Shown: positions 1-64,000 of the stretch, piece after piece | Position numbering within the stretch: the first letter of the stretch is position 1 | Layout: each line of letters starts with the position of its first letter | Assembly: GCF_018314255.1 (NCBI RefSeq) | Contig: NZ_CP073066.1 | Span: 930,001 to 994,000 of the forward strand | Direction: 5' to 3' | DNA length: 64,000 bases | From: Lentilactobacillus buchneri | GTDB lineage: Bacteria > Bacillota > Bacilli > Lactobacillales > Lactobacillaceae | Notes under the pieces: model-generated | Seen by the model: only the letters and a program-made list of their open reading frames with translations | The model's database searches: none | Told to the model about the DNA's origin: nothing | Translations under genes and position numbers: made by a program

Positions 1-369
1 CTTGAATTGGTGGACAAAAGTATCCACACTATGCATCCTGGGACGCGCTTTTAAAGCTGTCACCAAAGCATTACAGAAGGTTTGACAATGATCAAAGAGT
101 CCACGATAACAGCTATTTAGTCGGTGCTTACGATAAATTGCTTCACCAGTTTCTGCCAGATATGACTGTTCAAAGATATGAGTACTAGCGTTAATCTGTG
201 TCGTTGTCCCACGTTTTAATTCACGTGAAATCGTGCTGGGATTACGATGAAGGGCCTGGGCAATCCGGCGGATAGACCAATCTAAGTCCCTTAGGGATTC
301 AATTCGACCACGTTCAGCTAAATTGAGTTGGTGATACTGATTAGATATGATATTCTTAATTCGGGTCAT
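1..369 (-). CDS. IS30-family transposase, N-terminal part
   Basis: The minus strand is open from an ATG at 369 to the window edge (123 codons). An aagaaagagg ribosome binding site precedes the start. The protein begins MTRIKNIISNQYHQL, and the segment IRRIAQALHRNPSTISREL near residues 32-50 is the IS30 helix-turn-helix that binds the terminal repeats. The DDE catalytic half is outside the window, so intactness cannot be judged. The sequence is clearly different from the transposase at 8735-9664, so this is a separate IS30 type. Confidence 0.8.
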   Translation of the reverse strand, partial: MTRIKNIISNQYHQLNLAERGRIESLRDLDWSIRRIAQALHRNPSTISRELKRGTTTQINASTHIFEQSYLAETGEAIYRKHRLNSCYRGLFDHCQTFCNALVTALKARPRMHSVDTFVHQFK

Positions 370-487
370 GAAGATACCTCTTTCTTGTTTGTGGTGAATT
401 AAGAATAGGTCTTCATGGCCTTTTTGACTAGTCTGAATAAAGAACTGGTCTAGTAGAGCAGGTGTTGCACTTCAATTTTAAATCGAG
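1..487 (-). mobile_element. IS30-family element, one end only
   Basis: One end of an IS30-family element with its transposase reading toward the window edge. The outer end lies near 470-487, where ggtgttgcacttcaatttt is followed by host sequence; the exact last base cannot be fixed because the other end is outside the window. It differs from the two identical IS30 copies further in. Confidence 0.75.
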
Positions 488-552
488 GCAACAATTATAG
501 TTATTCATGCTATACAATAATAATATAATAATTTTTCGAGGAATGGGGTAAA

Positions 553-1395
553 ATGATGAATCAAATTAAACTTGTGACCGACTCTGCGGCCCACTTATCA
601 AAAATCGACCTTCAAGCATACGGAATTTCGGTCCTGAATCCACCAATTATTATGGATGGCAAGCTCCTTGGTTATGTCAACAAAATTAGCAGCGAGAAGT
701 TCCTGCAATTATTTGATCAATGTTCCAATAAGCCGATCATTGGTGACGTCTCTGTCGGTGAAATCACTCGACTATACAATGAGTTGGGCGCTGACGGCAG
801 CCAGATTCTCTCGATTCATTTAAGTGATAAGCTGTCGAATACTTACGCCAATGCCAAGACCGCTGCCAGCAAGTCGACCAGCCAAGTCACCGTCGTCAAC
901 AGCCAGGTGACCGCCGCCGGACTATCCTATCAGGTCTTGGAAGCTGCCAAACTCATCGCGGCAGGTAAATCCATCCCGGACATTTTGCCCCAACTCACCA
1001 AAATCCGTAACCGCACCCGGATCTTCTTTTCGGTCCGCAACAACCAGCAGATCGTCAACAATCGCATCATCGGCAAGCTTCGCGGCTTCTTGGGCAAACA
1101 CGCCAACACCGCCTACATGATCAAATTTGGCGATAACGATTTCGACCTGGTTGCCCATGGTTCCAAAGACGAGTCGCTCAACGAATTCTGGCAGACCCAA
1201 ATGCAAGCGATGCACGACGAATGCATTGTTAAACTAACGATTCTGCATTCCGGCACCAACGCCCGGGCCCAGTTCTTGCGGGAAATGCTCAACGATGAGT
1301 TCCCATTTGTACCAATTTCCATCGTGCCAACCAACCCGGAGATGACCACCTTTATTGGTCGGGAGTCGACCGGCGTCACCTATTTACTCGGATAA
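553..1395 (+). CDS. degV: DegV family fatty-acid-binding protein
   Basis: A 280-residue DegV/FakB-type protein. Family members bind a fatty acid in an EDD fold and, as FakB, present it to the kinase FakA in the cytoplasm. The TDS motif is at residues 9-11 and a SIHLS segment lies near residue 87. The ATG at 553 follows gaggaatgggg; a second in-frame ATG comes directly after it. The gene stands alone between an IS30 end and a terminator. No fakA is nearby. A second, different DegV is at 58916-59791, which suggests distinct ligand preferences (inference). Confidence 0.9.
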   Translation: MMNQIKLVTDSAAHLSKIDLQAYGISVLNPPIIMDGKLLGYVNKISSEKFLQLFDQCSNKPIIGDVSVGEITRLYNELGADGSQILSIHLSDKLSNTYANAKTAASKSTSQVTVVNSQVTAAGLSYQVLEAAKLIAAGKSIPDILPQLTKIRNRTRIFFSVRNNQQIVNNRIIGKLRGFLGKHANTAYMIKFGDNDFDLVAHGSKDESLNEFWQTQMQAMHDECIVKLTILHSGTNARAQFLREMLNDEFPFVPISIVPTNPEMTTFIGRESTGVTYLLG

Positions 1396-1428
1396 TCTGC
1401 TGTTCAAAAAATGTTATGTAACCAATAA

Positions 1429-1465
1429 TGACCGCTAACGCAAATTCAACGTTAGCGGTCATTTT
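1429..1465 (+). terminator. Terminator after degV
   Basis: Perfect 12-bp stem (tgaccgctaacg / cgttagcggtca) followed by atttt. It lies between the convergent degV and lacI-type genes and may serve both. Confidence 0.85.
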
Positions 1466-1482
1466 AGATGTTAATTTACAAG

Positions 1483-2574
<1,092 letters not shown>

Positions 2575-2645
2575 TAAATATATGTTCTTTACCTTGATAT
2601 GTCAAGGATATTCCGTTATATTGGCGTTTTTGGCTAGTAAACTTG

Positions 2646-2674
2646 TTGACGTGTGCCTGGTAAATTTCTATAAT
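2646..2674 (+). promoter_or_regulatory. Promoter of pgm
   Basis: TTGACG, 17-base spacer, TATAAT; a near-consensus vegetative promoter ending 33 bases before the gene start. Confidence 0.75.
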
Positions 2675-2707
2675 TAGGTTGATTTTAAATATAAGGAGGG
2701 TCATGTC

Positions 2708-4453
2708 GTGGACGACAAAATTGAAGACGCTTACCAACAATGGACCAATCAACCTAATTTACCAGAAAATCTTGTACTTGATTTAAATAAAATGAAAAAT
2801 GATTCAGATCAAAAAAAGGATGCATTCGGAACGGTTCTCTCATTTGGAACTGCCGGAATGCGTGGCGTGCTCGGTGCCGGCACCAACCGGATGAACATCT
2901 ACACCGTTCGCCAAGCTGCTGAAGGCCTGGCATCATTTATGGATACCTTGGATGAAGCCACCCGCAAGCGCGGCGTTGCCATCAGCTTTGACTCCCGTTA
3001 CTATTCAAAAGAATTTGCCCATGAATCTGCCAAAGTCTTAGGTTATCACCATATCCCAAGCTTTGTATTCGACGACATTCGCCCTACCCCTGAGTTGTCA
3101 TTCGCTGTTCGCCATTTGAACACCTATGCCGGGATCATGATTACCGCATCCCACAACCCGAAGCAATACAACGGCTTTAAGATTTACGGCCAAGATGGCG
3201 GCCAGATGCCACCGAAGGAATCGGATCTGATTACTTCATATATCCGCAAGAACAGCGACTTGTTCGCTATCAATGTTACGCCAGAACAAGAGCTGCGTGA
3301 AGCTAAAATCATGAACCTGATCGGCGAAGCAGTCGATCAAGCCTACTTGGAAAAAGTGCAAACTGTCAACATCGACCACGACCTGATCAAAAACGTTGGG
3401 GCCAACATGAAATTCGTCTACTCACCACTTCACGGAACCGGTAAAATTATCGCTCGCCGGGCCTTGGAAGCCGCTGGTTTCAAGAATTACGTCGTCGTGT
3501 TGGAACAGACTATCGCCGACCCCGAATTCCCAACCACCCCATTTCCCAACCCAGAGTTCCCGCAAGCCTTTGATTTGGCCCGCGAACTCGGTAAGAAACT
3601 CTCTGCCGACGTGCTGATCGCTTCTGATCCCGACGCCGACCGCTTAGGCTGTGCCGTTCGTCAGCCTGATGGCGACTACACCCTCTTAAGTGGGAACCAA
3701 ATTGCCAGTGTCCTCCTGAACTACATTTTGGCTGCCAAGAAGAAAGCCGGCGACCTGCCAGCCGATGGGACGATCGTTAAATCAATCGTTTCAACTGATT
3801 TGGCACCCAAGATTGCCGCTTCGTACGGGGTTGCCACCAACAACGTGTTGACCGGCTTCAAATTTATCGCCGAAGCCATTCACCACTACGAAACCGAACA
3901 CGATCATACCTTCCTGTTTGGCTTTGAAGAGAGCTTTGGTTATCTGATCAAGCCGTTCGTTCGTGACAAGGATGCCATTCAGACCGTATTGTTACTGGCT
4001 GAAGTGGCTGCCTACTACAAGAGTCAGGGCAAGACCTTGTACGACGGCGTTCAAGAAATGTTCCAGAAGTACGGTTACTATGCTGAAAAGACCATCGCCA
4101 AGGAATTTGACGGCCTCGACGGTAAAGACAAGATGGCCCACATCATGTCTGAACTCCGTGACAATCCACTGACTGAATTTAACGGCCACAAAGTCTTGAG
4201 TCACGCAGATTACCAGTCATCAAAATTGACGGATCAAGATGGCAAGCAGACGACCATTGACCTGCCGAAGTCCAACGTCTTGAAATACTGGCTGGACGAT
4301 GAAACCTGGCTGGCTGTTCGGCCTTCCGGAACTGAACCTAAAGTGAAGTTCTACTTGGAAGTCGATGACAAGAGCCAGGACGCAGCTGATAAGAAACTTG
4401 CCGGCTGCGTTGATGCCGTGGATAAGATGATTGACAAATTGATGAATAACTAA
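2708..4453 (+). CDS. pgm: Alpha-phosphoglucomutase (phosphohexomutase family)
   Basis: A 581-residue phosphohexomutase that interconverts glucose-1-phosphate and glucose-6-phosphate, linking glycolysis to cell-wall and glycogen-type sugar nucleotides. The family blocks appear in order: the phosphoserine loop TASHNPKQYNGF (Ser148), the metal loop DPDADRLG, the sugar-specificity loop EESFGYL and the phosphate-binding loop RPSGTEPKVKF near the C-terminus. Length matches the long PgcA-type enzymes. The start is GTG at 2708, seven bases after aaggaggg; the ATG five bases upstream is in another frame. It is monocistronic with its own promoter and terminator. Confidence 0.95.
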   Translation: MDDKIEDAYQQWTNQPNLPENLVLDLNKMKNDSDQKKDAFGTVLSFGTAGMRGVLGAGTNRMNIYTVRQAAEGLASFMDTLDEATRKRGVAISFDSRYYSKEFAHESAKVLGYHHIPSFVFDDIRPTPELSFAVRHLNTYAGIMITASHNPKQYNGFKIYGQDGGQMPPKESDLITSYIRKNSDLFAINVTPEQELREAKIMNLIGEAVDQAYLEKVQTVNIDHDLIKNVGANMKFVYSPLHGTGKIIARRALEAAGFKNYVVVLEQTIADPEFPTTPFPNPEFPQAFDLARELGKKLSADVLIASDPDADRLGCAVRQPDGDYTLLSGNQIASVLLNYILAAKKKAGDLPADGTIVKSIVSTDLAPKIAASYGVATNNVLTGFKFIAEAIHHYETEHDHTFLFGFEESFGYLIKPFVRDKDAIQTVLLLAEVAAYYKSQGKTLYDGVQEMFQKYGYYAEKTIAKEFDGLDGKDKMAHIMSELRDNPLTEFNGHKVLSHADYQSSKLTDQDGKQTTIDLPKSNVLKYWLDDETWLAVRPSGTEPKVKFYLEVDDKSQDAADKKLAGCVDAVDKMIDKLMNN

Positions 4454-4465
4454 ATTTTTAACTTG

Positions 4466-4502
4466 AAGCTGCCTGATCTGAAAGGATTAGGCAGCTTTTT
4501 TG
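4466..4502 (+). terminator. Terminator after pgm
   Basis: Stem aagctgcct / aggcagctt followed by a run of T. Confidence 0.9.
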
Positions 4503-4567
4503 CCGTCTAAAATGCTACAATAATTTTATAGGTCGTATCTAAAGTGCCATCCAAGGGGGAATCTACA

Positions 4568-5377
4568 TTGAAACCAACCACTCAATTGATTGCGGGGGCG
4601 TTATTCATGCTCGGGGCAACATTTATCCAGGCTCAACCAGCCCACGCCACCGTGGTCAAAAACAGCTTTTTGAAAACCCAGCGCACCATCAGTACATACA
4701 ATAGCAACAAGCACGCCAAACTCACTTTGCCCAAAGGAACGGTGGTTCAAGTCGCCGGCACCAAGCACCTTCATGGCAATAAGTATGTCGACGTCTATGT
4801 CGACCGGTTAAGCTATAACATTCGAAAACCGCTGCTCTCAGTAAAAAAGCCAACCATTTACAGCCGCTGGATTCGCGCCAAAGGCTACAATTTTAAGCAA
4901 ATCCACAAACCAACTTATCTGAGCTACTACGCTGCCCAGTCCGACGGTAAGAAGTCCCAGGGGAAGGTCCGAACCGAAACCGGCAATCTCTGGAAAGGGA
5001 CCCGTTTGCCAGTTGACTACGCCACTTCGGCTGCCGCTCGACTACGGGTGACGACCGACGGCTACCTGGAATACGATGCCAGTTCGCCATTTGTCTTCAA
5101 AGTTTCACCCAAACCGACCGCCAGCCTGAAAGTCGAAAAGGCCAGCCACCCAATGGCCAGTGGCGAGACGATTTTGACCACCAAATCACGAGTGAAACAG
5201 CTTCCCTTTGTTAAAAAGTCAAAACAACATTACCAATTGACCATCACCAATGCCGAGGCCGGCACCATCACCGTCGTTCCGAATACCTCCAAGGTCAAGA
5301 AGATCCTCACCAATTGGATTTTCAAAGTTGGTAAGGAGTCTTGGTATGAAAATAACAGCGTGACCACGTTTAAATAA
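4568..5377 (+). CDS. Secreted protein, tandem paralogue 1
   Basis: Unrecognised secreted protein of about 269 residues. A signal peptide (hydrophobic LIAGALFMLGATFIQ, cleavage near AHA-T) precedes a basic mature part rich in Lys, Thr and Tyr. I place the start at TTG 4568 because aaggggga lies seven bases upstream; an in-frame GTG at 4544 has no such site. The next gene encodes a recognisable paralogue: both mature parts carry a TLPKGTVVQ/TIPKGTVFK element, a C/LRVTDDGYLEY element and a similar C-terminal strand. Fifteen bases separate the two, so they are probably cotranscribed. A surface or SH3-like wall-binding role is possible but unproven. Confidence 0.75.
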   Translation: MKPTTQLIAGALFMLGATFIQAQPAHATVVKNSFLKTQRTISTYNSNKHAKLTLPKGTVVQVAGTKHLHGNKYVDVYVDRLSYNIRKPLLSVKKPTIYSRWIRAKGYNFKQIHKPTYLSYYAAQSDGKKSQGKVRTETGNLWKGTRLPVDYATSAAARLRVTTDGYLEYDASSPFVFKVSPKPTASLKVEKASHPMASGETILTTKSRVKQLPFVKKSKQHYQLTITNAEAGTITVVPNTSKVKKILTNWIFKVGKESWYENNSVTTFK

Positions 5378-5392
5378 AGGGGGGGAAGCACC

Positions 5393-6211
5393 ATGACAAA
5401 ATTCAGATTACAATTCGGACTGTTTGCGCTGGGGGTTCTCTTAACGATCGGTGTAACAGCGCCCGCAAATGCCAGCACCTATCTATCGCATTTTTCCAAG
5501 AATCAATACCTGATGGCCAAGAAGACGATCCACACCACCAACAGTCACTATAAAAACATCAAAATCACCATTCCAAAGGGGACGGTCTTCAAATCCAGCA
5601 GCCTGACCAAGAGCCGCAAAACCAAGCATCCCTACTTAACCATCAATTTGAACCGCCTGCACTGGTCACTGCGAAAGGGCGTCGTCCAGTCCTACCACAA
5701 CGTGACGACCACCAGCGGCATCTGGGCCAAGTCCAGCACCTTCAAAAAAGTCCACGCACCGGCTTACCAAAGTTACTTCAAGCAGCCGTATACCGGCACG
5801 ATCGGTGGTCTGATCTGGCAGGGCACCAAGGCCTTCCCCCTGCGCCAGCAGTACAAAATCGAAAACTGCCTGCGGGTGACCGATGACGGCTACCTGGAAT
5901 ATTTTACCGGCTACGACTACTGGGTCAAAAAGATGCCAGAGCCGCATTCGGCTGCCAAAGTGGAAAAGTTGGTGAAGAAGGGTAACGCCTATTACTTCTA
6001 CACCAAGTCAAAAATCAGCGGTCTGACCATGAAGCACGTTGCCAAGAAGGGCAATCACCGCTACCGTTTGAAGATCACCAAAACCGACCAGCACATGGCC
6101 ACCGTTAATCCGGCGCAAGATAAAAAATATGATGAAAGTGTCACCATTTCGATCCGCTATTACGTTGGCGGTAAAAAGTTCTACGTCAATAGTCAGGTCA
6201 TTGAACCCTAA
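5393..6211 (+). CDS. Secreted protein, tandem paralogue 2
   Basis: 272 residues with a signal peptide (FGLFALGVLLTIGVTAPANA, cleavage near ANA-S), then a basic, aromatic-rich mature domain. It is homologous to the preceding product over its length (shared TIPKGT, LRVTDDGYLEY and a C-terminal strand ending at a tyrosine-asparagine pair), so the pair arose by tandem duplication. ATG at 5393 follows aaaggggggg. There is no LPXTG motif, transmembrane anchor or recognisable catalytic motif. Function unknown. Confidence 0.75.
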   Translation: MTKFRLQFGLFALGVLLTIGVTAPANASTYLSHFSKNQYLMAKKTIHTTNSHYKNIKITIPKGTVFKSSSLTKSRKTKHPYLTINLNRLHWSLRKGVVQSYHNVTTTSGIWAKSSTFKKVHAPAYQSYFKQPYTGTIGGLIWQGTKAFPLRQQYKIENCLRVTDDGYLEYFTGYDYWVKKMPEPHSAAKVEKLVKKGNAYYFYTKSKISGLTMKHVAKKGNHRYRLKITKTDQHMATVNPAQDKKYDESVTISIRYYVGGKKFYVNSQVIEP

Positions 6212-6303
6212 TCGGCCGTCAAGATACTTGCATACCAGCCATAGATTGTGAATAATAAAAATATGTCAGAATACTTATTTAACTTTTAGGGGAAATGATT
6301 AGA

Positions 6304-7074
6304 TTGGAAAATTCAGTGACACATCGCTATTGGCAGGTCGCCATTCTTGAAGTGCTGGTATTTGGTCTGTTGATCGCGATTTATTCAACCGAATTGGCAC
6401 TTGGGATGGGCGAAATCTCACAGATTGCTGTTCAGGAAATTTTGTTATTAGTGATCTTTTTTGCGTTAAATTATTATTGGGTTAAGCAACCCGTCAGATT
6501 GGCAGCCACTGTCAACTTTGGCAAAACGCTATTAATTTCGGTGCCATTTATTCTGGTTCTTTTATACTTGCTATTAATTTCACTGGCCCCGCACAGCGGT
6601 CATACCATCGTGATGGCGGCCGTTTCCGGAATCGGTGCCGGCGTTTTTGAAGAGTATTTATTCCGTGGATTGATTTTAGGCATCCTCTTGAAATCTTTTC
6701 CTCATTTTTCAAAAGCCAAAACGATTTGGTACGCGGTGACCATTTCCAGCATCTTATTTGGGATCGCCCACGGCAGTAATTTTATGTCCCAATCCGTTTC
6801 ATCAACGCTGGTTCAAATTTTCGGCGCCATAAGTATCGGTTTCCTACTCAGTGCCCTTTATCTGCGGTCGGGATCAATTATCGTTCCAATGCTGTTTCAC
6901 GCGGCTTGGGACGCTACTATCGTCTTGGTTTCAGGCAGCACCTTCGCCAACGTCGGCTCGTCAACCTTCTCACCGCTGGCAACCGTTGGTGAGTTAGTAT
7001 TGTTCGTACTGATCGCGATGTTCTATTTTCGAAAGTCCAAACTCAATGAGATTGATTTGAAACATTTTGAATAA
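6304..7074 (+). CDS. CPBP family intramembrane metalloprotease
   Basis: A polytopic membrane protein of about 256 residues with CPBP (CAAX protease and bacteriocin-processing) motifs: EEYLFRG (motif 1, glutamates plus arginine), FGIAHGS (motif 2 histidine) and LFHAAWDA (motif 3 histidine and aspartate). In lactobacilli such proteins are linked to bacteriocin self-immunity or prenylated-peptide processing; no bacteriocin gene is recognisable here. TTG at 6304 is preferred because taggggaa lies about nine bases upstream; an in-frame ATG at 6295 abuts that site directly. Confidence 0.85.
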   Translation: MENSVTHRYWQVAILEVLVFGLLIAIYSTELALGMGEISQIAVQEILLLVIFFALNYYWVKQPVRLAATVNFGKTLLISVPFILVLLYLLLISLAPHSGHTIVMAAVSGIGAGVFEEYLFRGLILGILLKSFPHFSKAKTIWYAVTISSILFGIAHGSNFMSQSVSSTLVQIFGAISIGFLLSALYLRSGSIIVPMLFHAAWDATIVLVSGSTFANVGSSTFSPLATVGELVLFVLIAMFYFRKSKLNEIDLKHFE

Positions 7075-7101
7075 TGGTCTGTAAATCCTGGGGTAAATCA
7101 A

Positions 7102-7569
7102 ATGAAACAACGATCAAAAGTGCTGATGTTATCAATTGGATTAGGCATGGCGCTCTCCGCGTGTTCGGCAGGGACTCCCGCTTCTAAAAAGGATTCGGTC
7201 ACGGTCTACGACGCGCATAACCGCCAGATCTTAACTACCACCAGCCAGTCAAAAATCAAACGCGTCACCAACTTAACCAGTCAAAGTGACCGCAGCACGG
7301 TCAATGGCCAGCTACCGACTGGTCTGCGGGTCAAATACCGCTACTTGCTCCACCAGCGGGCGCACGACGTTAACATCAATCTGTACGTCTATGCCAACTC
7401 GCGAAATGTCAAAATGACTCAGATCCCGATTCTGCATACGATCGTTTATCAGTTGTCCAAGCAGGATTATAAGAAGTTAAGTCAGCCGGAGGCGTATTTA
7501 AAGGGATTTTGCTGGTGGACAATGATAGAAGATAACAAAAAACTCACAACTGCCAATCGACAGTTGTGA
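7102..7569 (+). CDS. Small lipoprotein with a possibly frameshifted C-terminus
   Basis: 155 residues, beginning with a lipoprotein signal peptide whose lipobox is LSAC (lipidated Cys near residue 21). The mature part is Lys/Ser/Tyr-rich and unrecognised. The last 22 residues (from FCWW) look unnatural and run into the terminator stem. One extra G in the aaggga run at about 7501-7506 would instead give an end reading KGILLVDNDRR and a stop just before the terminator. A one-base deletion is therefore suspected. Confidence 0.65.
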   Translation: MKQRSKVLMLSIGLGMALSACSAGTPASKKDSVTVYDAHNRQILTTTSQSKIKRVTNLTSQSDRSTVNGQLPTGLRVKYRYLLHQRAHDVNINLYVYANSRNVKMTQIPILHTIVYQLSKQDYKKLSQPEAYLKGFCWWTMIEDNKKLTTANRQL

Positions 7570-7577
7570 GTTTTTGA
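7537..7577 (+). terminator. Terminator overlapping the lipoprotein 3' end
   Basis: Perfect 16-bp stem (aaaaactcacaactg / cagttgtgagttttt) with T-run. The annotated stop codon falls inside it, which supports the idea of a lost earlier stop. Confidence 0.85.
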
Positions 7578-7747
7578 TTTGGTTATTGTTCTAATAGGTG
7601 GTTAATGTGCCGAGAAATAATTTACGGTATAACTTTTGCTTGTAGGGTTGTTAAAGCGGTAGCAGTCTTTTTTTTGAATCGAGGTGTTGTGCATGCAACA
7701 AAAATCCATCCAAGAAAGGATTGCTCTACAACATTACCACGACTCTA

Positions 7748-8518
7748 TTATATCATGGGTCGTGGTAATTTTGTATCCAGTTCTACCGGACAATGATCCG
7801 AGCCGAACACATCCGTCAAAATCTTCGAGTCCTCAATCTGATCCGCCAACCGGTTGCTGGCCACAAAGTAGTCAATCCGCCAGCCGGCATTCCGATCGCG
7901 GGAATGGAACCGATAACTCCACCAGGAATAGATGTCTGTCTGGTCAGGGTAAAAATGCCTGAAAGTATCCATGAAGCCGGCCTTTAAAAGCTTGGTGAAA
8001 TCTTGGCGTTCCTCATCGGTAAAGCCAGCGTTGTGGTGATTAGATTGCGGGTTCTTCAAATCAATTTCTTTGTGGGCCACATTCAGATCGCCGCAGAGAA
8101 TGACCGGTTTTTTGGCATCCAATTCAGTTAAGTATTGGTAAAAGGCCTTGTTCCAGCCCATACGAAAATCGAGTCGTTTCAGTCCAGCCCCAGAGTTGGG
8201 AACGTAGCTGGTCACCAGATAAAAGTCGGGATATTCAAGGGTGATCGCCCGCCCTTCGTGATCGAACTCGTCGCCGTTAATGCCATAGGTCACATGCATC
8301 GGTGCGTGCTTGGTAAAAATGGCCGTGCCGGAGTAACCCTTCCGTTCAGCATAATTGAAGTATTGCTGGTAACCAGGCAAATCCAGCTCCAACTGCCCTT
8401 CCTGCATCTTGGTTTCTTGAATGCAGAAGAAATCAGCATCCAACTGCTGAAATGTCTCGGCAAAGTCATGCTTCACAGCGGCCCGAAGCCCGTTCACGTT
8501 CCAAGAAATGAATTTCAT
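7748..8518 (-). CDS. exoA: Exodeoxyribonuclease III
   Basis: A 256-residue exonuclease III/AP endonuclease of the EEP fold, acting in base excision repair. Diagnostic motifs: SWNVNGLRA near the N-terminus (Asn), FCIQETKMQ (metal-binding Glu), CGDLNVAHKEIDL (Asp, Asn) and the C-terminal FGSDHCPVELD with the catalytic His. ATG at 8518 follows aaaggacgg. The last codons form half of an inverted repeat (7733-7743 / 7759-7769) without a clear T-run. Confidence 0.95.
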   Translation of the reverse strand: MKFISWNVNGLRAAVKHDFAETFQQLDADFFCIQETKMQEGQLELDLPGYQQYFNYAERKGYSGTAIFTKHAPMHVTYGINGDEFDHEGRAITLEYPDFYLVTSYVPNSGAGLKRLDFRMGWNKAFYQYLTELDAKKPVILCGDLNVAHKEIDLKNPQSNHHNAGFTDEERQDFTKLLKAGFMDTFRHFYPDQTDIYSWWSYRFHSRDRNAGWRIDYFVASNRLADQIEDSKILTDVFGSDHCPVELDTKLPRPMI

Positions 8519-8720
8519 GTGATCCCGTCCTTTTTTGTTGTTGGGTTAATTATAACGTAAATCTGGCTGCAGCGATTTAGCATCATTACTCAGAGCAATA
8601 CTTCATGTACTAAAATAATATATACATTTTAATATTATTCTGATTTTTATGATCATTTGGTATACTATGGTGAATGCCGTTGTGCTAATATGGTAATGGA
8701 TGGGTTTTCAAACCTATTAC

Positions 8721-9763
8721 GGTAGATTGCAAATTTAATCCGAATTTTTTGACAAATTGGTCAGCATGACCTGATAAGGTGTTTGCCAGTCAAGTATTTT
8801 AAGTGGTCTCTGATTAATTTCGAGTAAGGTGGTTTTCAAGCCTTGAGCACTAATGTGCTCAAAATAAGTCCCCTTAGGATAAAAATAGCGTAAGTTCCGA
8901 TTAAATCGTTCATTACTGCCGCGCTCAGCTGGCGTATAAGCATGGCAGTAATAGGTCTTAATACCATATTGTGATTCAAGTGATACTAGCCCACTAAACT
9001 CAGTGCCACGGTCCACAGTAAAGCTGTGCACCGGACCATTAAAAGTGGTTAGGAACTTAGTTAGTGCTTCATTAACAGTCGCTGTCGTCCGATCTTTTAA
9101 CCGGTATGCCCAAAGGAACCGTGATTTGCGATCGATTAAAGTTAATAAAACTGCCTTACTATGCCCACGAGGACCAACGACTGTATCTAGTTCAAAATCG
9201 CCGATGCGATTACGTTGATTAATCATCATGGGACGCTGTTCAATTGATCGCCCCAAAGATTGATTATATTTGGATCGTTGGTCAACGTTACGCCGTTGGC
9301 GTACGCCATGTTCAGGTAGATCATTCAAGGAGAAATCAATTCTCCCCTGATTTAGCCAATTATAAATAGATTTAGTAGCTAGTTTAAATTCGTGAGCAAT
9401 CATTCCTGGTGACCAGCTTAGACGTAAATGGTTGAGAATTTTTTGCTTTAACTCATCGCTCAGCTTAGTTTTCCGACCACATCGTGATCGCTTGTATTCG
9501 GCATCTGTTTGTGCTAATTCAGCCTGATAAGGTTGACATCGAGATAATTCATAAGAAATTGTTGACGGTGATCGGTTCAGCCGAACGCCCATTTGGATAT
9601 TGGACAGCCCTAGTTCACAAAAGGTTTCGATTTTAATTCGTTCGGAATAGGTTATACTAGACAAAAGATCAGCTCCTAAAAGATGGGTTTGTGGTAAACA
9701 CCATTTTAAAGGAAGCTGATCTTTTTTGCCCGAACAGCGTTCGGATTAATTTTACAATCTACC
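8721..9763 (-). mobile_element. IS30-family insertion sequence, copy 1
   Basis: A 1043-bp element bounded by imperfect inverted repeats (ggtagattgcaaatttaat at the left; the right end mirrors ggtagattgtaaaattaat). It carries one transposase, identical in protein to the copy at 53957-54999 but in opposite orientation. Flanking bases share only a 2-bp ac, so the target duplication is short or eroded. Confidence 0.9.
8735..9664 (-). CDS. IS30-family transposase (copy 1)
   Basis: 309 residues, full-length IS30 transposase. N-terminal helix-turn-helix (IQMGVRLNRSPSTISYEL), then the DDE domain: DFELDTVVG (first Asp), FTVDRGTEF (second Asp) and ERGSNERFNRNLRYFYPKG (Glu, with the family's NERxNxxxR signature). 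The start is TTG with aggag eight bases upstream. Intact and presumably active, since a protein-identical copy sits 45 kb away. Confidence 0.95.
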   Translation of the reverse strand: MSSITYSERIKIETFCELGLSNIQMGVRLNRSPSTISYELSRCQPYQAELAQTDAEYKRSRCGRKTKLSDELKQKILNHLRLSWSPGMIAHEFKLATKSIYNWLNQGRIDFSLNDLPEHGVRQRRNVDQRSKYNQSLGRSIEQRPMMINQRNRIGDFELDTVVGPRGHSKAVLLTLIDRKSRFLWAYRLKDRTTATVNEALTKFLTTFNGPVHSFTVDRGTEFSGLVSLESQYGIKTYYCHAYTPAERGSNERFNRNLRYFYPKGTYFEHISAQGLKTTLLEINQRPLKILDWQTPYQVMLTNLSKNSD

Positions 9764-9823
9764 ACATAAGTGTACCGCTCAATCGTGAAAATACTAGTCA
9801 ATTTTTTCAATTTCAGATAAAAA

Positions 9824-10939
9824 CTAGTACGATCGATCGGCCTGTAGAACTTCCGGACAATGGTTCACTAATAGATTGCCTCGGGAACTGCCATCATAGG
9901 CGATTCCCTCAAATTCACGCTTGGGGCCAAACTGGGTCCACTCAAAGCTGCCGTTAGTTAAATGACCGTGGCCGTCCAGCCGTTTCGCTGGGAAACTGGC
10001 AATCGACGCATCGGACAGCATCAACAGGCGCTTTCTAACCGGGTTATAACCCATACTTTGAATCCGGGTCCCCGGTAAATGTTTCAGCACTTGATGGGTC
10101 AATCGAAAGTGCACCGATTTGTGGTGAATTTTACCCTTGAAAATGTAGGCGCCCCAGCCTGGGAATGACCAGAAGTAGGCGTTACCGGAGCGATCAAAGG
10201 TTAGATCGTGGCCGCCGGGCACCGATGTTCCGTGGCTGTGCAGACGAAAGCGGATCGCGAAGTCCGGCCGCAACGTCGAAGCCTTGATGTGTTGGATATA
10301 GCCCCAATTATTGATTGGAACCCGAGGCGCCTTTTCGACATCCCGCCACATATATAAGCCGTGGTTCTTCCAGTTATATGCCAAGGATTGACCATGACCA
10401 GTGGTAAATATCGGCCCTGCCTTAATATACTTGTGAATTTTCTGTTGGGTCTTGGAGTATTTGCCATGCCGCTTGTGATAAGCATCCCGCAGTTCTTTTG
10501 GATGCAACCGAATGCCCATCGCATCCAGCTTCTTGATGTTAAATCGAACAATTCGACCCTTGTTATGTAGATCAGTCGGGCAGTAGACAATGTACATATC
10601 CCCCTTGCCATTCATCGCAATCGATTGTGGATTTCCCCAATGCTGGCCGTTCTTACCAGGCAGCGGCAAAATGTACCGCGTATGAAAGCTGACCTTCTTG
10701 CCGCGTTCGGATTTGATTGTGTGCTCAACATCAGTGTTGGCAACGTGGTAATACTTCTTTGGCACTTTGACATAATGAACCTTTTTGTTATTCAGATTGC
10801 GCAGCGATCCCTTGTGCAGGGCGGACGAGCGCTGGTGATAAATATGAAACTTGGCTTGTGCAGTGCTTGGGGCGGCAAAGAAAATCATCGTCAACGCCAA
10901 AAAAAGCCCACAGCAAGCCAGGGTCCTAGTCAACTTCAT
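9824..10939 (-). CDS. Secreted protein of unknown function, possible beta-propeller
   Basis: 371 residues with a signal peptide (LACCGLFLALTMIFFAAPST, cleavage near AQA-K). The mature part has repeated strands with GNPQSIAMNGKGDMYIVY, GHDLTFDRSGNAYFW and EFEGIAYDG, spaced like blades of a propeller or NHL-type repeat. It is rich in His and Tyr. ATG at 10939 follows gagggggaatt. The C-terminus lies 60 bases from the IS30 right end, so the gene itself is not visibly interrupted. Function unknown; extracellular location is supported by the signal peptide only. Confidence 0.7.
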   Translation of the reverse strand: MKLTRTLACCGLFLALTMIFFAAPSTAQAKFHIYHQRSSALHKGSLRNLNNKKVHYVKVPKKYYHVANTDVEHTIKSERGKKVSFHTRYILPLPGKNGQHWGNPQSIAMNGKGDMYIVYCPTDLHNKGRIVRFNIKKLDAMGIRLHPKELRDAYHKRHGKYSKTQQKIHKYIKAGPIFTTGHGQSLAYNWKNHGLYMWRDVEKAPRVPINNWGYIQHIKASTLRPDFAIRFRLHSHGTSVPGGHDLTFDRSGNAYFWSFPGWGAYIFKGKIHHKSVHFRLTHQVLKHLPGTRIQSMGYNPVRKRLLMLSDASIASFPAKRLDGHGHLTNGSFEWTQFGPKREFEGIAYDGSSRGNLLVNHCPEVLQADRSY

Positions 10940-11208
10940 GCAATTCCCCCTCAGAAATGAATGAATATTAAGATTTCGTAAAATTAGTTCACAACCTATA
11001 TTAGCCTTCCGTTTAACAAAAGTAAATGGCTTTCATGCTTCATTTGTAATGATAACGGGGATCGCTCACATTCTTCGGAATGAATTCTGGATTTTTTGTC
11101 AAAATCTCGCAAAAATGCGGAAAGACAAACTGCTAGTTGCTTCTCATTAGCAGCAATCCGCTTATAATGATTGGCAAAAAGAATCTTTCCCAATAATGGA
11201 GGCAAACA

Positions 11209-12060
11209 ATGAAGAAACGACGTTTGGCCTTACTGAGCGGCTTATTCCTGCTAATTGGCTTGCTCAGCGCCTGCACCACATCAGCCACAGGCACACCCAA
11301 AATTCAGGGTGCCAATCAGGCAACCCCGACCCTATTTTTCCACGGCTTCGGCAGCAGTTACCACGCTGAAACGCACATGGCTAACACAGCGGTCAAAGCC
11401 GGCGTCACCAAGTCGGTCATTCGCGCAGACGTTTCAAATAGCGGGAAAGTCACCTTTGTCGGGACTTTCAAGCCGGACGACTTCCACCCGATCGTTGAAG
11501 TGAACTATTTGAATTCACGAAACCCCAACTATCATACCCAGGGGAAATGGGCGAAAAATGTGGTCGTCAAGCTGCAACAACGCTACGGCATTAAGAAGAT
11601 GAACATGGTCGGCCATTCTGTCGGCAACATGGCGATCGTCTTTTATTTACTGGACAACGCTGGCAACACCAAGCTGCCCAAGCTCGAGAAGCAAGTCGAC
11701 ATCGCGGGGCATTTCAACGGCATCCTGGGAATGGACGATGCCCCCAACCGGATGAAATTGAAGGCAGATGGCGAGCCGACTAAAATTAACAGCCATTACC
11801 GTGAGTTGCTGGGATTGCGCCACGACAAGCAATTGAAAACACTTGAAATTCTCAATATTTATGGCGATAAAAACGACGGCACCCACTCGGACGGCGACGT
11901 CAGCAATGCCTCCTCGAAATCCTTGAGATATCTGGTGCCGCAAGTCAAATCCTACCAGGAAAAGCGAATCGTCGGCCCACAGGCGCAGCACAGCAAGCTC
12001 CACGATAATCCGCAGGTTGATAAGCTGTTGGTCAAGTTTTTGTGGGGACGTGCGTCATAA
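11209..12060 (+). CDS. Alpha/beta hydrolase lipoprotein (DUF915-like)
   Basis: 283 residues. Lipoprotein signal with lipobox LSAC (Cys near residue 22). The hydrolase core has an HGFGSS oxyanion region, the nucleophile elbow GHSVGN and a late His (HSKLHDN). NIYGDKNDGTHSDG probably carries the acidic member. This layout matches the DUF915 alpha/beta hydrolases common in lactobacilli; the substrate is unknown. ATG at 11209 follows atggagg. A TATAAT at 11163-11168 is the likely -10 box. Confidence 0.85.
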   Translation: MKKRRLALLSGLFLLIGLLSACTTSATGTPKIQGANQATPTLFFHGFGSSYHAETHMANTAVKAGVTKSVIRADVSNSGKVTFVGTFKPDDFHPIVEVNYLNSRNPNYHTQGKWAKNVVVKLQQRYGIKKMNMVGHSVGNMAIVFYLLDNAGNTKLPKLEKQVDIAGHFNGILGMDDAPNRMKLKADGEPTKINSHYRELLGLRHDKQLKTLEILNIYGDKNDGTHSDGDVSNASSKSLRYLVPQVKSYQEKRIVGPQAQHSKLHDNPQVDKLLVKFLWGRAS

Positions 12061-12114
12061 CCGGGTGAACTGCTGAACATCCATTTGAAACTGAGGTTGG
12101 TACTGGAACACCAA

Positions 12115-12150
12115 AAACTGCCACAAAAGCAAAAACCTTTGTGGCAGTTT
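12115..12150. terminator. Bidirectional terminator
   Basis: 13-bp stem aaactgccacaaa / tttgtggcagttt between convergent genes. Confidence 0.8.
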
Positions 12151-12182
12151 GAGTGTGGACATTATTTAGACACTGGCATCCA

Positions 12183-14708
12183 TCATTCCGAAGCTGCCAG
12201 GGAATCCAACATATCAATATGTTTGAGTTTGTAATGGGTAATCACGCCGACTGCTAAGCTGAAGCAGGCCGTTAAGACCGCTGACCAGATGTACCCTGGA
12301 TAATGAACGGTCAGCGGGAACAAAATCGCTCCGGTCTGAGCCTTGATCATAATAAAATGATGGAGGATTAACCCGATGCCCCAGCCAAAGACGATCCCGG
12401 CCAGGGTCAGCACAACATTTTCTCTGGCAACGTAGGCTGTGACCTCATTATCGTAGAAGCCCAACACCTTGATCGTCGACAATTCACGCATCCGCTCGGA
12501 GATGTTGACATTGGTCAGGTTGTATAACACCACCAGACCTAATGCGGCCGACAAAGCGATAAAGATCAGCACGACTGAGCTTAAACCAACGGTTCCCAGC
12601 GAGCTGCTGGCGTATCTTGGATAAGTCACATTCATAACGCCGCTTTGTTTCAGCAGGTTCCGTGAGGTCTTCTGTCGTTGGCTGGCACTCTCACTCTTGA
12701 GCTTCAACAGGTGTGAAGTCGGTGAATAGGTCGTCGTTGAAACTTGATTGAAATACTTGGGGGTCATGTAGAGATAATGGCCCGCGTAATTCTTGGTAAC
12801 CCCGGCAACCTTGACTTTCAGCAGCTTATTGCCCAGCTTGGCTGAAAGCAGGCTGCCTTTTTTGGCGTGCATATCAGTAGCCAATTTTTCGGTGATGATG
12901 ACACCCTGATTAGTTAATTTTTCAGACTGACCGGTTTGAGTGCTGGTCAGTGAGACATAATCGTTCAATTTCGTCGGTGTCTTGGGGGCCACCATGGTGA
13001 CCGTCGCATTTCGCTTGGTGCCTTTGGTTGGTGAGACGGTAATCGATTGAACCATCGCCGCAGTCTGTGCTTTAATGTTTGGATCATGCACCCGTTTATC
13101 GGCATCGGATAGCGTGACAATCCCCTGGTAGTGCTGAACTTGATTGAACTGATCGGGAATCAGATCGTTGACGCTGTCCCGAATGCCAAATCCAGCCAGC
13201 ATCAGGCCAGTACAACCGGCAATCCCAACGATAGTCATGATCATCCGGGTCTTATATCTGAACAGATTCCGATAACTGACCTTTTGGTTGAAATTCATCC
13301 GGTTCCACAGCGGTTTGATTCGCTCGAGCAAAATCCGTTTACCGGCTTTCGGAGCTCGTTCACGCATCAGCTCGGTCGGCTTTTCACGTAAATTAATGAT
13401 TAGAACAACTGCCGCGCTGCCAAGGGTGGCGATCAACCCGGCCACGAGCGCTTCGACGATAAATGCCCAGGGAATCACGCCGACGTAGTGAGTCAGGTTG
13501 TTATTGCTGAGCATGCTGAAAATAAATTTGGGCAGGGTCAAGGTTCCCAAAACGCCGCCGGCAATTGATCCCAGAATTCCCGCAAGAATTGAATAAATGA
13601 CGTATTTCATGGAAATGAAGCCCTTGGTGTAGCCCAGCGCCCGCATGAGACCGATTTCTCGGCGGTTCTTTTCAATCATTCTTGAAATGGTCGTAAAGGT
13701 GATCAAAACGGCAATGAATAAGAAGAAGCCGGGAAAAATGACGGCGATGGCTGCGATACTTTTGGACTCATCAAAATAATCCTGATAGCCGACGTTGGCG
13801 GTTCGGTCGTTGTACAGGTAAGTCGCTTGGGGCGCCTTCTGTAATTGCTGCTTGGCACGGGTCAGTTGTTTGACTCCGGCAGCGACTTTGGCAGTGGCTG
13901 CTTTGGTGGTTGCTGTTTGATAGGCACTTGGCACAGCCGACAGCTTCCGGCGCTATTTCTGAAGTTGGCCAAGTTGCTGGTCAACCTTCTTTAGCTGCGG
14001 GTCGATCATCTCTGAGCGCCGTTGAGCTGGCCGTTGCTTGAGTTTGCTTTCCAGCCGGGCTTTATCGTGATCCACCTGCTGGTTGTACTTGCTGGTCCCA
14101 GCCGTTAAATGAGCCGTGTTGTTAAAGGCCGCGGCCGGCGCATAGGCAAAATAATTCACCTGGCCGCTGCCAACGTTGGTGGTGCCACGGTCGGTTGAAC
14201 TGACAAATAACGGTGAGTTGACGAATCCGACCACTTTAAAAGTTTTAGTGGTGAGCCCATCGGTTGCCGGCAAACGGTAACGGTCGCCGATCTTGTAGTC
14301 CTTAGCTTTTTGGTCCAAGACAATCTGATCGGCTTTCTGGGGTAAATGCCCAGATACCAATTTGAGTTGATTTAATTTTGCCGATTTGGCATAGGAATAC
14401 ACCTGGACCACTTGATTCGGCGATTTCTTCACCGTCACCATATGGCTGGGTTCGGCAATCTGAACCTTGGGGTCGGTGCGTATCAAGCTGAGATCTCGGT
14501 TGTTTAATCCCAAGGTTGACGTCACCCTCATGTCACCGAGATTCTGATGAGCGAAATACTGATCCGCAGAATTGTCCAAATCCGGACCAGTCGCCCGAAT
14601 CCCGACATACAGCAGTGATCCCAACAAAATGATTAGGACGATCGAAATAAACTTCCCCCACGCATAAGTAATCTCTCGAATGGTGGCTTTGAAATAGGTC
14701 GTATTCAA
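12183..14708 (-). pseudogene. FtsX-like ABC transporter permease, split by an in-frame amber codon
   Basis: One reading frame of 842 codons interrupted by a single TAG at 13953-13955. The N-terminal part (251 codons, TTG start at 14708 after agaaggtgg) holds TM1 and a MacB-like extracellular domain. The C-terminal part (ORF can restart at GTG 13934) holds the FtsX domains, including FPGFFLFIAVLITFTT and a final transmembrane group near the C-terminus. Nothing else is disrupted across the junction, which falls in a Gln/Lys-rich coiled-coil stretch. No ATP-binding partner gene is adjacent. Either a recent nonsense mutation or two separately translated halves; a pseudogene is more likely. Confidence 0.85.
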
Positions 14709-14720
14709 CTTTCCACCTTC

Positions 14721-15203
14721 TTACAAGACATTTTTTTGATTGAGGGCCGTATAAATAGCCTCTTCCATGGACTCCGGCTTGGTAATTGGCGCATATCGAT
14801 GAATCAGGGTGCCGTCTTTGCCAACCAGGAATTTAGTGTAGTTCCATTTAATCTTGCCATGACCGGACTCTTCTTTGAGATGGGTAAACAGTGGATCCTC
14901 ACCATCCCCATTAACGGCAACCCGTCGAGTCATCGGGAAGGTGACACCATAATGAATCCGGCAATAATCATCGGCCTCTTGATCACTTCCCAACTCTTGG
15001 TGGAATTGATTGGAAGGCAGTCCTAACACGACCAAGCCCTCATTCTTATATTTCTTATATAATTCTTCCAGGCCCTCCAACTGAGGTGCCAGACCACATT
15101 TGCTGGCAGTATTCACAATCACAACGACTTTATTTTTGAATTCGCTCAAGTCAATCGTCTTACCGCTCATTTCGGTTTCTTTGTAATCATAAATTGTCTT
15201 CAT
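14721..15203 (-). CDS. Glutathione peroxidase family protein
   Basis: 160 residues, thioredoxin-fold peroxidase reducing hydroperoxides in the cytoplasm. The catalytic tetrad is visible: Cys in NTASKCGLAPQ (Cys form, not selenocysteine), Gln in LGLPSNQF, and Trp/Asn in KIKWNYTKFLV. Length is normal for bacterial enzymes. ATG at 15203. It sits just upstream of, and on the same strand as, the broken permease. A glutathione reductase homologue is at 22096-23421. Confidence 0.95.
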   Translation of the reverse strand: MKTIYDYKETEMSGKTIDLSEFKNKVVVIVNTASKCGLAPQLEGLEELYKKYKNEGLVVLGLPSNQFHQELGSDQEADDYCRIHYGVTFPMTRRVAVNGDGEDPLFTHLKEESGHGKIKWNYTKFLVGKDGTLIHRYAPITKPESMEEAIYTALNQKNVL

Positions 15204-15394
15204 TGATTGTCACCCGTTTTCTGTATTTATGATTAGTGTAAACTAAAATGTCCGAAAACAAAACTGGTTTTGGATTTGATCACTAAATCGCCCCAATACT
15301 TCACAAACTATATAGATATCCTCGCTCAATTTATCGTATATACATAGTAGGACAGGCTGATCAGACAATTTCAATAAACTGGGAGGTGAACTAA

Positions 15395-16276
15395 ATAAAA
15401 CCAAAGTACACATATCCACAAATGATCAAACACATGAAGGACAAGGGAATTAGATTCGAATTAGTATCAGAGCCTGACGCAATCCAAATGCTGGCGACTA
15501 AAAATTATTATTTCAAGTTGACATCCTATCGAAAGAATTTTCATCAGATTGATGGTAAATATGAAAAATTAGATTTTGCATATTTAACCGACTTGGCGTC
15601 GATCGATATGCAACTTCGGCGATACTTACTTGGAATCTCATTGGACATTGAACATGGAATTAAAACTCGGATAATTGATCTTATAACCAAGGATCCAGAA
15701 GAAGATGGCTATTCAGTGGTGAAGGACTTCAGTACATTTAATCAGCGAGGTTATGATCAAACTATGAAATACTTAAAGCGAAATGATTACTTGCACGATA
15801 TGTATGTAAAGCACCGAAATCACCCCTCCATCTGGATGTTTTTGGAAGTCGCAACATTTGGTGTCCTTTCCAGGTTTGTAGACTTTTACTATCACCGCTC
15901 CAGAAACAAAGATGTTAAGCTTGCACATATATTGTTGAAGTATGCAAAGCATATTCGAAATGCATCAGCACATAATAATGCCATTATGGTTAATCTGTTT
16001 TCCGCTGAAGAAAAAGTAAAACATCGAAATACAACGGTTGTCATGTTTGCAACGAAGATGGGAATTGATGCATCTTTAGTAACCGATATGAAAGTAAATG
16101 ACCTCGTTAGCTTGTATTCCTTACATAGACGATTTTCAAGTGTAGGGTCACAGGAATTAACCAGAAAAGAAGGGCAAAAATTACTGAAAAGGGCTAGCAA
16201 GCATGCAAATTATTATACTCATGAGCCTGTACTAATTAAGTTTTATCAACTATTTTCCAAACTAATTAATAGTTGA
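15395..16276 (+). CDS. Abi_2 (AbiD/AbiF-like) HEPN-domain abortive infection protein
   Basis: About 293 residues. The family signature NYYFKLTSYRKNF (near residue 37 from the ATA start) and the HEPN RNase-type motif RNASAHN (Arg, four residues, His) are both present. HEPN Abi proteins are proposed RNases that halt growth on phage infection. The first ATG (15422) has no ribosome binding site. The ATA at 15395 has gggaggtg nine bases upstream and restores the usual family N-terminus (KPKYTYPQMIKHMKDKG), so I extend to it. Two tandem small RNA genes follow immediately, and no protein antitoxin is adjacent. Confidence 0.85.
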   Translation: MKPKYTYPQMIKHMKDKGIRFELVSEPDAIQMLATKNYYFKLTSYRKNFHQIDGKYEKLDFAYLTDLASIDMQLRRYLLGISLDIEHGIKTRIIDLITKDPEEDGYSVVKDFSTFNQRGYDQTMKYLKRNDYLHDMYVKHRNHPSIWMFLEVATFGVLSRFVDFYYHRSRNKDVKLAHILLKYAKHIRNASAHNNAIMVNLFSAEEKVKHRNTTVVMFATKMGIDASLVTDMKVNDLVSLYSLHRRFSSVGSQELTRKEGQKLLKRASKHANYYTHEPVLIKFYQLFSKLINS

Positions 16277-16283
16277 TGAATGT

Positions 16284-16312
16284 TTGACAAGAGGCTGAAA
16301 TTCTTATATATT
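16284..16312 (+). promoter_or_regulatory. Promoter of small RNA 1
   Basis: TTGACA, 17 bases, TATATT, starting eight bases after the Abi stop codon. No open reading frame of note follows; a terminator ends the unit 120 bases later. Confidence 0.8.
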
Positions 16313-16318
16313 ATTAGC

Positions 16319-16432
16319 AAGGAAAGGACGGTTCGACCGTTCGCTAAGGCTTTAGCTCGTCTATTGCTTTTGTTATTGGAGTCACGAAAAACCCGAGTCA
16401 GTTTTAAAACTGAAGCGGGGTTTTCTTTTTTT
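16319..16432 (+). ncRNA. Candidate small RNA 1 downstream of the HEPN Abi gene
   Basis: A transcription unit of about 114 nt defined by a consensus promoter and a strong terminator (16387-16432). It starts ggaaaggacggttcgaccg, can form acggt-tcg-accgt and gctaa-ggct-ttagc hairpins, and has a 5' gaaag able to pair with cuuuu further on. A second, about 70% similar unit follows at 16503. Known families of structured RNAs occur next to abiF genes (my recollection of the abiF RNA motif), so an antitoxin or regulatory role is plausible. Confidence 0.65.
16387..16432 (+). terminator. Terminator of small RNA 1
   Basis: Outer stem aaaaacccg / cggggtttt around an inner perfect cagtttt-aaaactg palindrome, then ctttttttt. 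Confidence 0.85.
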
Positions 16433-16467
16433 ATGCTCACAACTGTCTAGCATAAATGAGCATGTTC

Positions 16468-16496
16468 TCGACATCGTATCCTTTTCAGGATATCGT
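16468..16496 (+). promoter_or_regulatory. Candidate promoter of small RNA 2
   Basis: TCGACA, 17 bases, TATCGT, at the same distance from the conserved ggaaag start as in copy 1 but further from consensus, so this copy may be weakly expressed. Confidence 0.45.
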
Positions 16497-16502
16497 TAAA
16501 AT

Positions 16503-16612
16503 CGGAAAGACGGGTTCAACCACACGCTAAAGCTTTGACTGGTCCAATACTTTCGCTATTGTATTCAAGAAGCCCCCGACTCAGCGTCTATGCTGGGTCG
16601 GGGGCTTCTTTA
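16503..16612 (+). ncRNA. Candidate small RNA 2 (diverged tandem copy)
   Basis: About 110 nt, aligning over its length with small RNA 1: shared ggaaa, gacgg, cgctaa, gcttt, ctatt and cccgaNtcag blocks. The 5' gaaag : cuuuc pairing is kept (cuuuu in copy 1, a G-C to G-U change). It ends in its own terminator at 16567-16611. Confidence 0.55.
16567..16611 (+). terminator. Terminator of small RNA 2
   Basis: 14-bp stem aagaagcccccgac / gtcgggggcttctt, inner cagc/gctg, then ttt. Very stable in both directions. Confidence 0.85.
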
Positions 16613-16714
16613 GAAACTGCGACTCCCGGGTCTGGAACCAAAAGCACGTTTGTTAGCTTCTTATGTGCTCCCTTCAGCCTTTAAAATATGCTCCGACGAC
16701 CCAAGCACTAACTT

Positions 16715-16771
16715 CTAAGGGCACTTTGATTAAAGTCCCAAAACCAGGGACTTCAATCAAAGTGCCCTTAG
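16715..16771. repeat. Long hairpin, repeat unit A
   Basis: Arms of 25 bases beginning ctaagggcactttg and a 7-base loop (aaaacca); one mismatch in 25 pairs. Confidence 0.8.
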
Positions 16772-16871
16772 AAACCGCGACTCCCAGGTCTGAACCCAAA
16801 GCACGTTTATTAGCTTATTCTGTGCTCCCTTCGGCCTTTAAAACACGCTCCGACGGGCTTGACCCTAACTT

Positions 16872-16928
16872 CCAAGAGGACTTTGCTTAAAGCCCCAAAA
16901 CCGGGGGGTTCAAGCAAAGTCCTCTTGG
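16872..16928. repeat. Long hairpin, repeat unit B
   Basis: Arms of 25 bases beginning ccaagaggactttg. Compared with unit A, four arm positions differ and each has the matching change in the other arm. Confidence 0.8.
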
Positions 16929-16958
16929 AAACCGGGCCACCCAGCCCTCGTCGCACTC

Positions 16959-18626
16959 TTATTCAAATTGCGCCTCATACAACTGCTTATAATACCCATT
17001 TTCATTCATCAACTGATCATGGGTTCCCCGCTCGACAATCTTGCCATTATCCACCACCAAAATCTGATCGGCGTTATGGATGGTCGACAATCTATGGGCG
17101 ATCACCAGTGATGTCCGCTGCTTCTGACCACCGGATAATCGGATTCCTCGCTCACCGACTTGGGTCTTCATTTGCTCAGGCAATCCTTTAATGAAGGCAT
17201 CAATATCGGCTAATTTGGCGACGTTCCACAGTTGATCCTCAGTCGCACCAGGCGTCCCATAACGGATATTATCGGCAATCGTGCCGTCAATGATGAAGAT
17301 ATCCTGTGACACAATCGCGATGTTTTGCCGCAGTGACTTGAGCTTGATATGTTTGATTGGAATGCCATCGAACAAAATGTCACCGCTATCGACATCGTAC
17401 AATCGATCGAGCAAATCGGTAATCGTTGATTTGCCGGCTCCCGAGTGACCAACCAAGGCGGTTTGTTTACCAAACGGAATATCGAAGGTCACATTCTGAA
17501 TCGCGGCTTTGTGCGGTGACTGGGGCTCATCAGATGCGTATGAAAAAGTGACATGCTTAAATTGAACTCCAGACTTAATCTGTGGGAATCCAACAGCATC
17601 GTCCTCGTCAACGATCGCCGGCTTCAAGCCCATGATACTGACAATTCGGCCATAAGAAACCAGTGACTGCTGGAATTGGTTCAACAATCTGGAAAAGGCA
17701 CTGATTGGGCTTTGCAGGATACCAACATAGCTGAGATAAGCGACCAATTGCCCAACGGTTAACTGATTTTTAAAAACAAACAATGTTCCCAAGAATAAGA
17801 CAATCGCGGTCCCCAGATACTCAATGAAGGTCACCAACGGCGAAAAGATCGCCTGATTCCGAGTAGCCTCAATGATGTTATTTTTGTTCATGTTGGCTAA
17901 TTTGTCGAAACGACTGGATTCCAGATCTTCAGTGGTGTAGCTCTTAATCAACTGGATTTGAGTCAGTGTGTTCTGCAATTGATTGGTCATCAAGGCTTGA
18001 GATTGACGAGCCTTTTGATATGAATTTCGAATTCGGGTTCTGAAAATGCGGACCACCATAAAAATCATTGGAAATGTCAAGCTGACTGCCAAAGCCATTT
18101 CCCAGTTAACGAAGAAAATGAAGCCTAGCACCCCAACAAACGTGAACAGGCTGCCAATCAGGGACAGCATGTTTGGTGAAATCAGGTTTTGCAGGTTGTT
18201 AATATCGGACGTTAATCGCACCATCAAATCACCTGTTTTACTGGATTCAAAAAAGTGGGTATCCAACCTGATCAAATATTGATACAGCTGATTTCGCAGG
18301 TTGGTGATGGCCCCTTGGCTCATGACGCCCATGTAATAGGTAGAAACGTAGGTAAAAATCCCTGAAATCGTAACGGTCAACAGTAGCAGACCGACGACCA
18401 CGGCCAGCTGTGCCGTGCTCTTATTTGGAATGACGTGGTCAATGATGTACTGATTGAATTGTGGCAATAAAAAGTCCATCAATGACAGAATGGTCAAAAC
18501 GACAACGTTGACAATCAAAATCCATGGCCGTTTGAGAACCGTACCAAAAACAAATCTGAACATCCCCATCATGCTCACACCGTTCTGTTCCCCGCTGTCG
18601 TCATGCTGATTTGGTGCTTGATTCAT
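16959..18626 (-). pseudogene. ABC exporter (permease-ATPase fusion) lacking Walker B
   Basis: 555 residues of a multidrug/lipid-type ABC half-transporter. The N-terminal six-helix membrane domain is followed by a nucleotide-binding domain with Walker A (GHSGAGKST), Q-loop (VSQDIF) and signature LSGGQKQR. The signature is followed directly by TSLVIAHRLSTI (H-loop). The normal stretch between them, about 40 residues with Walker B, the catalytic Glu and the D-loop, is absent. The frame is kept and the reading frame otherwise complete. A transporter without Walker B should not hydrolyse ATP, so I list it as a pseudogene; a degenerate partner role in a heterodimer is the alternative. Confidence 0.85.
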
Positions 18627-18761
18627 GTGTTCACCCCCCGGTAACTTGTCGCATTACTTATGACGTTATATTATTCCACGAATGGTCGGGTAAGGTCAAC
18701 GGATTAGCTTGCAAGCTGACATATGCCGGTAACAAGTCGTTCCGACAACGATCAAATCAAT

Positions 18762-18792
18762 AAAAAAGAGCCCTAGCTCAAAACTAGAACTC
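18762..18792 (-). terminator. Terminator after lplA
   Basis: Minus-strand stem gagttctag / ctagggctc followed by tttttt. Confidence 0.85.
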
Positions 18793-18809
18793 CAAAACAA
18801 AGCAGATAT

Positions 18810-19847
18810 CTAATTAATCCGCGTCTTCTCCAGCAGCAAGTCCGCCAACTCCGCGGCAGAAATGTCACCCAAATTAGCCTTAATATCCACTTGACCCAAA
18901 GCATCGACTAACGCATCCTTGTTGAGATCAACGCCTTTCAGTGCCTTTTCAATCACGGAAATATCGCCGCCGGTAATAAAGTCACCATAGATCTTGATAT
19001 CGGAAATTTGGTTGCCGTTCAATGAATAGTTGAAGCTGACCGTGCCGATATCATAATGTTTGGAAACATAGTAATCAAAGCCGGGATTCTTCCCGTAGTT
19101 CCACTCGTCGGTATCGTATTTCCCTTTCAAACGCTCATCAATAATTGACCAATCGTGATCGTTCAAATGATAGGTTTCAATATCGTCCAATGACTTGGCA
19201 TTAAACAATCTCAGCAGCAGGGCCTTCTTGAAGCCTTCAATATCCAACTTTTGAAATTCCGGCTTCAAGAATGGCTTAACGTTGGTTACCCGGCTTTCAA
19301 CCGACTTAACGCCCTTGGATTCCAATTTATCCTTTTCCGGGGTCAAAACTTCAGTGGCCACATCCATATCCAAATCAAACATCAGGGTGCCGCCGGCAGC
19401 GTAGGACTTGCCAACTTTGAACATCGTCATCCCGGAGAACTTTTGATTTCCGATCACCATATCATTTCTCCCACGCATTTCAGCATCGGTAGCGCCCATG
19501 TCGTGCAGGGCATCGATGATTGGTTGGGCGAAGTATTTAAAATCACCAAAATGTTGGTCATCATTAATCACAATATTTTCAAAAATAATGTTGCCGTAAT
19601 CGTGATACACGGCGCCACCACCGGATGTCCGGCGAACCAACTTAATGCCCTTTTCTTTCAAATAGGGCATGTTGACTTCGGCATAGGCATTTTGGTTAAC
19701 CCCGACAATCACAGCGGGTTGGTTAACGTACATAATCAGGCCGTGGCCCGGCAACTTCAAATCATTTACTAAGTAGTTATCCAAAGATTGGTTCACAATC
19801 GGATCATAGACAGGTTTGCCATTTCTAGACGTATCAATAAAGAACAT
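18810..19847 (-). CDS. lplA: Lipoate-protein ligase A
   Basis: 345 residues. Ligates free lipoate via lipoyl-AMP to E2/H-protein lysines in the cytoplasm. The lipoate-binding RRTSGGGAVYHDYGN motif, the GNQKFSGM segment and the C-terminal accessory domain of bacterial LplA are all present. I choose ATG 19847 because aaagaaggatc lies seven bases upstream and the product then starts MFFIDTSRN like the family; upstream in-frame ATGs lack this. Divergent from the membrane protein at 20075. Confidence 0.95.
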   Translation of the reverse strand: MFFIDTSRNGKPVYDPIVNQSLDNYLVNDLKLPGHGLIMYVNQPAVIVGVNQNAYAEVNMPYLKEKGIKLVRRTSGGGAVYHDYGNIIFENIVINDDQHFGDFKYFAQPIIDALHDMGATDAEMRGRNDMVIGNQKFSGMTMFKVGKSYAAGGTLMFDLDMDVATEVLTPEKDKLESKGVKSVESRVTNVKPFLKPEFQKLDIEGFKKALLLRLFNAKSLDDIETYHLNDHDWSIIDERLKGKYDTDEWNYGKNPGFDYYVSKHYDIGTVSFNYSLNGNQISDIKIYGDFITGGDISVIEKALKGVDLNKDALVDALGQVDIKANLGDISAAELADLLLEKTRIN

Positions 19848-20074
19848 ACAAGATCCTTCTTTCATAATTGCTAGTTCTGGAACCGTTACCATTATGATAG
19901 AACGAAAGTTGCTGAATGTATATGCCATTGGTAAATTATTGAATTTTTTGTGAATTTTGTGTGAAATAAGTCTGAACATTCCCGGTTTGCCGTTGTCTTC
20001 ACTAGCCAAAATGCCTATGCTGAAATTATTGTTTACCACATTCATCATTCACCGAAGGGAATTGACGTGCGCAA

Positions 20075-21031
20075 TTGAAAAAGCTCAGATCCCTAACCCA
20101 AAAAGAACTGGATCAACAGCTCCATTCTGATGCGATCTATTTAGTGTTATTTGTTTTGACAATTCTCTGTTTCTCCATATCTTGGGCGCAATACACTGCT
20201 TACAAAAATGACGCCAGTAGTCTGATTCGGATCCAGCAGCGTGATAAACGCGCTGGGGTTGACGTTGATCAAATATTAGCCGGTGGCCCAATCACGTTTA
20301 GCAACGGGGAAAAAGCCGAAGTGGTCACTAGTCTCCAGGATGCTGGAGAAAAGGTCAAGCAGGATCTGGTCGAGATGGCCCCCAGAAACAGCTTTGATCA
20401 TATTCTGGGATCGTCAATGTTCATTGTCTTTCCAATTACCATGGTGATCTACACAATTTCTTTTGCCTATCGGGAACTCAAAAATAATCAGGTCAGAATC
20501 AAGGCCAGCATGAACAGCATTCAAAATGTCGTCCTCTCCAAACTGATTAGTTTGAGCATGCTCACTTTTTTGAGCCTGATCTTCATTTGTCTGACCTCTT
20601 TCATCTTTCAATTAGGCTTTAACAATTTTATCCACATCCCAAATAAACTGGCGTTGATCAGGTATCTCGCGGACGGCCAATCTTATTTGGCACAAGCCCC
20701 GTTGCAGTTCTTATCGGTATTTGGCTTATCATTGATCGCCGTGATCGTCAGCTACTACCTCACCTTATTGCTCAAGCGACCTTGGCTGGCAGGTATTTTG
20801 ATGTTTGGGTACTTTTCCGGCATCCCTGTATTAGGATCATTTGACTTCAAACAAAACGCGGTGCTGCTCTATTCCAAACTGTTTCATGAAAACAGCCCCT
20901 TTACACCAATTCAAATTAACGGCGATTTTACACTGATGGGATTTGTTGGCTGTTGTCTGGTCACGCTTTTGATCGCAGGCGTAATTGATTACATCGTCAC
21001 CCGGAATCATTATTTGACTCGGACTTCGTAA
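20075..21031 (+). CDS. Polytopic membrane protein, ABC-2 permease-like topology
   Basis: 318 residues. One N-terminal transmembrane helix (about 20-40), an extracellular loop to about residue 110, then five helices, ending in a cytoplasmic tail. This one-plus-five layout is that of ABC-2 type permeases, but no sequence signature or ATPase partner is visible, so the family is uncertain. TTG at 20075 is the only supported start after an in-frame stop at 20063; gaaggga lies 15 bases upstream, which is long. A small membrane protein gene follows 52 bases later. Confidence 0.65.
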   Translation: MKKLRSLTQKELDQQLHSDAIYLVLFVLTILCFSISWAQYTAYKNDASSLIRIQQRDKRAGVDVDQILAGGPITFSNGEKAEVVTSLQDAGEKVKQDLVEMAPRNSFDHILGSSMFIVFPITMVIYTISFAYRELKNNQVRIKASMNSIQNVVLSKLISLSMLTFLSLIFICLTSFIFQLGFNNFIHIPNKLALIRYLADGQSYLAQAPLQFLSVFGLSLIAVIVSYYLTLLLKRPWLAGILMFGYFSGIPVLGSFDFKQNAVLLYSKLFHENSPFTPIQINGDFTLMGFVGCCLVTLLIAGVIDYIVTRNHYLTRTS

Positions 21032-21083
21032 CCCGTTTTGTGACTGGTTAGTGTTAATCTAAAATTAAAAGGAGGTAATCCAA

Positions 21084-21317
21084 ATGAGTATGCAGCAGCT
21101 TCGCGACCGAATGATTCAATACCTCATAGTCACAGTGCCATTGGCGGGTTTGATCGTCTCTATCCTTGGGATATGCTACTTCATGTGGTGGAGTGGCGAT
21201 CATTCTACTGGGGCATTGATTTACAGCTTGATTCCATTTGGGATGGGAATATTGATTTCGATTCCCGGATGGTTTTGGAAACATGAGGCTCAAAAACACG
21301 ATCACCGTGAAAAATAA
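21084..21317 (+). CDS. Small two-helix membrane protein
   Basis: 77 residues with two transmembrane helices (about 13-34 and 44-64) and a charged C-terminal tail. ATG at 21084 follows aaaaggaggt, a near-perfect ribosome binding site, and a terminator follows the stop, so the gene is real. Unrecognised; probably cotranscribed with the permease-like gene upstream. Confidence 0.7.
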   Translation: MSMQQLRDRMIQYLIVTVPLAGLIVSILGICYFMWWSGDHSTGALIYSLIPFGMGILISIPGWFWKHEAQKHDHREK

Positions 21318-21321
21318 ATGA

Positions 21322-21360
21322 CCGGAACACAACTACTTGTTAGTTGTGCTCCGGCTTTTT
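21322..21360 (+). terminator. Terminator after the small membrane protein
   Basis: Stem ccggaacacaacta / tagttgtgctccgg followed by cttttt. Confidence 0.9.
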
Positions 21361-21409
21361 AGTGTTCTGCTATTATTTTATTTCCGCTGCTACCAGCCTC
21401 GTCGCACGC

Positions 21410-21916
21410 CTATTCAAAATCCGGATCATCGCCACCGTGGGCTTTGGCGGTGAATTCTTTAACAGTGATCTTGATAATACCAACGTAGGCGATCGTCTTA
21501 TCTGGAACCGTAAATTCACTCAACTGCTGCCCAGTCTCATGCGCCAAGACAACTTGCAGGGCGTGCCTTTTGACTGCTGGATCATCAACCAATTCGGCAT
21601 CCCCATAGCCCATCACGCTGCGATAAGCGAAGCTCGGGGTGTTTTGCTTGGGATCTTTGGGCACCATTAATTGGCCGCCATCATCAATCTCAAAGCCCAT
21701 CCGGCCATCTTCCTTAATCAACTCACGTTTGCGGCCTACCGGTGCGCCGTGAATATATAACGTCAAATGGTCATCATCGTCAAATTCGTAGCCAAAATTA
21801 GTGGGGACCACATACGGATAATCAGCCGTCCGAAAACCGCTGTGAATCACATGGGAATCCTGCAAAATTTGCTTAATTTCGTCAATATCTGTAACTTCCC
21901 GATCTTTTCTGCGCAT
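21410..21916 (-). CDS. Pyridoxamine 5'-phosphate oxidase-like flavoprotein (NimA-related)
   Basis: 168 residues, split-barrel flavin-binding fold. Features typical of the NimA/PNPOx-like family: HSGFRTADYPYVVPTNFGYEF near the N-terminus, ALQVVLAHETGQ in the middle and a short C-terminal strand. Members bind FMN or similar cofactors; some reduce nitroimidazoles, but that activity is not deducible here. ATG 21916 is chosen because aagggagctgatggt precedes it; the frame extends 35 codons further without a site. Convergent with the small membrane protein gene. Confidence 0.8.
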   Translation of the reverse strand: MRRKDREVTDIDEIKQILQDSHVIHSGFRTADYPYVVPTNFGYEFDDDDHLTLYIHGAPVGRKRELIKEDGRMGFEIDDGGQLMVPKDPKQNTPSFAYRSVMGYGDAELVDDPAVKRHALQVVLAHETGQQLSEFTVPDKTIAYVGIIKITVKEFTAKAHGGDDPDFE

Positions 21917-22095
21917 ACCATCAGCTCCCTTTATTTGCTTCAAGTATAGCCATTTTGGGCAACGTCGTATATAGACATTTTTGACTGTCCGTAAATTTTT
22001 AAACCAATTCGTTGCACGCAATTTGTTTACAGGTTACGCTTTTAGTAGTTCAAGATGTAATCGTTTCCGAGCAGACTATATGGGAGGCATTTTTT

Positions 22096-23421
22096 ATGGC
22101 AAATTATGATTATGACGTCTTATACATCGGTAGTGGACATGGAACCTTTGACGGTGCGATTCCGCTGGCCGCCCGCGGCAAGAAAGTCGGCGTCATCGAA
22201 TCCGGCTTAATTGGCGGCACCTGTCCCAATCGTGGCTGTAACGCCAAGATTACGTTGGATGCACCAGTAGCTTTGACACGTCAAACTGAGAGACTCCAGG
22301 GGATTCTCAATGGCAGTTTGGCAATTAACTGGACCGCCAATGAAAAACATAAGCAAGAAGTCATCGAAGGCTTGCCGGACATGATCGGCGGCTTGATGAA
22401 ATCCGTTAACATCGACATTATCAAGGGCCACGGCACATTCCAAGATGCTCATACGGTAATGGTCGACGGTGAAGCCAAAACCGCTGAAAACATCGTCATC
22501 TCAACCGGCCAACATCCACATCGTTTGGACATTCCCGGAACGGAATTGGCTCACGATAGTGCTGACTTCATGAACCTCACTCACCTGCCAGCCAACATCA
22601 CAATTATCGGTGCCGGCTACATCAGTCTGGAATTCGCAACGATTGCCAACGCGGCTGGTGCCAAGGTAACTGTGATTACCCACGGCGACAAAGTTTTGCG
22701 GAAATTCTATCAACCATACGTTAAGCAAATTGTTGCCGATTTGAAATCTCGTGGCGTCGATTTTGTCAATAATACTGAAGTTGCCAACTTCGAGCAGGAC
22801 GACCATAACTTCATCGTCAACTATAAGGGCGGTCAAATAAAGACCAACTGGATCTTGGACGCGACTGGCCGGATGCCTAATGTGGACGACATTGGACTGG
22901 ATAAAGTTGGTGTTGACTATAGCGAAAAAGGTATTAAGGTCAACGACCATCTCCAGACCAACGTTGATAACATCTACGCTTCAGGCGATGTCATCGACAA
23001 GGATCAACCAAAGCTCACCCCAACGGCGATCTTTGAGTCGACCTACTTGATGCATACTTTCGCTGGCGACACGACGGATCCCATCAATTACCCGGCAATT
23101 CCATCAGTCGTCTTTACCTCACCAAGAATTGCTAAAGTCGGCGTATCAGTTGAGGATGCCAAAAAAGAAGGCTTCACAACAAAGGAGAACCATTTACCAG
23201 ACGACTGGTACCGTCAAGTGACCAAGGAAGAAATTGGCGATAACACACTGGTTTATGACAAGCAGAACCATTTGGTTGGTGCCACTGAAATCAGCGACCA
23301 AGCAGAAGATGCTATTAACGCATTATTGCCAGCAATTGTGTTCAAGTTCGAACCGGCACAGCTGGAACGTTTGGTCACATTGTTCCCAACGATTGCGGCG
23401 GATGCTTGGGGCCAAATTTAG
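22096..23421 (+). CDS. gor: Glutathione reductase-like FAD/NAD(P) disulfide oxidoreductase
   Basis: 441 residues, class I pyridine nucleotide-disulfide oxidoreductase. FAD-binding GSGHGTFDGA (near residue 10), redox-active GGTCPNRGCNAK (two Cys separated by four residues), NAD(P)-binding GAGYISLEFA, second FAD motif NIYASGDVID and a C-terminal dimerisation domain. It probably keeps glutathione or another low-molecular thiol reduced and would supply the peroxidase at 14721-15203 (inference). ATG at 22096 follows gggaggc. The family's usual C-terminal catalytic His-Glu pair (HPT/S..E) is not obvious, so the substrate is open. Confidence 0.85.
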   Translation: MANYDYDVLYIGSGHGTFDGAIPLAARGKKVGVIESGLIGGTCPNRGCNAKITLDAPVALTRQTERLQGILNGSLAINWTANEKHKQEVIEGLPDMIGGLMKSVNIDIIKGHGTFQDAHTVMVDGEAKTAENIVISTGQHPHRLDIPGTELAHDSADFMNLTHLPANITIIGAGYISLEFATIANAAGAKVTVITHGDKVLRKFYQPYVKQIVADLKSRGVDFVNNTEVANFEQDDHNFIVNYKGGQIKTNWILDATGRMPNVDDIGLDKVGVDYSEKGIKVNDHLQTNVDNIYASGDVIDKDQPKLTPTAIFESTYLMHTFAGDTTDPINYPAIPSVVFTSPRIAKVGVSVEDAKKEGFTTKENHLPDDWYRQVTKEEIGDNTLVYDKQNHLVGATEISDQAEDAINALLPAIVFKFEPAQLERLVTLFPTIAADAWGQI

Positions 23422-23523
23422 AGTGCGACGAGACCCGGGTTGACCCCGGTATGTAAAACAAGGATTGTATTGATGAACGCATTTGTTCAGGTTCTTCGTC
23501 AACTGTTGTTGGTGAACAAAATA

Positions 23524-23565
23524 TTGGAGTTCTAATCACTTGGTGATTAGGGCTCTTTTTGTATG
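23524..23565 (+). terminator. Terminator inside the ISL3 left end
   Basis: Stem gagttctaatca / tgattagggctc followed by ttttt, reading in from the upstream gor side; its first arm overlaps the transposase stop. Confidence 0.7.
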
Positions 23566-24807
23566 AACTCGAAAAGCGAACAGCACTCTTAGCCGGAATC
23601 TGAAGAAGTTTCGGTAACCAAATCCAGTGCGCTTAATGACTTTAATCTTGTTGTTTGAACCTTCTAATGGCCCGTTGGTGTAGTGGTGGGTGAAAGTGTT
23701 GCCAATTTCATCATGATGAGCCGCCAAGGTTTGGAGGGCTGCCAACATCTCTTCCGAGCACCCCTGCAGGTGGTGAAAGGCTTGATTATAGTTGGGCCAG
23801 TCGCGGTTTTTGATGGTTTCACGTAACCGATTCATCACGTCGTAAGTTTGCTTGAGCTCGGGATCAATGTCCAGTAAAGCATCAACCACATCCGTGGCAG
23901 TTGCCGGATAAGGGAAGTTTGTCCACTTACGGAAAGCCTCGTAGTTAAGGTGATTGGCCGGCGTTAATAATAGTTTCCAATAGCGTTTCAAGGCGTGATA
24001 CTGGCGTGAGGAAGTGGCCAGGGTTTTCATGAGACGCACTCGCGTCTTATTAAAAGCCCGGTTTAAAGCGTTAACCAGGTGGAAGGGATCGATGACAACG
24101 ATGGCGTTCGGGAAGATCTGCCCAACCAATTTGGGATAGGTATAGTTCATATCGGTAACGATAATTTTCACATTTTCTCGCGCGGCTTGGTCATAATGTT
24201 GGAAGTACTTTTGAAGCTGATAGATGGTTCTAAAGGGCAACAGGTCAATCAATTCGTGGGTTTCCGCGTCCATAAATTCAAAGCTCATCGCGTCGGTGGC
24301 GCTCTTAGTACTTTTAACTTCGTCCATGAGGAGAACTTTGGGTAAGTAGTGCCAGTTGGTTTGAAAGTCGTGTTCAGCGCGCAAGAGCTGCCGACCAACG
24401 AATGAATCCGAAGTGGACAATTCATTGGCAATGTGTTTGAGGCTCACTGGTTCCGTTAACTTCTCTAAACATTGTTTCCGGGTTGTATTTGAAATCGTGC
24501 AGTGCTTCGGCACTGCACTCGTCTGCGCCAGGAAGTTGGTATGACAAGCCTTACAGTGAAAGTTTCGCCGATTGAGGCATAGGATAACCGTGCTGCCCAA
24601 TGTTTTAGCGAATCTAATGGTGGTCTTCCGCCAACCATAGCCAATGATCTGGTGATCATTAATAACCCCACAATTGCGGCAGGCCTTGGGAGAATAGTTC
24701 AGTGATCCATTTAATCTGATTACCCCATCATCACCTATTTTGCCATTCTCAATTTTTAAGTGTTCATCATCTATTCCTAACAACATTTTCGTAGTATCAT
24801 TTGACAT
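23536..24807 (-). CDS. ISL3-family transposase
   Basis: 423 residues. N-terminal zinc ribbon (CRNCG ... FHCKACH), helix-turn-helix region, then the DDE domain with LLMDEVKS (first Asp), IVTDMNYTY (second Asp) and the C-terminal GPLEGSNNKIKVIKRTG (Glu) that typifies ISL3 transposases. ATG at 24807 follows gaaggaaatgccct. Apparently intact. Confidence 0.95.
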   Translation of the reverse strand: MSNDTTKMLLGIDDEHLKIENGKIGDDGVIRLNGSLNYSPKACRNCGVINDHQIIGYGWRKTTIRFAKTLGSTVILCLNRRNFHCKACHTNFLAQTSAVPKHCTISNTTRKQCLEKLTEPVSLKHIANELSTSDSFVGRQLLRAEHDFQTNWHYLPKVLLMDEVKSTKSATDAMSFEFMDAETHELIDLLPFRTIYQLQKYFQHYDQAARENVKIIVTDMNYTYPKLVGQIFPNAIVVIDPFHLVNALNRAFNKTRVRLMKTLATSSRQYHALKRYWKLLLTPANHLNYEAFRKWTNFPYPATATDVVDALLDIDPELKQTYDVMNRLRETIKNRDWPNYNQAFHHLQGCSEEMLAALQTLAAHHDEIGNTFTHHYTNGPLEGSNNKIKVIKRTGFGYRNFFRFRLRVLFAFRVHTKRALITK

Positions 24808-25102
24808 AGGGCATTTCCTTCTTTCTCTAAAATCTTCGTGGTTGTTGGTTTTGATGAACGGACAGGAAATGTCCGCTTTTTTTATTCTAATGAAAAACAA
24901 AAAATCTGTCATCAGTAATAGATAAAAATCTATTACCAACAACAGATATTGTAGAGCCTTTGTTCATCGATACAATCCTTGTTTTACATTTTAGGGGTCA
25001 GGGTCATCGGAGCACGTTTCCGCTAGATAAAAGGGAATCACCAAAACAACAAATCCCCCCAACTAAAACCACTAACCCCAACAAACAAATAACTAAAACA
25101 CA

Positions 25103-25132
25103 AAAAAGCCCGCCAACTCAGCGGGCCTTTTT
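25103..25132. terminator. Bidirectional terminator
   Basis: Stem aaagcccgc / gcgggcctt with A- and T-runs on either side, just after the SdpI-like gene. Confidence 0.85.
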
Positions 25133-25136
25133 CATT

Positions 25137-25445
25137 CTAATCTCCCATCTCACGCAAGCGACGCTCGATGAAATAACTAATCACAAATAAATAAACTAAC
25201 AAAACAACCAAATTCACACCAATCGAAAATGGCGTTACCAGATTAACCACCACAACAACCGCGGCACAAGTGATTGCCCCTTGGTAGAACCACTTCTGTG
25301 AGGCCCGCCACTTTGCCGTTGTGCTGCGACTTTGTTTTGTCCGATACCCCACAATCATTGAAGGCTCTTGTTTACTGAAGTAATAGTAGTAAATCGCACC
25401 GCCAACAAAGATTAATAGGACTAGCACGGCAAATTCAGTTCCCAA
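25137..25445 (-). CDS. SdpI-family small membrane protein
   Basis: 102 residues with three transmembrane helices. Between the first two is GYRTKQSRSTTAKWRASQ, the conserved loop of the SdpI/YhfL family (GYRTxxS...W..A). SdpI confers immunity to the Sdp toxin in Bacillus; most family members have unknown roles. Last gene of a tight minus-strand run starting with the aminotransferase, 12 bases from the preceding gene. Confidence 0.75.
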   Translation of the reverse strand: MGTEFAVLVLLIFVGGAIYYYYFSKQEPSMIVGYRTKQSRSTTAKWRASQKWFYQGAITCAAVVVVVNLVTPFSIGVNLVVLLVYLFVISYFIERRLREMGD

Positions 25446-25457
25446 ATTCTCGACTCC

Positions 25458-25886
25458 TTATGAATAATCCAACTCAAAATCTTGGGCGTCAAAATAACTC
25501 AGCTTGGAGTTGAATAAGTAATTGCTAACATATCCAAGCGTAACCGGAATCACCAAGAAAAGTAAGCTAACCAAGACAATATTCATCAGATTGGCATTGC
25601 CATAACCATTAACTGCAGCGATTGGTCCGATCAAGCCGGCAAAGCCAAAGCCCGCCATCATCCCGACACAGACCGCACTAATCGGTGCCATTAAAACGGC
25701 CGCCATTCCAGTCAAAGTCAAGAAGAAAGCAGCTTGTGGAAATACTGGCAGCAAAGCCTTCAACAATTGATTAAGCAAGGCGCCGGGGACCAGTGCAACA
25801 ATGATCCCAACCGACAGCCCGTTTAACGTATTCATAATGAGCTCACGACCGTTCAGCCGTGCTGATGGTTCTGCTGTTAAATTCAT
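25458..25886 (-). pseudogene. PTS IIC-like permease with a large internal in-frame deletion
   Basis: 142 residues, while family members (PTS_EIIC_2 type, such as the protein at 57416-58510) have about 350. Residues 1-75 match the family N-terminus, residues 76-142 match its C-terminus (GFGFAGLIGPIAAVNG, then the last two helices and a short acidic tail), and the middle is missing. The junction falls near MMAGF-GFAG and keeps frame. The ATG follows the dehydrogenase stop codon directly. Transport activity is unlikely. Confidence 0.7.
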
Positions 25887-26879
25887 CTATTCGCCTACCT
25901 CATGAGGGCTCTTTTGCCCATTCAAAATCATCATAACGTCATTCAAAGCAATCTCAACCATATTTTGGACGGCCACTTCGGTATAGAAACCAATGTGTGG
26001 CGTCACGTTGACGTTGGGCATTGCCAGTAACTTCTTTAAATTATCGTTATCAATTGGTTTGCCGGTTAAATCTTGGCCGACAATCGTATTCTCGCCTTCA
26101 AAGGTATCAATTGCGGCGGCGGAAATTTCCTGGTCCTCCAAGGCGTTCACCAAAGCGCCGGTATCCACCACTTGGCCCCGGGAAGCATTGATAAAAATTG
26201 CGGAGGGCTTCATCTTCTTGAAGACGTCGGCGTTAATCATCTGGTTGGTCTCGTCAGTCAATGGGGTATGCATGGTCACGATATCAGCTGTTTTGAAGAC
26301 CGTTTCGTGATCAACGTATGTCAACGTGTCGTTGAGTTCTGGTCGATGAATCGGATCAGCGGCAATCACCGTGGCACCCAGCGCTCTAAAAATTCGGGCA
26401 ACCGCGCTGCCGATTTTGCCGGCACCAATAATGCCAACCGTTAAAGTATGAATTTCACGTGCTTCGACACCCTTCCAGCTGAAGTCGCCGTGCTTTTCGC
26501 GTTCACCCACTTCACCGATGTGTCGAAGCAGGCTCATGACATCGGCCAAGACCAGTTCGCTGACAGACCGTGGTGAGTAGGCCGGCACGTTGGTAACGAC
26601 CAAGTCGTTTTGCTTAGCCTGGTCCAAATCAATGATTTCATACCCGGTGATCCGCAAGGTAATCTGCTTGATCCCAAATAAATGGAGTTTCTCGTAAATT
26701 GTCGGATCTGAGACTGGTCCGTGCTGCTGAATCACAATGCCGTCGTAACCTTTGGCAAGGTCAACTGTTTCAGCGTTTAACGGTACCGAGTTGGTATCTA
26801 CCTGGACACCGTTTTGCTTAACCCAGCCATCCAGTGGTTTTTGTTCGTCTGGTCGAACATTGTACATTAAAATTTTCAA
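25887..26879 (-). CDS. D-2-hydroxyacid dehydrogenase (D-hydroxyisocaproate/D-lactate type)
   Basis: 330 residues. Reduces 2-keto acids to D-2-hydroxy acids with NADH. Rossmann motif GIIGAGKIGSAVA (near residue 149), catalytic Arg in NASRGQVVD, Glu in DTFEGE and His in TPHIGFYTE, all in family order. It lies 17 bases after the aminotransferase in the same operon, which points to amino-acid-derived keto acids (for example phenylpyruvate or ketoisocaproate) rather than pyruvate alone (inference). The operon is under the leader-peptide attenuator at 28090-28284. Confidence 0.9.
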   Translation of the reverse strand: MKILMYNVRPDEQKPLDGWVKQNGVQVDTNSVPLNAETVDLAKGYDGIVIQQHGPVSDPTIYEKLHLFGIKQITLRITGYEIIDLDQAKQNDLVVTNVPAYSPRSVSELVLADVMSLLRHIGEVGEREKHGDFSWKGVEAREIHTLTVGIIGAGKIGSAVARIFRALGATVIAADPIHRPELNDTLTYVDHETVFKTADIVTMHTPLTDETNQMINADVFKKMKPSAIFINASRGQVVDTGALVNALEDQEISAAAIDTFEGENTIVGQDLTGKPIDNDNLKKLLAMPNVNVTPHIGFYTEVAVQNMVEIALNDVMMILNGQKSPHEVGE

Positions 26880-26896
26880 AATAACTCAAGCTCCCT

Positions 26897-28075
26897 TTAT
26901 TTGACTGACTGTTTTTCAACGTATTTTTGAATGCGGCTAACGGCCTCTTGAATATTTTCCTCGCTGACTGCGTAACTGATTCGGACGTAGCCTTCGCCGC
27001 CTGGCAGGAAGTACGAACCTGGAATTAAGGCAACTTTGGCTTCCTTGGCCAAGTCATAACAGAATGCTTCACTATTCTGGTTTAAACCAGCTGGAATTTT
27101 GGCGAAAACATAGAAGGCGCCATTTGGATTAGGACAGCTGAAGCCGGCTTTTTCCAAACCAGCAACTAGCAAGTCGCGGCGCTTCATGTACTCCTTCTTC
27201 ATTGGCAGGGCATCGTCCATACCGTTCTTGAATGCTTCTTCGGCGGCAGCCTGGGCGTTGGTGGTCAGTGACGTGATCGTAAATTCACTGACCTTGGCGA
27301 TTTCATTGATGATATCTTCGGGCCCACAGATCATCCCGACTCTCCAGCCAGTCATGGCGTGAGACTTGGAAACACCGTTCATGACAAGGGTTTGTTCCGG
27401 CAGGATCGACCCCATCGAAACGTGGGTGCCGTCATAGGTCAACTCACTGTAAATTTCATCACTTAAACAAATAATGTCGTGCTTGGAAATGACGTCCGCC
27501 AACTTCTGTAAATCGTCTTTGTGGTAGGTAACCCCGGTCGGGTTGTTAGGGAAATTGAGGATCACCGCTTTAACAGTATCTTTATTAGCCTCAATCGCTG
27601 CAGACAATTTTTCCGGTGACAGCACAAAGCCATTATCCGAGGTGTCCACAAAAATTGGTTTGGCACCGGCCAGCATTAAGATCGGCACGTAGAGTGGGAA
27701 AATTGGTGTTGGGACGATCACGGTGTCGCCAGGGTTGATCATGGCAGTCAATGCCGAGTAGATGGCGCCAGTTGCCCCTTCAGTCATGATAACTTGTTTG
27801 TCAGGATCGTAATTCAGACCGTATTTCGTGTTCAAGAAGTTCGCAGCTGCCTGACGGAGTCCTTCTGTCCCCCGGGAGTTGGTGTAGTGACTTTCGTTAT
27901 CGTCAATTGCCTTAATAGCGGCCTGCTTAACGTGTTCCGGAGTGTTGAAATCAGGCTCACCCAAGGTTAATTTGACGATGTCTGGAATCGCTGAAATCTT
28001 CTGGTTGAAAGTCAAAATTGCGGCAGGCGTTAACGCAGCTACTCGTTTGTTCATCTTATCTGATAATTTACTCAT
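26897..28075 (-). CDS. Class I aminotransferase, probably aromatic
   Basis: 392 residues, PLP-dependent fold-type I aminotransferase of the PatA/AraT group. NFPNNPTG (Asn contacting PLP), SDEIYSELTY (Asp, Tyr), SKSHAMTGWRVG (Schiff-base Lys) and RISYAVSEE (substrate-carboxylate Arg) are present. ATG at 28075 follows aggaggagaacac. Substrate is not readable from the protein. The upstream leader peptide contains six consecutive aromatic codons, so aromatic amino acids are the likely regulatory signal and substrate. The next gene reduces 2-keto acids, completing a transamination-reduction route to hydroxy acids. Confidence 0.9.
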   Translation of the reverse strand: MSKLSDKMNKRVAALTPAAILTFNQKISAIPDIVKLTLGEPDFNTPEHVKQAAIKAIDDNESHYTNSRGTEGLRQAAANFLNTKYGLNYDPDKQVIMTEGATGAIYSALTAMINPGDTVIVPTPIFPLYVPILMLAGAKPIFVDTSDNGFVLSPEKLSAAIEANKDTVKAVILNFPNNPTGVTYHKDDLQKLADVISKHDIICLSDEIYSELTYDGTHVSMGSILPEQTLVMNGVSKSHAMTGWRVGMICGPEDIINEIAKVSEFTITSLTTNAQAAAEEAFKNGMDDALPMKKEYMKRRDLLVAGLEKAGFSCPNPNGAFYVFAKIPAGLNQNSEAFCYDLAKEAKVALIPGSYFLPGGEGYVRISYAVSEENIQEAVSRIQKYVEKQSVK

Positions 28076-28089
28076 TGTGTTCTCCTCCT

Positions 28090-28134
28090 AAAAAGTGGGT
28101 CCTCAAAGTCAACGAACTGACTGTGAGGACCCAC
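28090..28134 (-). terminator. Attenuator terminator upstream of the aminotransferase
   Basis: Minus-strand stem gtgggtcctca / tgaggacccac with inner agtca/tgact, then ttttt. It lies between the leader peptide and the aminotransferase ribosome binding site, so readthrough is required for operon expression. Confidence 0.9.
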
Positions 28135-28222
28135 CAATGGTATAATCCCGCACAGTCAACTCAGTGATCTGTGCGGCCTTTAGTATGCATTACGAAATGC
28201 TTTTGGCTTATCCACAGATCAC
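28095..28222 (-). promoter_or_regulatory. Ribosome-mediated attenuator: five mutually pairing RNA segments
   Basis: Minus-strand segments in order: 1 (28222-28212, gtgatctgtgg, includes the leader stop), 2 (28176-28164, ccgcacagatcac), 3 (28158-28148, tgactgtgcgg), 4 (28128-28118, cctcacagtca), 5 (28105-28095, tgaggacccac). 1 pairs with 2; 2 pairs with 3 (8 bp); 3 pairs with 4 (10 of 11); the region of 4 pairs with 5 as terminator. A ribosome at the leader stop masks 1, so 2:3 and the terminator form. A ribosome stalled at the early aromatic codons leaves 1:2 and 3:4, preventing termination. Confidence 0.8.
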
Positions 28223-28284
28223 ACTCGGAAAAACCAAAAGTAATATCGGCAACTATTCATTTGGATGTTTAAATTATCTGTCAT
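28219..28284 (-). CDS. Aromatic leader peptide (21 codons)
   Basis: Short ORF from ATG 28284 to TGA 28219-28221, preceded by aaggag nine bases upstream. Its C-terminal part reads CRYYFWFFRV: codons 14-19 are Tyr-Tyr-Phe-Trp-Phe-Phe. The position between promoter and attenuator and the six aromatic codons in a row are typical of a regulatory leader peptide that senses charged aromatic tRNAs. No other function is expected. Confidence 0.85.
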   Translation of the reverse strand: MTDNLNIQMNSCRYYFWFFRV

Positions 28285-28315
28285 AATTAAAAACTCCTTA
28301 GAATATGTTAAACAC

Positions 28316-28344
28316 ATGATAACGTTTTTAATCTTGTGAATCAA
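28316..28344 (-). promoter_or_regulatory. Promoter of the leader-aminotransferase operon
   Basis: Minus strand TTGATT, 17 bases, TATCAT. Transcription would start near 28309, about 25 bases before the leader ATG and 12 bases after the menG stop codon region. Confidence 0.7.
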
Positions 28345-28355
28345 GGGAAATTTTG

Positions 28356-29069
28356 TCAGGGCTTCATTCCCCAGTGAAAAGCAGCGGCCCCAAAAGTGAA
28401 TGGACGATAGTGAACGTCAACCAGGCCGGCGTTTTGAAACATTTCCACCAACTGTTGCGCCGAGACAAATTCGGCAGTGGTTTTTTGTAAATAGGCGTAC
28501 TCCTGATATTTATTGACGGCCACTTTTGCCATTAATGGGACCAAATCAAAGTAAACCCGCCAGCCGAATTTGATAACCGGATTGGTTGGCTTGGACGTTT
28601 CCAGGCAGGCAACCTGCCCCCGGGCGTGCACCACCCGGCTCATTTCATGGAGCACCTGGTCAGCATCCGGAACATTTCTGAGACCGAAGCCAATCGTGGC
28701 GATGTCAAAGTGGTTGTCATCATATGGCAGCTGCATCGCATCCCCTTTAACCAAGGTTACCCGATCCTGCAGGCCGGCTGCACGAACCTTCTTGTCAGCA
28801 AGTTTCAGCATCTCTTCACTAAAGTCGAGGCCAACAACTTGTCCGGAGGGCCCGACTGCCTTGGCCAAAGCAATTGTCCAATCCCCGGTCCCGCAGCAAA
28901 CATCAATCGCAAAGCTCCCCGGTTCAACGTTGAGCTGCTGCATGACCAACTTTCGCCAGTGCTTATGATTCCCCAAACTAATCAGCGAGTTCATCCCATC
29001 ATAGTTGTCCGCAATTTGATCAAATAATGATTCAACTTTTGTTTCCGGCGTCTTGTTCGTCAGCGTCAT
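28356..29069 (-). CDS. menG: Demethylmenaquinone methyltransferase
   Basis: 237 residues, SAM-dependent methyltransferase of the UbiE/MenG type performing the last step of menaquinone synthesis. SAM-binding DVCCGTGDWT (near residue 56), family segments NYDGMNSLISLGNHKHWR and GFGLRNVPD, and the C-terminal FTFGAAAFHWGMKP are characteristic. It is divergent from a MenA-like prenyltransferase, so the two steps after the naphthoate ring are encoded together. No other men gene is in the window. Confidence 0.95.
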   Translation of the reverse strand: MTLTNKTPETKVESLFDQIADNYDGMNSLISLGNHKHWRKLVMQQLNVEPGSFAIDVCCGTGDWTIALAKAVGPSGQVVGLDFSEEMLKLADKKVRAAGLQDRVTLVKGDAMQLPYDDNHFDIATIGFGLRNVPDADQVLHEMSRVVHARGQVACLETSKPTNPVIKFGWRVYFDLVPLMAKVAVNKYQEYAYLQKTTAEFVSAQQLVEMFQNAGLVDVHYRPFTFGAAAFHWGMKP

Positions 29070-29137
29070 TTTCCCGCTCCTTTGGTATAATTAGACTATG
29101 TTTTTGAAATTATTTTAAATTTATCTTGGAGGTCATC

Positions 29138-30052
29138 ATGAGTTTATCAACTTTTTCCCAGCTCGTCGAGTTGCGAGCCAAAGCTGCCAGCATCTTTCCG
29201 TTTTTTACCGGACTGTTTTTCAGCTGGTACCTGCTCGACTCGGTGAATGGGCTTTACGCTACGCTTTTTTTCATTGCCATGATTCTGTTCAATATGACCG
29301 TGGACACCTTGGACAACTATAACGACTACATGCATTCAACCGCTGAGGAATGGAAAACCGGTACCAACATCATCGGTCGGGACCACATCTCTTTAAACCT
29401 CATTCGTTTTATGATCGTCATTATGGTTGTGCCATCAGCTTTGATTGGTATTTTCCTGGTATTCAAAGTCGGCCTGCCGCTGTTGTGGATGGGATTGATC
29501 TGTTTTGCCATCGGAATTATGTATTCATCCGGTCCACATCCCATCTCCAGCACGCCGTATGGTGAAGTGGCATCCGGCTTCGCTATGGGGATCATGATTA
29601 CCCTGATCTCGGTCTACGTTAATTCCTATCAGCTCTTCACTTGGAATGCCTCGCTGCTTGGCCAGATTCTGCTGGCTTCGTCACCGTTGTTCTTCTGGAT
29701 TGCCAACATTATGTTAGCCAATAACATTTGCGATGATCAAGAAGACGAGGTCAACCACCGTTGGACCATCGTCCACTACATCGGCAAGAAGAATTCCCTG
29801 CTAATGTTCAATACCGCCAACGTTTTAGCGGTTCTGCTGGTGTTTTACGCCATGTACGTTGGCGTCTTCCCATTGGCACTGTTCTCGATTCTACTGGCAG
29901 TTCCACTGATCATCAAGCAGTCCCTGATTTTCAACCATGAACAAATTAAAACCAAGACTTTTGTCTGTTCTGTTCAGATCATGATTTTTGGCTCACTCAG
30001 CTTGTGCGTCGGCTTTCTCGGCTACTTCATCTACACCCTGATTGCCCACTAG
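29138..30052 (+). CDS. menA: UbiA-family prenyltransferase, probable MenA
   Basis: 304 residues, eight to nine transmembrane helices. The two Asp-rich loops of UbiA prenyltransferases are present: N-MTVDTLDNYNDYM (near residue 55) and NNICDDQEDEVNHRWT (near residue 195). The probable reaction is prenylation of 1,4-dihydroxy-2-naphthoate at the membrane, the step before MenG. ATG 29138 is chosen because cttggagg lies seven bases upstream. The 3' end overlaps the convergent gene by four bases. Confidence 0.85.
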   Translation: MSLSTFSQLVELRAKAASIFPFFTGLFFSWYLLDSVNGLYATLFFIAMILFNMTVDTLDNYNDYMHSTAEEWKTGTNIIGRDHISLNLIRFMIVIMVVPSALIGIFLVFKVGLPLLWMGLICFAIGIMYSSGPHPISSTPYGEVASGFAMGIMITLISVYVNSYQLFTWNASLLGQILLASSPLFFWIANIMLANNICDDQEDEVNHRWTIVHYIGKKNSLLMFNTANVLAVLLVFYAMYVGVFPLALFSILLAVPLIIKQSLIFNHEQIKTKTFVCSVQIMIFGSLSLCVGFLGYFIYTLIAH

Positions 30053-30651
30053 CGAAAGAGCCGATCGCTGTCCGCGTTAAACCGGGCACCGATAAAAATA
30101 ATCATTAACGTGACAATGACCATTTGAAGCGCCGGCATGAATTTTAAAACAATAACTGACAAAATGAGTTGCCCGCCCACCAGTTTCCAATTACTCATAT
30201 ATCGATAAATCACCATCGATCGAATCGCCTCCGCCGCCTTCGGTCGGTGGTCTTTTTCGTTGGCCTTGATTAATCGGTTGGACAGATAATAATAAGCACT
30301 CGACCATGCTAAAAAGACAACGAAGTAAAAGATTTCCGGCCCCTGTTCATTTAACCCGCGCCCGACCCAAGCCGTCGCCACAGGGACAAAGGACGTGGTA
30401 AACATCCACAAGTTGTTCGCCCAATACACATTTTGCGTGATCCAATTGGTCTTGGCGAACATGTAATGGTGATTGTACCAGGCAACGCCGATGAACAAAT
30501 ACCCAATTGCGTAGGAAATCAGGTATGGCACTTGATCTAAAATGTCACTAATCGCAAACGATTCCGGGGTCTTGAACTCCAAAATCATAATCGTCAAAAT
30601 AATTGCCAAAACGGCATCCGTAAAAGCTTCCACCCGTTCTTTTTTCATCAT
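30049..30651 (-). CDS. TMEM175-family potassium channel-like protein
   Basis: 200 residues, six transmembrane helices. The first helix has RVEAFTDAVLAIILTIMILE, the TMEM175/DUF1211 signature (RxEAFxDxVxAIxxTxxxLE) that lines the pore. Bacterial members form potassium-selective tetrameric channels. Start ATG 30651 follows gaggggg; upstream codons lack a site. Convergent overlap with menA. Confidence 0.85.
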   Translation of the reverse strand: MMKKERVEAFTDAVLAIILTIMILEFKTPESFAISDILDQVPYLISYAIGYLFIGVAWYNHHYMFAKTNWITQNVYWANNLWMFTTSFVPVATAWVGRGLNEQGPEIFYFVVFLAWSSAYYYLSNRLIKANEKDHRPKAAEAIRSMVIYRYMSNWKLVGGQLILSVIVLKFMPALQMVIVTLMIIFIGARFNADSDRLFR

Positions 30652-30752
30652 TTTTCCCCCTCGATTAATCTTAATATATACCAAAAGTGGGAGAAACATG
30701 TAAAAGAGCGCTAAAAATCATGAATTGGTAATCCAGTGACCTCCTGGGATAC

Positions 30753-30789
30753 AAAAAGCCAGGTCAAAAGTTGCTGATTTTGACCTGGC
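30753..30789 (-). terminator. Terminator after L-hydroxyacid dehydrogenase 1
   Basis: Minus-strand stem gccaggtcaaaa / ttttgacctggc, then ttttt. Confidence 0.9.
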
Positions 30790-30856
30790 CATTACTATGA
30801 GGCGTGACGATCCTCAAATATGAATGTGGATGAAAATTGTTCTATGTGAAAAGTCC

Positions 30857-31801
30857 CTATTCAGCCGCAAAGTCCTTGGCTCTTGATTCTTCGAACTTCT
30901 CTTTAATGATATTGGCACAATTTTGCAGTTTCGCTAATTCTTCATCTGTTAAGTCAAGTTGGAGTTGTTGGATAATGCCATCCCGACCAACAATGGCTGG
31001 GTATGACAAATATGAACCGAGTTCTTCACGATAATTGGATACCGGCAGTTCAGTTCGCGCATCATTTAACACAACGTTGGCCAGGCGAACGGCAGCACTG
31101 GCAATCGCGTAGTTGGTGTATCCTTTACCACGGAAAACGACGAAGCCACCCATTCGGGCATCTTCATCAATTTTATCAAGGTCAAGGCCTTCTTTGTCAG
31201 CCAATTCAGTAATTGGTTTGCCTAAGACCCGCACGGTTGACCAAGCGGTGAACTGAGAATTCCCGTGTTCCCCCAAATTATAACCGGCAACGGAACGCGG
31301 ATCGATATGTAATTTCTTGGCAACAGCCCGTTTCATCCGTGACGAATCCAACAACGTCCCGGTTCCAATGACATGCTTCTTGGGCAAACCAGTGACCGCC
31401 TGATAAATTGACGTGATCGCGTCAACCGGGTTGGTAATCACAATTAAAATCCCATTAAAGCCTGAATCCTTGATCTTACCGGCAACTGATGCGGCTGCTT
31501 TTTGAGTATATGGATACTCAATGAAGCGATCATTGCTGGGATTGTCGCGTTGCAGCTGGAGTTTGCCAATCGCAGAAATCACGATATCGGCGTCGGCCAA
31601 TTCATCATAATCGTTCACGGCGATGTTCGTATGATTCGGTAAGTTGGCCATGGCATCTCCGAAGTCTAAGGCGTCGGCTTTAACCTTTTTCTCATTTATA
31701 TCGATCAGTACCAAGTCGTCTGCAAAGCCGCCGGACACGATATAGTGAGCGACCGTAGAGCCCACACTTCCCATTCCAATAACACCAATTTTTCTTGTCA
31801 T
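30857..31801 (-). CDS. L-2-hydroxyisocaproate dehydrogenase-like protein 1
   Basis: 314 residues of the LDH/MDH superfamily. GMGSVGSTVAHYI (NAD-binding), active-site [20 protein letters not shown] and [12 protein letters not shown] (catalytic His) are present. Sequence and spacing match L-2-hydroxyisocaproate dehydrogenase of lactic acid bacteria better than true L-LDH ([10 protein letters not shown] and DAMANL segments). It reduces branched or aromatic 2-keto acids to L-hydroxy acids. A paralogue lies at 33357-34283. Own promoter, terminator and ATG at 31801 after tttttgaggtg. Confidence 0.9.
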   Translation of the reverse strand: MTRKIGVIGMGSVGSTVAHYIVSGGFADDLVLIDINEKKVKADALDFGDAMANLPNHTNIAVNDYDELADADIVISAIGKLQLQRDNPSNDRFIEYPYTQKAAASVAGKIKDSGFNGILIVITNPVDAITSIYQAVTGLPKKHVIGTGTLLDSSRMKRAVAKKLHIDPRSVAGYNLGEHGNSQFTAWSTVRVLGKPITELADKEGLDLDKIDEDARMGGFVVFRGKGYTNYAIASAAVRLANVVLNDARTELPVSNYREELGSYLSYPAIVGRDGIIQQLQLDLTDEELAKLQNCANIIKEKFEESRAKDFAAE

Positions 31802-31894
31802 TCAATCACCTCAAAAATTTTTAATGGTAACAGCATACCACTTTGAGATGTCAGTTCAACAGCGAATTTTCATTTAATGAGATTTATTCAAATT

Positions 31895-32980
31895 CTATTT
31901 CAGGGTATTCCGCCAAATCGCATCAGTCAGATATGGCAGTTTGCGTGCTCGTCGCTGAACTTCCTTCAGCCGATACGTCAGCATCCGGTTAAATGAGCGG
32001 CGGAAGTCCTTCCCGTTGGTCGCGTAATCGGTACCCGCAAATCTTGAGATGCCGCTATTATCACGATACTCGATGGAAATGTCCCGCATCAGCCACTCGT
32101 GATTCTTCATGTACCGCATGACGGCATTAGGGGTGGTGACCGCCAATTCAATCCGGGTTAAAAACTGCCGTTCTCCAACTTGGTCCCGATAGTATTCGGC
32201 CTCCCGCGCAGAAATGTAGTCAGTATCCGCCACCAGCAATTGATTGTCCAACAGGGATTGAAACTTGTCTGCCACGATCAGTTTTCGGGTCTGCTGAGGA
32301 TCCACATAGGCAATTCGGCTCAATTCATATTCTTGATGATCATTAAGCCGTTGGGTAATCTGCTGTTTTGTCCCAGCTTGGCCACCCATCTGAACATGAA
32401 AGTTGTTCATGATTAGCGGCATATCTAACGTTAAATCCATTTCAGAAATCTGTGGGGTTACCATCAGCGGCAACACCTCTTCGATGACCAGGCGAAGCAA
32501 AGGTTCTTCGGGAACGTCAACGAAACGATTCGGGTTAATTGCCAACGTCACCTTCACCTGGTGATGAGGACCTCCCGCTGGCTCACTCGTAATCGTGATC
32601 AACTTGCTGACGGTATAGCCAAATCCCACCGGACTGCGGACAACATACTGGGTCGAATCAAATAATCGGTAGTCATGATACAAAATAATACTCTGGTAAT
32701 CGTCCTTGCCAATGACGGGGGCAGCTCCACTGCGTTGAGTTTCAGGAAATGATTCCACCAAGCTCTGAAGTTTGAGGTATTGCCGCTGAGTCATGGTACT
32801 GGAGATTTTGACGGTTTCAATTTCAAATTGAAGTTCTTTGGCCGGATAATCAATCCGTCGGTGGGAGAATAATTCGGCCATTTTATTCTGATAGGAATAA
32901 TTTAAGCTGCGGTACTCAGGAGAATTGTAACCGTCTGGATGAAACACTGCTTCGTAGTTTGCCAAAATTGATTGCTCCAA
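31895..32980 (-). CDS. Uncharacterised cytoplasmic protein
   Basis: 361 residues, no signal peptide or transmembrane helix. I do not recognise it. It is mixed alpha/beta by composition, with a basic C-terminal helix (YRLKEVQRRARKLPYL) that could bind nucleic acid and a beta-rich middle. ATG at 32980 follows the sequence attggagca, a plausible site. It separates the two L-hydroxyacid dehydrogenase genes, on the same strand. Codon use looks like its neighbours. It is a real gene by length and strand context, without a function. Confidence 0.6.
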   Translation of the reverse strand: MEQSILANYEAVFHPDGYNSPEYRSLNYSYQNKMAELFSHRRIDYPAKELQFEIETVKISSTMTQRQYLKLQSLVESFPETQRSGAAPVIGKDDYQSIILYHDYRLFDSTQYVVRSPVGFGYTVSKLITITSEPAGGPHHQVKVTLAINPNRFVDVPEEPLLRLVIEEVLPLMVTPQISEMDLTLDMPLIMNNFHVQMGGQAGTKQQITQRLNDHQEYELSRIAYVDPQQTRKLIVADKFQSLLDNQLLVADTDYISAREAEYYRDQVGERQFLTRIELAVTTPNAVMRYMKNHEWLMRDISIEYRDNSGISRFAGTDYATNGKDFRRSFNRMLTYRLKEVQRRARKLPYLTDAIWRNTLK

Positions 32981-33027
32981 TCGTGATTTATTGGCTTAAT
33001 TTTAGGCTGAATCTGCCAGCCAGTCAA

Positions 33028-33105
33028 ACTCGAATATCTTTTGCAGGCAACGTTGACAGATCGAATTCGTCGCGTTATAATATAAGTATATTAACAATTC
33101 GAGTT
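33028..33105 (+). promoter_or_regulatory. Consensus promoter flanked by inverted repeats
   Basis: TTGACA (33053-33058), 17 bases, TATAAT (33076-33081). aactcgaat at 33028-33036 and its complement attcgagtt at 33097-33105 flank it, and cgaattcg is in the spacer, so three related half sites suggest a repressor-controlled promoter. Confidence 0.65.
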
Positions 33106-33154
33106 AGATAAATTGCTTAAAGCCTTCAGTTCTTAATTGCTGGAGGTTATTTTT

Positions 33155-33268
33155 TTGTCCCAAAACAGAGGTTGGACCACTAATCGTTACGGTGATTTTC
33201 ATTGCAACTACAATCACCAATTTTATAATGATAAAACTTGGTACAAACGGCTGATCCCGGCCATATAA
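33155..33268 (+). CDS. Small aromatic- and Asn-rich protein (37 codons)
   Basis: TTG start at 33155, eight bases after ctggagg, under a perfect consensus promoter. The product has eight Trp/Tyr/Phe residues, two His and a Cys, with segments such as GWTTNRYGDFHCNYN and KTWYKRL. The ribosome binding site can be sequestered by ccttcag 20 bases upstream (7-bp hairpin). The last codons and stop lie in the left arm of a 37-bp inverted repeat. No homologue comes to mind; it could be a small protein or a regulatory peptide. Confidence 0.5.
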   Translation: MSQNRGWTTNRYGDFHCNYNHQFYNDKTWYKRLIPAI

Positions 33269-33332
33269 CGCAATCGGGCCGTCATTCCAAATTCCGGAAT
33301 GACGGCCCGATTGCGTTATATGGCCGGGATCA
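33252..33332. repeat. 81-bp perfect hairpin (37-bp arms)
   Basis: Left arm tgatcccggccatataacgc and onward, exact complement in the right arm, 7-base loop aaattcc. There is no T-run on either side. It lies between the small ORF and the convergent dehydrogenase gene, so it could block transcription both ways or form a cruciform. Confidence 0.9.
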
Positions 33333-33356
33333 AAGCGCCTTTAGTCCCAATCTGTT

Positions 33357-34283
33357 CTAGTTTTCCATTGATTCCTTAAACTTCGTCTTAATATAATCAG
33401 CTGAAATCTGCAGCTTCTTCTTTTCGTCGTCAGTCAACTTCAGTTGAACCTGTTCAATGATGCCATCACGACCGACAACCGCTGGGTATGACAAGTAGGT
33501 GCCGAGTTCTTCACGGTAGTTGGAAACTGCCAGTTCAGTGTGGGCATCGCTCATCACCGTGTTGGCTAAACGAACAGCCGCGGTGGCGACACCATAGTTG
33601 GTGTACTTTTTACCGTGGAAGACGTTGAACCCGCCTTCTCTGGCAGCTTTGTCCAGCGCATCAAGGTCCAAGCCGCGTTCTTTAGCAATCTCGGTAATTG
33701 GATGACTCAGTACCCGAACGGTTGACCAGGCAGTGAATTGGGAGTTCCCATGTTCACCCAAATTAAATCCGGTAACTGACCGTGGATCCAAATTAAGTTC
33801 GTCAGCCACCGCCCGCTTCATTCGTGAGGAATCCAGCAAAGTCCCAGTGCCAATCACGTGTTTCTTCGGTAGACCGGTAATTTGCTGGTAAATCGAAGTG
33901 ATGACATCCACCGGATTGGTAATGGCGACAATGATCCCATTGAAGCCGGAGTCTTTAATCTTTTGTGCCACCGATTTGACTGCCTTGCTGGTGAATGGCA
34001 GCTCGGCAAACCGATCGTCATTCGGATTGTCCTGAAGTTTGATATTTCCCAATGCAGAAATAATGACATCGGCATCCTTCAGTGCAGAATAATCATTTAC
34101 AGTAATGTTGGTGTGGACGGGCAGGTTGGACATTGCATCTTCAAAATCAATTGCGTCAGCCTTCACTTTATCTTCATTGATATCGATCAATACCAAATCA
34201 TCCGCGAAGCCGTTTGCGACAATGTAATGCGCTGCTGTTGAGCCAACGTGTCCCATTCCGATAACACCAACTTTTCTTGTCAT
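33357..34283 (-). CDS. L-2-hydroxyisocaproate dehydrogenase-like protein 2
   Basis: 308 residues, clearly paralogous to the protein at 30857-31801 ([49 protein letters not shown] identical or nearly so). It has the same catalytic His and substrate Arg positions. The main differences are in the substrate loop ([15 protein letters not shown] here, KLQLQRDNPSNDRF there), so the two may differ in keto-acid preference. ATG at 34283 follows ttttgaggtg. Separate promoter region. Confidence 0.9.
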
Positions 34284-34414
34284 CCTTAATCACCTCAAAA
34301 GTTTTAGTTGAGAAAAGTGTACCATGATATCGCTCTCAATGGTCAATGGATTCTCATTTTAATTTAAGTTAATGAGATGACAACGAGTGGCCGCAGGCAT
34401 TAGACCTTGGCTGT

Positions 34415-36055
34415 TTACTTCATATAGGCGTACTTGTAACTCCACTGAGTACCGGCAGTGTTATGAATAACACCCTTTAAGTCGGGCTTTTGCAGATACG
34501 AGGTGACTTGCTGGTACAGTGGCGTCATCCCCTGATCAGCATTAAACAATTTAGCTGCCTTAACCAAATCATCCCAGCGTTTGTCAGCGTTATTGGCATC
34601 CTGATTTTGAGCTTGTTTAATCAGCTTATCATATGCCGGGTTGCTGTACTTGCCGCTGTTGTATGCGGTGCCGGTTTCCGGGATCTGCAGGAAGGAAATT
34701 GGATCGTTGAAATCTGCACCCCAACCCGATAATGACAGGTCAAAGTCACCCTTTAAGACTTCTTGATTGGCAACTTGGCTCGGCACATTTCGAATATCGA
34801 GCTTAAATCCAGGCAAGTCCCGCTGCAATTCAGACTTCATGTACTGTGTAATCGGGTTGCTGGTTGGATCATCGTTGGAAGCAGTGATTGTCAGGGTAAC
34901 CTTCTTGGTACCAAGGGCTTTCAAACCTTTCTGCCAATGCTGCTTGGCTAACTTGACGTTGTAATCCACCGTATTTGGAACAGTCTGTTCTTTGGCAAAG
35001 TCTTCGCCAGTCTTCGGATTCTTAGCCAATCCGGAGGCCACAAAGCCAGTTGGTGTGTCTGACCCATCACCAAGAACCTTTTTGGTCAGCTGTTGGCGAT
35101 CAATGGCTAGTGAAATTGCGAGACGAATGTCCTTGTTGCTCATGGCTTTGCGTTTGGTTTGGTTGGCGTCTTTGAAGTTGTACTTCAAGTAACCGATGAA
35201 TGAATATGGATACTGCTGAAATTCCTTGTTGCCTTTGTAATGTTTCACTTGTTCATTAGAAAGCGGCGTCAAATCCAGCTTGTTTTGCTGATACAACTCA
35301 AGGCCAGTCGTCGGGCTGCTGACCACGGTATAGTTAATCTTGTGGAGCTTAACGGCCTGTTTATCCCAGTAACGGTTATTCTTAACGAACTGCCACTTAT
35401 TGCCGGTGCCGTTCCAGTTTTGAATTTTGAATGGTCCGGAGTACACCATGTACTTGGAGTTGGTACCATATTTTTTGCCGTATTTATCAACAATTTTCTG
35501 GTTTTGCGGTCCAAATAATGGATAGGCCATCAGGACCTTGAAGTAAGCAATCGGTTTCTCAAGTTGGATTTGAACCGTCTTGTTATTCAGTGCTTTGATA
35601 CCGATTTTGTTTGGTGAGAGCTTGCCGGCGTTAACCTGATCGGCGTTTTTAATTCCGCTGAATAAATAGGCGTAAGTCGATTTGGTGCTTGGTTTCAGGG
35701 TTCGGCGCCACGAGTAGACAAAATCCTGGGCAGTGATTGGGTCGCCATTGCTCCATTTAGCGTTGCGCAAGGTAAAGGTCCACGTCTTACCATCTTTGGA
35801 AACCTTACCGCTCTTAGCCAAGCCAGCAGTTGGTTTGCCGTCTTTCCCCAAGCGATAAAAGCTTTCAAACACGTTCCCGGTCTGGCCATACCCGGTGGAT
35901 TTTGAAATGTCGATCGTATCCAACGGGGCCGTCGTGCTGAGATTCAATGTCTGTTTTTGACTGTTGGATTTGGTTGCGGTTTTGCCACAAGCCGCCAAAG
36001 TCACTACCAGAATGGCGCTCAAGGCTAATAATAAAAGTGATCTGAGTTTTCGCAT
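34415..36055 (-). CDS. oppA: Oligopeptide-binding lipoprotein (OppA family)
   Basis: 546 residues. Lipoprotein signal with lipobox LAAC (Cys near residue 22), then an SBP_bac_5 fold: N-terminal SFYRLGKDGKPTAGLA, AKWSNGDPITAQDFVYSW (family signature), and the C-terminal lobe with DFNDPISFLQ. It delivers peptides to an Opp ABC transporter, which is not encoded here, so this is an orphan binding protein. ATG 36055 follows tttggagg. A small Met/Cys-rich ORF and a terminator precede it on the same transcript, which may mean attenuation. Confidence 0.9.
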   Translation of the reverse strand: MRKLRSLLLLALSAILVVTLAACGKTATKSNSQKQTLNLSTTAPLDTIDISKSTGYGQTGNVFESFYRLGKDGKPTAGLAKSGKVSKDGKTWTFTLRNAKWSNGDPITAQDFVYSWRRTLKPSTKSTYAYLFSGIKNADQVNAGKLSPNKIGIKALNNKTVQIQLEKPIAYFKVLMAYPLFGPQNQKIVDKYGKKYGTNSKYMVYSGPFKIQNWNGTGNKWQFVKNNRYWDKQAVKLHKINYTVVSSPTTGLELYQQNKLDLTPLSNEQVKHYKGNKEFQQYPYSFIGYLKYNFKDANQTKRKAMSNKDIRLAISLAIDRQQLTKKVLGDGSDTPTGFVASGLAKNPKTGEDFAKEQTVPNTVDYNVKLAKQHWQKGLKALGTKKVTLTITASNDDPTSNPITQYMKSELQRDLPGFKLDIRNVPSQVANQEVLKGDFDLSLSGWGADFNDPISFLQIPETGTAYNSGKYSNPAYDKLIKQAQNQDANNADKRWDDLVKAAKLFNADQGMTPLYQQVTSYLQKPDLKGVIHNTAGTQWSYKYAYMK

Positions 36056-36170
36056 GAATGATTCCTCCAAAGAATTTAGTTTGTCCTTTTCACTTCAATC
36101 AACATCTGACTACACACTGCAACCGCCACCTTTAAGATTATTTATTCAACAAAAGAGATCCTCTGGTATA

Positions 36171-36217
36171 CAAAAAGAGTGCCCCACTCCAGCTTTGACG
36201 CTGAAATGAGACACTCT
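36171..36217 (-). terminator. Terminator between the small Met/Cys ORF and oppA
   Basis: Minus-strand 18-base arms agagtgtctcatttcagc and gctggagtggggcactct with three mismatches or wobbles, then ttttt. Confidence 0.85.
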
Positions 36218-36260
36218 TGGCATTGGTAATTCTTGAGAAAATGGGCCGTCAACTATCAGC

Positions 36261-36368
36261 TCACAGCTTGTCCCAAAAATCCAATCGTTTACCAAAGAAG
36301 CCACGATCAGCGCTAAGTTGAGCTTGACACATTGAACAACACATCATATTAGCAGCTGACATTTGCAT
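36261..36368 (-). CDS. Small Met/Cys-rich peptide, possible leader (35 codons)
   Basis: ATG 36368 with aggagg nine bases upstream and a consensus promoter. The N-terminal part reads MSAANMMCCSMCQAQ: three Cys and three Met codons within seven. The C-terminal part is charged and aromatic (GFFGKRLDFWDKL). A terminator follows, then oppA. It could be a small metal- or redox-active protein, or a leader peptide sensing Met/Cys supply. A segment right after the Cys codons (gtcaagctca) can pair with tgagc and ttgac beyond the stop, and ttgacg there can pair with cgtcaa in the terminator loop. Confidence 0.6.
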   Translation of the reverse strand: MQMSAANMMCCSMCQAQLSADRGFFGKRLDFWDKL

Positions 36369-36405
36369 GAATGGCTTCCTCCTCTTTCGTTACTTGATGC
36401 CATTT

Positions 36406-36434
36406 AATATAACCAATTGACTTTCATTTGTCAA
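36406..36434 (-). promoter_or_regulatory. Consensus promoter of the small Met/Cys ORF
   Basis: Minus strand TTGACA, 17 bases, TATATT, directly after the histidine phosphatase stop codon. Confidence 0.8.
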
Positions 36435-36439
36435 TCACT

Positions 36440-37069
36440 TTAAAACTGAGAATTGACAACCCGGTTGTAATACCGCAGATAATACGAGTGGGTTGTGGTC
36501 TGTAAAGTGATCCGGGTCACACTGGTGTTATCCGGCTCCTCAATCACCATCATGTCCTTGGGACGACCGATGGCTGCCAACACAGCCGCTTTGATCGTAA
36601 ACCCGTGAGTGACCAGGATAATCTTGTCATTAGGATAATTAGTTGCAGTTTCCTGCATCAATTCAGCGACGCGATCGATGACGTGATCGAAAGTTTCACC
36701 ATGTGCCACATCTGCGTAGGCAGGAAGAACGTCATTTAGAGTGAAGTCAAAAAGTTTGGGATATTTGCTCATCAAATCAGCGTTCTTCTCACCATCCCAG
36801 TCGCCATATGAAATTTCGAGGAGTCGTTTGTCATAGGTTACCGGTAAGTTCGCGCTCTGATTTAAAATGGCCGCCGTGTCTTTTGTCCGCTGCAGTTGGC
36901 TGACAATGATTCTATCCGCAAACGAAATATCGAAACCTTTCCGCAAACTTTCCACCTGTTGCTTTCCGGTTTCTGATAGGTAGGTAATTTCAGAGTTAAT
37001 GGTGCCCTGCTTTAATCCGGCGGCGTTGGCAGCCGTCTGGCCATGGCGAACAAAGTAAAAATCAGTCAT
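36440..37069 (-). CDS. Histidine phosphatase family protein
   Basis: 209 residues, phosphoglycerate-mutase-like phosphatase. The N-terminal RHG motif is FVRHGQTAAN (phosphohistidine His), followed by SQLQRTKDTA, SYGDWDGE and the second catalytic His in LVTHGFTIKA. Family members act on diverse phosphates. It is divergent from serC-serA, and no SerB-type phosphatase is present, so a metal-independent phosphoserine phosphatase role is possible but only by context. ATG 37069 follows gggaggaac. Confidence 0.85.
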   Translation of the reverse strand: MTDFYFVRHGQTAANAAGLKQGTINSEITYLSETGKQQVESLRKGFDISFADRIIVSQLQRTKDTAAILNQSANLPVTYDKRLLEISYGDWDGEKNADLMSKYPKLFDFTLNDVLPAYADVAHGETFDHVIDRVAELMQETATNYPNDKIILVTHGFTIKAAVLAAIGRPKDMMVIEEPDNTSVTRITLQTTTHSYYLRYYNRVVNSQF

Positions 37070-37163
37070 GCGCGTTCCTCCCAATAAATTAATTATCCAT
37101 TGAATTTACCATGATCTTCAAGCACATGCAAACAGTTCCGTGACACTTTCTTCAAAATGGGTG

Positions 37164-37192
37164 TTGCTTTTATCTGTGAGTTCTGTTAGATT
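37164..37192 (+). promoter_or_regulatory. Promoter of the leader-serC-serA operon
   Basis: TTGCTT, 17 bases, TAGATT; predicted start near 37199, about 22 bases before the leader ATG. Confidence 0.55.
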
Positions 37193-37220
37193 TTAGTTAT
37201 AAGAAATGGAGGTTGTTCAC

Positions 37221-37289
37221 ATGAACATGCAATTAGCTGATTTAACGACAACTACATCATCCTCCTGGTCTACAGTCACATCTATGTAG
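37221..37289 (+). CDS. Serine-rich leader peptide (22 codons)
   Basis: ATG 37221 with ggagg eight bases upstream, stop TAG at 37287-37289. Codons 9-21 read TTTTSSSWSTVTS: five Ser codons, four of them in a five-codon run (13-17). It lies between promoter and attenuator of the serine biosynthesis operon, so Ser codons act as the sensor of charged seryl-tRNA (inference). Confidence 0.8.
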   Translation: MNMQLADLTTTTSSSWSTVTSM

Positions 37290-37390
37290 GCCATCTTTTG
37301 ATACGTGCGATTCAACAAAAGGCCTTGCATAGATGAAATCTTTTTCATCACTGTGAGACCGCTAAAAACGTCAGTTAGAAGCTCTCACAG
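37267..37390 (+). promoter_or_regulatory. Ribosome-mediated attenuator of serC-serA
   Basis: ggtctacagt (37267-37276, codons Trp16-Val19) pairs with actgtgagacc (37350-37360), one bulge. Nested within, catctatg-ta-ggcc (37279-37292, includes the leader stop) pairs with ggcc-ttg-catagatg (37321-37335). ctgtgaga (37351-37358) also pairs with tctcacag (37383-37390), the 5' arm of the terminator. A ribosome stalled at Ser13-Ser17 would cover ggtctacagt and free the antiterminator; otherwise the long hairpin holds it and termination occurs. Confidence 0.75.
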
Positions 37391-37410
37391 CAAACCTGTG
37401 GGAGCTTTTT
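37379..37410 (+). terminator. Attenuator terminator upstream of serC
   Basis: 12-bp stem aagctctcacag / ctgtgggagctt, loop caaac, then ttttt. It precedes the serC ribosome binding site by 10 bases. Confidence 0.9.
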
Positions 37411-37436
37411 AATTTCATATAAAGGAGTTTTTGGTC

Positions 37437-38513
37437 ATGACGGTATACAATTTTGCGGCGGGTCCGGCAACGCTTCCTGATCCGGTTATCAAACAGATTC
37501 AAGCTGAACTGCCATCAATCAACGGCAGTGGAATGAGTATTATGGAAATTTCCCATCGTTCCAAAATGTTTGACGACATTATCAATGCAGCAGAACAGGA
37601 TGTCAGAGACTTGATGGACGTTCCCGATAACTATCACATCCTCTTCTTTCAAGGAGGTGGCACGGGTCAATTTGCCGCCGTTCCGATGAACCTGGCAACC
37701 AAGCACAAGAAGATTGCCTTACTGGACAGTGGTCATTGGGCTACCCGGGCTGGTGATGAAGCAGCTAACCTCGGCTACCAAGTTAATGTGTTGGCTTCAA
37801 CCAAAGATCAGCATTATCAAGCACTGCCACAACTGAACCAGCGAATCTCCGCCAATGATTATGATTATTTACACATCACGACGAATAACACCATTGAAGG
37901 CACCGCTTATCATCAGCTGCCCGAACACGGCGATGTGACCTTGGTTGGTGATTTATCTTCCAATTTCATGGCAGAACAATACAACGTCAATGACTTTGGC
38001 TTAATCTTCGGCGGCGTCCAAAAGAATCTCGGCCCAGCCGGGGTGACCTTGGTCATCGTCCGAGATGATCTGGTTCAGACAGTCGACCATATTCCAAGCA
38101 TTCTCAATTACAATTTATTCGTCAAAAAGAACTCGATGTATAATACCCCACCGGTTTTCAACATTTATGCCACCGGATTGGTATTGAAATGGCTGAAGGA
38201 TCAAGGTGGAATTGCTGAAATTGAGAAGGTAAACCGGCAAAAGGCATCCCTGCTCTACGACTTCTTAGACGACTCAAAATTATTTGCCAACCACATCAAG
38301 GCCTCTGACCGTTCGTTGACCAACATTCCATTTACCACTGGTGATGCCGATCTAGATACCCAGGCGATTACAGCAGCCACGGAAGCCGGTTTGATGAATC
38401 TCAAGGGTCACCGAAGTGTTGGTGGTCTGCGAGCAAGTCTGTATAACGCGATGCCGCTGGCAGGCGTCCAGGCACTGGTTGATTTCTTACACAACTTTGA
38501 AAAACAACATTAG
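37437..38513 (+). CDS. serC: Phosphoserine aminotransferase
   Basis: 358 residues, fold-type I PLP enzyme converting 3-phosphohydroxypyruvate to phosphoserine. MTVYNFAAGPATLP at the start, FQGGGTGQFAAVPMNL, the PLP-lysine region FGGVQKNLGPAGVT and C-terminal GHRSVGGLRASLYNAMP are SerC signatures. ATG 37437 has aaaggag nine bases upstream; the TTG at 37431 is too close to it. First gene of the attenuated operon, 11 bases before serA. Confidence 0.95.
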   Translation: MTVYNFAAGPATLPDPVIKQIQAELPSINGSGMSIMEISHRSKMFDDIINAAEQDVRDLMDVPDNYHILFFQGGGTGQFAAVPMNLATKHKKIALLDSGHWATRAGDEAANLGYQVNVLASTKDQHYQALPQLNQRISANDYDYLHITTNNTIEGTAYHQLPEHGDVTLVGDLSSNFMAEQYNVNDFGLIFGGVQKNLGPAGVTLVIVRDDLVQTVDHIPSILNYNLFVKKNSMYNTPPVFNIYATGLVLKWLKDQGGIAEIEKVNRQKASLLYDFLDDSKLFANHIKASDRSLTNIPFTTGDADLDTQAITAATEAGLMNLKGHRSVGGLRASLYNAMPLAGVQALVDFLHNFEKQH

Positions 38514-38524
38514 GGGGAACTCAT

Positions 38525-39691
38525 ATGTATCAAGTAAAAACTTACAATGCAATTGCACAAGCTGGATTAGACCGCTTCTCCGACAACTACCAAATTAACA
38601 AAACTGATGATGCGGATGCCTATCTGATTCGATCGGTTAACCTTCATGATCAGGACTTTCCCAAGAAATTAAAGGTGATCGCCAGAGCCGGCGCTGGGTT
38701 TAACAACATTCCATTGGACAAGGCAACTGCCAACGGAACCGCAGTCTTCAACACCCCCGGCAGCAACGCCAACGCCGTTAAAGAACTGATCATCGCGTTA
38801 CTGGTGGCCTCATCTCGAAACTTGTTTGCTGCAGCCGATTACGCTGCCCACAATAGTGGCGCGGACATTTCGCTGCGAACTGAAAAAGACAAGACCAAGT
38901 TCAAAGGAACCGAATTGACCGGCCGAACCTTGGCAGTGATCGGGGTTGGCCACGTCGGCTCCCTGGTTGCCAATGCCGCCAGCGCTTTGGGGATGAAAGT
39001 GATTGGTTACGATCCATATCTGTCAGCCGATGCCGCTTGGCACATTTCGACAACCATCACTCGGGCAACCACGCTGGGAGAAGCCCTTCAGCAAGCCGAT
39101 TATGTCACCGTCCATGTCCCGAAGAATGAAGAGACGACCGGACTGATCGGCCCTGAACAAATGGCCATTATGAAGGATGGCGTCAAACTATTTAACTATT
39201 CTCGCGACGGGATCGTCGACAACGAGGCGGCCGTGGACTATCTGGACGCGCGCAAAATTCGGACATACTATACCGACTTTGGTGAAAATATCCTGTTGAA
39301 CCGAGACGATGTGGTGGTCACTCCACATATCGGCGGATCGACACTCGAAGCTGAAGCCAACGGCGCCACTCAGGGAGCTAATACGATCATGACATATTTG
39401 GAGACTGGAAACATTGAAAATTCCGTGAATCTCCCCAACCTCCAAGTGCCGTTTAACACCCCTTACCGCTTAACGTTGATCCATAAAAACATCCCCAACA
39501 TGGTCGGCCAAATCGCCACCCTGTTGGCAGATGCGGGCATCAACATTGAAAGTATGAGCAACGCGGCCAGAAAAGACGTCGCCTACACGATTGTTGACCT
39601 GGATAACTTGAACAACGAGGAAGAACACCAATTGGTTGACCGTCTTTCGAAAATTGACGCGGTGTTTAGGGTCCGGGTGCTGCAAAAGTAG
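38525..39691 (+). CDS. serA: D-3-phosphoglycerate dehydrogenase
   Basis: 388 residues. Oxidises 3-phosphoglycerate, the first committed step to serine. NAD-binding GVGHVGSLVANAASALG (near residue 141), catalytic Arg in YSRDGIVDNEA, Glu-containing TDFGEN, catalytic His in TPHIGGSTLEAEANG, and a C-terminal ACT domain (HKNIPNMVGQIATLLADAGI) that usually senses serine. So serine may control both activity and, through the leader, transcription. ATG follows tagggggaac. Confidence 0.95.
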   Translation: MYQVKTYNAIAQAGLDRFSDNYQINKTDDADAYLIRSVNLHDQDFPKKLKVIARAGAGFNNIPLDKATANGTAVFNTPGSNANAVKELIIALLVASSRNLFAAADYAAHNSGADISLRTEKDKTKFKGTELTGRTLAVIGVGHVGSLVANAASALGMKVIGYDPYLSADAAWHISTTITRATTLGEALQQADYVTVHVPKNEETTGLIGPEQMAIMKDGVKLFNYSRDGIVDNEAAVDYLDARKIRTYYTDFGENILLNRDDVVVTPHIGGSTLEAEANGATQGANTIMTYLETGNIENSVNLPNLQVPFNTPYRLTLIHKNIPNMVGQIATLLADAGINIESMSNAARKDVAYTIVDLDNLNNEEEHQLVDRLSKIDAVFRVRVLQK

Positions 39692-39709
39692 TTGAATTGT
39701 TGAATTTTG

Positions 39710-39736
39710 TGGATGGCGGATGTCATCCATTTTTTG
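39710..39736 (+). terminator. Terminator after serA
   Basis: Short stem tggatg / catcca followed by tttttt. Confidence 0.7.
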
Positions 39737-39830
39737 TTTTAAAATCCTTTCTTGTATTTATACGTAATTAATTATGTAAGTCATCGAATTTGTCACCTTC
39801 AAAAAAGTGCTTTGAGGAAATACAAATTAC

Positions 39831-39859
39831 TTGATCTACGTACAATGCACGTATAAAAT
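39831..39859 (+). promoter_or_regulatory. hicAB promoter with operator in the spacer
   Basis: TTGATC, 17 bases, TAAAAT. The spacer is exactly the inverted repeat tacgt-acaatgc-acgta, a likely HicB (or HicAB) binding site for autorepression. Confidence 0.65.
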
Positions 39860-39885
39860 ATACAGAAAGTTGAGGATTATCTTCG

Positions 39886-40059
39886 ATGAAGCGGAAGCGT
39901 TTGTTGCAGCTCTTCGAACGGCATGGTTGGTATTTATATCGCCATGGTGGAAATCATGATATTTGGACAAACGGTAAAGAAAAGGAAGTTATTCCACGGC
40001 ATCCAAATATTAATGAATGGCTTGCTCGAGATCTAATAAGGAAACATCAATTACGTTAA
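39886..40059 (+). CDS. hicA: HicA-type mRNA interferase toxin
   Basis: 57 residues: a double-stranded-RNA-binding-like fold. RLLQLFERHGWYLYRHGGNHDIW carries the family pattern with the catalytic His in GGNHD; then EKEVIPRHPNINEWLARDLIRK. HicA cleaves mRNA when freed from HicB. ATG 39886 follows ttgaggatt. Start, catalytic His and length are all normal, so it looks active. Confidence 0.85.
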   Translation: MKRKRLLQLFERHGWYLYRHGGNHDIWTNGKEKEVIPRHPNINEWLARDLIRKHQLR

Positions 40060-40079
40060 ATCAATATTTGGAGGTCATT

Positions 40080-40490
40080 ATGAAAGATGTCAAAGTAGTC
40101 TATCCAATCATTATTATAAAAGATCCCAACGATAAATCGGTTCCGTATATTGTTAGTATTCCAAATTTAGGCGGATATACACAAGGTACATCCATTGAAA
40201 ACTCCATTGAAATGGGCCGAGATTTTATTGGTCTAAAAGTATTAGATCTGATTGAAGACGGAGGTTCTGTGCCAAAATCAGTTTATAGTCTTCCAGACAC
40301 TAAGCCAAATGAATTGGCCACTTTGGTAGATGTGAATATCAGTGCTTATCGTCGCCAACATGATTCCCATCCTGTCAAGAAAACCGTCAACATTCCAAAT
40401 TATTTGAATGAAAAAGGAATTGAATCAAACCTAAACTTTTCCCAGTTACTAACGAAAGCATTGGAAGAGAAGTTTGGCATAAAGAAGTAA
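40080..40490 (+). CDS. hicB: HicB-type antitoxin
   Basis: 136 residues. The N-terminal partial RNase-H-like HicB domain (YPIIIIKDPNDKSVPYIVSIPNLGGYTQG, then the SIEMGRDFIG helix) is followed by a C-terminal DNA-binding part (NIPNYLNEKGIESNLNFSQLLTKALEEK) of the ribbon-helix-helix type. ATG 40080 follows tttggaggtc, 20 bases after hicA. It neutralises HicA and is expected to repress the operon. Confidence 0.85.
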   Translation: MKDVKVVYPIIIIKDPNDKSVPYIVSIPNLGGYTQGTSIENSIEMGRDFIGLKVLDLIEDGGSVPKSVYSLPDTKPNELATLVDVNISAYRRQHDSHPVKKTVNIPNYLNEKGIESNLNFSQLLTKALEEKFGIKK

Positions 40491-40526
40491 ATTCCCTTTC
40501 GATTTCAAATGTGCTACACTAATAAC

Positions 40527-40619
40527 AACTTGATATTCGACTGCCACCGGGCAGCAACTTTAGGTACTTTTTACAATTCCGTTAGGTCATAGAAGGAATT
40601 GTGAGGGGTACCCTTTTTC
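40527..40619 (+). promoter_or_regulatory. Structured leader of the SMR exporter gene, candidate riboswitch
   Basis: A short hairpin ctgcc-accg-ggcag (40541-40554) is followed by an 18-bp terminator hairpin (40563-40612) with a 14-base loop containing taggtcat, then cttttt. acc in the first loop can pair with ggt in the second, giving a kissing-loop option. Guanidine-sensing riboswitches precede such SMR genes in many bacteria; the two-hairpin, terminator-embedded plan recalls the class IV (mepA) type, which I cannot confirm. Confidence 0.5.
40563..40619 (+). terminator. Leader terminator before the SMR exporter gene
   Basis: Arms ggtactttttacaattcc and ggaattgtgaggggtacc pair along all 18 positions, with four U-G wobbles, then ctttttc. 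Confidence 0.85.
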
Positions 40620-40634
40620 TTTAGGAGGATTTTT

Positions 40635-40949
40635 ATGAATTGGGTATTTTTGATTATAGCAGGCATCTTTGAGGTGGTTTGGGCAACGGCGATGAAATAT
40701 AGCCACGGGTTTACCAACTTGATGCCATCGATTGTCACCATTGTCGGCATGCTGATCAGTTTCTTCCTGTTAGCACATGCCACGAAAACATTACCGCTGA
40801 GCATTGCCTATCCAGTATGGACAGGGATTGGAGCCGTTGGAACAGTGATCGCCGGCATTATTCTGTTTGGCGACAAGATTTCTCCGATTACTTGGGGTTT
40901 TGTGATTCTGCTGCTGGTAAGCATTGTTGGGATTAAGATGACAAGTTGA
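40635..40949 (+). CDS. SMR family exporter, SugE/Gdx type
   Basis: 104 residues, four transmembrane helices. The essential membrane Glu is in FEVVWATAMKYSHGF; the WATAMKYSHGF pattern is typical of the SugE/Gdx subgroup, which exports guanidinium, rather than of EmrE-like multidrug pumps. ATG 40635 follows taggagg. Preceded by a leader with an intrinsic terminator, which fits ligand-controlled expression. Confidence 0.85.
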   Translation: MNWVFLIIAGIFEVVWATAMKYSHGFTNLMPSIVTIVGMLISFFLLAHATKTLPLSIAYPVWTGIGAVGTVIAGIILFGDKISPITWGFVILLLVSIVGIKMTS

Positions 40950-41070
40950 GTGCTCCTTCAGCCTTGATGGGCGTCTAAATGATGATAAAATAATTGCTGT
41001 AATGAATCGGCTTTTCACATCAGCCTTCCTGACCGATATGAAAGAAAAGTCATCAAAAGGAGATAATTGT

Positions 41071-41622
41071 TTGTTCAAAACATGGCACCACCCCGGCAAG
41101 ATCCTCGACCAGAAAAACGTCTACACTGGTCGCGTCTTTGCCGTCGATCAACTACACATCCAGACACCGGACGGTCTCAAAATTGAGCGCGATCTGATTA
41201 AAACCGACCCGACCATCACCATCCTGGCAATTTCACCGGCTGATCAAGTTGTGATGAGCAGCGAATACCGGGCTGGCGTTAACAGCGATTCGGTTTCCTT
41301 ACCAGCTGGCATAGTGAATCCAGGTGAAACCAGTGAACAGGCTGCTGCCCGCGAATTGCGGGAAGAAACCGGCTACGTTGCCCAATCAGTCACTAAGATG
41401 ACTCGAATCACTTCTTCGGAAGGCTTCATGGACCAATTTGCCGACCTAATGTTGATTAAATTTGATCCTAGCGAACGCGTGGAACGCCACTTTGATCAAG
41501 ATGAGTTCGTCAACAGTCAATTAGTGCCACTTCAACAAGTCGTCGATTGGATCCGCGAAGGTAAAGTCAACACCGCCCAAGCGGTTTCAGCAATCGGCTA
41601 TTACACGATGTTTCTCAAATAA
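41071..41622 (+). CDS. Nudix hydrolase, ADP-ribose pyrophosphatase type
   Basis: 183 residues. The Nudix box is complete: GIVNPGETSEQAAARELREE plus TGYV (Gly, Glu, REL-EE, G). The overall layout (N-terminal strand domain with VYTGRVFAVD, box near residue 100) is that of ADP-ribose pyrophosphatases. I choose TTG 41071, eight bases after aaaggag, over an ATG at 41002 with no site. Confidence 0.85.
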   Translation: MFKTWHHPGKILDQKNVYTGRVFAVDQLHIQTPDGLKIERDLIKTDPTITILAISPADQVVMSSEYRAGVNSDSVSLPAGIVNPGETSEQAAARELREETGYVAQSVTKMTRITSSEGFMDQFADLMLIKFDPSERVERHFDQDEFVNSQLVPLQQVVDWIREGKVNTAQAVSAIGYYTMFLK

Positions 41623-41625
41623 TAC

Positions 41626-41674
41626 AAAAGCTGCAGTTCATCGAGTTAGGAGTCTCGGTGAACTGCAGCTTTTT
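41626..41674. terminator. Bidirectional terminator
   Basis: 15-bp stem aaaagctgcagttca / tgaactgcagctttt between the Nudix and pyrC genes. Confidence 0.9.
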
Positions 41675-41711
41675 ATTCTTATTGATACCAATATGTTTTT
41701 ATGTGATTAAT

Positions 41712-42986
41712 TTACGATCTCTTGTAGGCAATGTCACCATCAACCAAGGTCATGACCGTATCGCCATAGACCGTTTCGCCAGTAAATGGTGAATTCTTGC
41801 CTTTTGACAAATAGTCGCTTTCTTTGATTTCGTGTTCGTGTTCCAAATCAAAGATGGCAATGTCAGCAGGCTGGCCGACTGCCAGTGAGCCGGCGCCTCT
41901 CATTTTGAAGACGGATGCCGGCTGCTTGGTCAGCCAATTAACCAATTGGGCCAACGTGAACCGACCGGTCTTCACAAATCTGGTGTATAGCATACTGAAT
42001 GCTGTTTCACTGCCGGTAATGCCAAAGGCAGCTGTGGCGATTGATTGATCCTTATCCGCCTTGGTGTGAGGGGCGTGGTCGGTAGCAATCATATCAATGG
42101 TGCCATCAAGCAGGCCTTCGATCAATGCCTGACGATCATCCTCTCCTCGCAAAGGTGGATTCATTTTGTACATCGCGTTGTCTTCTTTAATGTTGGCGTC
42201 CGACAAAAGCAGATGGTGCGGTGAAACTTCCGCGGTAACGTTAATCCCGGCTTGTTTGGCAGCCCGGATAACGTTGACAGTATGTTTGGATGATGCGTGG
42301 CAGACATGGTAATGAACGCCGGTTGCTTCGGCAAGAATGACGTCTCGGGCAACTTGGGCCGTCTCACTGACCCAAGGCATTTCTTTCATTCCCAGACGTT
42401 TAGCGGCCCCGCCGTTCAAAACACCGCCGTATGTCAAGGCATCATCTTGAACGTGTTCAACAATGGCCATGTCCAGCTTGGCAGCCTGCTGCATCGCTTC
42501 ATACATGGTACTGCTCTTTTGAATGCCATTGCCGTCGTTGCTAAAAGCAAAGGCTCCGGCATCCTTTAACGCCTTGAAATCAACCAACTCATCACCACCA
42601 CGGTTGGTGGTAATCGTCGCATATTGCTTGATGTGAACGGCACCGTCAGTGTGGTTCAATTTAATTAAAGCTTCCATATTACTAACTGAGTCAGGTGCCG
42701 GGGTGACATTGGGCATCGCACAAACAGTGGTGAACCCACCATGAGCAGCTGCCAGACTACCAGTTTTAATGGTCTCTTTTTGTTCCTGACCCGGCTGGCG
42801 ATAATGGACGTGGACGTCGATTAAGCCGGCCGAGACAAAGTTCCCCTTGGCATCGATCACTTCATCCACTCCATCAGTTGAAATGTCTTCAGCAATCTTA
42901 GCTACCCTACCATTCTCAATTAAAATATCGCGTTTAACTAATTGGCCACGATCCAGTATTTGTCCGTTTGCAATGATGCGTTTCAT
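41712..42986 (-). CDS. pyrC: Dihydroorotase
   Basis: 424 residues, class I dihydroorotase of pyrimidine biosynthesis. Metal ligands: DVHVHYRQPGQE (two His), HVQDDA, CHASSKHTV and the ATDHAPH motif (Asp). ATG 42986 follows gaggaga, 21 bases after pyrB, so the two are cotranscribed under the PyrR attenuators upstream of pyrB. Confidence 0.95.
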   Translation of the reverse strand: MKRIIANGQILDRGQLVKRDILIENGRVAKIAEDISTDGVDEVIDAKGNFVSAGLIDVHVHYRQPGQEQKETIKTGSLAAAHGGFTTVCAMPNVTPAPDSVSNMEALIKLNHTDGAVHIKQYATITTNRGGDELVDFKALKDAGAFAFSNDGNGIQKSSTMYEAMQQAAKLDMAIVEHVQDDALTYGGVLNGGAAKRLGMKEMPWVSETAQVARDVILAEATGVHYHVCHASSKHTVNVIRAAKQAGINVTAEVSPHHLLLSDANIKEDNAMYKMNPPLRGEDDRQALIEGLLDGTIDMIATDHAPHTKADKDQSIATAAFGITGSETAFSMLYTRFVKTGRFTLAQLVNWLTKQPASVFKMRGAGSLAVGQPADIAIFDLEHEHEIKESDYLSKGKNSPFTGETVYGDTVMTLVDGDIAYKRS

Positions 42987-43007
42987 CAGTCGAAATTCTC
43001 CTCGCTA

Positions 43008-43955
43008 TTAATATTCTTCCTTAATGAGGTCACGGTTGCGAAGCATGCTGGTCATGATTGCCATTCTGACAAACACACCATTGTGCATTTGTTCAAAGAT
43101 GCGGGATTTGTCGCATTCAACCAATTCGTCGGCAATTTCAACTCCGCGGTTAACGGGAGCTGGATGCATGATGATTGAATGTTGTGGCATTCTTGATTCA
43201 CGTTCTGCAGTCAAACCATATTGGGCATGGTACTTTTCAGCGGAGAAGGCGCCATTTTCGTCGTCAGCGATTCGTTCGTGTTGAACACGGAGGAACATCA
43301 TAACGTCCATTTCTTCAACCAAATCATCAATTGGCATCCATTCGCCGTACTTGGCAAATTCTTCGGTGTACCACTTCTTTGGTCCGCCAAAGTAGACGTG
43401 GGCGCCAAGCATGGTTAAGACTTCCATATTGGAGCGGGCAACTCGCGAGTGGGTTAAGTCACCAACAATGGCAACTTTCAAACCTTCAAAATGACCAAAC
43501 TCTTCATATATAGTCATCATGTCAAGCAATGATTGTGATGGATGTTGACCTGAACCGTCACCACCGTTGGCAATGCCAACGTGGACATTTGGATCAGCGA
43601 TTAAATCTTTGTAGTATTCATTCTTCTTATCACGGATGGCAACCAAGTCTACGCCGATTGCTTGGAAAGTCTTAACAGTGTCACTCATTGATTCACCCTT
43701 GCTCAAAGAACTGTTTGAAGGATCAAAGTTGACAACTTGAAGGCCCAATTTGCGTTCTGCCATTTCAAAACTGGTGTGGGTTCTTGTGCTGCTTTCAAAG
43801 AAAAGGTTAGCGGCGTATACCGGCCGTTTTAGCTCAATCTGCTTGCCGGCTTTGAAATCCTGTGCTTCATGGATAAATGATAAAACATCTTCGGCTGAAA
43901 GATCTTCCATACTTACAACATTTTCAAAACTTACCGGTTTAGTAATCTGCATCAT
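43008..43955 (-). CDS. pyrB: Aspartate carbamoyltransferase catalytic chain
   Basis: 315 residues. Carbamoyl-phosphate-binding SSTRTHTSFE, the HPSQSLLD motif and the aspartate-binding region near RVQHER are present. Normal length. Start ATG 43955 after aggaggaaatcac. First gene of pyrBC; two PyrR-type attenuators precede it. The carbamoyl-phosphate donor genes carAB are divergent. Confidence 0.95.
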   Translation of the reverse strand: MMQITKPVSFENVVSMEDLSAEDVLSFIHEAQDFKAGKQIELKRPVYAANLFFESSTRTHTSFEMAERKLGLQVVNFDPSNSSLSKGESMSDTVKTFQAIGVDLVAIRDKKNEYYKDLIADPNVHVGIANGGDGSGQHPSQSLLDMMTIYEEFGHFEGLKVAIVGDLTHSRVARSNMEVLTMLGAHVYFGGPKKWYTEEFAKYGEWMPIDDLVEEMDVMMFLRVQHERIADDENGAFSAEKYHAQYGLTAERESRMPQHSIIMHPAPVNRGVEIADELVECDKSRIFEQMHNGVFVRMAIMTSMLRNRDLIKEEY

Positions 43956-43969
43956 TGTGATTTCCTCCT

Positions 43970-44054
43970 AAAATTAAAAGCGCCTTGCCGTGTTCGCAAA
44001 GCGCTCCTTATGTGTCGGGAACCACATTCCAGGACGTTTTGCTCTCACGGGAAC
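43970..44054 (-). promoter_or_regulatory. PyrR-type attenuator 2 (proximal to pyrB)
   Basis: Minus strand: gttcccgtgagagc (44054-44041), a PyrR-binding-loop-like hairpin with the ccgtgag core, then a terminator gcgctttgc / gcaaggcgc (44004-43980) with ttttaatttt. UMP-bound PyrR would favour termination. Confidence 0.7.
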
Positions 44055-44090
44055 AGTTAAATCGTCAATAAGAATTAGTAGATATGTAAC

Positions 44091-44180
44091 AAAAAACCTC
44101 TTTACCGCGTTCGGTAAAGAGGTTTGAGTTAGCCCTGAGTCTCCTCAAGATTCGCCATACCTTCTTAACCTCACGGGGTT
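44091..44180 (-). promoter_or_regulatory. PyrR-type attenuator 1 (distal)
   Basis: Minus strand: aaccccgtgaggttaagaagg (44180-44160 region) matches the PyrR anti-antiterminator loop (ccgtgagg core), followed by the terminator cctctttaccg / cggtaaagagg (44122-44097) and tttttt. It lies in series with attenuator 2, only about 40 bases apart. Confidence 0.75.
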
Positions 44181-44210
44181 AATGTTAAAGGTTCTGTTTG
44201 ATTACTTAGA

Positions 44211-44239
44211 ATCATATTCTATTTTGAGAGAAAAAACAA
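44211..44239 (-). promoter_or_regulatory. Promoter of pyrBC
   Basis: Minus strand TTGTTT, 17 bases, TATGAT, upstream of both attenuators. Confidence 0.6.
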
Positions 44240-44348
44240 GTCTATTTGTGAAATTAATTTTGAAAATGTTTATTTATCCAACAATTCGAATATATTAAAA
44301 AGTGACGACTAACTTATCTATAAGGACGCGATTTCGAGGCATTGGGGC

Positions 44349-44363
44349 ATATTTAATAAATAT
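44349..44363. promoter_or_regulatory. AT-rich palindrome, candidate ArgR-type box
   Basis: atatttaataaatat, a perfect odd palindrome 62 bases before the carA -35 box. Nearby gcatatt and gtacatattt repeats resemble half ARG boxes. ArgR control would suit an arginine-specific carAB, but this is weak evidence. Confidence 0.3.
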
Positions 44364-44424
44364 ACATAGTGTTTTTTATTTGTACATATTTATCCGAATA
44401 TCGGCAAATATTGCATATTTTCAC

Positions 44425-44453
44425 TTGACATTTGCCCTAAATACTTCTATCTT
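44425..44453 (+). promoter_or_regulatory. Promoter of carAB
   Basis: TTGACA, 17 bases, TATCTT, 66 bases before carA. No PyrR-type hairpin follows it. Confidence 0.7.
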
Positions 44454-44519
44454 AAATATTCAAAAGCGTTAACTGTAAATACCGCAGCATTGTTAGGAAC
44501 AAATTGAGGAGGTTCGGAC

Positions 44520-45578
44520 ATGAAAAAGTATCTAACTCTAGAAAACGGCGATGTCTTCGTCGGGGAAGCGTGTGGTGACTTGGGCGCCGAAATTGATGGT
44601 GAACTCGTCTTTACCACCAGCATGACCGGCTACCAGGAAACATTGACCGATCCATCGTACAAACATCAAATCATCAGTTTCACCTATCCGTTGATTGGTA
44701 ACTATGGCATCTCACTGGGCACCAACCAATCGGACACCGTTCAAGCAGCAGCAGTCGTTGTCAAAGAAATGACCGATCAAGTATTTCATTACCAAAGCGT
44801 TATCAGCCTCGATGCTTTCCTAAAGCAGTCGAAGGTTCCAGCAATCAGCGGGATTGATACCCGACAGTTAACCAAGATTATTCGCCGCTATGGCACAATG
44901 AAGGCCAGCCTTACCAATCACCCAATCGTTGATCAACCAAAAGCTGACCGCTCGGCATCCATTATCAAATCAGCCACATTGTCCGCAGGCGACACCAAAG
45001 ATGTTGAACATGTTGTCGTTGTTGACTTTGGTGTCAAAGATAACATCGTCAAGTCACTCCAGCGCCCAGGCGTTGATGTGACCGTCGTTACGCCTGAATC
45101 AACGTTTGAAGATATTGCCAACTTACATCCAACCGGCATCCTATTATCCAATGGTCCTGGAGATCCAACCGATTACTCAGACTTTGTGCCGGTGATTCAA
45201 AAGCTCCAGGACAACTTCCCGCTGTTTGGAATCTGTCTCGGCCATCAACTTCTGGCACTGGCCAACGGCGCCACCACTTACAAAATGACGTTTGGTCATC
45301 GTGGGATTAATCATCCGGTTAAGAACCTGATCACTGGTGACATTTACATCACCTCACAAAACCATGGTTACGCAGTGGACGTCGACTCCGTTAAAGACAC
45401 CCCACTGGAAGTAACTGCGCTTGAAGTCAACGACAAAACGTGTGAGGGCCTGCGCTATCCCGGCCGCCCGGTATTCTCAGTTCAATACCATCCAGAAGCC
45501 GCACCAGGTCCACACGATGCCACCAAATTATTTGACGACTTTATCGAAATAATGCACGTAAACGGAGGGGTTCATTAA
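44520..45578 (+). CDS. carA: Carbamoyl-phosphate synthase small chain
   Basis: 352 residues. N-terminal small-chain domain ([16 protein letters not shown]) and class I glutamine amidotransferase domain with catalytic Cys in [15 protein letters not shown] and His-Glu in [10 protein letters not shown]. Supplies ammonia to CarB. The ATG follows gaggagg, and its stop overlaps the carB start by one base (taatg). Length and lack of a PyrR leader point to the arginine-specific type (inference). Confidence 0.95.
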
Positions 45579-48500
45579 TGCCAAAAAGAGAAGATATTAA
45601 AAAAGTATTAATTATCGGCTCAGGTCCAATCGTGATTGGCCAAGCCGCAGAATTTGACTATGCCGGCAGCCAAGCTTGCCTCAGCCTCCGTGAAGAAGGC
45701 TACTCAGTGATTTTGGTTAACTCCAACCCTGCCACGATCATGACTGATGATGAAATTGCTGACAAGGTCTACTTGGAACCATTAACCGTTCCAAGCCTGA
45801 AGAAGATTATCAACAAAGAACATCCAGACGCTATCTTGCCGACTTTGGGCGGCCAAACCGGTCTGAACCTGGCCGTTGAACTCAGCAAGGACGGTATCTT
45901 AGATGAACTGGGAATCGAATTATTAGGAACCAGTTTGCAAACCATCAACGAAGCTGAAGATCGTGAGAAATTCAAAGACTTGATGGAAGAGCTTTACCAG
46001 CCAATTCCTGATTCCAAAACAGTTTACGACCTCCAAGATGGATTGGACTTCGCTCACAAGATCGACTACCCCGTCATTATTCGTCCTGCCTATACTTTGG
46101 GTGGAACAGGCGGCGGAATTGCCCATAACGACGATGAAATGACCACCATTTTGAACCGTGGCCTCACCATGTCACCCTCAACTGAATGTTTAGTTGAAAA
46201 GAGTATCGCCGGCTTCAAAGAAATCGAATTTGAAGTAATGCGCGATCACCACGGCAGTTCAATCATCGTGACTGGAATGGAAAACTTCGATCCAGTCGGC
46301 ATCCACACCGGTGATTCAATTGTCTTTGCCCCAACTCAGACATTGACCGACAAAGAATATCAACGTCTGCGTGACGCATCATTGACCATCGTGAACGCCC
46401 TCAAGATCGAAGGCGGCTGCAATGTTCAATTGGCCCAAGATCCAAACAGTGAAGCTTACTACGTCATCGAAGTCAACCCACGGGTCAGCCGTTCCTCAGC
46501 TTTGGCCTCAAAAGCAACTGGCTACCCAATCGCCAAAATTGCGGCCAAAATCGCAGTTGGTTTGAACCTGGACGAAATCATGAACCCAATAACGCAAACC
46601 ACGTTCGCGATGTTCGAACCGGCGCTCGATTACGTCGTTGCTAAGATTCCACGCTTTGCGTTTGACAAATTCACAAACGCAGACCGCAAACTGGGAACCC
46701 AAATGAAAGCCACCGGAGAAGTCATGGCAATCGGCAGTACCATTGAAGAATCACTGTTAAAGGCCGTTCAATCATTGGAACTCGACCAACAAGCGCAAAC
46801 TGACCTGATTCCGGCTTATACCCGAAACATGTCAATGGGCGACTTGCTGGAAAAGATTAAGACGCCAACCGATTATCGATTATTTGAAATCTTTGCCGCC
46901 ATTGGTAAGGGTGCTACCATTCAACAGATTAATCGTTCAACTCAAATCGATATGTACTTCTTATCGAAACTGGAAAACATCATCAAGATGCAGCAACAGA
47001 TGACCGATGGCCTCTTGAGTGCTGATGAAGTCTTAAAAGCCCGTAAATTAAGCTTCAACAACACCATGATTCAAGCCATTCATCACGCAACCGACGATGA
47101 GTTGACCAAATTAGACAAAATGTCAGATCAACATCTGGTTTATAAGATGGTTGATACCTGTGCCGCAGAATTCGAAAGCACAACGCCTTACTACTATAGT
47201 ACAGTTGGTAACGAAAACGAAAGCAAGCCACTGGGGAATAGTATCGTCGTTATCGGTGCCGGCCCAATCCGAATTGGTCAAGGGGTTGAATTTGACTACG
47301 CCACTGTCCACTGTGTCAAAGCGATTCAAGCAGCGGGTTACAATGCCATTATTATTAACAATAATCCAGAAACAGTTTCAACTGATTTCTCCATTTCTGA
47401 TAAGCTCTACTTTGAACCGCTAACCATTGACAGCGTCATGAATATCATCAATTTGGAACAGCCGATTGGGGTCATCGTTGATTTTGGTGGTCAAACTGCC
47501 ATCAACTTGACCGAAGGCTTGACCAAGCATGGGGTTTCCATCCTTGGCACTTCCCTTCACGGCATTGAGCAAACTGAAGATCGTCATCAATTTGAAGACC
47601 TCTTAATTGACCAAAACATTGCTCATCCAAAGGGTGCTACCGCTACCGATGCCCCTGAAGCATTAGAAATTGCCAACCACCTGGGTTACCCGGTATTGGT
47701 ACGTCCAAGCTTCGTTCTTGGTGGCAAAGGGATGGCCGTTGTCCATAATGATGACGAACTAAACGAATATCTCATCCCGGCGCTCAAGAACAGTCATGGT
47801 GAACCAATCTTAATCGACCAGTACATCCCTGGAACTGAGTGTGAAGTTGATATCCTAAGCGACGGCAATGACGTCTTTGTCCCTGGGATCATGGAGCATC
47901 TTGAAGGTGCCGGTATTCATTCAGGCGACTCGATTGCCATGTATCCACCACAGACGTTGACTGACGATCAGAAAGAAAAGATCGTTGCTATCGCTACCAA
48001 GATTGGTAAGCAGGTTCATGCGGTTGGCATGATGAACATTCAATTCATCGTCGCTGACGAAGTGTACATCATCGAAGTCAACCCACGTGCATCCAGAACC
48101 GTGCCGTTCATGAGTAAGATTGTCAAACTACATTTGGCACAATTGGCAACTCAGCTTATTTTAGGCAAATCACTGGCTGAAATTGGTTTGAAGCCGGGGT
48201 TACACCCAGAACCAACCAAGGTTTATGTCAAAGCACCAGTCTTCTCCTTCGCGAAGTTACCAGGTGCCCCAACCGCATTGAGTCCAGAAATGAAGTCAAC
48301 CGGCGAAGACATCGGCGCCGGCGGCAACCTGCAGGAAGCCTTGCACAATGCCCTGTTTGACAGCTACCACATTGATACCAATCACCTAACTGGTGATGTG
48401 CTCCTGTCAGCATTTGATGCCAACAACGCCAGCTTAGTCGAGCAACTAAAGGGCAGCGGCTTTGGCATTCAAACCTACCACGAAGGAATGCAATGGCCAA

Positions 48501-48643
48501 GCAACCTCGCCTTTGCTCTGAGTTCAGAGGATGAAACCACTGATCAAAAGCAGCTGGTTGCCAAAGCCCTTAGTCACCAGGTTCCTGTGTTCACTGCCCA
48601 GGATACCGTTATGGGTGTGTTTCAGCCACAATTGATTAAATAA
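45578..48643 (+). CDS. carB: Carbamoyl-phosphate synthase large chain
   Basis: 1021 residues: two homologous ATP-grasp halves (each with a [33 protein letters not shown] start and an EVNPR motif), then a shortened C-terminal allosteric domain. It makes carbamoyl phosphate. About 40 residues shorter than pyrimidine-type CarB, as in the arginine-specific enzymes of Lactobacillus plantarum (recalled). This fits the unusual split: pyrB on the other strand is PyrR-controlled, and carAB is not. Confidence 0.95.
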
Positions 48644-48661
48644 AATCTCTTAAAAAATAAC

Positions 48662-48700
48662 AAGCACCCTCGGAGGCTCAATGCTCTAAGGGTGCTTATT
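48662..48700 (+). terminator. Terminator after carB
   Basis: Stem aagcaccct / agggtgctt followed by atttgtgtttctt; weak T-run. Confidence 0.65.
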
Positions 48701-48709
48701 TGTGTTTCT

Positions 48710-48961
48710 TCACTTTTTACTTTTTTTACTTTGTTTTTTCTCTTGATAAATCTGGTACAAGCCCAATGCGAACGTGATAATAAAAAGAGCTCCAAAGGCT
48801 AACGGAACAAGAATCATGCTGCTTGCCCAATAGTTGATTGGCTCATCGGTTGCACTGTCCACCGTATAAAAATTCGATACCAATTGGATAATCTGTAATA
48901 AGAAAGTTGTTAGCAGTCCAAAGCTAAGAAAGACTGCCGAAATACGAATGCATTGCATCAT
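48710..48961 (-). CDS. Small two-helix membrane protein
   Basis: 83 residues; transmembrane helices near 7-28 and 48-70, basic Lys-rich tail. Start ATG 48961 follows ctttggggaga; longer upstream reading has no site. Unrecognised. Confidence 0.6.
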   Translation of the reverse strand: MMQCIRISAVFLSFGLLTTFLLQIIQLVSNFYTVDSATDEPINYWASSMILVPLAFGALFIITFALGLYQIYQEKKQSKKSKK

Positions 48962-49134
48962 AAGATCTCCCCAAAGAAACAATTTTGTGATTTTTATCAC
49001 ATATCTGTTATAACATACTTTAAGGCGTTTTTCTCTTTGATATTTCCAAGTCGAATCACTTGCCCTCCCCCGCCAAACGCGGTTCAATGAACATGAACTA
49101 AATATGATGATTACTGATTAGGGGAGGTAATGAC

Positions 49135-49485
49135 ATGTTAGACGTTATCAAATCATTAGATCGATTAACTTGGAATACCCAGCACCACTTTGCTCACATC
49201 GAGGCGCAGCACGACTTCATCCGAGCTTGGGCGATTCAATTCGAGCTTGGCTACACGGATGTGCGAGTTGTCCAAATGGCACTGCAGCTGGATGGCAAGC
49301 ACCACGACCTGTTGACGAAGTTCACCGCTGCTTATGACAAGGTATATGATTATGAATATGCCTTTGTTGCCGGTGGCTTGGAAGGCTTTAACGAAAAATA
49401 CGGTGATCAGATTGAAGATTATCGCCAGGCGGCTAATGATTTTCTTGGCTTAATTGATCAAGTTCGTGAATTAAATGGCAAGTAA
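49135..49485 (+). CDS. Small soluble protein, unknown function
   Basis: 116 residues, predicted all-helical, rich in His, Gln and aromatic residues (HHFAHIEAQHDFIRAWAIQF). Good ribosome binding site (aggggaggt). No signal peptide or membrane segment. I do not recognise the family. Confidence 0.65.
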   Translation: MLDVIKSLDRLTWNTQHHFAHIEAQHDFIRAWAIQFELGYTDVRVVQMALQLDGKHHDLLTKFTAAYDKVYDYEYAFVAGGLEGFNEKYGDQIEDYRQAANDFLGLIDQVRELNGK

Positions 49486-49564
49486 TTCAAATGGGTTCTT
49501 GGTCAAACATCTTAAAATATATTTCAAAAACTGATTACAATCTGATACCACAACACATGGTGTA

Positions 49565-49611
49565 CCTTACATTTGCCTTACCAACTTCTTTGAATTATAA
49601 TATATGTAAGG
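49565..49611 (+). promoter_or_regulatory. mazEF-1 promoter with flanking inverted repeats
   Basis: ccttacat (49565-49572) and atgtaagg (49604-49611) flank TTGCCT, 17 bases, TATAAT (49573-49601). Such a layout fits autorepression by the antitoxin. Confidence 0.7.
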
Positions 49612-49631
49612 ATAAGTAAGGAGGGAGTGTT

Positions 49632-49907
49632 ATGGCAAAACATGATCATAACATTGCGGTCATTTCTAAAATCACCGCCAAAAACCAAGTCACCATTCCC
49701 AAAACCATTCGTGAGGCCTTAAATGTAAAATCATCAGATAAGATTGAATGGGAATTAGGTGCTGATGGCCAAATTACTGTAAAACGGACAGCTCCCGAAA
49801 AGGATGATTTCTGGAAAATGGTTGATGAGCAAGAAAAAAAATATGGGAGTATTGTCACCCCAGAAGTGGATTGGGGAGAAGATGCCGGTTCGGAGGATTT
49901 TGATTAA
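49632..49907 (+). CDS. mazE: MazE-like antitoxin with AbrB domain
   Basis: 91 residues. SpoVT/AbrB swapped-hairpin domain (ISKITAKNQVTIPKTIREAL) followed by an acidic tail that would wrap the toxin. ATG after taaggaggg. Its stop overlaps the toxin start by one base. Confidence 0.85.
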   Translation: MAKHDHNIAVISKITAKNQVTIPKTIREALNVKSSDKIEWELGADGQITVKRTAPEKDDFWKMVDEQEKKYGSIVTPEVDWGEDAGSEDFD

Positions 49908-50254
49908 TGGAGTTACATCAAGGAGATATACTGTTTATCAATCTTAATCCTGCCAAGGGGACTGAAACAAAGAAAGAGCGGCCATGTATGGTTGTTAGTA
50001 ACGATGAGTATAATCGGCATCTCAACACCGTCCTAGTCATACCTATCAGTTCATCTGATAAGTACCGGACACAAGAAAGATTTATTCGTTCACCGTTTTT
50101 TCAAAAGATTGACTTAGAGTAAGTTCATGGGACAGCACTTCTCCAACATGTTCGGGCCATTGATCCCGAGAAACGATCTAATGGCAAAATAGTTGGGCAG
50201 GTCCCGACAACGATCATCCAAACTATTTCAGGCGTTCTCAAAGAATTTTTTTAG
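49907..50254 (+). pseudogene. mazF: MazF-like toxin with an in-frame nonsense codon
   Basis: A 115-codon frame encoding a PemK/MazF fold (GDILFINLNPAKGTE at the start, RPCMVVSNDEYN, VIPISSS) interrupted by TAA at 50120-50122. Without the stop it continues in the same frame: VHGTALLQHVRAIDPEKR, the conserved C-terminal strand and helix, ending at 50254. The truncated 71-residue product lacks that part, so the toxin is probably inactive while its antitoxin is intact. Confidence 0.85.
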
Positions 50255-50327
50255 AACGCTATCTATTCGCCAAATGACCGAAAACGTTACGGTTAGAATT
50301 TAATTGCGAACAGATATTGTAGAACCT

Positions 50328-50368
50328 AAAAATGTCCTTCGCCAGATCTAAAACTGGTGAAGGACATT
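50328..50368 (-). terminator. Terminator after signal peptidase I
   Basis: Minus-strand stem gtccttcaccag / ctggcgaaggac, then atttttt-like run. Confidence 0.85.
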
Positions 50369-50371
50369 ACT

Positions 50372-50965
50372 TTATCCATAGTTATTAATTTCACTTCGAT
50401 TGTCATCCCACGGGAATGTGTAGACGACGCCTTCCATATGCGACTTTGGCACAAATCCCCAGTAACGGCTGTCATAGGAAATATTCCGATTATCACCCAT
50501 CACAAAATACTGACCCTTGGGAACCACAGCAGTCTGTCCACCTCTGCGCCACTTCTTGGAAAGAATCGATAAATTAAAACCATTACCGTCGACGTTGCTC
50601 AAAGTACCAGTGGTCTGCTGCTGACGGGAGATGAACGGCTGCTTGATGTACTTACCATTCACATATAAATGCCCCGTCTTAGTATAGGTAATCCTGTCAC
50701 CCGGAATGCCAATGACCCGTTTGACAAATTCAGTGTTCGGTTGCGTATCCGGTGCCAATTTGTAAGCATTAAACACTACCACTGACAAGCGTTTGATTGG
50801 CTTGGTTTTTAAAATGACCACGTGCTCGTTGTTCTGCAGGTTGGGCATCATCGAATCACCATCCACTCTGACTGGTGAAATAATATAGGCTTTGAGTAGT
50901 AACGCCAGTGCCAATCCAATGGCAATTGGCAGGATCCAGTTGAAGATGCTCTTGATTACTTTCAT
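50372..50965 (-). CDS. lepB: Signal peptidase I
   Basis: 197 residues. N-terminal transmembrane anchor, catalytic Ser in GDSMMPNL, general-base Lys in FVKRVIGIPGDR, plus the MGDNRNISYDSR box. It releases secreted proteins at the outer membrane face. Normal length for lactobacillar type I signal peptidases. Many nearby genes encode substrates with signal peptides. Confidence 0.95.
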   Translation of the reverse strand: MKVIKSIFNWILPIAIGLALALLLKAYIISPVRVDGDSMMPNLQNNEHVVILKTKPIKRLSVVVFNAYKLAPDTQPNTEFVKRVIGIPGDRITYTKTGHLYVNGKYIKQPFISRQQQTTGTLSNVDGNGFNLSILSKKWRRGGQTAVVPKGQYFVMGDNRNISYDSRYWGFVPKSHMEGVVYTFPWDDNRSEINNYG

Positions 50966-51076
50966 CTTTTCCTCCTATTATATGTACTTAGCATGCTTAT
51001 AAGTGTAAGCCTCCCAGTCTATGTTTTCAACGTACAAAACAAATAGATCGTTCTAATTTTAATCGATACAAATTTC

Positions 51077-51105
51077 TTGAGTTTAAATGTAATTACATAT
51101 ATAAT
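51077..51105 (+). promoter_or_regulatory. mazEF-2 promoter with operator
   Basis: TTGAGT, 17 bases, TATAAT; the spacer holds the perfect palindrome tgtaattaca (51088-51097). Confidence 0.65.
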
Positions 51106-51128
51106 TACGTGTAGAAAGGGTGGTAATA

Positions 51129-51371
51129 ATGACTGTAAAAACACGGCGTCAAGGCAATTCGATTATGGTGACAATTCCTGCTTCGTTTAACATAGGGGAA
51201 AACGTTGAGTTTGAACCAATCAAGGATGAAAACGGCGTGATCAGTTTGTTACCAGTTCGACACAACATTTATAGTGCAGACTCGAACTACGATCTTCGAA
51301 AAGCAATGGAAGAAGAAAACATTGGGGACAATGGCACGCCGGTTGGACGAGAGGATATTTGGAATGACTAA
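51129..51371 (+). CDS. MazE-like antitoxin 2
   Basis: 80 residues. AbrB-like N-terminus (TVKTRRQGNSIMVTIPASF) followed by an acidic tail. ATG 51129 after aaagggtgg. It is not similar in sequence to the antitoxin at 49632 beyond the fold. The stop lies eight bases inside the toxin gene. Confidence 0.8.
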   Translation: MTVKTRRQGNSIMVTIPASFNIGENVEFEPIKDENGVISLLPVRHNIYSADSNYDLRKAMEEENIGDNGTPVGREDIWND

Positions 51372-51732
51372 AGACATCCCGCAGCAAGGAGATCTCATCT
51401 GGATCGATAGTGAACCGCATGCAGGCCATGAATATGGTGGCCATAATCCAGATTCCAGTAATACTTTTAGACCGTTACTGGTTGTCAGTGATAAAGCATA
51501 TAATCAACGGACAGGTATGATTGTCGGCTTTCCAATTACCCATGCAACTAAAATTAAGGCACCTTTTCAGATTACACTTTCTTCTCATAAGATAGAAGGC
51601 CATGTTATTTTAACCGGTCTTTTGGGTTATGACTACATCGCCCGATCCGGCAAGATTGTTGATCATGTCAATGCGGCAGAATTAGCACAAGCTATGACTG
51701 CCGTTAAAGATATTTTTGGCTTTTTTGATTAA
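51364..51732 (+). CDS. MazF/PemK-family toxin 2
   Basis: 122 residues. PemK/MazF fold (PQQGDLIWIDSEPHAGHE, RPLLVVSDKAYNQ, GFPITHATK, then the strand HVILTGLLGYDYIARSGKI). Presumed mRNA interferase, intact, unlike the toxin at 49907. Overlaps its antitoxin. Confidence 0.85.
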   Translation: MTKDIPQQGDLIWIDSEPHAGHEYGGHNPDSSNTFRPLLVVSDKAYNQRTGMIVGFPITHATKIKAPFQITLSSHKIEGHVILTGLLGYDYIARSGKIVDHVNAAELAQAMTAVKDIFGFFD

Positions 51733-51780
51733 CGTCTTAAGCCAATGCATTTCACTGAGTTAAATTAAATCACAGGCGAG

Positions 51781-51812
51781 CGCCAACTATTCCAATATAG
51801 TTGGTGCTTTTG
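51781..51812 (+). terminator. Terminator after mazEF-2
   Basis: Stem gcgccaacta / tagttggtgc followed by tttt. Confidence 0.8.
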
Positions 51813-51900
51813 TATTATCGCCCAATTTCCTAAAAATCAGTGGATATTCACACGTAAGATTAGATTTAAATAACTACGCCACCGATTCTTAAAGACAAGC

Positions 51901-51960
51901 TATTTTAATTATGTCCCCAAATTGTTTAAAATTAAACAATTTGGGGACATAATTAAAATA
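51901..51960. repeat. 60-bp near-continuous palindrome
   Basis: Arms of 29 bases (tattttaattatgtccccaa and onward) meet around a 2-base centre. No T-run, no flanking repeat. Could extrude as a cruciform or be a junction remnant; nothing else is seen in the rest of this 290-bp gap beyond the terminator before it. Confidence 0.85.
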
Positions 51961-52024
51961 ATACTGAGAGGTAAACCATAGGAACGAAAGCCCCGAAGTA
52001 TCAGCTTCGAGGTTCCGTTAATAA

Positions 52025-52477
52025 CTAATATCGGATTGGCTTCTTTAGCCAATAATGAATGGTCGTTGCAAATTTCCACTTTTCGTGTCCCACTTTAAAG
52101 TAATGGGTCACAATTGGATTTTTATGACCATGTCGATAAATCAGCTTCCGATAATTATACTTAGTTTTTAAAAGAAACTGCTGGGGATTCCGATACCGCA
52201 TGATGAGCGTTCGGGTGCGTTTGGCGTACTTATATTGCACATGCTTAGTATCTTTAAACAAATCACTCTGATCATCATAATACTCACCCCAATTAAGTGA
52301 ATTGTATTTAAGAACTTTCATCTTTGTGGCAGCTCCTAATGAATTCATATTAAGGTGTTTCCAGTTGGCACTGGCAGACGCTGAGGTAGGGACTAAAACC
52401 AATACAGAAAAGAACGCTAACAGTAACAACCACTTTAAAGTAATCCGATGTTGCCTAGTAACTAACAAGTTCATCAT
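52025..52477 (-). CDS. Small secreted protein, paralogue A
   Basis: 150 residues. Signal peptide (LKWLLLLAFFSVLVLVPTSASA), then a basic mature domain. It shares KVLKYNSLNWGEYY, KYNYRKLIY and YWLKKPI with the protein at 52616-53053, so the two are tandem paralogues. ATG 52477 follows gaaaggt. Function unknown. Confidence 0.65.
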   Translation of the reverse strand: MMNLLVTRQHRITLKWLLLLAFFSVLVLVPTSASASANWKHLNMNSLGAATKMKVLKYNSLNWGEYYDDQSDLFKDTKHVQYKYAKRTRTLIMRYRNPQQFLLKTKYNYRKLIYRHGHKNPIVTHYFKVGHEKWKFATTIHYWLKKPIRY

Positions 52478-52615
52478 CGACCTTTCATTTAATGGGTGTT
52501 TGTGAACAACACTCATCCACAATCCAACGAATCTTAAATGCGACTGACCTAGTTAGTGATTAACCGGCTTGACCAACCAGAATCGATACGTCGCCGGATA
52601 GCCCACTTCCAAGGA

Positions 52616-53053
52616 CTAATATTTGATTGGCTTAAACATCCAGTACTTGATCGTATACAGGAACTGAAACTTCCGACTACCGAGCCTGTAATAATATTGA
52701 ATAACTGGGTGCCGTTTGTTTCCATGGAAAACAAGTTTTCGATAATTGTACTTTGTATTTACTTCAGGGGATTTTGATTTGTTCAGATAGCGAATAACCA
52801 TCACCCGAGATTGATGATTATATTTATACTTAGTTGATTTGGTATCCTTAAAATACCTCTTCTCATAAATCTCTTCATAGTTTCCCCAGTTACTTCCATT
52901 GTATTTGAGAATCCGCTGCTTCTTTGCGTATCCCATGATTTTGGGACTGTATGGCTGCCATGCAGCAGCATGTATCTGATTGCATCCAATCAATAGTGCT
53001 CCGGCAAATGTCATGATCATTAGAAGAAATACTCGATACCATTCTTTTTTCAT
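52616..53053 (-). CDS. Small secreted or lipoprotein, paralogue B
   Basis: 145 residues. Signal peptide with a possible lipobox LIGC (Cys near residue 24). The mature part RILKYNGSNWGNYEEIYEK, KYNYRKLVF and YWMFKPIKY mirrors paralogue A. Tandem duplication within the secreted-protein cluster; function unknown. Confidence 0.65.
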   Translation of the reverse strand: MKKEWYRVFLLMIMTFAGALLIGCNQIHAAAWQPYSPKIMGYAKKQRILKYNGSNWGNYEEIYEKRYFKDTKSTKYKYNHQSRVMVIRYLNKSKSPEVNTKYNYRKLVFHGNKRHPVIQYYYRLGSRKFQFLYTIKYWMFKPIKY

Positions 53054-53131
53054 CTGCTTTTCCTCTTTCCCCCGTGAATACCAATCACCAGTAGTGAGGT
53101 CAACTGATCGGTCTCCTACATAGCTTTCCTT

Positions 53132-53449
53132 CTATCCAAAGTATTGATCAGCCGTGACAGCAACGTGAAAAATTCCTAAATACGTCCGGATAGCAAAGGT
53201 TGACGTATGAACACCTGTACTCCCATCTTTGTAAGCATACTTGTCAGGAACATAATATACTGGAATTTGTAGCGACTTACTCGTTTTTGGAGAAAACTTT
53301 GGATTACAATTAAAAGCTGAAACCGGCGATACACCATGCACCATCAAGTTAGCTCGAACGGCATTTTTTACTGAAATCGTAAAAAACAGGCATGTCAGGA
53401 AAAGTACACCCATCACTACGAATACAATTTTCATTATTTTCCTTTTCAT
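53132..53449 (-). CDS. Small secreted or membrane-anchored protein
   Basis: 105 residues; one hydrophobic N-terminal helix (VFVVMGVLFLTCLFFTISV) without a clear cleavage site, then a short outer domain. Two bases after the amidase remnant on the same strand, suggesting a shared operon in the ancestor. Unrecognised. Confidence 0.5.
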   Translation of the reverse strand: MKRKIMKIVFVVMGVLFLTCLFFTISVKNAVRANLMVHGVSPVSAFNCNPKFSPKTSKSLQIPVYYVPDKYAYKDGSTGVHTSTFAIRTYLGIFHVAVTADQYFG

Positions 53450-53956
53450 TTTTAAATCCCCATTTCAATAACTCGCATTTTGTTTGTCCTAGAAAGACCA
53501 GTTAATGATTTAATTTTCGTCAACGGCGCAAAAATTCTATTTTTGTTTTGAGACGTATAGTACACCATATGCTTTGTAACTTTTGAGATAGTTACAGTAT
53601 GGTGCCATCCATCTTTCTTCGAGTGTAACTGAACTACATCACCAACATGGACATGAGCCATTACTCTCCGAAAACTAGTTGTTGTAAAGTGTGGTCGATG
53701 CTTCGTTTTCGTCCAATATCGGTAGAAGCCATTAACCGTTGTCCAGCTTGTGGAATAGTTCCAGTGTTTGCGAGCACCAAAGAATGTTGATTTCATCCGT
53801 TTACAATACCATTTTGATCGTTTTGTAGAAATTCTGTTTCCAGACCAAAAGTGCTTTTTAGCATGTTTCTGGCTAGAAGTCATTCGTCCCCCAGCATGTA
53901 ATCTATCTTGTGATGCCCAGTTAGTACAGTCACCACCCTGCCAGAAGTGACTATAG

Positions 53957-54999
53957 GGTAGATTGTAAAATTAATCCGAACGCTGTTCGGGCAAAAAAGA
54001 TCAGCTTCCTTTAAAATGGTGTTTACCACAAACCCATCTTTTAGGAGCTGATCTTTTGTCTAGTATAACCTATTCCGAACGAATTAAAATCGAAACCTTT
54101 TGTGAACTAGGGCTGTCCAATATCCAAATGGGCGTTCGGCTGAACCGATCACCGTCAACAATTTCTTATGAATTATCTCGATGTCAACCTTATCAGGCTG
54201 AATTAGCACAAACAGATGCCGAATACAAGCGATCACGATGTGGTCGGAAAACTAAGCTGAGCGATGAGTTAAAGCAAAAAATTCTCAACCATTTACGTCT
54301 AAGCTGGTCACCAGGAATGATTGCTCACGAATTTAAACTAGCTACTAAATCTATTTATAATTGGCTAAATCAGGGGAGAATTGATTTCTCCTTGAATGAT
54401 CTACCTGAACATGGCGTACGCCAACGGCGTAACGTTGACCAACGATCCAAATATAATCAATCTTTGGGGCGATCAATTGAACAGCGTCCCATGATGATTA
54501 ATCAACGTAATCGCATCGGCGATTTTGAACTAGATACAGTCGTTGGTCCTCGTGGGCATAGTAAGGCAGTTTTATTAACTTTAATCGATCGCAAATCACG
54601 GTTCCTTTGGGCATACCGGTTAAAAGATCGGACGACAGCGACTGTTAATGAAGCACTAACTAAGTTCCTAACCACTTTTAATGGTCCGGTGCACAGCTTT
54701 ACTGTGGACCGTGGCACTGAGTTTAGTGGGCTAGTATCACTTGAATCACAATATGGTATTAAGACCTATTACTGCCATGCTTATACGCCAGCTGAGCGCG
54801 GCAGTAATGAACGATTTAATCGGAACTTACGCTATTTTTATCCTAAGGGGACTTATTTTGAGCACATTAGTGCTCAAGGCTTGAAAACCACCTTACTCGA
54901 AATTAATCAGAGACCACTTAAAATACTTGACTGGCAAACACCTTATCAGGTCATGCTGACCAATTTGTCAAAAAATTCGGATTAAATTTGCAATCTACC
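53957..54999 (+). mobile_element. IS30-family insertion sequence, copy 2
   Basis: Same 1043-bp length and ends as the copy at 8721-9763, opposite orientation. Flanked by a 4-bp repeat atag, consistent with its own transposition into the amidase gene rather than inversion. Confidence 0.9.
54056..54985 (+). CDS. IS30-family transposase (copy 2)
   Basis: 309 residues, identical in protein sequence to the transposase at 8735-9664. TTG start after aggagctgatc. All catalytic motifs intact. Confidence 0.95.
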   Translation: MSSITYSERIKIETFCELGLSNIQMGVRLNRSPSTISYELSRCQPYQAELAQTDAEYKRSRCGRKTKLSDELKQKILNHLRLSWSPGMIAHEFKLATKSIYNWLNQGRIDFSLNDLPEHGVRQRRNVDQRSKYNQSLGRSIEQRPMMINQRNRIGDFELDTVVGPRGHSKAVLLTLIDRKSRFLWAYRLKDRTTATVNEALTKFLTTFNGPVHSFTVDRGTEFSGLVSLESQYGIKTYYCHAYTPAERGSNERFNRNLRYFYPKGTYFEHISAQGLKTTLLEINQRPLKILDWQTPYQVMLTNLSKNSD

Positions 55000-55773
55000 A
55001 TAGTTTGGATATCTTTTATTGTATTTTTCCAATGCCTTCTTTCATACCTGACTTCCCTTTGCTGGTTTCTATCCAGCTTTTGTCCCTTTCTCCAAGTCGT
55101 CTTATAAGGCTTGTGTTTTGTCTTATTGCTTGGCTGAAATTGACCGTTTGAATGCATAGATTTCTGAGAATAATGATCAGAATGGGAGTTGCGAGTTTCC
55201 TTATTCTGTGGCTGTTTTTGAGAAGTAACAGATGTAGAAGCACCATTGTTCTTAGAGTTGTTACTTTGAAACTGAGTCTGGTTAGAACTTCTACCGGTGA
55301 CAGCACTACCTGTTTTCGTAGTTGCAGAACCAACAGAATCGTTGACACCTGTCATGCCCTCAGCAGTGCTGTTATTCGTCCCATTAACGGACTGGCCTTG
55401 AGGATTGGATACAACAGTGGCAGAACCATTATTGGCTGTGGCACCAGCTGTTGCACCACCGGCAGATATTCCTCCACCGCCATTGTTATTGACGCTACTC
55501 CCACCGGAATTTCCACCAGGAATGTAGCCCCCACCGCCATTATTGTTATTATTATCGTTATTACCGTTGTCATTGTCGTTGTCGTTGTTGTCATCGTCAT
55601 TATTTTGATTCTGACTGTTAGTGACATTGGTGAATTGGCTCTGCTCATGAGCGGACGCACCAGTTGTCCCAACCAACAACAGCGACATTATCGAAATACC
55701 AACTAAACTTAAAGCTCTATACAAATACTTGTACTTGATAGGCTTCATCATCATTATCCCCCTCTAGATCAAG

Positions 55774-56567
55774 TTAAAGCAAGTTTCTAATGGTTGAGAT
55801 AATCTCACAGATTGAATTAACAATTGCGGTTCCCTGACCAACAACATTAGAAAAAGCACCCGTAATATCGTAAATTGCTTGGCCCTTATTGGCGGAAATT
55901 TGCGATTGAGTTAACTGAGGCTGCAGCTGGATATTTTGATTTTGTGCATCCTGATTTGCTTGGGCTTCTGCCGGCGTGATCGTTGGCTGAGCCTGAGTGG
56001 TATTTTGTTGCGCGGCAGTATTATTGGTATTCACTGGTGTAGCTGCATTGGTCGATGTATCGGCTTGGGTCGAATTGGTACTGTCAGCCTGATTGCTGCC
56101 ATTCGAATTATCAGTGGTCTGATCAGCTGATTTTCCCTTCTTGGTGTTATTAACAACCTGCTTGCGAATCACTTGTTGCTTAACCGTCTTAGTTCCCCGT
56201 TTAGTCTTCTTAACTTTGGTGTTGGTTTTCGTTTCTCTGTACTCGGTTGAACGAGAAACGGTCTTTTTGGCTTTCGGCGTTGCTGATTGATTAACTGTAT
56301 CCGCTTTTGAATTGTTGGGGTCATTGTTCGACGCCATATTCCCTGCAGTGTTTGAGCTTTCAACACCATTTGTTGATTGAACCGAAGCACTCTTACTTGT
56401 ATTTGTATCTGATGTCGCATTTCCGGCAGGCGACACAACTGAGGTTTGAGCAATCGGTTGACTATTTGTGCCGGCAGTGGCCGCATGTGCACCAACCGCT
56501 CCCCCTAGCAAACCCCCATAACGGAAAGCGCTAGCAATATTGTTTGTTCAATCTTATTGACTTTCAT
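55774..56567 (-). pseudogene. Secreted Asn/Gln/Thr-rich protein with a frameshifted signal peptide
   Basis: From ATG 56567 the frame reads a signal-peptide start (KVNKIEQTILLALSVMG) and then stops because a G-run (C at 56513-56517 on the plus strand) has five bases; six would restore GGLLGGAVGAHA and join the long frame to 55774. The mature part is low-complexity with an Lys-rich block (KKTKRGTKTVKQQ) and a hydrophobic C-terminal helix. Could be phase variation, a pseudogene or a sequence error. Unknown function. Confidence 0.65.
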
Positions 56568-56850
56568 TCTTGAGACCCCCAAAATAATTTGTTTTACCTG
56601 GGTAACATTTATTGTACCCATTTCTCGTTATAGCACTTTACGAATATATTACAATAGCTTTGTTCAATGCGTAACGGGATGTTGAATTTTGTTAGATTTT
56701 TTCTTCTATATTTGCGACAGGACAGCCAAACTAATTAAATATTTTAAATATTTTTATTCACAATTTTGTCCAAAAAAATAATTGACAAGTTAAATAATTA
56801 GAACCAATCCCACTTTAGGTACTAAAAAGTTACCAACAGGGGGAACTATC

Positions 56851-57315
56851 ATGAACAAGATTATCAAGTGGATCATATCATTTGTGGGAATCTTAGTACT
56901 ATCAGTTATGTTCAGTTCAACGGCCAGTGCCAGCCGGGTACATGATTGTTTCCCCGCCCCAATTCAAGGAAGATATTGGCGTGCCACGGTCAATCGAGGG
57001 GCTAATTCTATTCCAAAACATATGTACTTTTATGCTGTTAAAGACGGGTTTGTCATTAAAAATACAGCTACGGGAACGCTCAGATGCAAATGGATGATTT
57101 ACACGCATGATTACACGACATATGTACTAAATGGGGCGGAAAACAATGACCTGTCAAAAGCTGTTTGGGTCTTCATTACACCTGAAAAGAATTGGAAGAC
57201 TGTCAAGATTGGTTATAAAATCACAGGTATAAATGGGGAACCAAAGTATCCCGCTGCTCATTACCAGCATTACATAGGTACCGCAATTTCCAAAGTAACA
57301 GCCATCGTGCACTAA
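56851..57315 (+). CDS. Secreted protein of unknown function
   Basis: 154 residues. Signal peptide (ISFVGILVLSVMFSSTASA, cleavage ASA-S), mature domain with two Cys (residues near 33 and 77) that may pair, and several aromatic residues. ATG after caggggg. Opposite strand to the secreted cluster before it; own terminator. Confidence 0.65.
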   Translation: MNKIIKWIISFVGILVLSVMFSSTASASRVHDCFPAPIQGRYWRATVNRGANSIPKHMYFYAVKDGFVIKNTATGTLRCKWMIYTHDYTTYVLNGAENNDLSKAVWVFITPEKNWKTVKIGYKITGINGEPKYPAAHYQHYIGTAISKVTAIVH

Positions 57316-57335
57316 ATAAACAATGACGATCAACA

Positions 57336-57377
57336 AAATAGAAGCCCCAGAGCAATCCAGCTCCGGGACTTCTATTT
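57336..57377. terminator. Bidirectional terminator
   Basis: Stem aaatagaagccccagagc / gctccgggacttctattt with two mismatches, between convergent genes. Confidence 0.8.
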
Positions 57378-57415
57378 GTTATTGATTTTATATTATTAAT
57401 ATAGGTAGTAATAGC

Positions 57416-58510
57416 TTAAACAATTTCAAGATGCAGTTGTTGATCCTTAACCCAGTGCATGCCGAGAAGAACTCTGTAAAGCACGATTGAGATAACGGCT
57501 GGAACAACGATTCCCATTGCCAGGTAAGCAACGAACATGTTCATGTTGGTTGATGCCAGGTTAAGTGGGGCGATAAATGAGTTCAATCCCAGGCCGCCTA
57601 ATGTGTAAGGCACCTTGAAGCCAAAGAACATTGTCGCAATCGGTGCGGCCACCACAGCGGCAGTCATTGAAGGAATTGCGAGCCGTGGGTTGGCCAACAA
57701 GTTCGGGAACTGAACCTTTGGTGTGATGAAGCCTTGGGCAATGTTGGCACCAAGGTTGTTTTGACGCCATGAGATAACCGTGAAGCCAACAAATTGAGCG
57801 GTCGTTCCAATCAATGCGGCACCTGATGAAAGTGGATCAAGCATAACGGCAACTGCCAGGGCAGCTGACGATGCCGGTGTCATCAAGAAGAGTGACCATG
57901 CCAAGGCAACGGCCATTGAGCCGAGGATTGGGTTAACCTGCATTGATTGAGCGATAAAGGCACTCAACCAGTTAAGGGCTGGCGTGGTGACACTTGCAAG
58001 TCCCAAGCCGGCGATTGAACCAACTAAGGTTGAGGCAAGTGGTACTAACATCATATCAAGTGGCGTTTTACCGGTTAAATACTTACCAACTAAGGCAGCG
58101 ATTAACCCGGCGGCAACGGCACTAATAGGTTGACCAGTTGTGAAGACACCGGTTCCGGCTGCTTGTGCCATCTGGTTACCAGTGGCGGTTGCTGCGTGAA
58201 CGCCGGATGAAATGAAATAAACGGCGTTGGCCCCAACAGTTGAGGCAATCATGGAACTAAACAGGACCAGTGTGTTGGTTTTTAATTGAGATGCAACAGC
58301 GGCACCAAATGCAGGTGCCAATAACCATTGGGCAATTGCCCCGACTTGGTGTAACTGTGGCCAATTCACGAAGTTGGCAATGGTCTGGGTTAATAATCCG
58401 ACCCCTAACATCACTAGGACGGCGTTTGAAACCCCTGCTGAAACTAAGTATACGTAATCTTTGACTGTCAGTTTATCAACTGGCTTATTTGCTTCTGTAT
58501 CCATTGGCAT
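57416..58510 (-). CDS. PTS IIC-like sugar permease (EIIC_2 family)
   Basis: 364 residues, about nine to ten transmembrane segments, no IIA or IIB domain in the window. N-terminus LTVKDYVYLVSAGVSN and C-terminus GLNSFIAPLNL match the family also seen, deleted, at 25458-25886. Substrate unknown; such orphan IIC proteins may not be phosphotransferase-coupled. ATG 58510 follows gcgaggta; codons upstream have no site. Confidence 0.8.
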   Translation of the reverse strand: MPMDTEANKPVDKLTVKDYVYLVSAGVSNAVLVMLGVGLLTQTIANFVNWPQLHQVGAIAQWLLAPAFGAAVASQLKTNTLVLFSSMIASTVGANAVYFISSGVHAATATGNQMAQAAGTGVFTTGQPISAVAAGLIAALVGKYLTGKTPLDMMLVPLASTLVGSIAGLGLASVTTPALNWLSAFIAQSMQVNPILGSMAVALAWSLFLMTPASSAALAVAVMLDPLSSGAALIGTTAQFVGFTVISWRQNNLGANIAQGFITPKVQFPNLLANPRLAIPSMTAAVVAAPIATMFFGFKVPYTLGGLGLNSFIAPLNLASTNMNMFVAYLAMGIVVPAVISIVLYRVLLGMHWVKDQQLHLEIV

Positions 58511-58611
58511 TACCTCGCTTTTTTCTATAATTATAATTGCGTGAGAAAATAATGATAAAAATGAAATTGTTATCATTTAAACATCATTACGTGGAGATGT
58601 CAACACCCATT

Positions 58612-58812
58612 TTAGAAAAGAAATCGCTGGGGGCCATTTGTGTACATAGACCGTTTTTGAAGTAAGCGGTCGCAATCCTTAAGGGCATTGCTTAATGAGC
58701 GATAGACAATATGATCAGCAAAATGATGAACGATCGGCAATCGAAACTTTGGTGACTGGGTAATCTTCTCATATTGATTCGCTATTTTGATGAGAATTCT
58801 TTCATAATTCAT
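58612..58812 (-). CDS. Short uncharacterised ORF
   Basis: 66 codons, from ATG 58812, helical and basic. No good ribosome binding site and no recognised family. Kept at low confidence because it fills an otherwise empty stretch. Confidence 0.3.
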   Translation of the reverse strand: MNYERILIKIANQYEKITQSPKFRLPIVHHFADHIVYRSLSNALKDCDRLLQKRSMYTNGPQRFLF

Positions 58813-58915
58813 CAAATTTTACGATCCCTGGCTTACCGTACCCTCAGATGCGGCATGGCATGCTGGAGTATATGCTATAATCAATTTAACATCACTAAGA
58901 TCGGGAGATGAAACA

Positions 58916-59791
58916 ATGAGTAAAATCGCAATCGTAACCGACAGCACGGCCAGCCTTTCTGATGAAGAAGTCCAACGGCTTGGCAACGTGACTATCGTTC
59001 CGATCGTCGTTAACATGAACGGTACCACCTATCGTGAGGGAATTGATATTACCAATAATGAATTCTATTCCGCACTGGCGAAGGCCAAAAAATTACCGAC
59101 AACTGCACCGCCGACACCGATGGAAATGTTAAAAGTGTATGATCAGCTGGCCAATCAAGGCTACGACCAGATTCTAAGTATTCATTTGACTACTGGTATC
59201 ACGGGCTTTGTCAACAATCTGCGCACTGTAGTCCGGGGCTATACCAACGCCCAGGTTGAAGTCTATGATTCACACATCACGATTGAACCGTTGGGATATC
59301 TTGTGAAATACGCTTCAATGATGGCCAATCAAGGCGAATCAATGAGCACAATTCTCCAAAATCTGGATGATGTCCGGGCAACTATCGATGAATATTTTGT
59401 CGTCGATGACCTCAAGAACTTAGTTACCGGCGGGCGGCTCACCAACGCCGCTGCATTTGCAGGTGGCTTACTGAGAGTTAAACCGTTATTAACTTTGAAC
59501 GACCAGCATCAAATCGAAGCAATCGGAAAGATTCGGACGATGAAGAAGGCTTTGAAGCACTTGGATGAAGAATTCAACACCCAATATCAGAAAGTCGCTT
59601 ATCCGCTTCACGTGATGGTCACCGGCACCAATAACCTGCCAGCCGTTCAAAAATGGTGTGCATCCCTGAAGCCCAAATATCCCAAAGCCAGTTTTCAAGT
59701 TGGCCAGATCGGACCGGTGGTTGGAACTCACATCGGCTCGAACGCATTTGTGATCCTATGGTGCAAGCGGGTACCTGAATTAACCGTTTGA
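58916..59791 (+). CDS. degV: DegV family fatty-acid-binding protein 2
   Basis: 291 residues. TDSTASLSDEE (TDS at 8-10) and SIHLTTGITGF fit the DegV/FakB fold. ATG follows gatcgggagatg. It differs strongly from the DegV at 553-1395, so two fatty-acid binders with different specificities may exist. No fakA nearby. Confidence 0.9.
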   Translation: MSKIAIVTDSTASLSDEEVQRLGNVTIVPIVVNMNGTTYREGIDITNNEFYSALAKAKKLPTTAPPTPMEMLKVYDQLANQGYDQILSIHLTTGITGFVNNLRTVVRGYTNAQVEVYDSHITIEPLGYLVKYASMMANQGESMSTILQNLDDVRATIDEYFVVDDLKNLVTGGRLTNAAAFAGGLLRVKPLLTLNDQHQIEAIGKIRTMKKALKHLDEEFNTQYQKVAYPLHVMVTGTNNLPAVQKWCASLKPKYPKASFQVGQIGPVVGTHIGSNAFVILWCKRVPELTV

Positions 59792-59873
59792 AAGCGGTTA
59801 GGTGTTGCCTCTTGAGTAAGGTATAATAGTCTTAATACTCAAACTCGTTAACAGTATTGAAGGGAGAAATTTC

Positions 59874-61718
59874 ATGCTTAGTTATTTTGCACTCATCACC
59901 CTGGTTAAGCTGTCAGGTTTGTTAATTCCATTTATCTGGCTGCTGGTTATCGCAGACCGCCGGGGTCGAACGTACGGAACACTAGCCATTGTGCTATTGT
60001 TCATCGTCAGTTACATTAACACCTACTTCAACCTGCCGGATCTTGCGTATCCGTCTTTGATCGATGGTTGGTTGATGTGGTTCATCTTCGGAATGATTGT
60101 TGTCGCTGCGCTCCGCCGCTTTCTGTATTCACCACACGCTGCTGTTGCTCGAACAGCGGAAGCCGGCGATGGGATCGTTGGCCAAATTGTTCAGCGATTC
60201 ACCGGCGCATTTGGCTGGTTGGGTAAAATCGCCATGGTCGCCGTTCTTGCCGTGATCGTCCTCATCATCCTAGGCAGTATTACATCCCTGGTCACCAAGA
60301 TGAATCCACGACCAGCCGTTCAATCAATCCAAACGGATATGAACGATGACACCAAGAACGCGCCAATGCCCGTGATCAAAAACAGTGCCGAAACGCCTGT
60401 AGTGAACGCACCACAAACGATTTCGACCGATATGAATAACTCATTGAATAGTTTTAAGAACTCCAACGTTTATGATTTGAATCACATGCGGGTTCAGATT
60501 TATAAGGGCAAGATGATTTATGTTGCCCCTGTCGAATTCTCCGGTGGCTTCTGGCGTTATCTTCATTACTTGAAAGTGCCTGGTTACTTTAGAACCAACG
60601 CCACCGACAAGAATGCCGATCCAAAATTTGTTGCCAAGCCGATGAAGTACACGCCAAGTGCCTACTTCAACAATGATGCCGACCGGCGGATCAGCGCCCA
60701 CAGTTTGGGCTACTCAATGGTTGGTGCAACGGCTCAATTGGAAATTGACGATAACGGCACGCCTTACTATGTCAGAACACTTGCCAAACCAATTTCATAC
60801 TTGAACCGAAACTATGACTTTAAACACTATAAAGTCGCTGTTCTGAACACGATTACCGGTAAAGTGAAAGTCTACTCACCTAAGCAGGTGCCGAAGTTCG
60901 TTGATATTGCGGTCACCCCTGAATTTGTCAGTCAGGAAGTCTCAATGTTTGGCCGTTATCGGCACGGCTTCTGGAACGCAACCAGCTTTGGAGGCCACAG
61001 TGGCGTTATGAAGCCAACCACTGCCGGAACTGAAGGCGGCGACAAGTTGACGCCTTACGCTTACAAAGGCCGTGTCTATTACTTCACCGGTATGACCAGT
61101 GTCAACGAACACCAGAGTTCAATTCTTGGATATACTTTCGTTGATGCACGGACCAACACCCTGCACTATTATCGTGAGCATGGCAATGTTATGACGCCTG
61201 AACGGGCAATCTCTTATGCCCAACAGGATATCAACCCCCAGAATTACCGCGGGACATTACCGTTACTGTACCGAATCAATGGGGACCCCACTTGGGTTGT
61301 CTCCATGCTTGATCGGGATAATAACTCATTTATGAAATACGTTTATCTATTGGCGGATGGTAACAACCAAAGTGGCACTTACGCAATTGGCGACGATGCC
61401 CAAAGCACCTTGGCAATCTTCGAACAACGAGTCGAGGCAAAGACCGGGGTTGCAGCATCGGTTCCAGCCGGTAAGACCGTGAGCGGGACCATCAACCGAG
61501 TTGTTCGAACGGATAACAGTTTACTGTTCATTTTGAAGAACAACAATCAAGTTTATAAGATTGATACCAGCGCCAAGAACTTCAACCCATTGCTGCAGTT
61601 CATTGCGGAAGGCGATCGGGTCAGCTTCAAGGCCGAAACGGTTACCGGCAATAGTTTGGCAACCGCAAATGTTTCACTATCAACCTTTAAAGATACATCA
61701 TTAACTGCTAAGAAATAG
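59874..61718 (+). CDS. Large membrane-anchored protein, unknown function
   Basis: 614 residues. Four transmembrane helices within the first 140 residues, then a large extracellular domain with several strands (YKGKMIYVAPVEFSGGFW, AQLEIDDNGTPYYV, PYAYKGRVYYFTGM). ATG after gaagggaga. I do not recognise the family. Monocistronic with a strong terminator. Confidence 0.75.
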   Translation: MLSYFALITLVKLSGLLIPFIWLLVIADRRGRTYGTLAIVLLFIVSYINTYFNLPDLAYPSLIDGWLMWFIFGMIVVAALRRFLYSPHAAVARTAEAGDGIVGQIVQRFTGAFGWLGKIAMVAVLAVIVLIILGSITSLVTKMNPRPAVQSIQTDMNDDTKNAPMPVIKNSAETPVVNAPQTISTDMNNSLNSFKNSNVYDLNHMRVQIYKGKMIYVAPVEFSGGFWRYLHYLKVPGYFRTNATDKNADPKFVAKPMKYTPSAYFNNDADRRISAHSLGYSMVGATAQLEIDDNGTPYYVRTLAKPISYLNRNYDFKHYKVAVLNTITGKVKVYSPKQVPKFVDIAVTPEFVSQEVSMFGRYRHGFWNATSFGGHSGVMKPTTAGTEGGDKLTPYAYKGRVYYFTGMTSVNEHQSSILGYTFVDARTNTLHYYREHGNVMTPERAISYAQQDINPQNYRGTLPLLYRINGDPTWVVSMLDRDNNSFMKYVYLLADGNNQSGTYAIGDDAQSTLAIFEQRVEAKTGVAASVPAGKTVSGTINRVVRTDNSLLFILKNNNQVYKIDTSAKNFNPLLQFIAEGDRVSFKAETVTGNSLATANVSLSTFKDTSLTAKK

Positions 61719-61725
61719 TCACAAT

Positions 61726-61780
61726 AAAAAAGTCTTCATCGAAAACCAGTTTTCAAATTGGTTTTTGATGGAGACTTTTT
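61726..61780. terminator. Bidirectional terminator
   Basis: Stem aaaaagtc ... gacttttt with inner aaaacca / ttggtttt, overlapping the MFS stop codon. Confidence 0.8.
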
Positions 61781-63269
61781 ATGATGCTTTGGCAGCCCGT
61801 TTAACAACTTTATCATGTTCCAATTTCTGTGCCCAAATGTTAATAAGCAGAGAAATAATCATCAAAATCAACGACAGCCACATAATATTGTGAAGGCCAT
61901 TATACAAAATCATTCTCATTTGCGGCAGTAAGTGCTGCGGCAAGGAACCGCTACTGGAGGCATCGCTTAATTCGTTCATCATTTTCATGGTAATCGAACC
62001 GCCAGCCTTACTGACACCATCACGTAAGGCATTGTTCATAATGATTCCAAAAATTGAAGCCGTGAATGTCTGACTGAGCATCCGAATCAAGAAACTAAAC
62101 GAAGTCGCAATCGGGATATCCGTCGGGTTGGCATCTTGCTGGACTTTAACTTGGAGTTCATTAAAGCAGGCTCCGTTCCCGAATCCTTCAAAGGCGCCGG
62201 CAATCAATAGCACCCAATAAGGCGTTTGAACGCCAGAGATGACCATGATGATAAAGGAAATCATTAACATGACGATCCCCATGGCAATTACCCGTTGTGG
62301 CGACAAAAAGTTCCGGATGGGGGCAACGACCTCTGACCCGATAAAATCGGTAAAGGCACCGGGAATTTGCGTGGCACCACCAATCAGGGCAGGGGTTGCC
62401 AACAACCCTTGCGCCCACATTGGACTATAAATCAGGAAGGCAATAAACGCTCCCCAGATTAATGTGAACAGAACAAAGTCAATCATCAACGGCAGGTTCT
62501 TGAATAATCGACTTGGGATAATCGGATCGTCGACATTCTCTTCCAAAATCCCCATGACAATCAGGACAATAATGGAAAATCCAATCACGGCCAGCACCAA
62601 AATCAAGTTGGCATTGCCGATCATTTCAATTCCGGCAAGCAAACCCACCAATCCAATAGTCATCATAATGGCTCCCCGGTAGTCAACTGCTTGGGTCTGG
62701 CGAGTTTCATGACTGACTTTGTAATAGATTTGGACCAAGGCAATTGAGATCAGGCCAATCGGCACGTTCAGATAAAAGACCCAGTGCCAACTAAATGTAT
62801 CAACGATATAACCACCCACTAGTGGGCCGATAATCGTGGCCATGCTATAACTAGCAGAAACAAATCCCAACACCTGCATTCGTTTGCGGGGATTCTTGTA
62901 CATTCTGGCATAGATAATGTATGGCAGCGAAACCGTTCCCCCATTACCAATTCCCATCAAGGTTCGGGCGAGAATCAAGAAGACAATATTTGGCGCCATC
63001 CCTTGTAGAAATGAGCCAACCACAAATAAGGTGGCTGCTAACTGGTAGCTGCGCTTGTTGCCGATGTGTTCCCCCAATTTACTCCATAAAGGTGTACTGA
63101 CCGCGGTTCCCAACAGGAAAACGGCGACGATCCACCCCATTAATTCAATTCCGTGGAGATCGGATATAATTGCTGGTAAAGCAGTATTGATGGTTGTGTT
63201 GTCCAGTCCACTCATTGCGTTTGACAGCAACAGTGCACAAGTCACAATCATGATATCGCGTTTAGACAA
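61779..63269 (-). CDS. MFS drug exporter, DHA2 (14-helix) type
   Basis: 496 residues, 14 predicted transmembrane helices. Motif A variant GNKRSYQLAA between helices 2 and 3, motif C GLISIALVQIYYKV region and the characteristic SGLDNTTINTALPAI start of DHA2 proteins. Probable proton-coupled drug exporter of the EmrB/QacA group. TTG at 63269. Confidence 0.85.
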   Translation of the reverse strand: MSKRDIMIVTCALLLSNAMSGLDNTTINTALPAIISDLHGIELMGWIVAVFLLGTAVSTPLWSKLGEHIGNKRSYQLAATLFVVGSFLQGMAPNIVFLILARTLMGIGNGGTVSLPYIIYARMYKNPRKRMQVLGFVSASYSMATIIGPLVGGYIVDTFSWHWVFYLNVPIGLISIALVQIYYKVSHETRQTQAVDYRGAIMMTIGLVGLLAGIEMIGNANLILVLAVIGFSIIVLIVMGILEENVDDPIIPSRLFKNLPLMIDFVLFTLIWGAFIAFLIYSPMWAQGLLATPALIGGATQIPGAFTDFIGSEVVAPIRNFLSPQRVIAMGIVMLMISFIIMVISGVQTPYWVLLIAGAFEGFGNGACFNELQVKVQQDANPTDIPIATSFSFLIRMLSQTFTASIFGIIMNNALRDGVSKAGGSITMKMMNELSDASSSGSLPQHLLPQMRMILYNGLHNIMWLSLILMIISLLINIWAQKLEHDKVVKRAAKAS

Positions 63270-63440
63270 GATATTCTCCTCTTTCTTATAAAAGTCACTC
63301 TTTCTATACTACAACTTTTATACCAGAATAAGAAAGTAAGAATTTCAAAACCGCCGAACTGTACAAAAATATCTTCGACACTTCTCCCCTGTTGGATCGC
63401 CAAAAATGATAAGCTTGAGTCATCAAAGGAGGGTTCCACC

Positions 63441-64000
63441 ATGAATAATCTCGAGCGAAAAGCCAAACATCTGCTGTATCACCCGGACGTTCCGGAATTA
63501 ATGGATCGACAACAGGAATACCTGGAGAAATTGTATTCATTTAACATGACATCCCCAAAAGAAACCGACAAACGCAATCAGTTGCTGACTGAAATGTGCG
63601 CGGAAGTCGGCGAAAACTGCTACATTGAACCGCCCATGCACGCTAACTGGGGCGCTCACCATCTTCATTTAGGCAATGATGTGTACATCAATTTCAACTT
63701 AACCTTGGTGGACGATGATGACATCACCATTGGCAATCACTGTATGATCGGCCCCAACGTGGTAATGAGCACTGCTGGGCATCCGGTCCTGCCGATTCTG
63801 AGGAAAAACGGTTACCAATATAATTTCCCAATCACCATAAAAGATAACGTCTGGATCGGCTCCGGTGTCCAAATCTTACCAGGAGTCACCATTGGCAGCA
63901 ATACCGTCATCGGTGCCGGCAGCGTGGTGACCAAAGATATTCCCGATAATGTTGTCGCATATGGTAATCCTTGTCGGGTGGCCCGATCGATTAACGATCA
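63441..64000 (+). CDS. maa: Sugar O-acetyltransferase (maltose/galactoside acetyltransferase type), 3' part cut
   Basis: 187 codons to the window edge. Left-handed parallel beta-helix repeats (ITIGNHCMIGPNVVMS, GVTIGSNTVIGAGSVVTKD) and the LacA/Maa N-terminal segment (MNNLERKAKHLLYHPD). Acetyl-CoA-dependent acetylation of sugars. ATG after aaaggaggg. Probably almost complete. Confidence 0.85.
   Translation, partial: MNNLERKAKHLLYHPDVPELMDRQQEYLEKLYSFNMTSPKETDKRNQLLTEMCAEVGENCYIEPPMHANWGAHHLHLGNDVYINFNLTLVDDDDITIGNHCMIGPNVVMSTAGHPVLPILRKNGYQYNFPITIKDNVWIGSGVQILPGVTIGSNTVIGAGSVVTKDIPDNVVAYGNPCRVARSIND

Follow-up and report, generated by a model that had tools for sequence, protein, structure and literature searches.

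A putative leader-peptide attenuator with aromatic codons before an aminotransferase operon of Lentilactobacillus buchneri, and related leaders in Lactobacillales

In Firmicutes, the pathways of aromatic amino acids are usually said to be controlled by T-boxes or TRAP, whereas leader-peptide attenuators are known from the his and trp operons of enterobacteria, with six-segment logic in his. The locus described here raises the question of whether a short reading frame rich in aromatic codons, located before an aminotransferase operon of Lentilactobacillus buchneri, is such an attenuator. It lies in a window of 64,000 nucleotides (contig NZ_CP073066.1, positions 930,001 to 994,000), and an earlier note on this DNA had read it as attenuation of the trp-operon type. 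Conservation among orthologues, compensatory changes and the aromatic-pathway genes found downstream support that reading. The element is real and conserved, extends far beyond one operon, and is best explained as a ribosome-mediated attenuator. Very probably, it acts on transcription as a six-segment relay that senses charged aromatic tRNAs.

The leader element and its operon

The promoter, ribosome binding site, 21-codon reading frame with the run Tyr-Tyr-Phe-Trp-Phe-Phe and terminator named in the earlier note are all present on the minus strand (28345..28076). They follow the order sigma-70-like site, Shine-Dalgarno sequence, 21-codon ORF, alternative pairings and terminator. The leader is located between a menG-like gene (ending at 28356) and the aminotransferase gene (starting at 28075), and its parts are as follows.

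28316..28344 (-): promoter-like site TTGATT-17-TATCAT, from a pattern scan (9/12 matches)
28294..28299 (-): Shine-Dalgarno sequence AAGGAG of the leader, mostly invariant in alignment A1
28219..28284 (-): leader ORF MTDNLNIQMNSCRYYFWFFRV, 21 codons plus TGA (ATG at 28284, TGA to 28219)
28231..28240 (-): segment 1, the aromatic codons CTTTTGGTTT; partner 28209-28200
28213..28220 (-): segment 2a, GATCTGTG, starting within the leader stop codon; partner 28173-28166
28200..28209 (-): segment 2b, AAGCCAAAAG, partner of segment 1
28166..28178 (-): segment 3, GGCCGCACAGATC, with segment 2 or segment 4 as alternative partners
28148..28161 (-): segment 4, AGTTGACTGTGCGG, partner in the 3:4 helix
28115..28125 (-): segment 5, CACAGTCAGTT, in the 5′ arm/loop of the terminator
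28105-28095 (-): segment 6, the 3′ arm of the terminator, followed by the U tract (28094-28090)
28090..28134 (-): intrinsic terminator GTGGGTCCTCA...TGAGGACCCAC plus TTTTT, hairpin of -29.0 kcal/mol

Because the promoter pattern scan gave 8 sites overall vs 6.1 in shuffles, support for the promoter-like site comes mainly from conservation: the hexamers TTGATT/TATCAT, or TTGCTT/TATGAT, occur at the equivalent place in several orthologues. The leader region folds at -79.3 kcal/mol compared with a shuffle mean of -51.5 (z -5.8; 0/200 shuffles as low). The U tract of the terminator runs directly into the Shine-Dalgarno sequence of the aminotransferase gene.

Helices 1:2, 3:4 and 5:6 are mutually exclusive with helices 2:3 and 4:5. 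Exclusive pairings had been described before, among five segments; six describe the leader better, because the aromatic codons themselves pair downstream (CTTTTGGTTT with AAGCCAAAAG). The overlap claimed between the stop codon and GATCTGTG is likewise found, but this stretch belongs to the second segment and not to the first. The GCC of segment 2b also complements the GGC of segment 3. In addition, TTGACTG(TG) of segment 4 is complementary to segment 5; this pairing is seen in the sequence and stands outside the covariation counts, since the terminator half aligns poorly. Combining the crossing helices 1:2 and 2:3 into a pseudoknot was considered and set aside, because segment 2b is common to both and mutual exclusion is the better reading.

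No Rfam family reached its cut-off at the window leader. The Rfam scan of the window gave no T-box over the gathering score and a single hit, a PyrR binding site (RF00515, 44089-44195 (-), 60.8 bits). A search of a plasmid collection for the leader element gave no match.

The genes downstream of the leader are the following.

26897..28075 (-): class I/II aminotransferase of 392 aa (PF00155), the proposed regulated gene
25887..26879 (-): D-2-hydroxyacid dehydrogenase of 330 aa (PF02826/PF00389)
25458..25886 (-): gene of a PF13303 (PTS_EIIC_2) membrane protein, internally deleted, with two matched stretches

The nearest NCBIfam model for the aminotransferase is PRK07309 (544.6 bits, below its cut-off of 576). 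The PF13303 gene of the window lacks about residues 78-287 of its homologue; near full-length versions are encoded in L001, L003 and L005. An ISL3-type transposase (PF01610, 23536-24942 (-)) is encoded just downstream of the operon.

Conservation and covariation

The aminotransferase scan yielded 10 named Lentilactobacillus loci (otakiensis, parakefiri, sunkii, parabuchneri, kefiri, kisonensis, dabitei, rapi, diolivorans and farraginis). A search of the genus covered 24 genomes and, after removal of duplicates, 19 distinct orthologous loci were obtained. The leader string TTTTGGTTTTT is present in 19/19 of these loci (aminotransferase identity at least 68.8%), 152-663 nt upstream of the gene. 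In contrast, it is absent from the 1.4-1.5 kb upstream of all 10 distant aminotransferases that could be aligned (25-56% identity; L030, L031, L033-L040; 11 were fetched, and L032 gave no alignment). Thus, the leader is not a chance occurrence.

L025 and L027 retain the leader despite differing sequence further upstream. In four loci (L006, L007, L008 and L020), insertions separate the terminator from the aminotransferase gene, and the leader is intact. The inserted stretches are repeat-like hairpin units of ~100 nt that end in T runs, and they look like small mobile or repeat elements. At positions 400-523 of L026, a Ref68 / Lacto-3 RNA (RF02840) was matched with 101.8 bits.

CAGTC of segment 5 is kept in 19/19 loci though the terminator stem varies. 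Automatic detection found a terminator in 68/73 loci; of the five others, L002 and L005 have one that is visible by eye. An aromatic-run leader ORF occurs in 73/73 loci, a count that follows partly from the construction of the model. In L074, L084 and L087 the run is YYFRFF in place of YYFWFF. The Trp codon is therefore dispensable, and the leader sensor spans Tyr, Phe and Trp codons together. Where CGG has replaced the Trp codon in these three loci, segment 2b changes in step. Conservation reaches beyond the aromatic codons to the preceding QLN, whose Asn codon is mostly AAT (alignments A2 and A3).

The orthologue alignment that had been put forward as a check was carried out, and both the aromatic codons and the pairing segments are kept, with compensatory changes. 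On the 19-sequence alignment (18 distinct rows), helix 3:4 shows two pairs with compensatory change (5 cells vs 1.3 in shuffles). The wider alignment contains 57 matches, 55 of them distinct. Helices 1:2 and 3:4, towards which this alignment leans because it was fitted to them, are paired in 98.4% of cells, with both-side changes at 10/18 pairs and 62 both-side-change cells vs 15.3 in shuffles (0/500 shuffles). When they are slid by one to three columns, pairing falls to 32-53%. Taken singly, helix 1:2 is paired in 97.3% of cells, with both-side changes at 6/10 pairs, and helix 3:4 in 99.8%, with both-side changes at 4/8 pairs; one 3:4 pair occurs as G-C (25), A-U (21), C-G (4), G-U (3) and U-A (1). 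Helix 2:3, which lies outside the fitting model, is paired in 94.0% of cells and has 13 both-side-change cells vs 2.6 (0/500 shuffles). Its part between segments 2a and 3 is paired in 95.6% of cells and its GCC:GGC part in 90.1%. A control for 2:3 slid by -3 columns gave 14 both-side-change cells, yet only 15.3% of its cells are paired. The shuffles do not remove relatedness, whereas the column slides do.

Ribosome position and the proposed relay

The leader stop codon starts one base ahead of segment 2a in 39/57 loci. Most of the remaining loci have it 3-4 bases upstream or 5-6 bases downstream of that position, and in L027, L125, L092 and L093 it is found 24-29 nt beyond the start of segment 2. 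A terminating ribosome would cover segment 2a, whereas a ribosome on the aromatic codons would not. We propose that, when Tyr-, Phe- or Trp-tRNA is short, the ribosome stalls on YYFWFF, covers segment 1 and leaves segment 2 free. Helix 2:3 would then form and segment 4 would pair with segment 5, so that the terminator 5:6 would be blocked and the aminotransferase operon transcribed. When aromatic amino acids are plentiful, the ribosome at the stop codon would cover segment 2, allowing 3:4 and 5:6 to form and ending transcription. If the leader is not translated, helices 1:2, 3:4 and 5:6 would form, and the operon would also be off.

This scheme was examined by masked folding, in which the stretch covered by the ribosome was removed and the transcript ended in segment 5. 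With a stalled ribosome, 2:3 was favored over 3:4 in 46/48 loci, and the median number of 4:5 pairs was 10.0. With the ribosome at the stop codon, 3:4 was favored over 2:3 in 48/48, with a median of 2.0; the median without a ribosome was 5.5. The number of 4:5 pairs was higher in the stalled state in 48/48 loci, by more than one pair in 34, and never lower by more than one. A cruder measure, which mixed any upstream pairing with 4:5, favored the stalled state in 64/68 loci (by more than 0.2 in 22), and one locus was opposite by more than 0.2.

The window's own leader is expected to have 12.69 4:5 pairs in the stalled state vs 12.60 with the ribosome at the stop codon. These values are nearly equal at equilibrium, so discrimination between the two states would need kinetics. 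Moreover, when the transcript is ended at segment 4, 3:4 beats 2:3 even with a stalled ribosome in 41/53 loci. The proposed relay therefore requires helix 2:3 to arise while segment 4 is still untranscribed, and the order in which the segments are made would permit this.

TnaC is a known case of nascent-peptide arrest in response to a free ligand, and the leader peptide QLNSCRYYFWFF might similarly stall in the exit tunnel on a free aromatic compound. The residues before the run are conserved, e.g. QLN(S/N/T), with synonymous changes in the Q, L, C and R codons, which speaks for such an arrest. However, the composition of the run itself is loose (YYFWFF, FYFWFF, YYFRFF, YYFSYF and FWFWFF were seen), and leaders of the RF04312 type, described below, carry WQNWRR or HHHH, following the function of the gene; both observations fit codon sensing. 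Arrest at the stop codon would also cover segment 2 and thereby favor termination. Nascent-peptide arrest is therefore an improbable explanation, and we retain stalling on the aromatic codons.

Expression induced by starvation would indicate a role of the operon in biosynthesis or salvage rather than in catabolism. As a suggestion, the operon of the window may turn the 2-keto and 2-hydroxy acids of aromatic amino acids back into the amino acids themselves, and the PF13303 protein may serve as a transporter. New members of the aromatic regulon are also suggested, among them the D-hydroxyacid dehydrogenase and this PF13303 protein.

The proposed attenuator resembles those of the enterobacterial his and trp operons in its leader codons for the regulated amino acid, a stop codon located at a pairing segment, helices that exclude one another and an intrinsic terminator, with six segments as in his. 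It differs in belonging to another phylum, in serving three aromatic amino acids together, and in the longer form found in other families. Two papers describe His leader-peptide attenuation in Firmicutes, with T-boxes serving other lineages (PMC2965389, PMC9413887); those leaders concern His only and other lineages, and the likeness is one of description. Also similar by description is uORFC-13-1 before aroF (DAHP synthase) in Acholeplasma, a uORF that has one or more Phe codons and is accompanied by a terminator (PMC8632094); it has 24 members, only from Acholeplasma and environmental sequences. The earlier remark that this principle is rarely reported in Firmicutes was thus right in spirit, although the His leaders and the Acholeplasma aroF uORF were already in print. 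Further papers concern a leucine-rich attenuator peptide of S. aureus (PMC5794164), a uORF of ilvB in Corynebacterium (PMC10272879) and pilus attenuation in S. gallolyticus (PMC3894217). In the open-licence literature, we found no report from Lactobacillales of a leader with aromatic codons; earlier studies or subscription journals may contain one.

Related leaders, downstream genes and two Rfam families

Two covariance models were used, R1 built from the 19 orthologous loci and R2 from the 57 wider matches. R1 matches 71/397 Lactobacillaceae genomes, in 12/40 genera, and R2 matches 86/395 Lactobacillales genomes, in 33/80 genera. In a class-wide set, R2 matched 5/398 genomes, 4 of which are Lactobacillales. 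We read 141 loci, namely the listed matches outside the window's genus and five inside; G698 was omitted because its downstream side falls off the contig. A short ORF with an aromatic run is present in 140/141 loci (exception L121), with a leader Shine-Dalgarno sequence of at least 4 of 6 in 134/140. Since R1 and R2 contain leader columns, the presence of a leader in their matches is not independent evidence. In 53/140 aromatic loci, the complementarity of the leader codons to the downstream stretch was reached by at most 1/40 shuffles.

Which gene lies downstream does not depend on the search model. The first recognized gene was defined as the first to match any of eleven reference proteins. 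In 137/141 loci it runs in the same direction and belongs to, or is associated with, the aromatic pathway, as expected for the targets of an aromatic sensor. It encodes an aminotransferase (54 loci), AroE (27), a TrpX-type ABC transporter (21), a 178-aa PheA-like protein (17, of which 15 also have DAHP synthase), a transketolase (6), DAHP synthase (6) or a PF13303 protein (6), and in the remaining 4 loci it is another gene or none. The references were drawn from the same locus set, and sampled members were assigned to families with Pfam or NCBIfam; the label PheA-like rests on the N-terminus, as this protein has no Pfam match. In L167, L180, L188 and L210 more than 350 nt separate the leader match from the start of the first recognized gene, L072 and L160 end near a contig end, and in L185 the first recognized gene is ambiguous, with 26% identity to aroB. 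Two matches without a leader, L121 (serC/serA) and L255, were read as chance.

The genome of the window contains a second leader, MIKINSKINRFYYYWFV (...FYYYWFV; G000:C1:1272514-1272665, L132), before DAHP synthase and 3-dehydroquinate synthase (aroB). Together with the leaders of other genomes, this second copy indicates that the element is not limited to the aminotransferase operon. The same device, with other codons, is found before aro genes, trp-type genes and one his gene in other genomes.

In the families with aroE or TrpX downstream, the leader takes a longer form, in which GTTTGTA…CATG comes after the stop codon and an additional segment pair precedes the terminator. Of 41 sequences tried, 40 could be aligned (L176 lacks the anchor string). 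The helices of the off state are paired in 95.0% of cells, with 14 both-side cells vs 5.0 (0/500 shuffles), and those of the on state in 96.0%, with 12 both-side cells vs 5.3 (1/500 shuffles). Helix 1:2 is 98.0% paired and too invariant to tell, with 193/500 shuffles reaching its count. Covariation in this longer, enterococcal form is weaker than in window-type leaders. The parity of the chain is unchanged, so the longer form would be the same relay extended by two segments.

Narunsky et al. (2024, PMC11109978) placed the trpB motif (SRC-39-1, RF04312) among the strong riboswitch candidates and counted more than 900 members. Its most frequent downstream neighbour is an uncharacterised ABC transporter, and the authors were unable to dismiss a classic attenuator. 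Among Lactobacillales, RF04312 matches 159/295 genomes at E 0.001 and 52/295 over its cut-off; class-wide, it matches 11/250 genomes. We read 37 RF04312 loci, mostly best matches and not a random draw. In 34/37, an ORF lies just upstream of the motif and carries one or two Trp codons close to its end, most typically as SWQNWRR; the exceptions are L253 (aromatic type), L252 (HHHH) and L255 (none). Under a strict rule, Trp falls within the last 12 residues in 32/37 loci vs 0.13 expected from shuffles, and at least two Trp are present in 28/37 vs 0.005 expected. This ORF and segment 2 lie outside the Rfam search model.

The stretch after the stop codon pairs with the first arm of the motif in 95.4% of cells, with 12 both-side cells vs 2.1 (0/500 shuffles). 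In a leader version with Trp codons, the published hairpins of the motif correspond to helices 3:4 and 5:6 (53 cells vs 11.3). The Trp codons themselves pair downstream (90.5%, 8 cells vs 2.0), with further pair types no better than in shuffles (212/500), and at 25/34 Trp-type loci their complementarity was reached by at most 1/40 shuffles. On this sequence evidence, RF04312 looks like the 3′ half of a Trp version of the leader.

The codons also track gene function, with Trp leaders before TrpX-like or TrpB proteins and the His leader before a HisZ-like gene. By BLAST, a TrpX-like protein is encoded downstream in 29/37 loci, L253 included; the TrpX identity rests on L141 (351 bits, below the model cut-off of 390). 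L228 precedes trpB (TIGR00263), and the downstream proteins of L235 and L239 look the same by eye. The HHHH leader of L252 (G747, from another family of the class) precedes a HisZ-like protein (218 bits, below the cut-off of 271.65). L224 and L250 have no downstream gene by the rule used, and L221 and L255 have other genes.

A metabolite riboswitch or a protein-binding leader, with the ORF being incidental, would account for the strong conservation of the RNA and agrees with the published view of the trpB motif. The regular presence of Trp codons upstream, the covarying helix between the post-stop segment and the motif, and the match between codons and gene function argue against it, making this explanation very unlikely.

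The second family, RF02863 (sRNA_2410, 'Enterococcus sRNA 2410'), exceeds its cut-off of 61 at the leader in L136, L137, L138 and L146 (70-88 bits), all of which precede aroE-DAHPS operons, and falls just under it in L148 and L142. The window leader has no RF02863 match; we regard the family as the same element before aroE-DAHPS. Rfam types it as 'Gene; sRNA', and a terminated leader would resemble an sRNA in RNA-seq, but an independent small RNA acting in trans after premature termination is the least likely explanation of all, given the ORF and the codirectional aromatic-pathway gene downstream and the terminator present in nearly all loci where it was looked for.

RF04312 scores 20.7 bits at the window leader, below its cut-off of 59, a score that is uninformative by itself. 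The absence of any RF04312 match in 11 orthologous loci had at first led us to take this score as chance. L142 matches both RF02863 (60.7 bits) and RF04312 (47.3 bits) at one place, each below cut-off, which reopens that reading.

We consider it likely, though with less confidence than for the window leader itself, that all these leaders form one attenuator class with exchangeable codons (Tyr/Phe/Trp, Trp or His) and extendable segments. This class would be a main aromatic/tryptophan control of Lactobacillales and would include RF04312 and RF02863, both of which should then be reclassified. Classic ribosome stalling seems to operate in a large share of one order, where a single architecture serves different amino acids. 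For a riboswitch candidate of more than 900 members and an sRNA family, this offers a testable mechanism and would spare searches for a ligand.

Among the loci read, L095 also contains a fluoride riboswitch (RF01734) at 4090-4162, with 38.3 bits.
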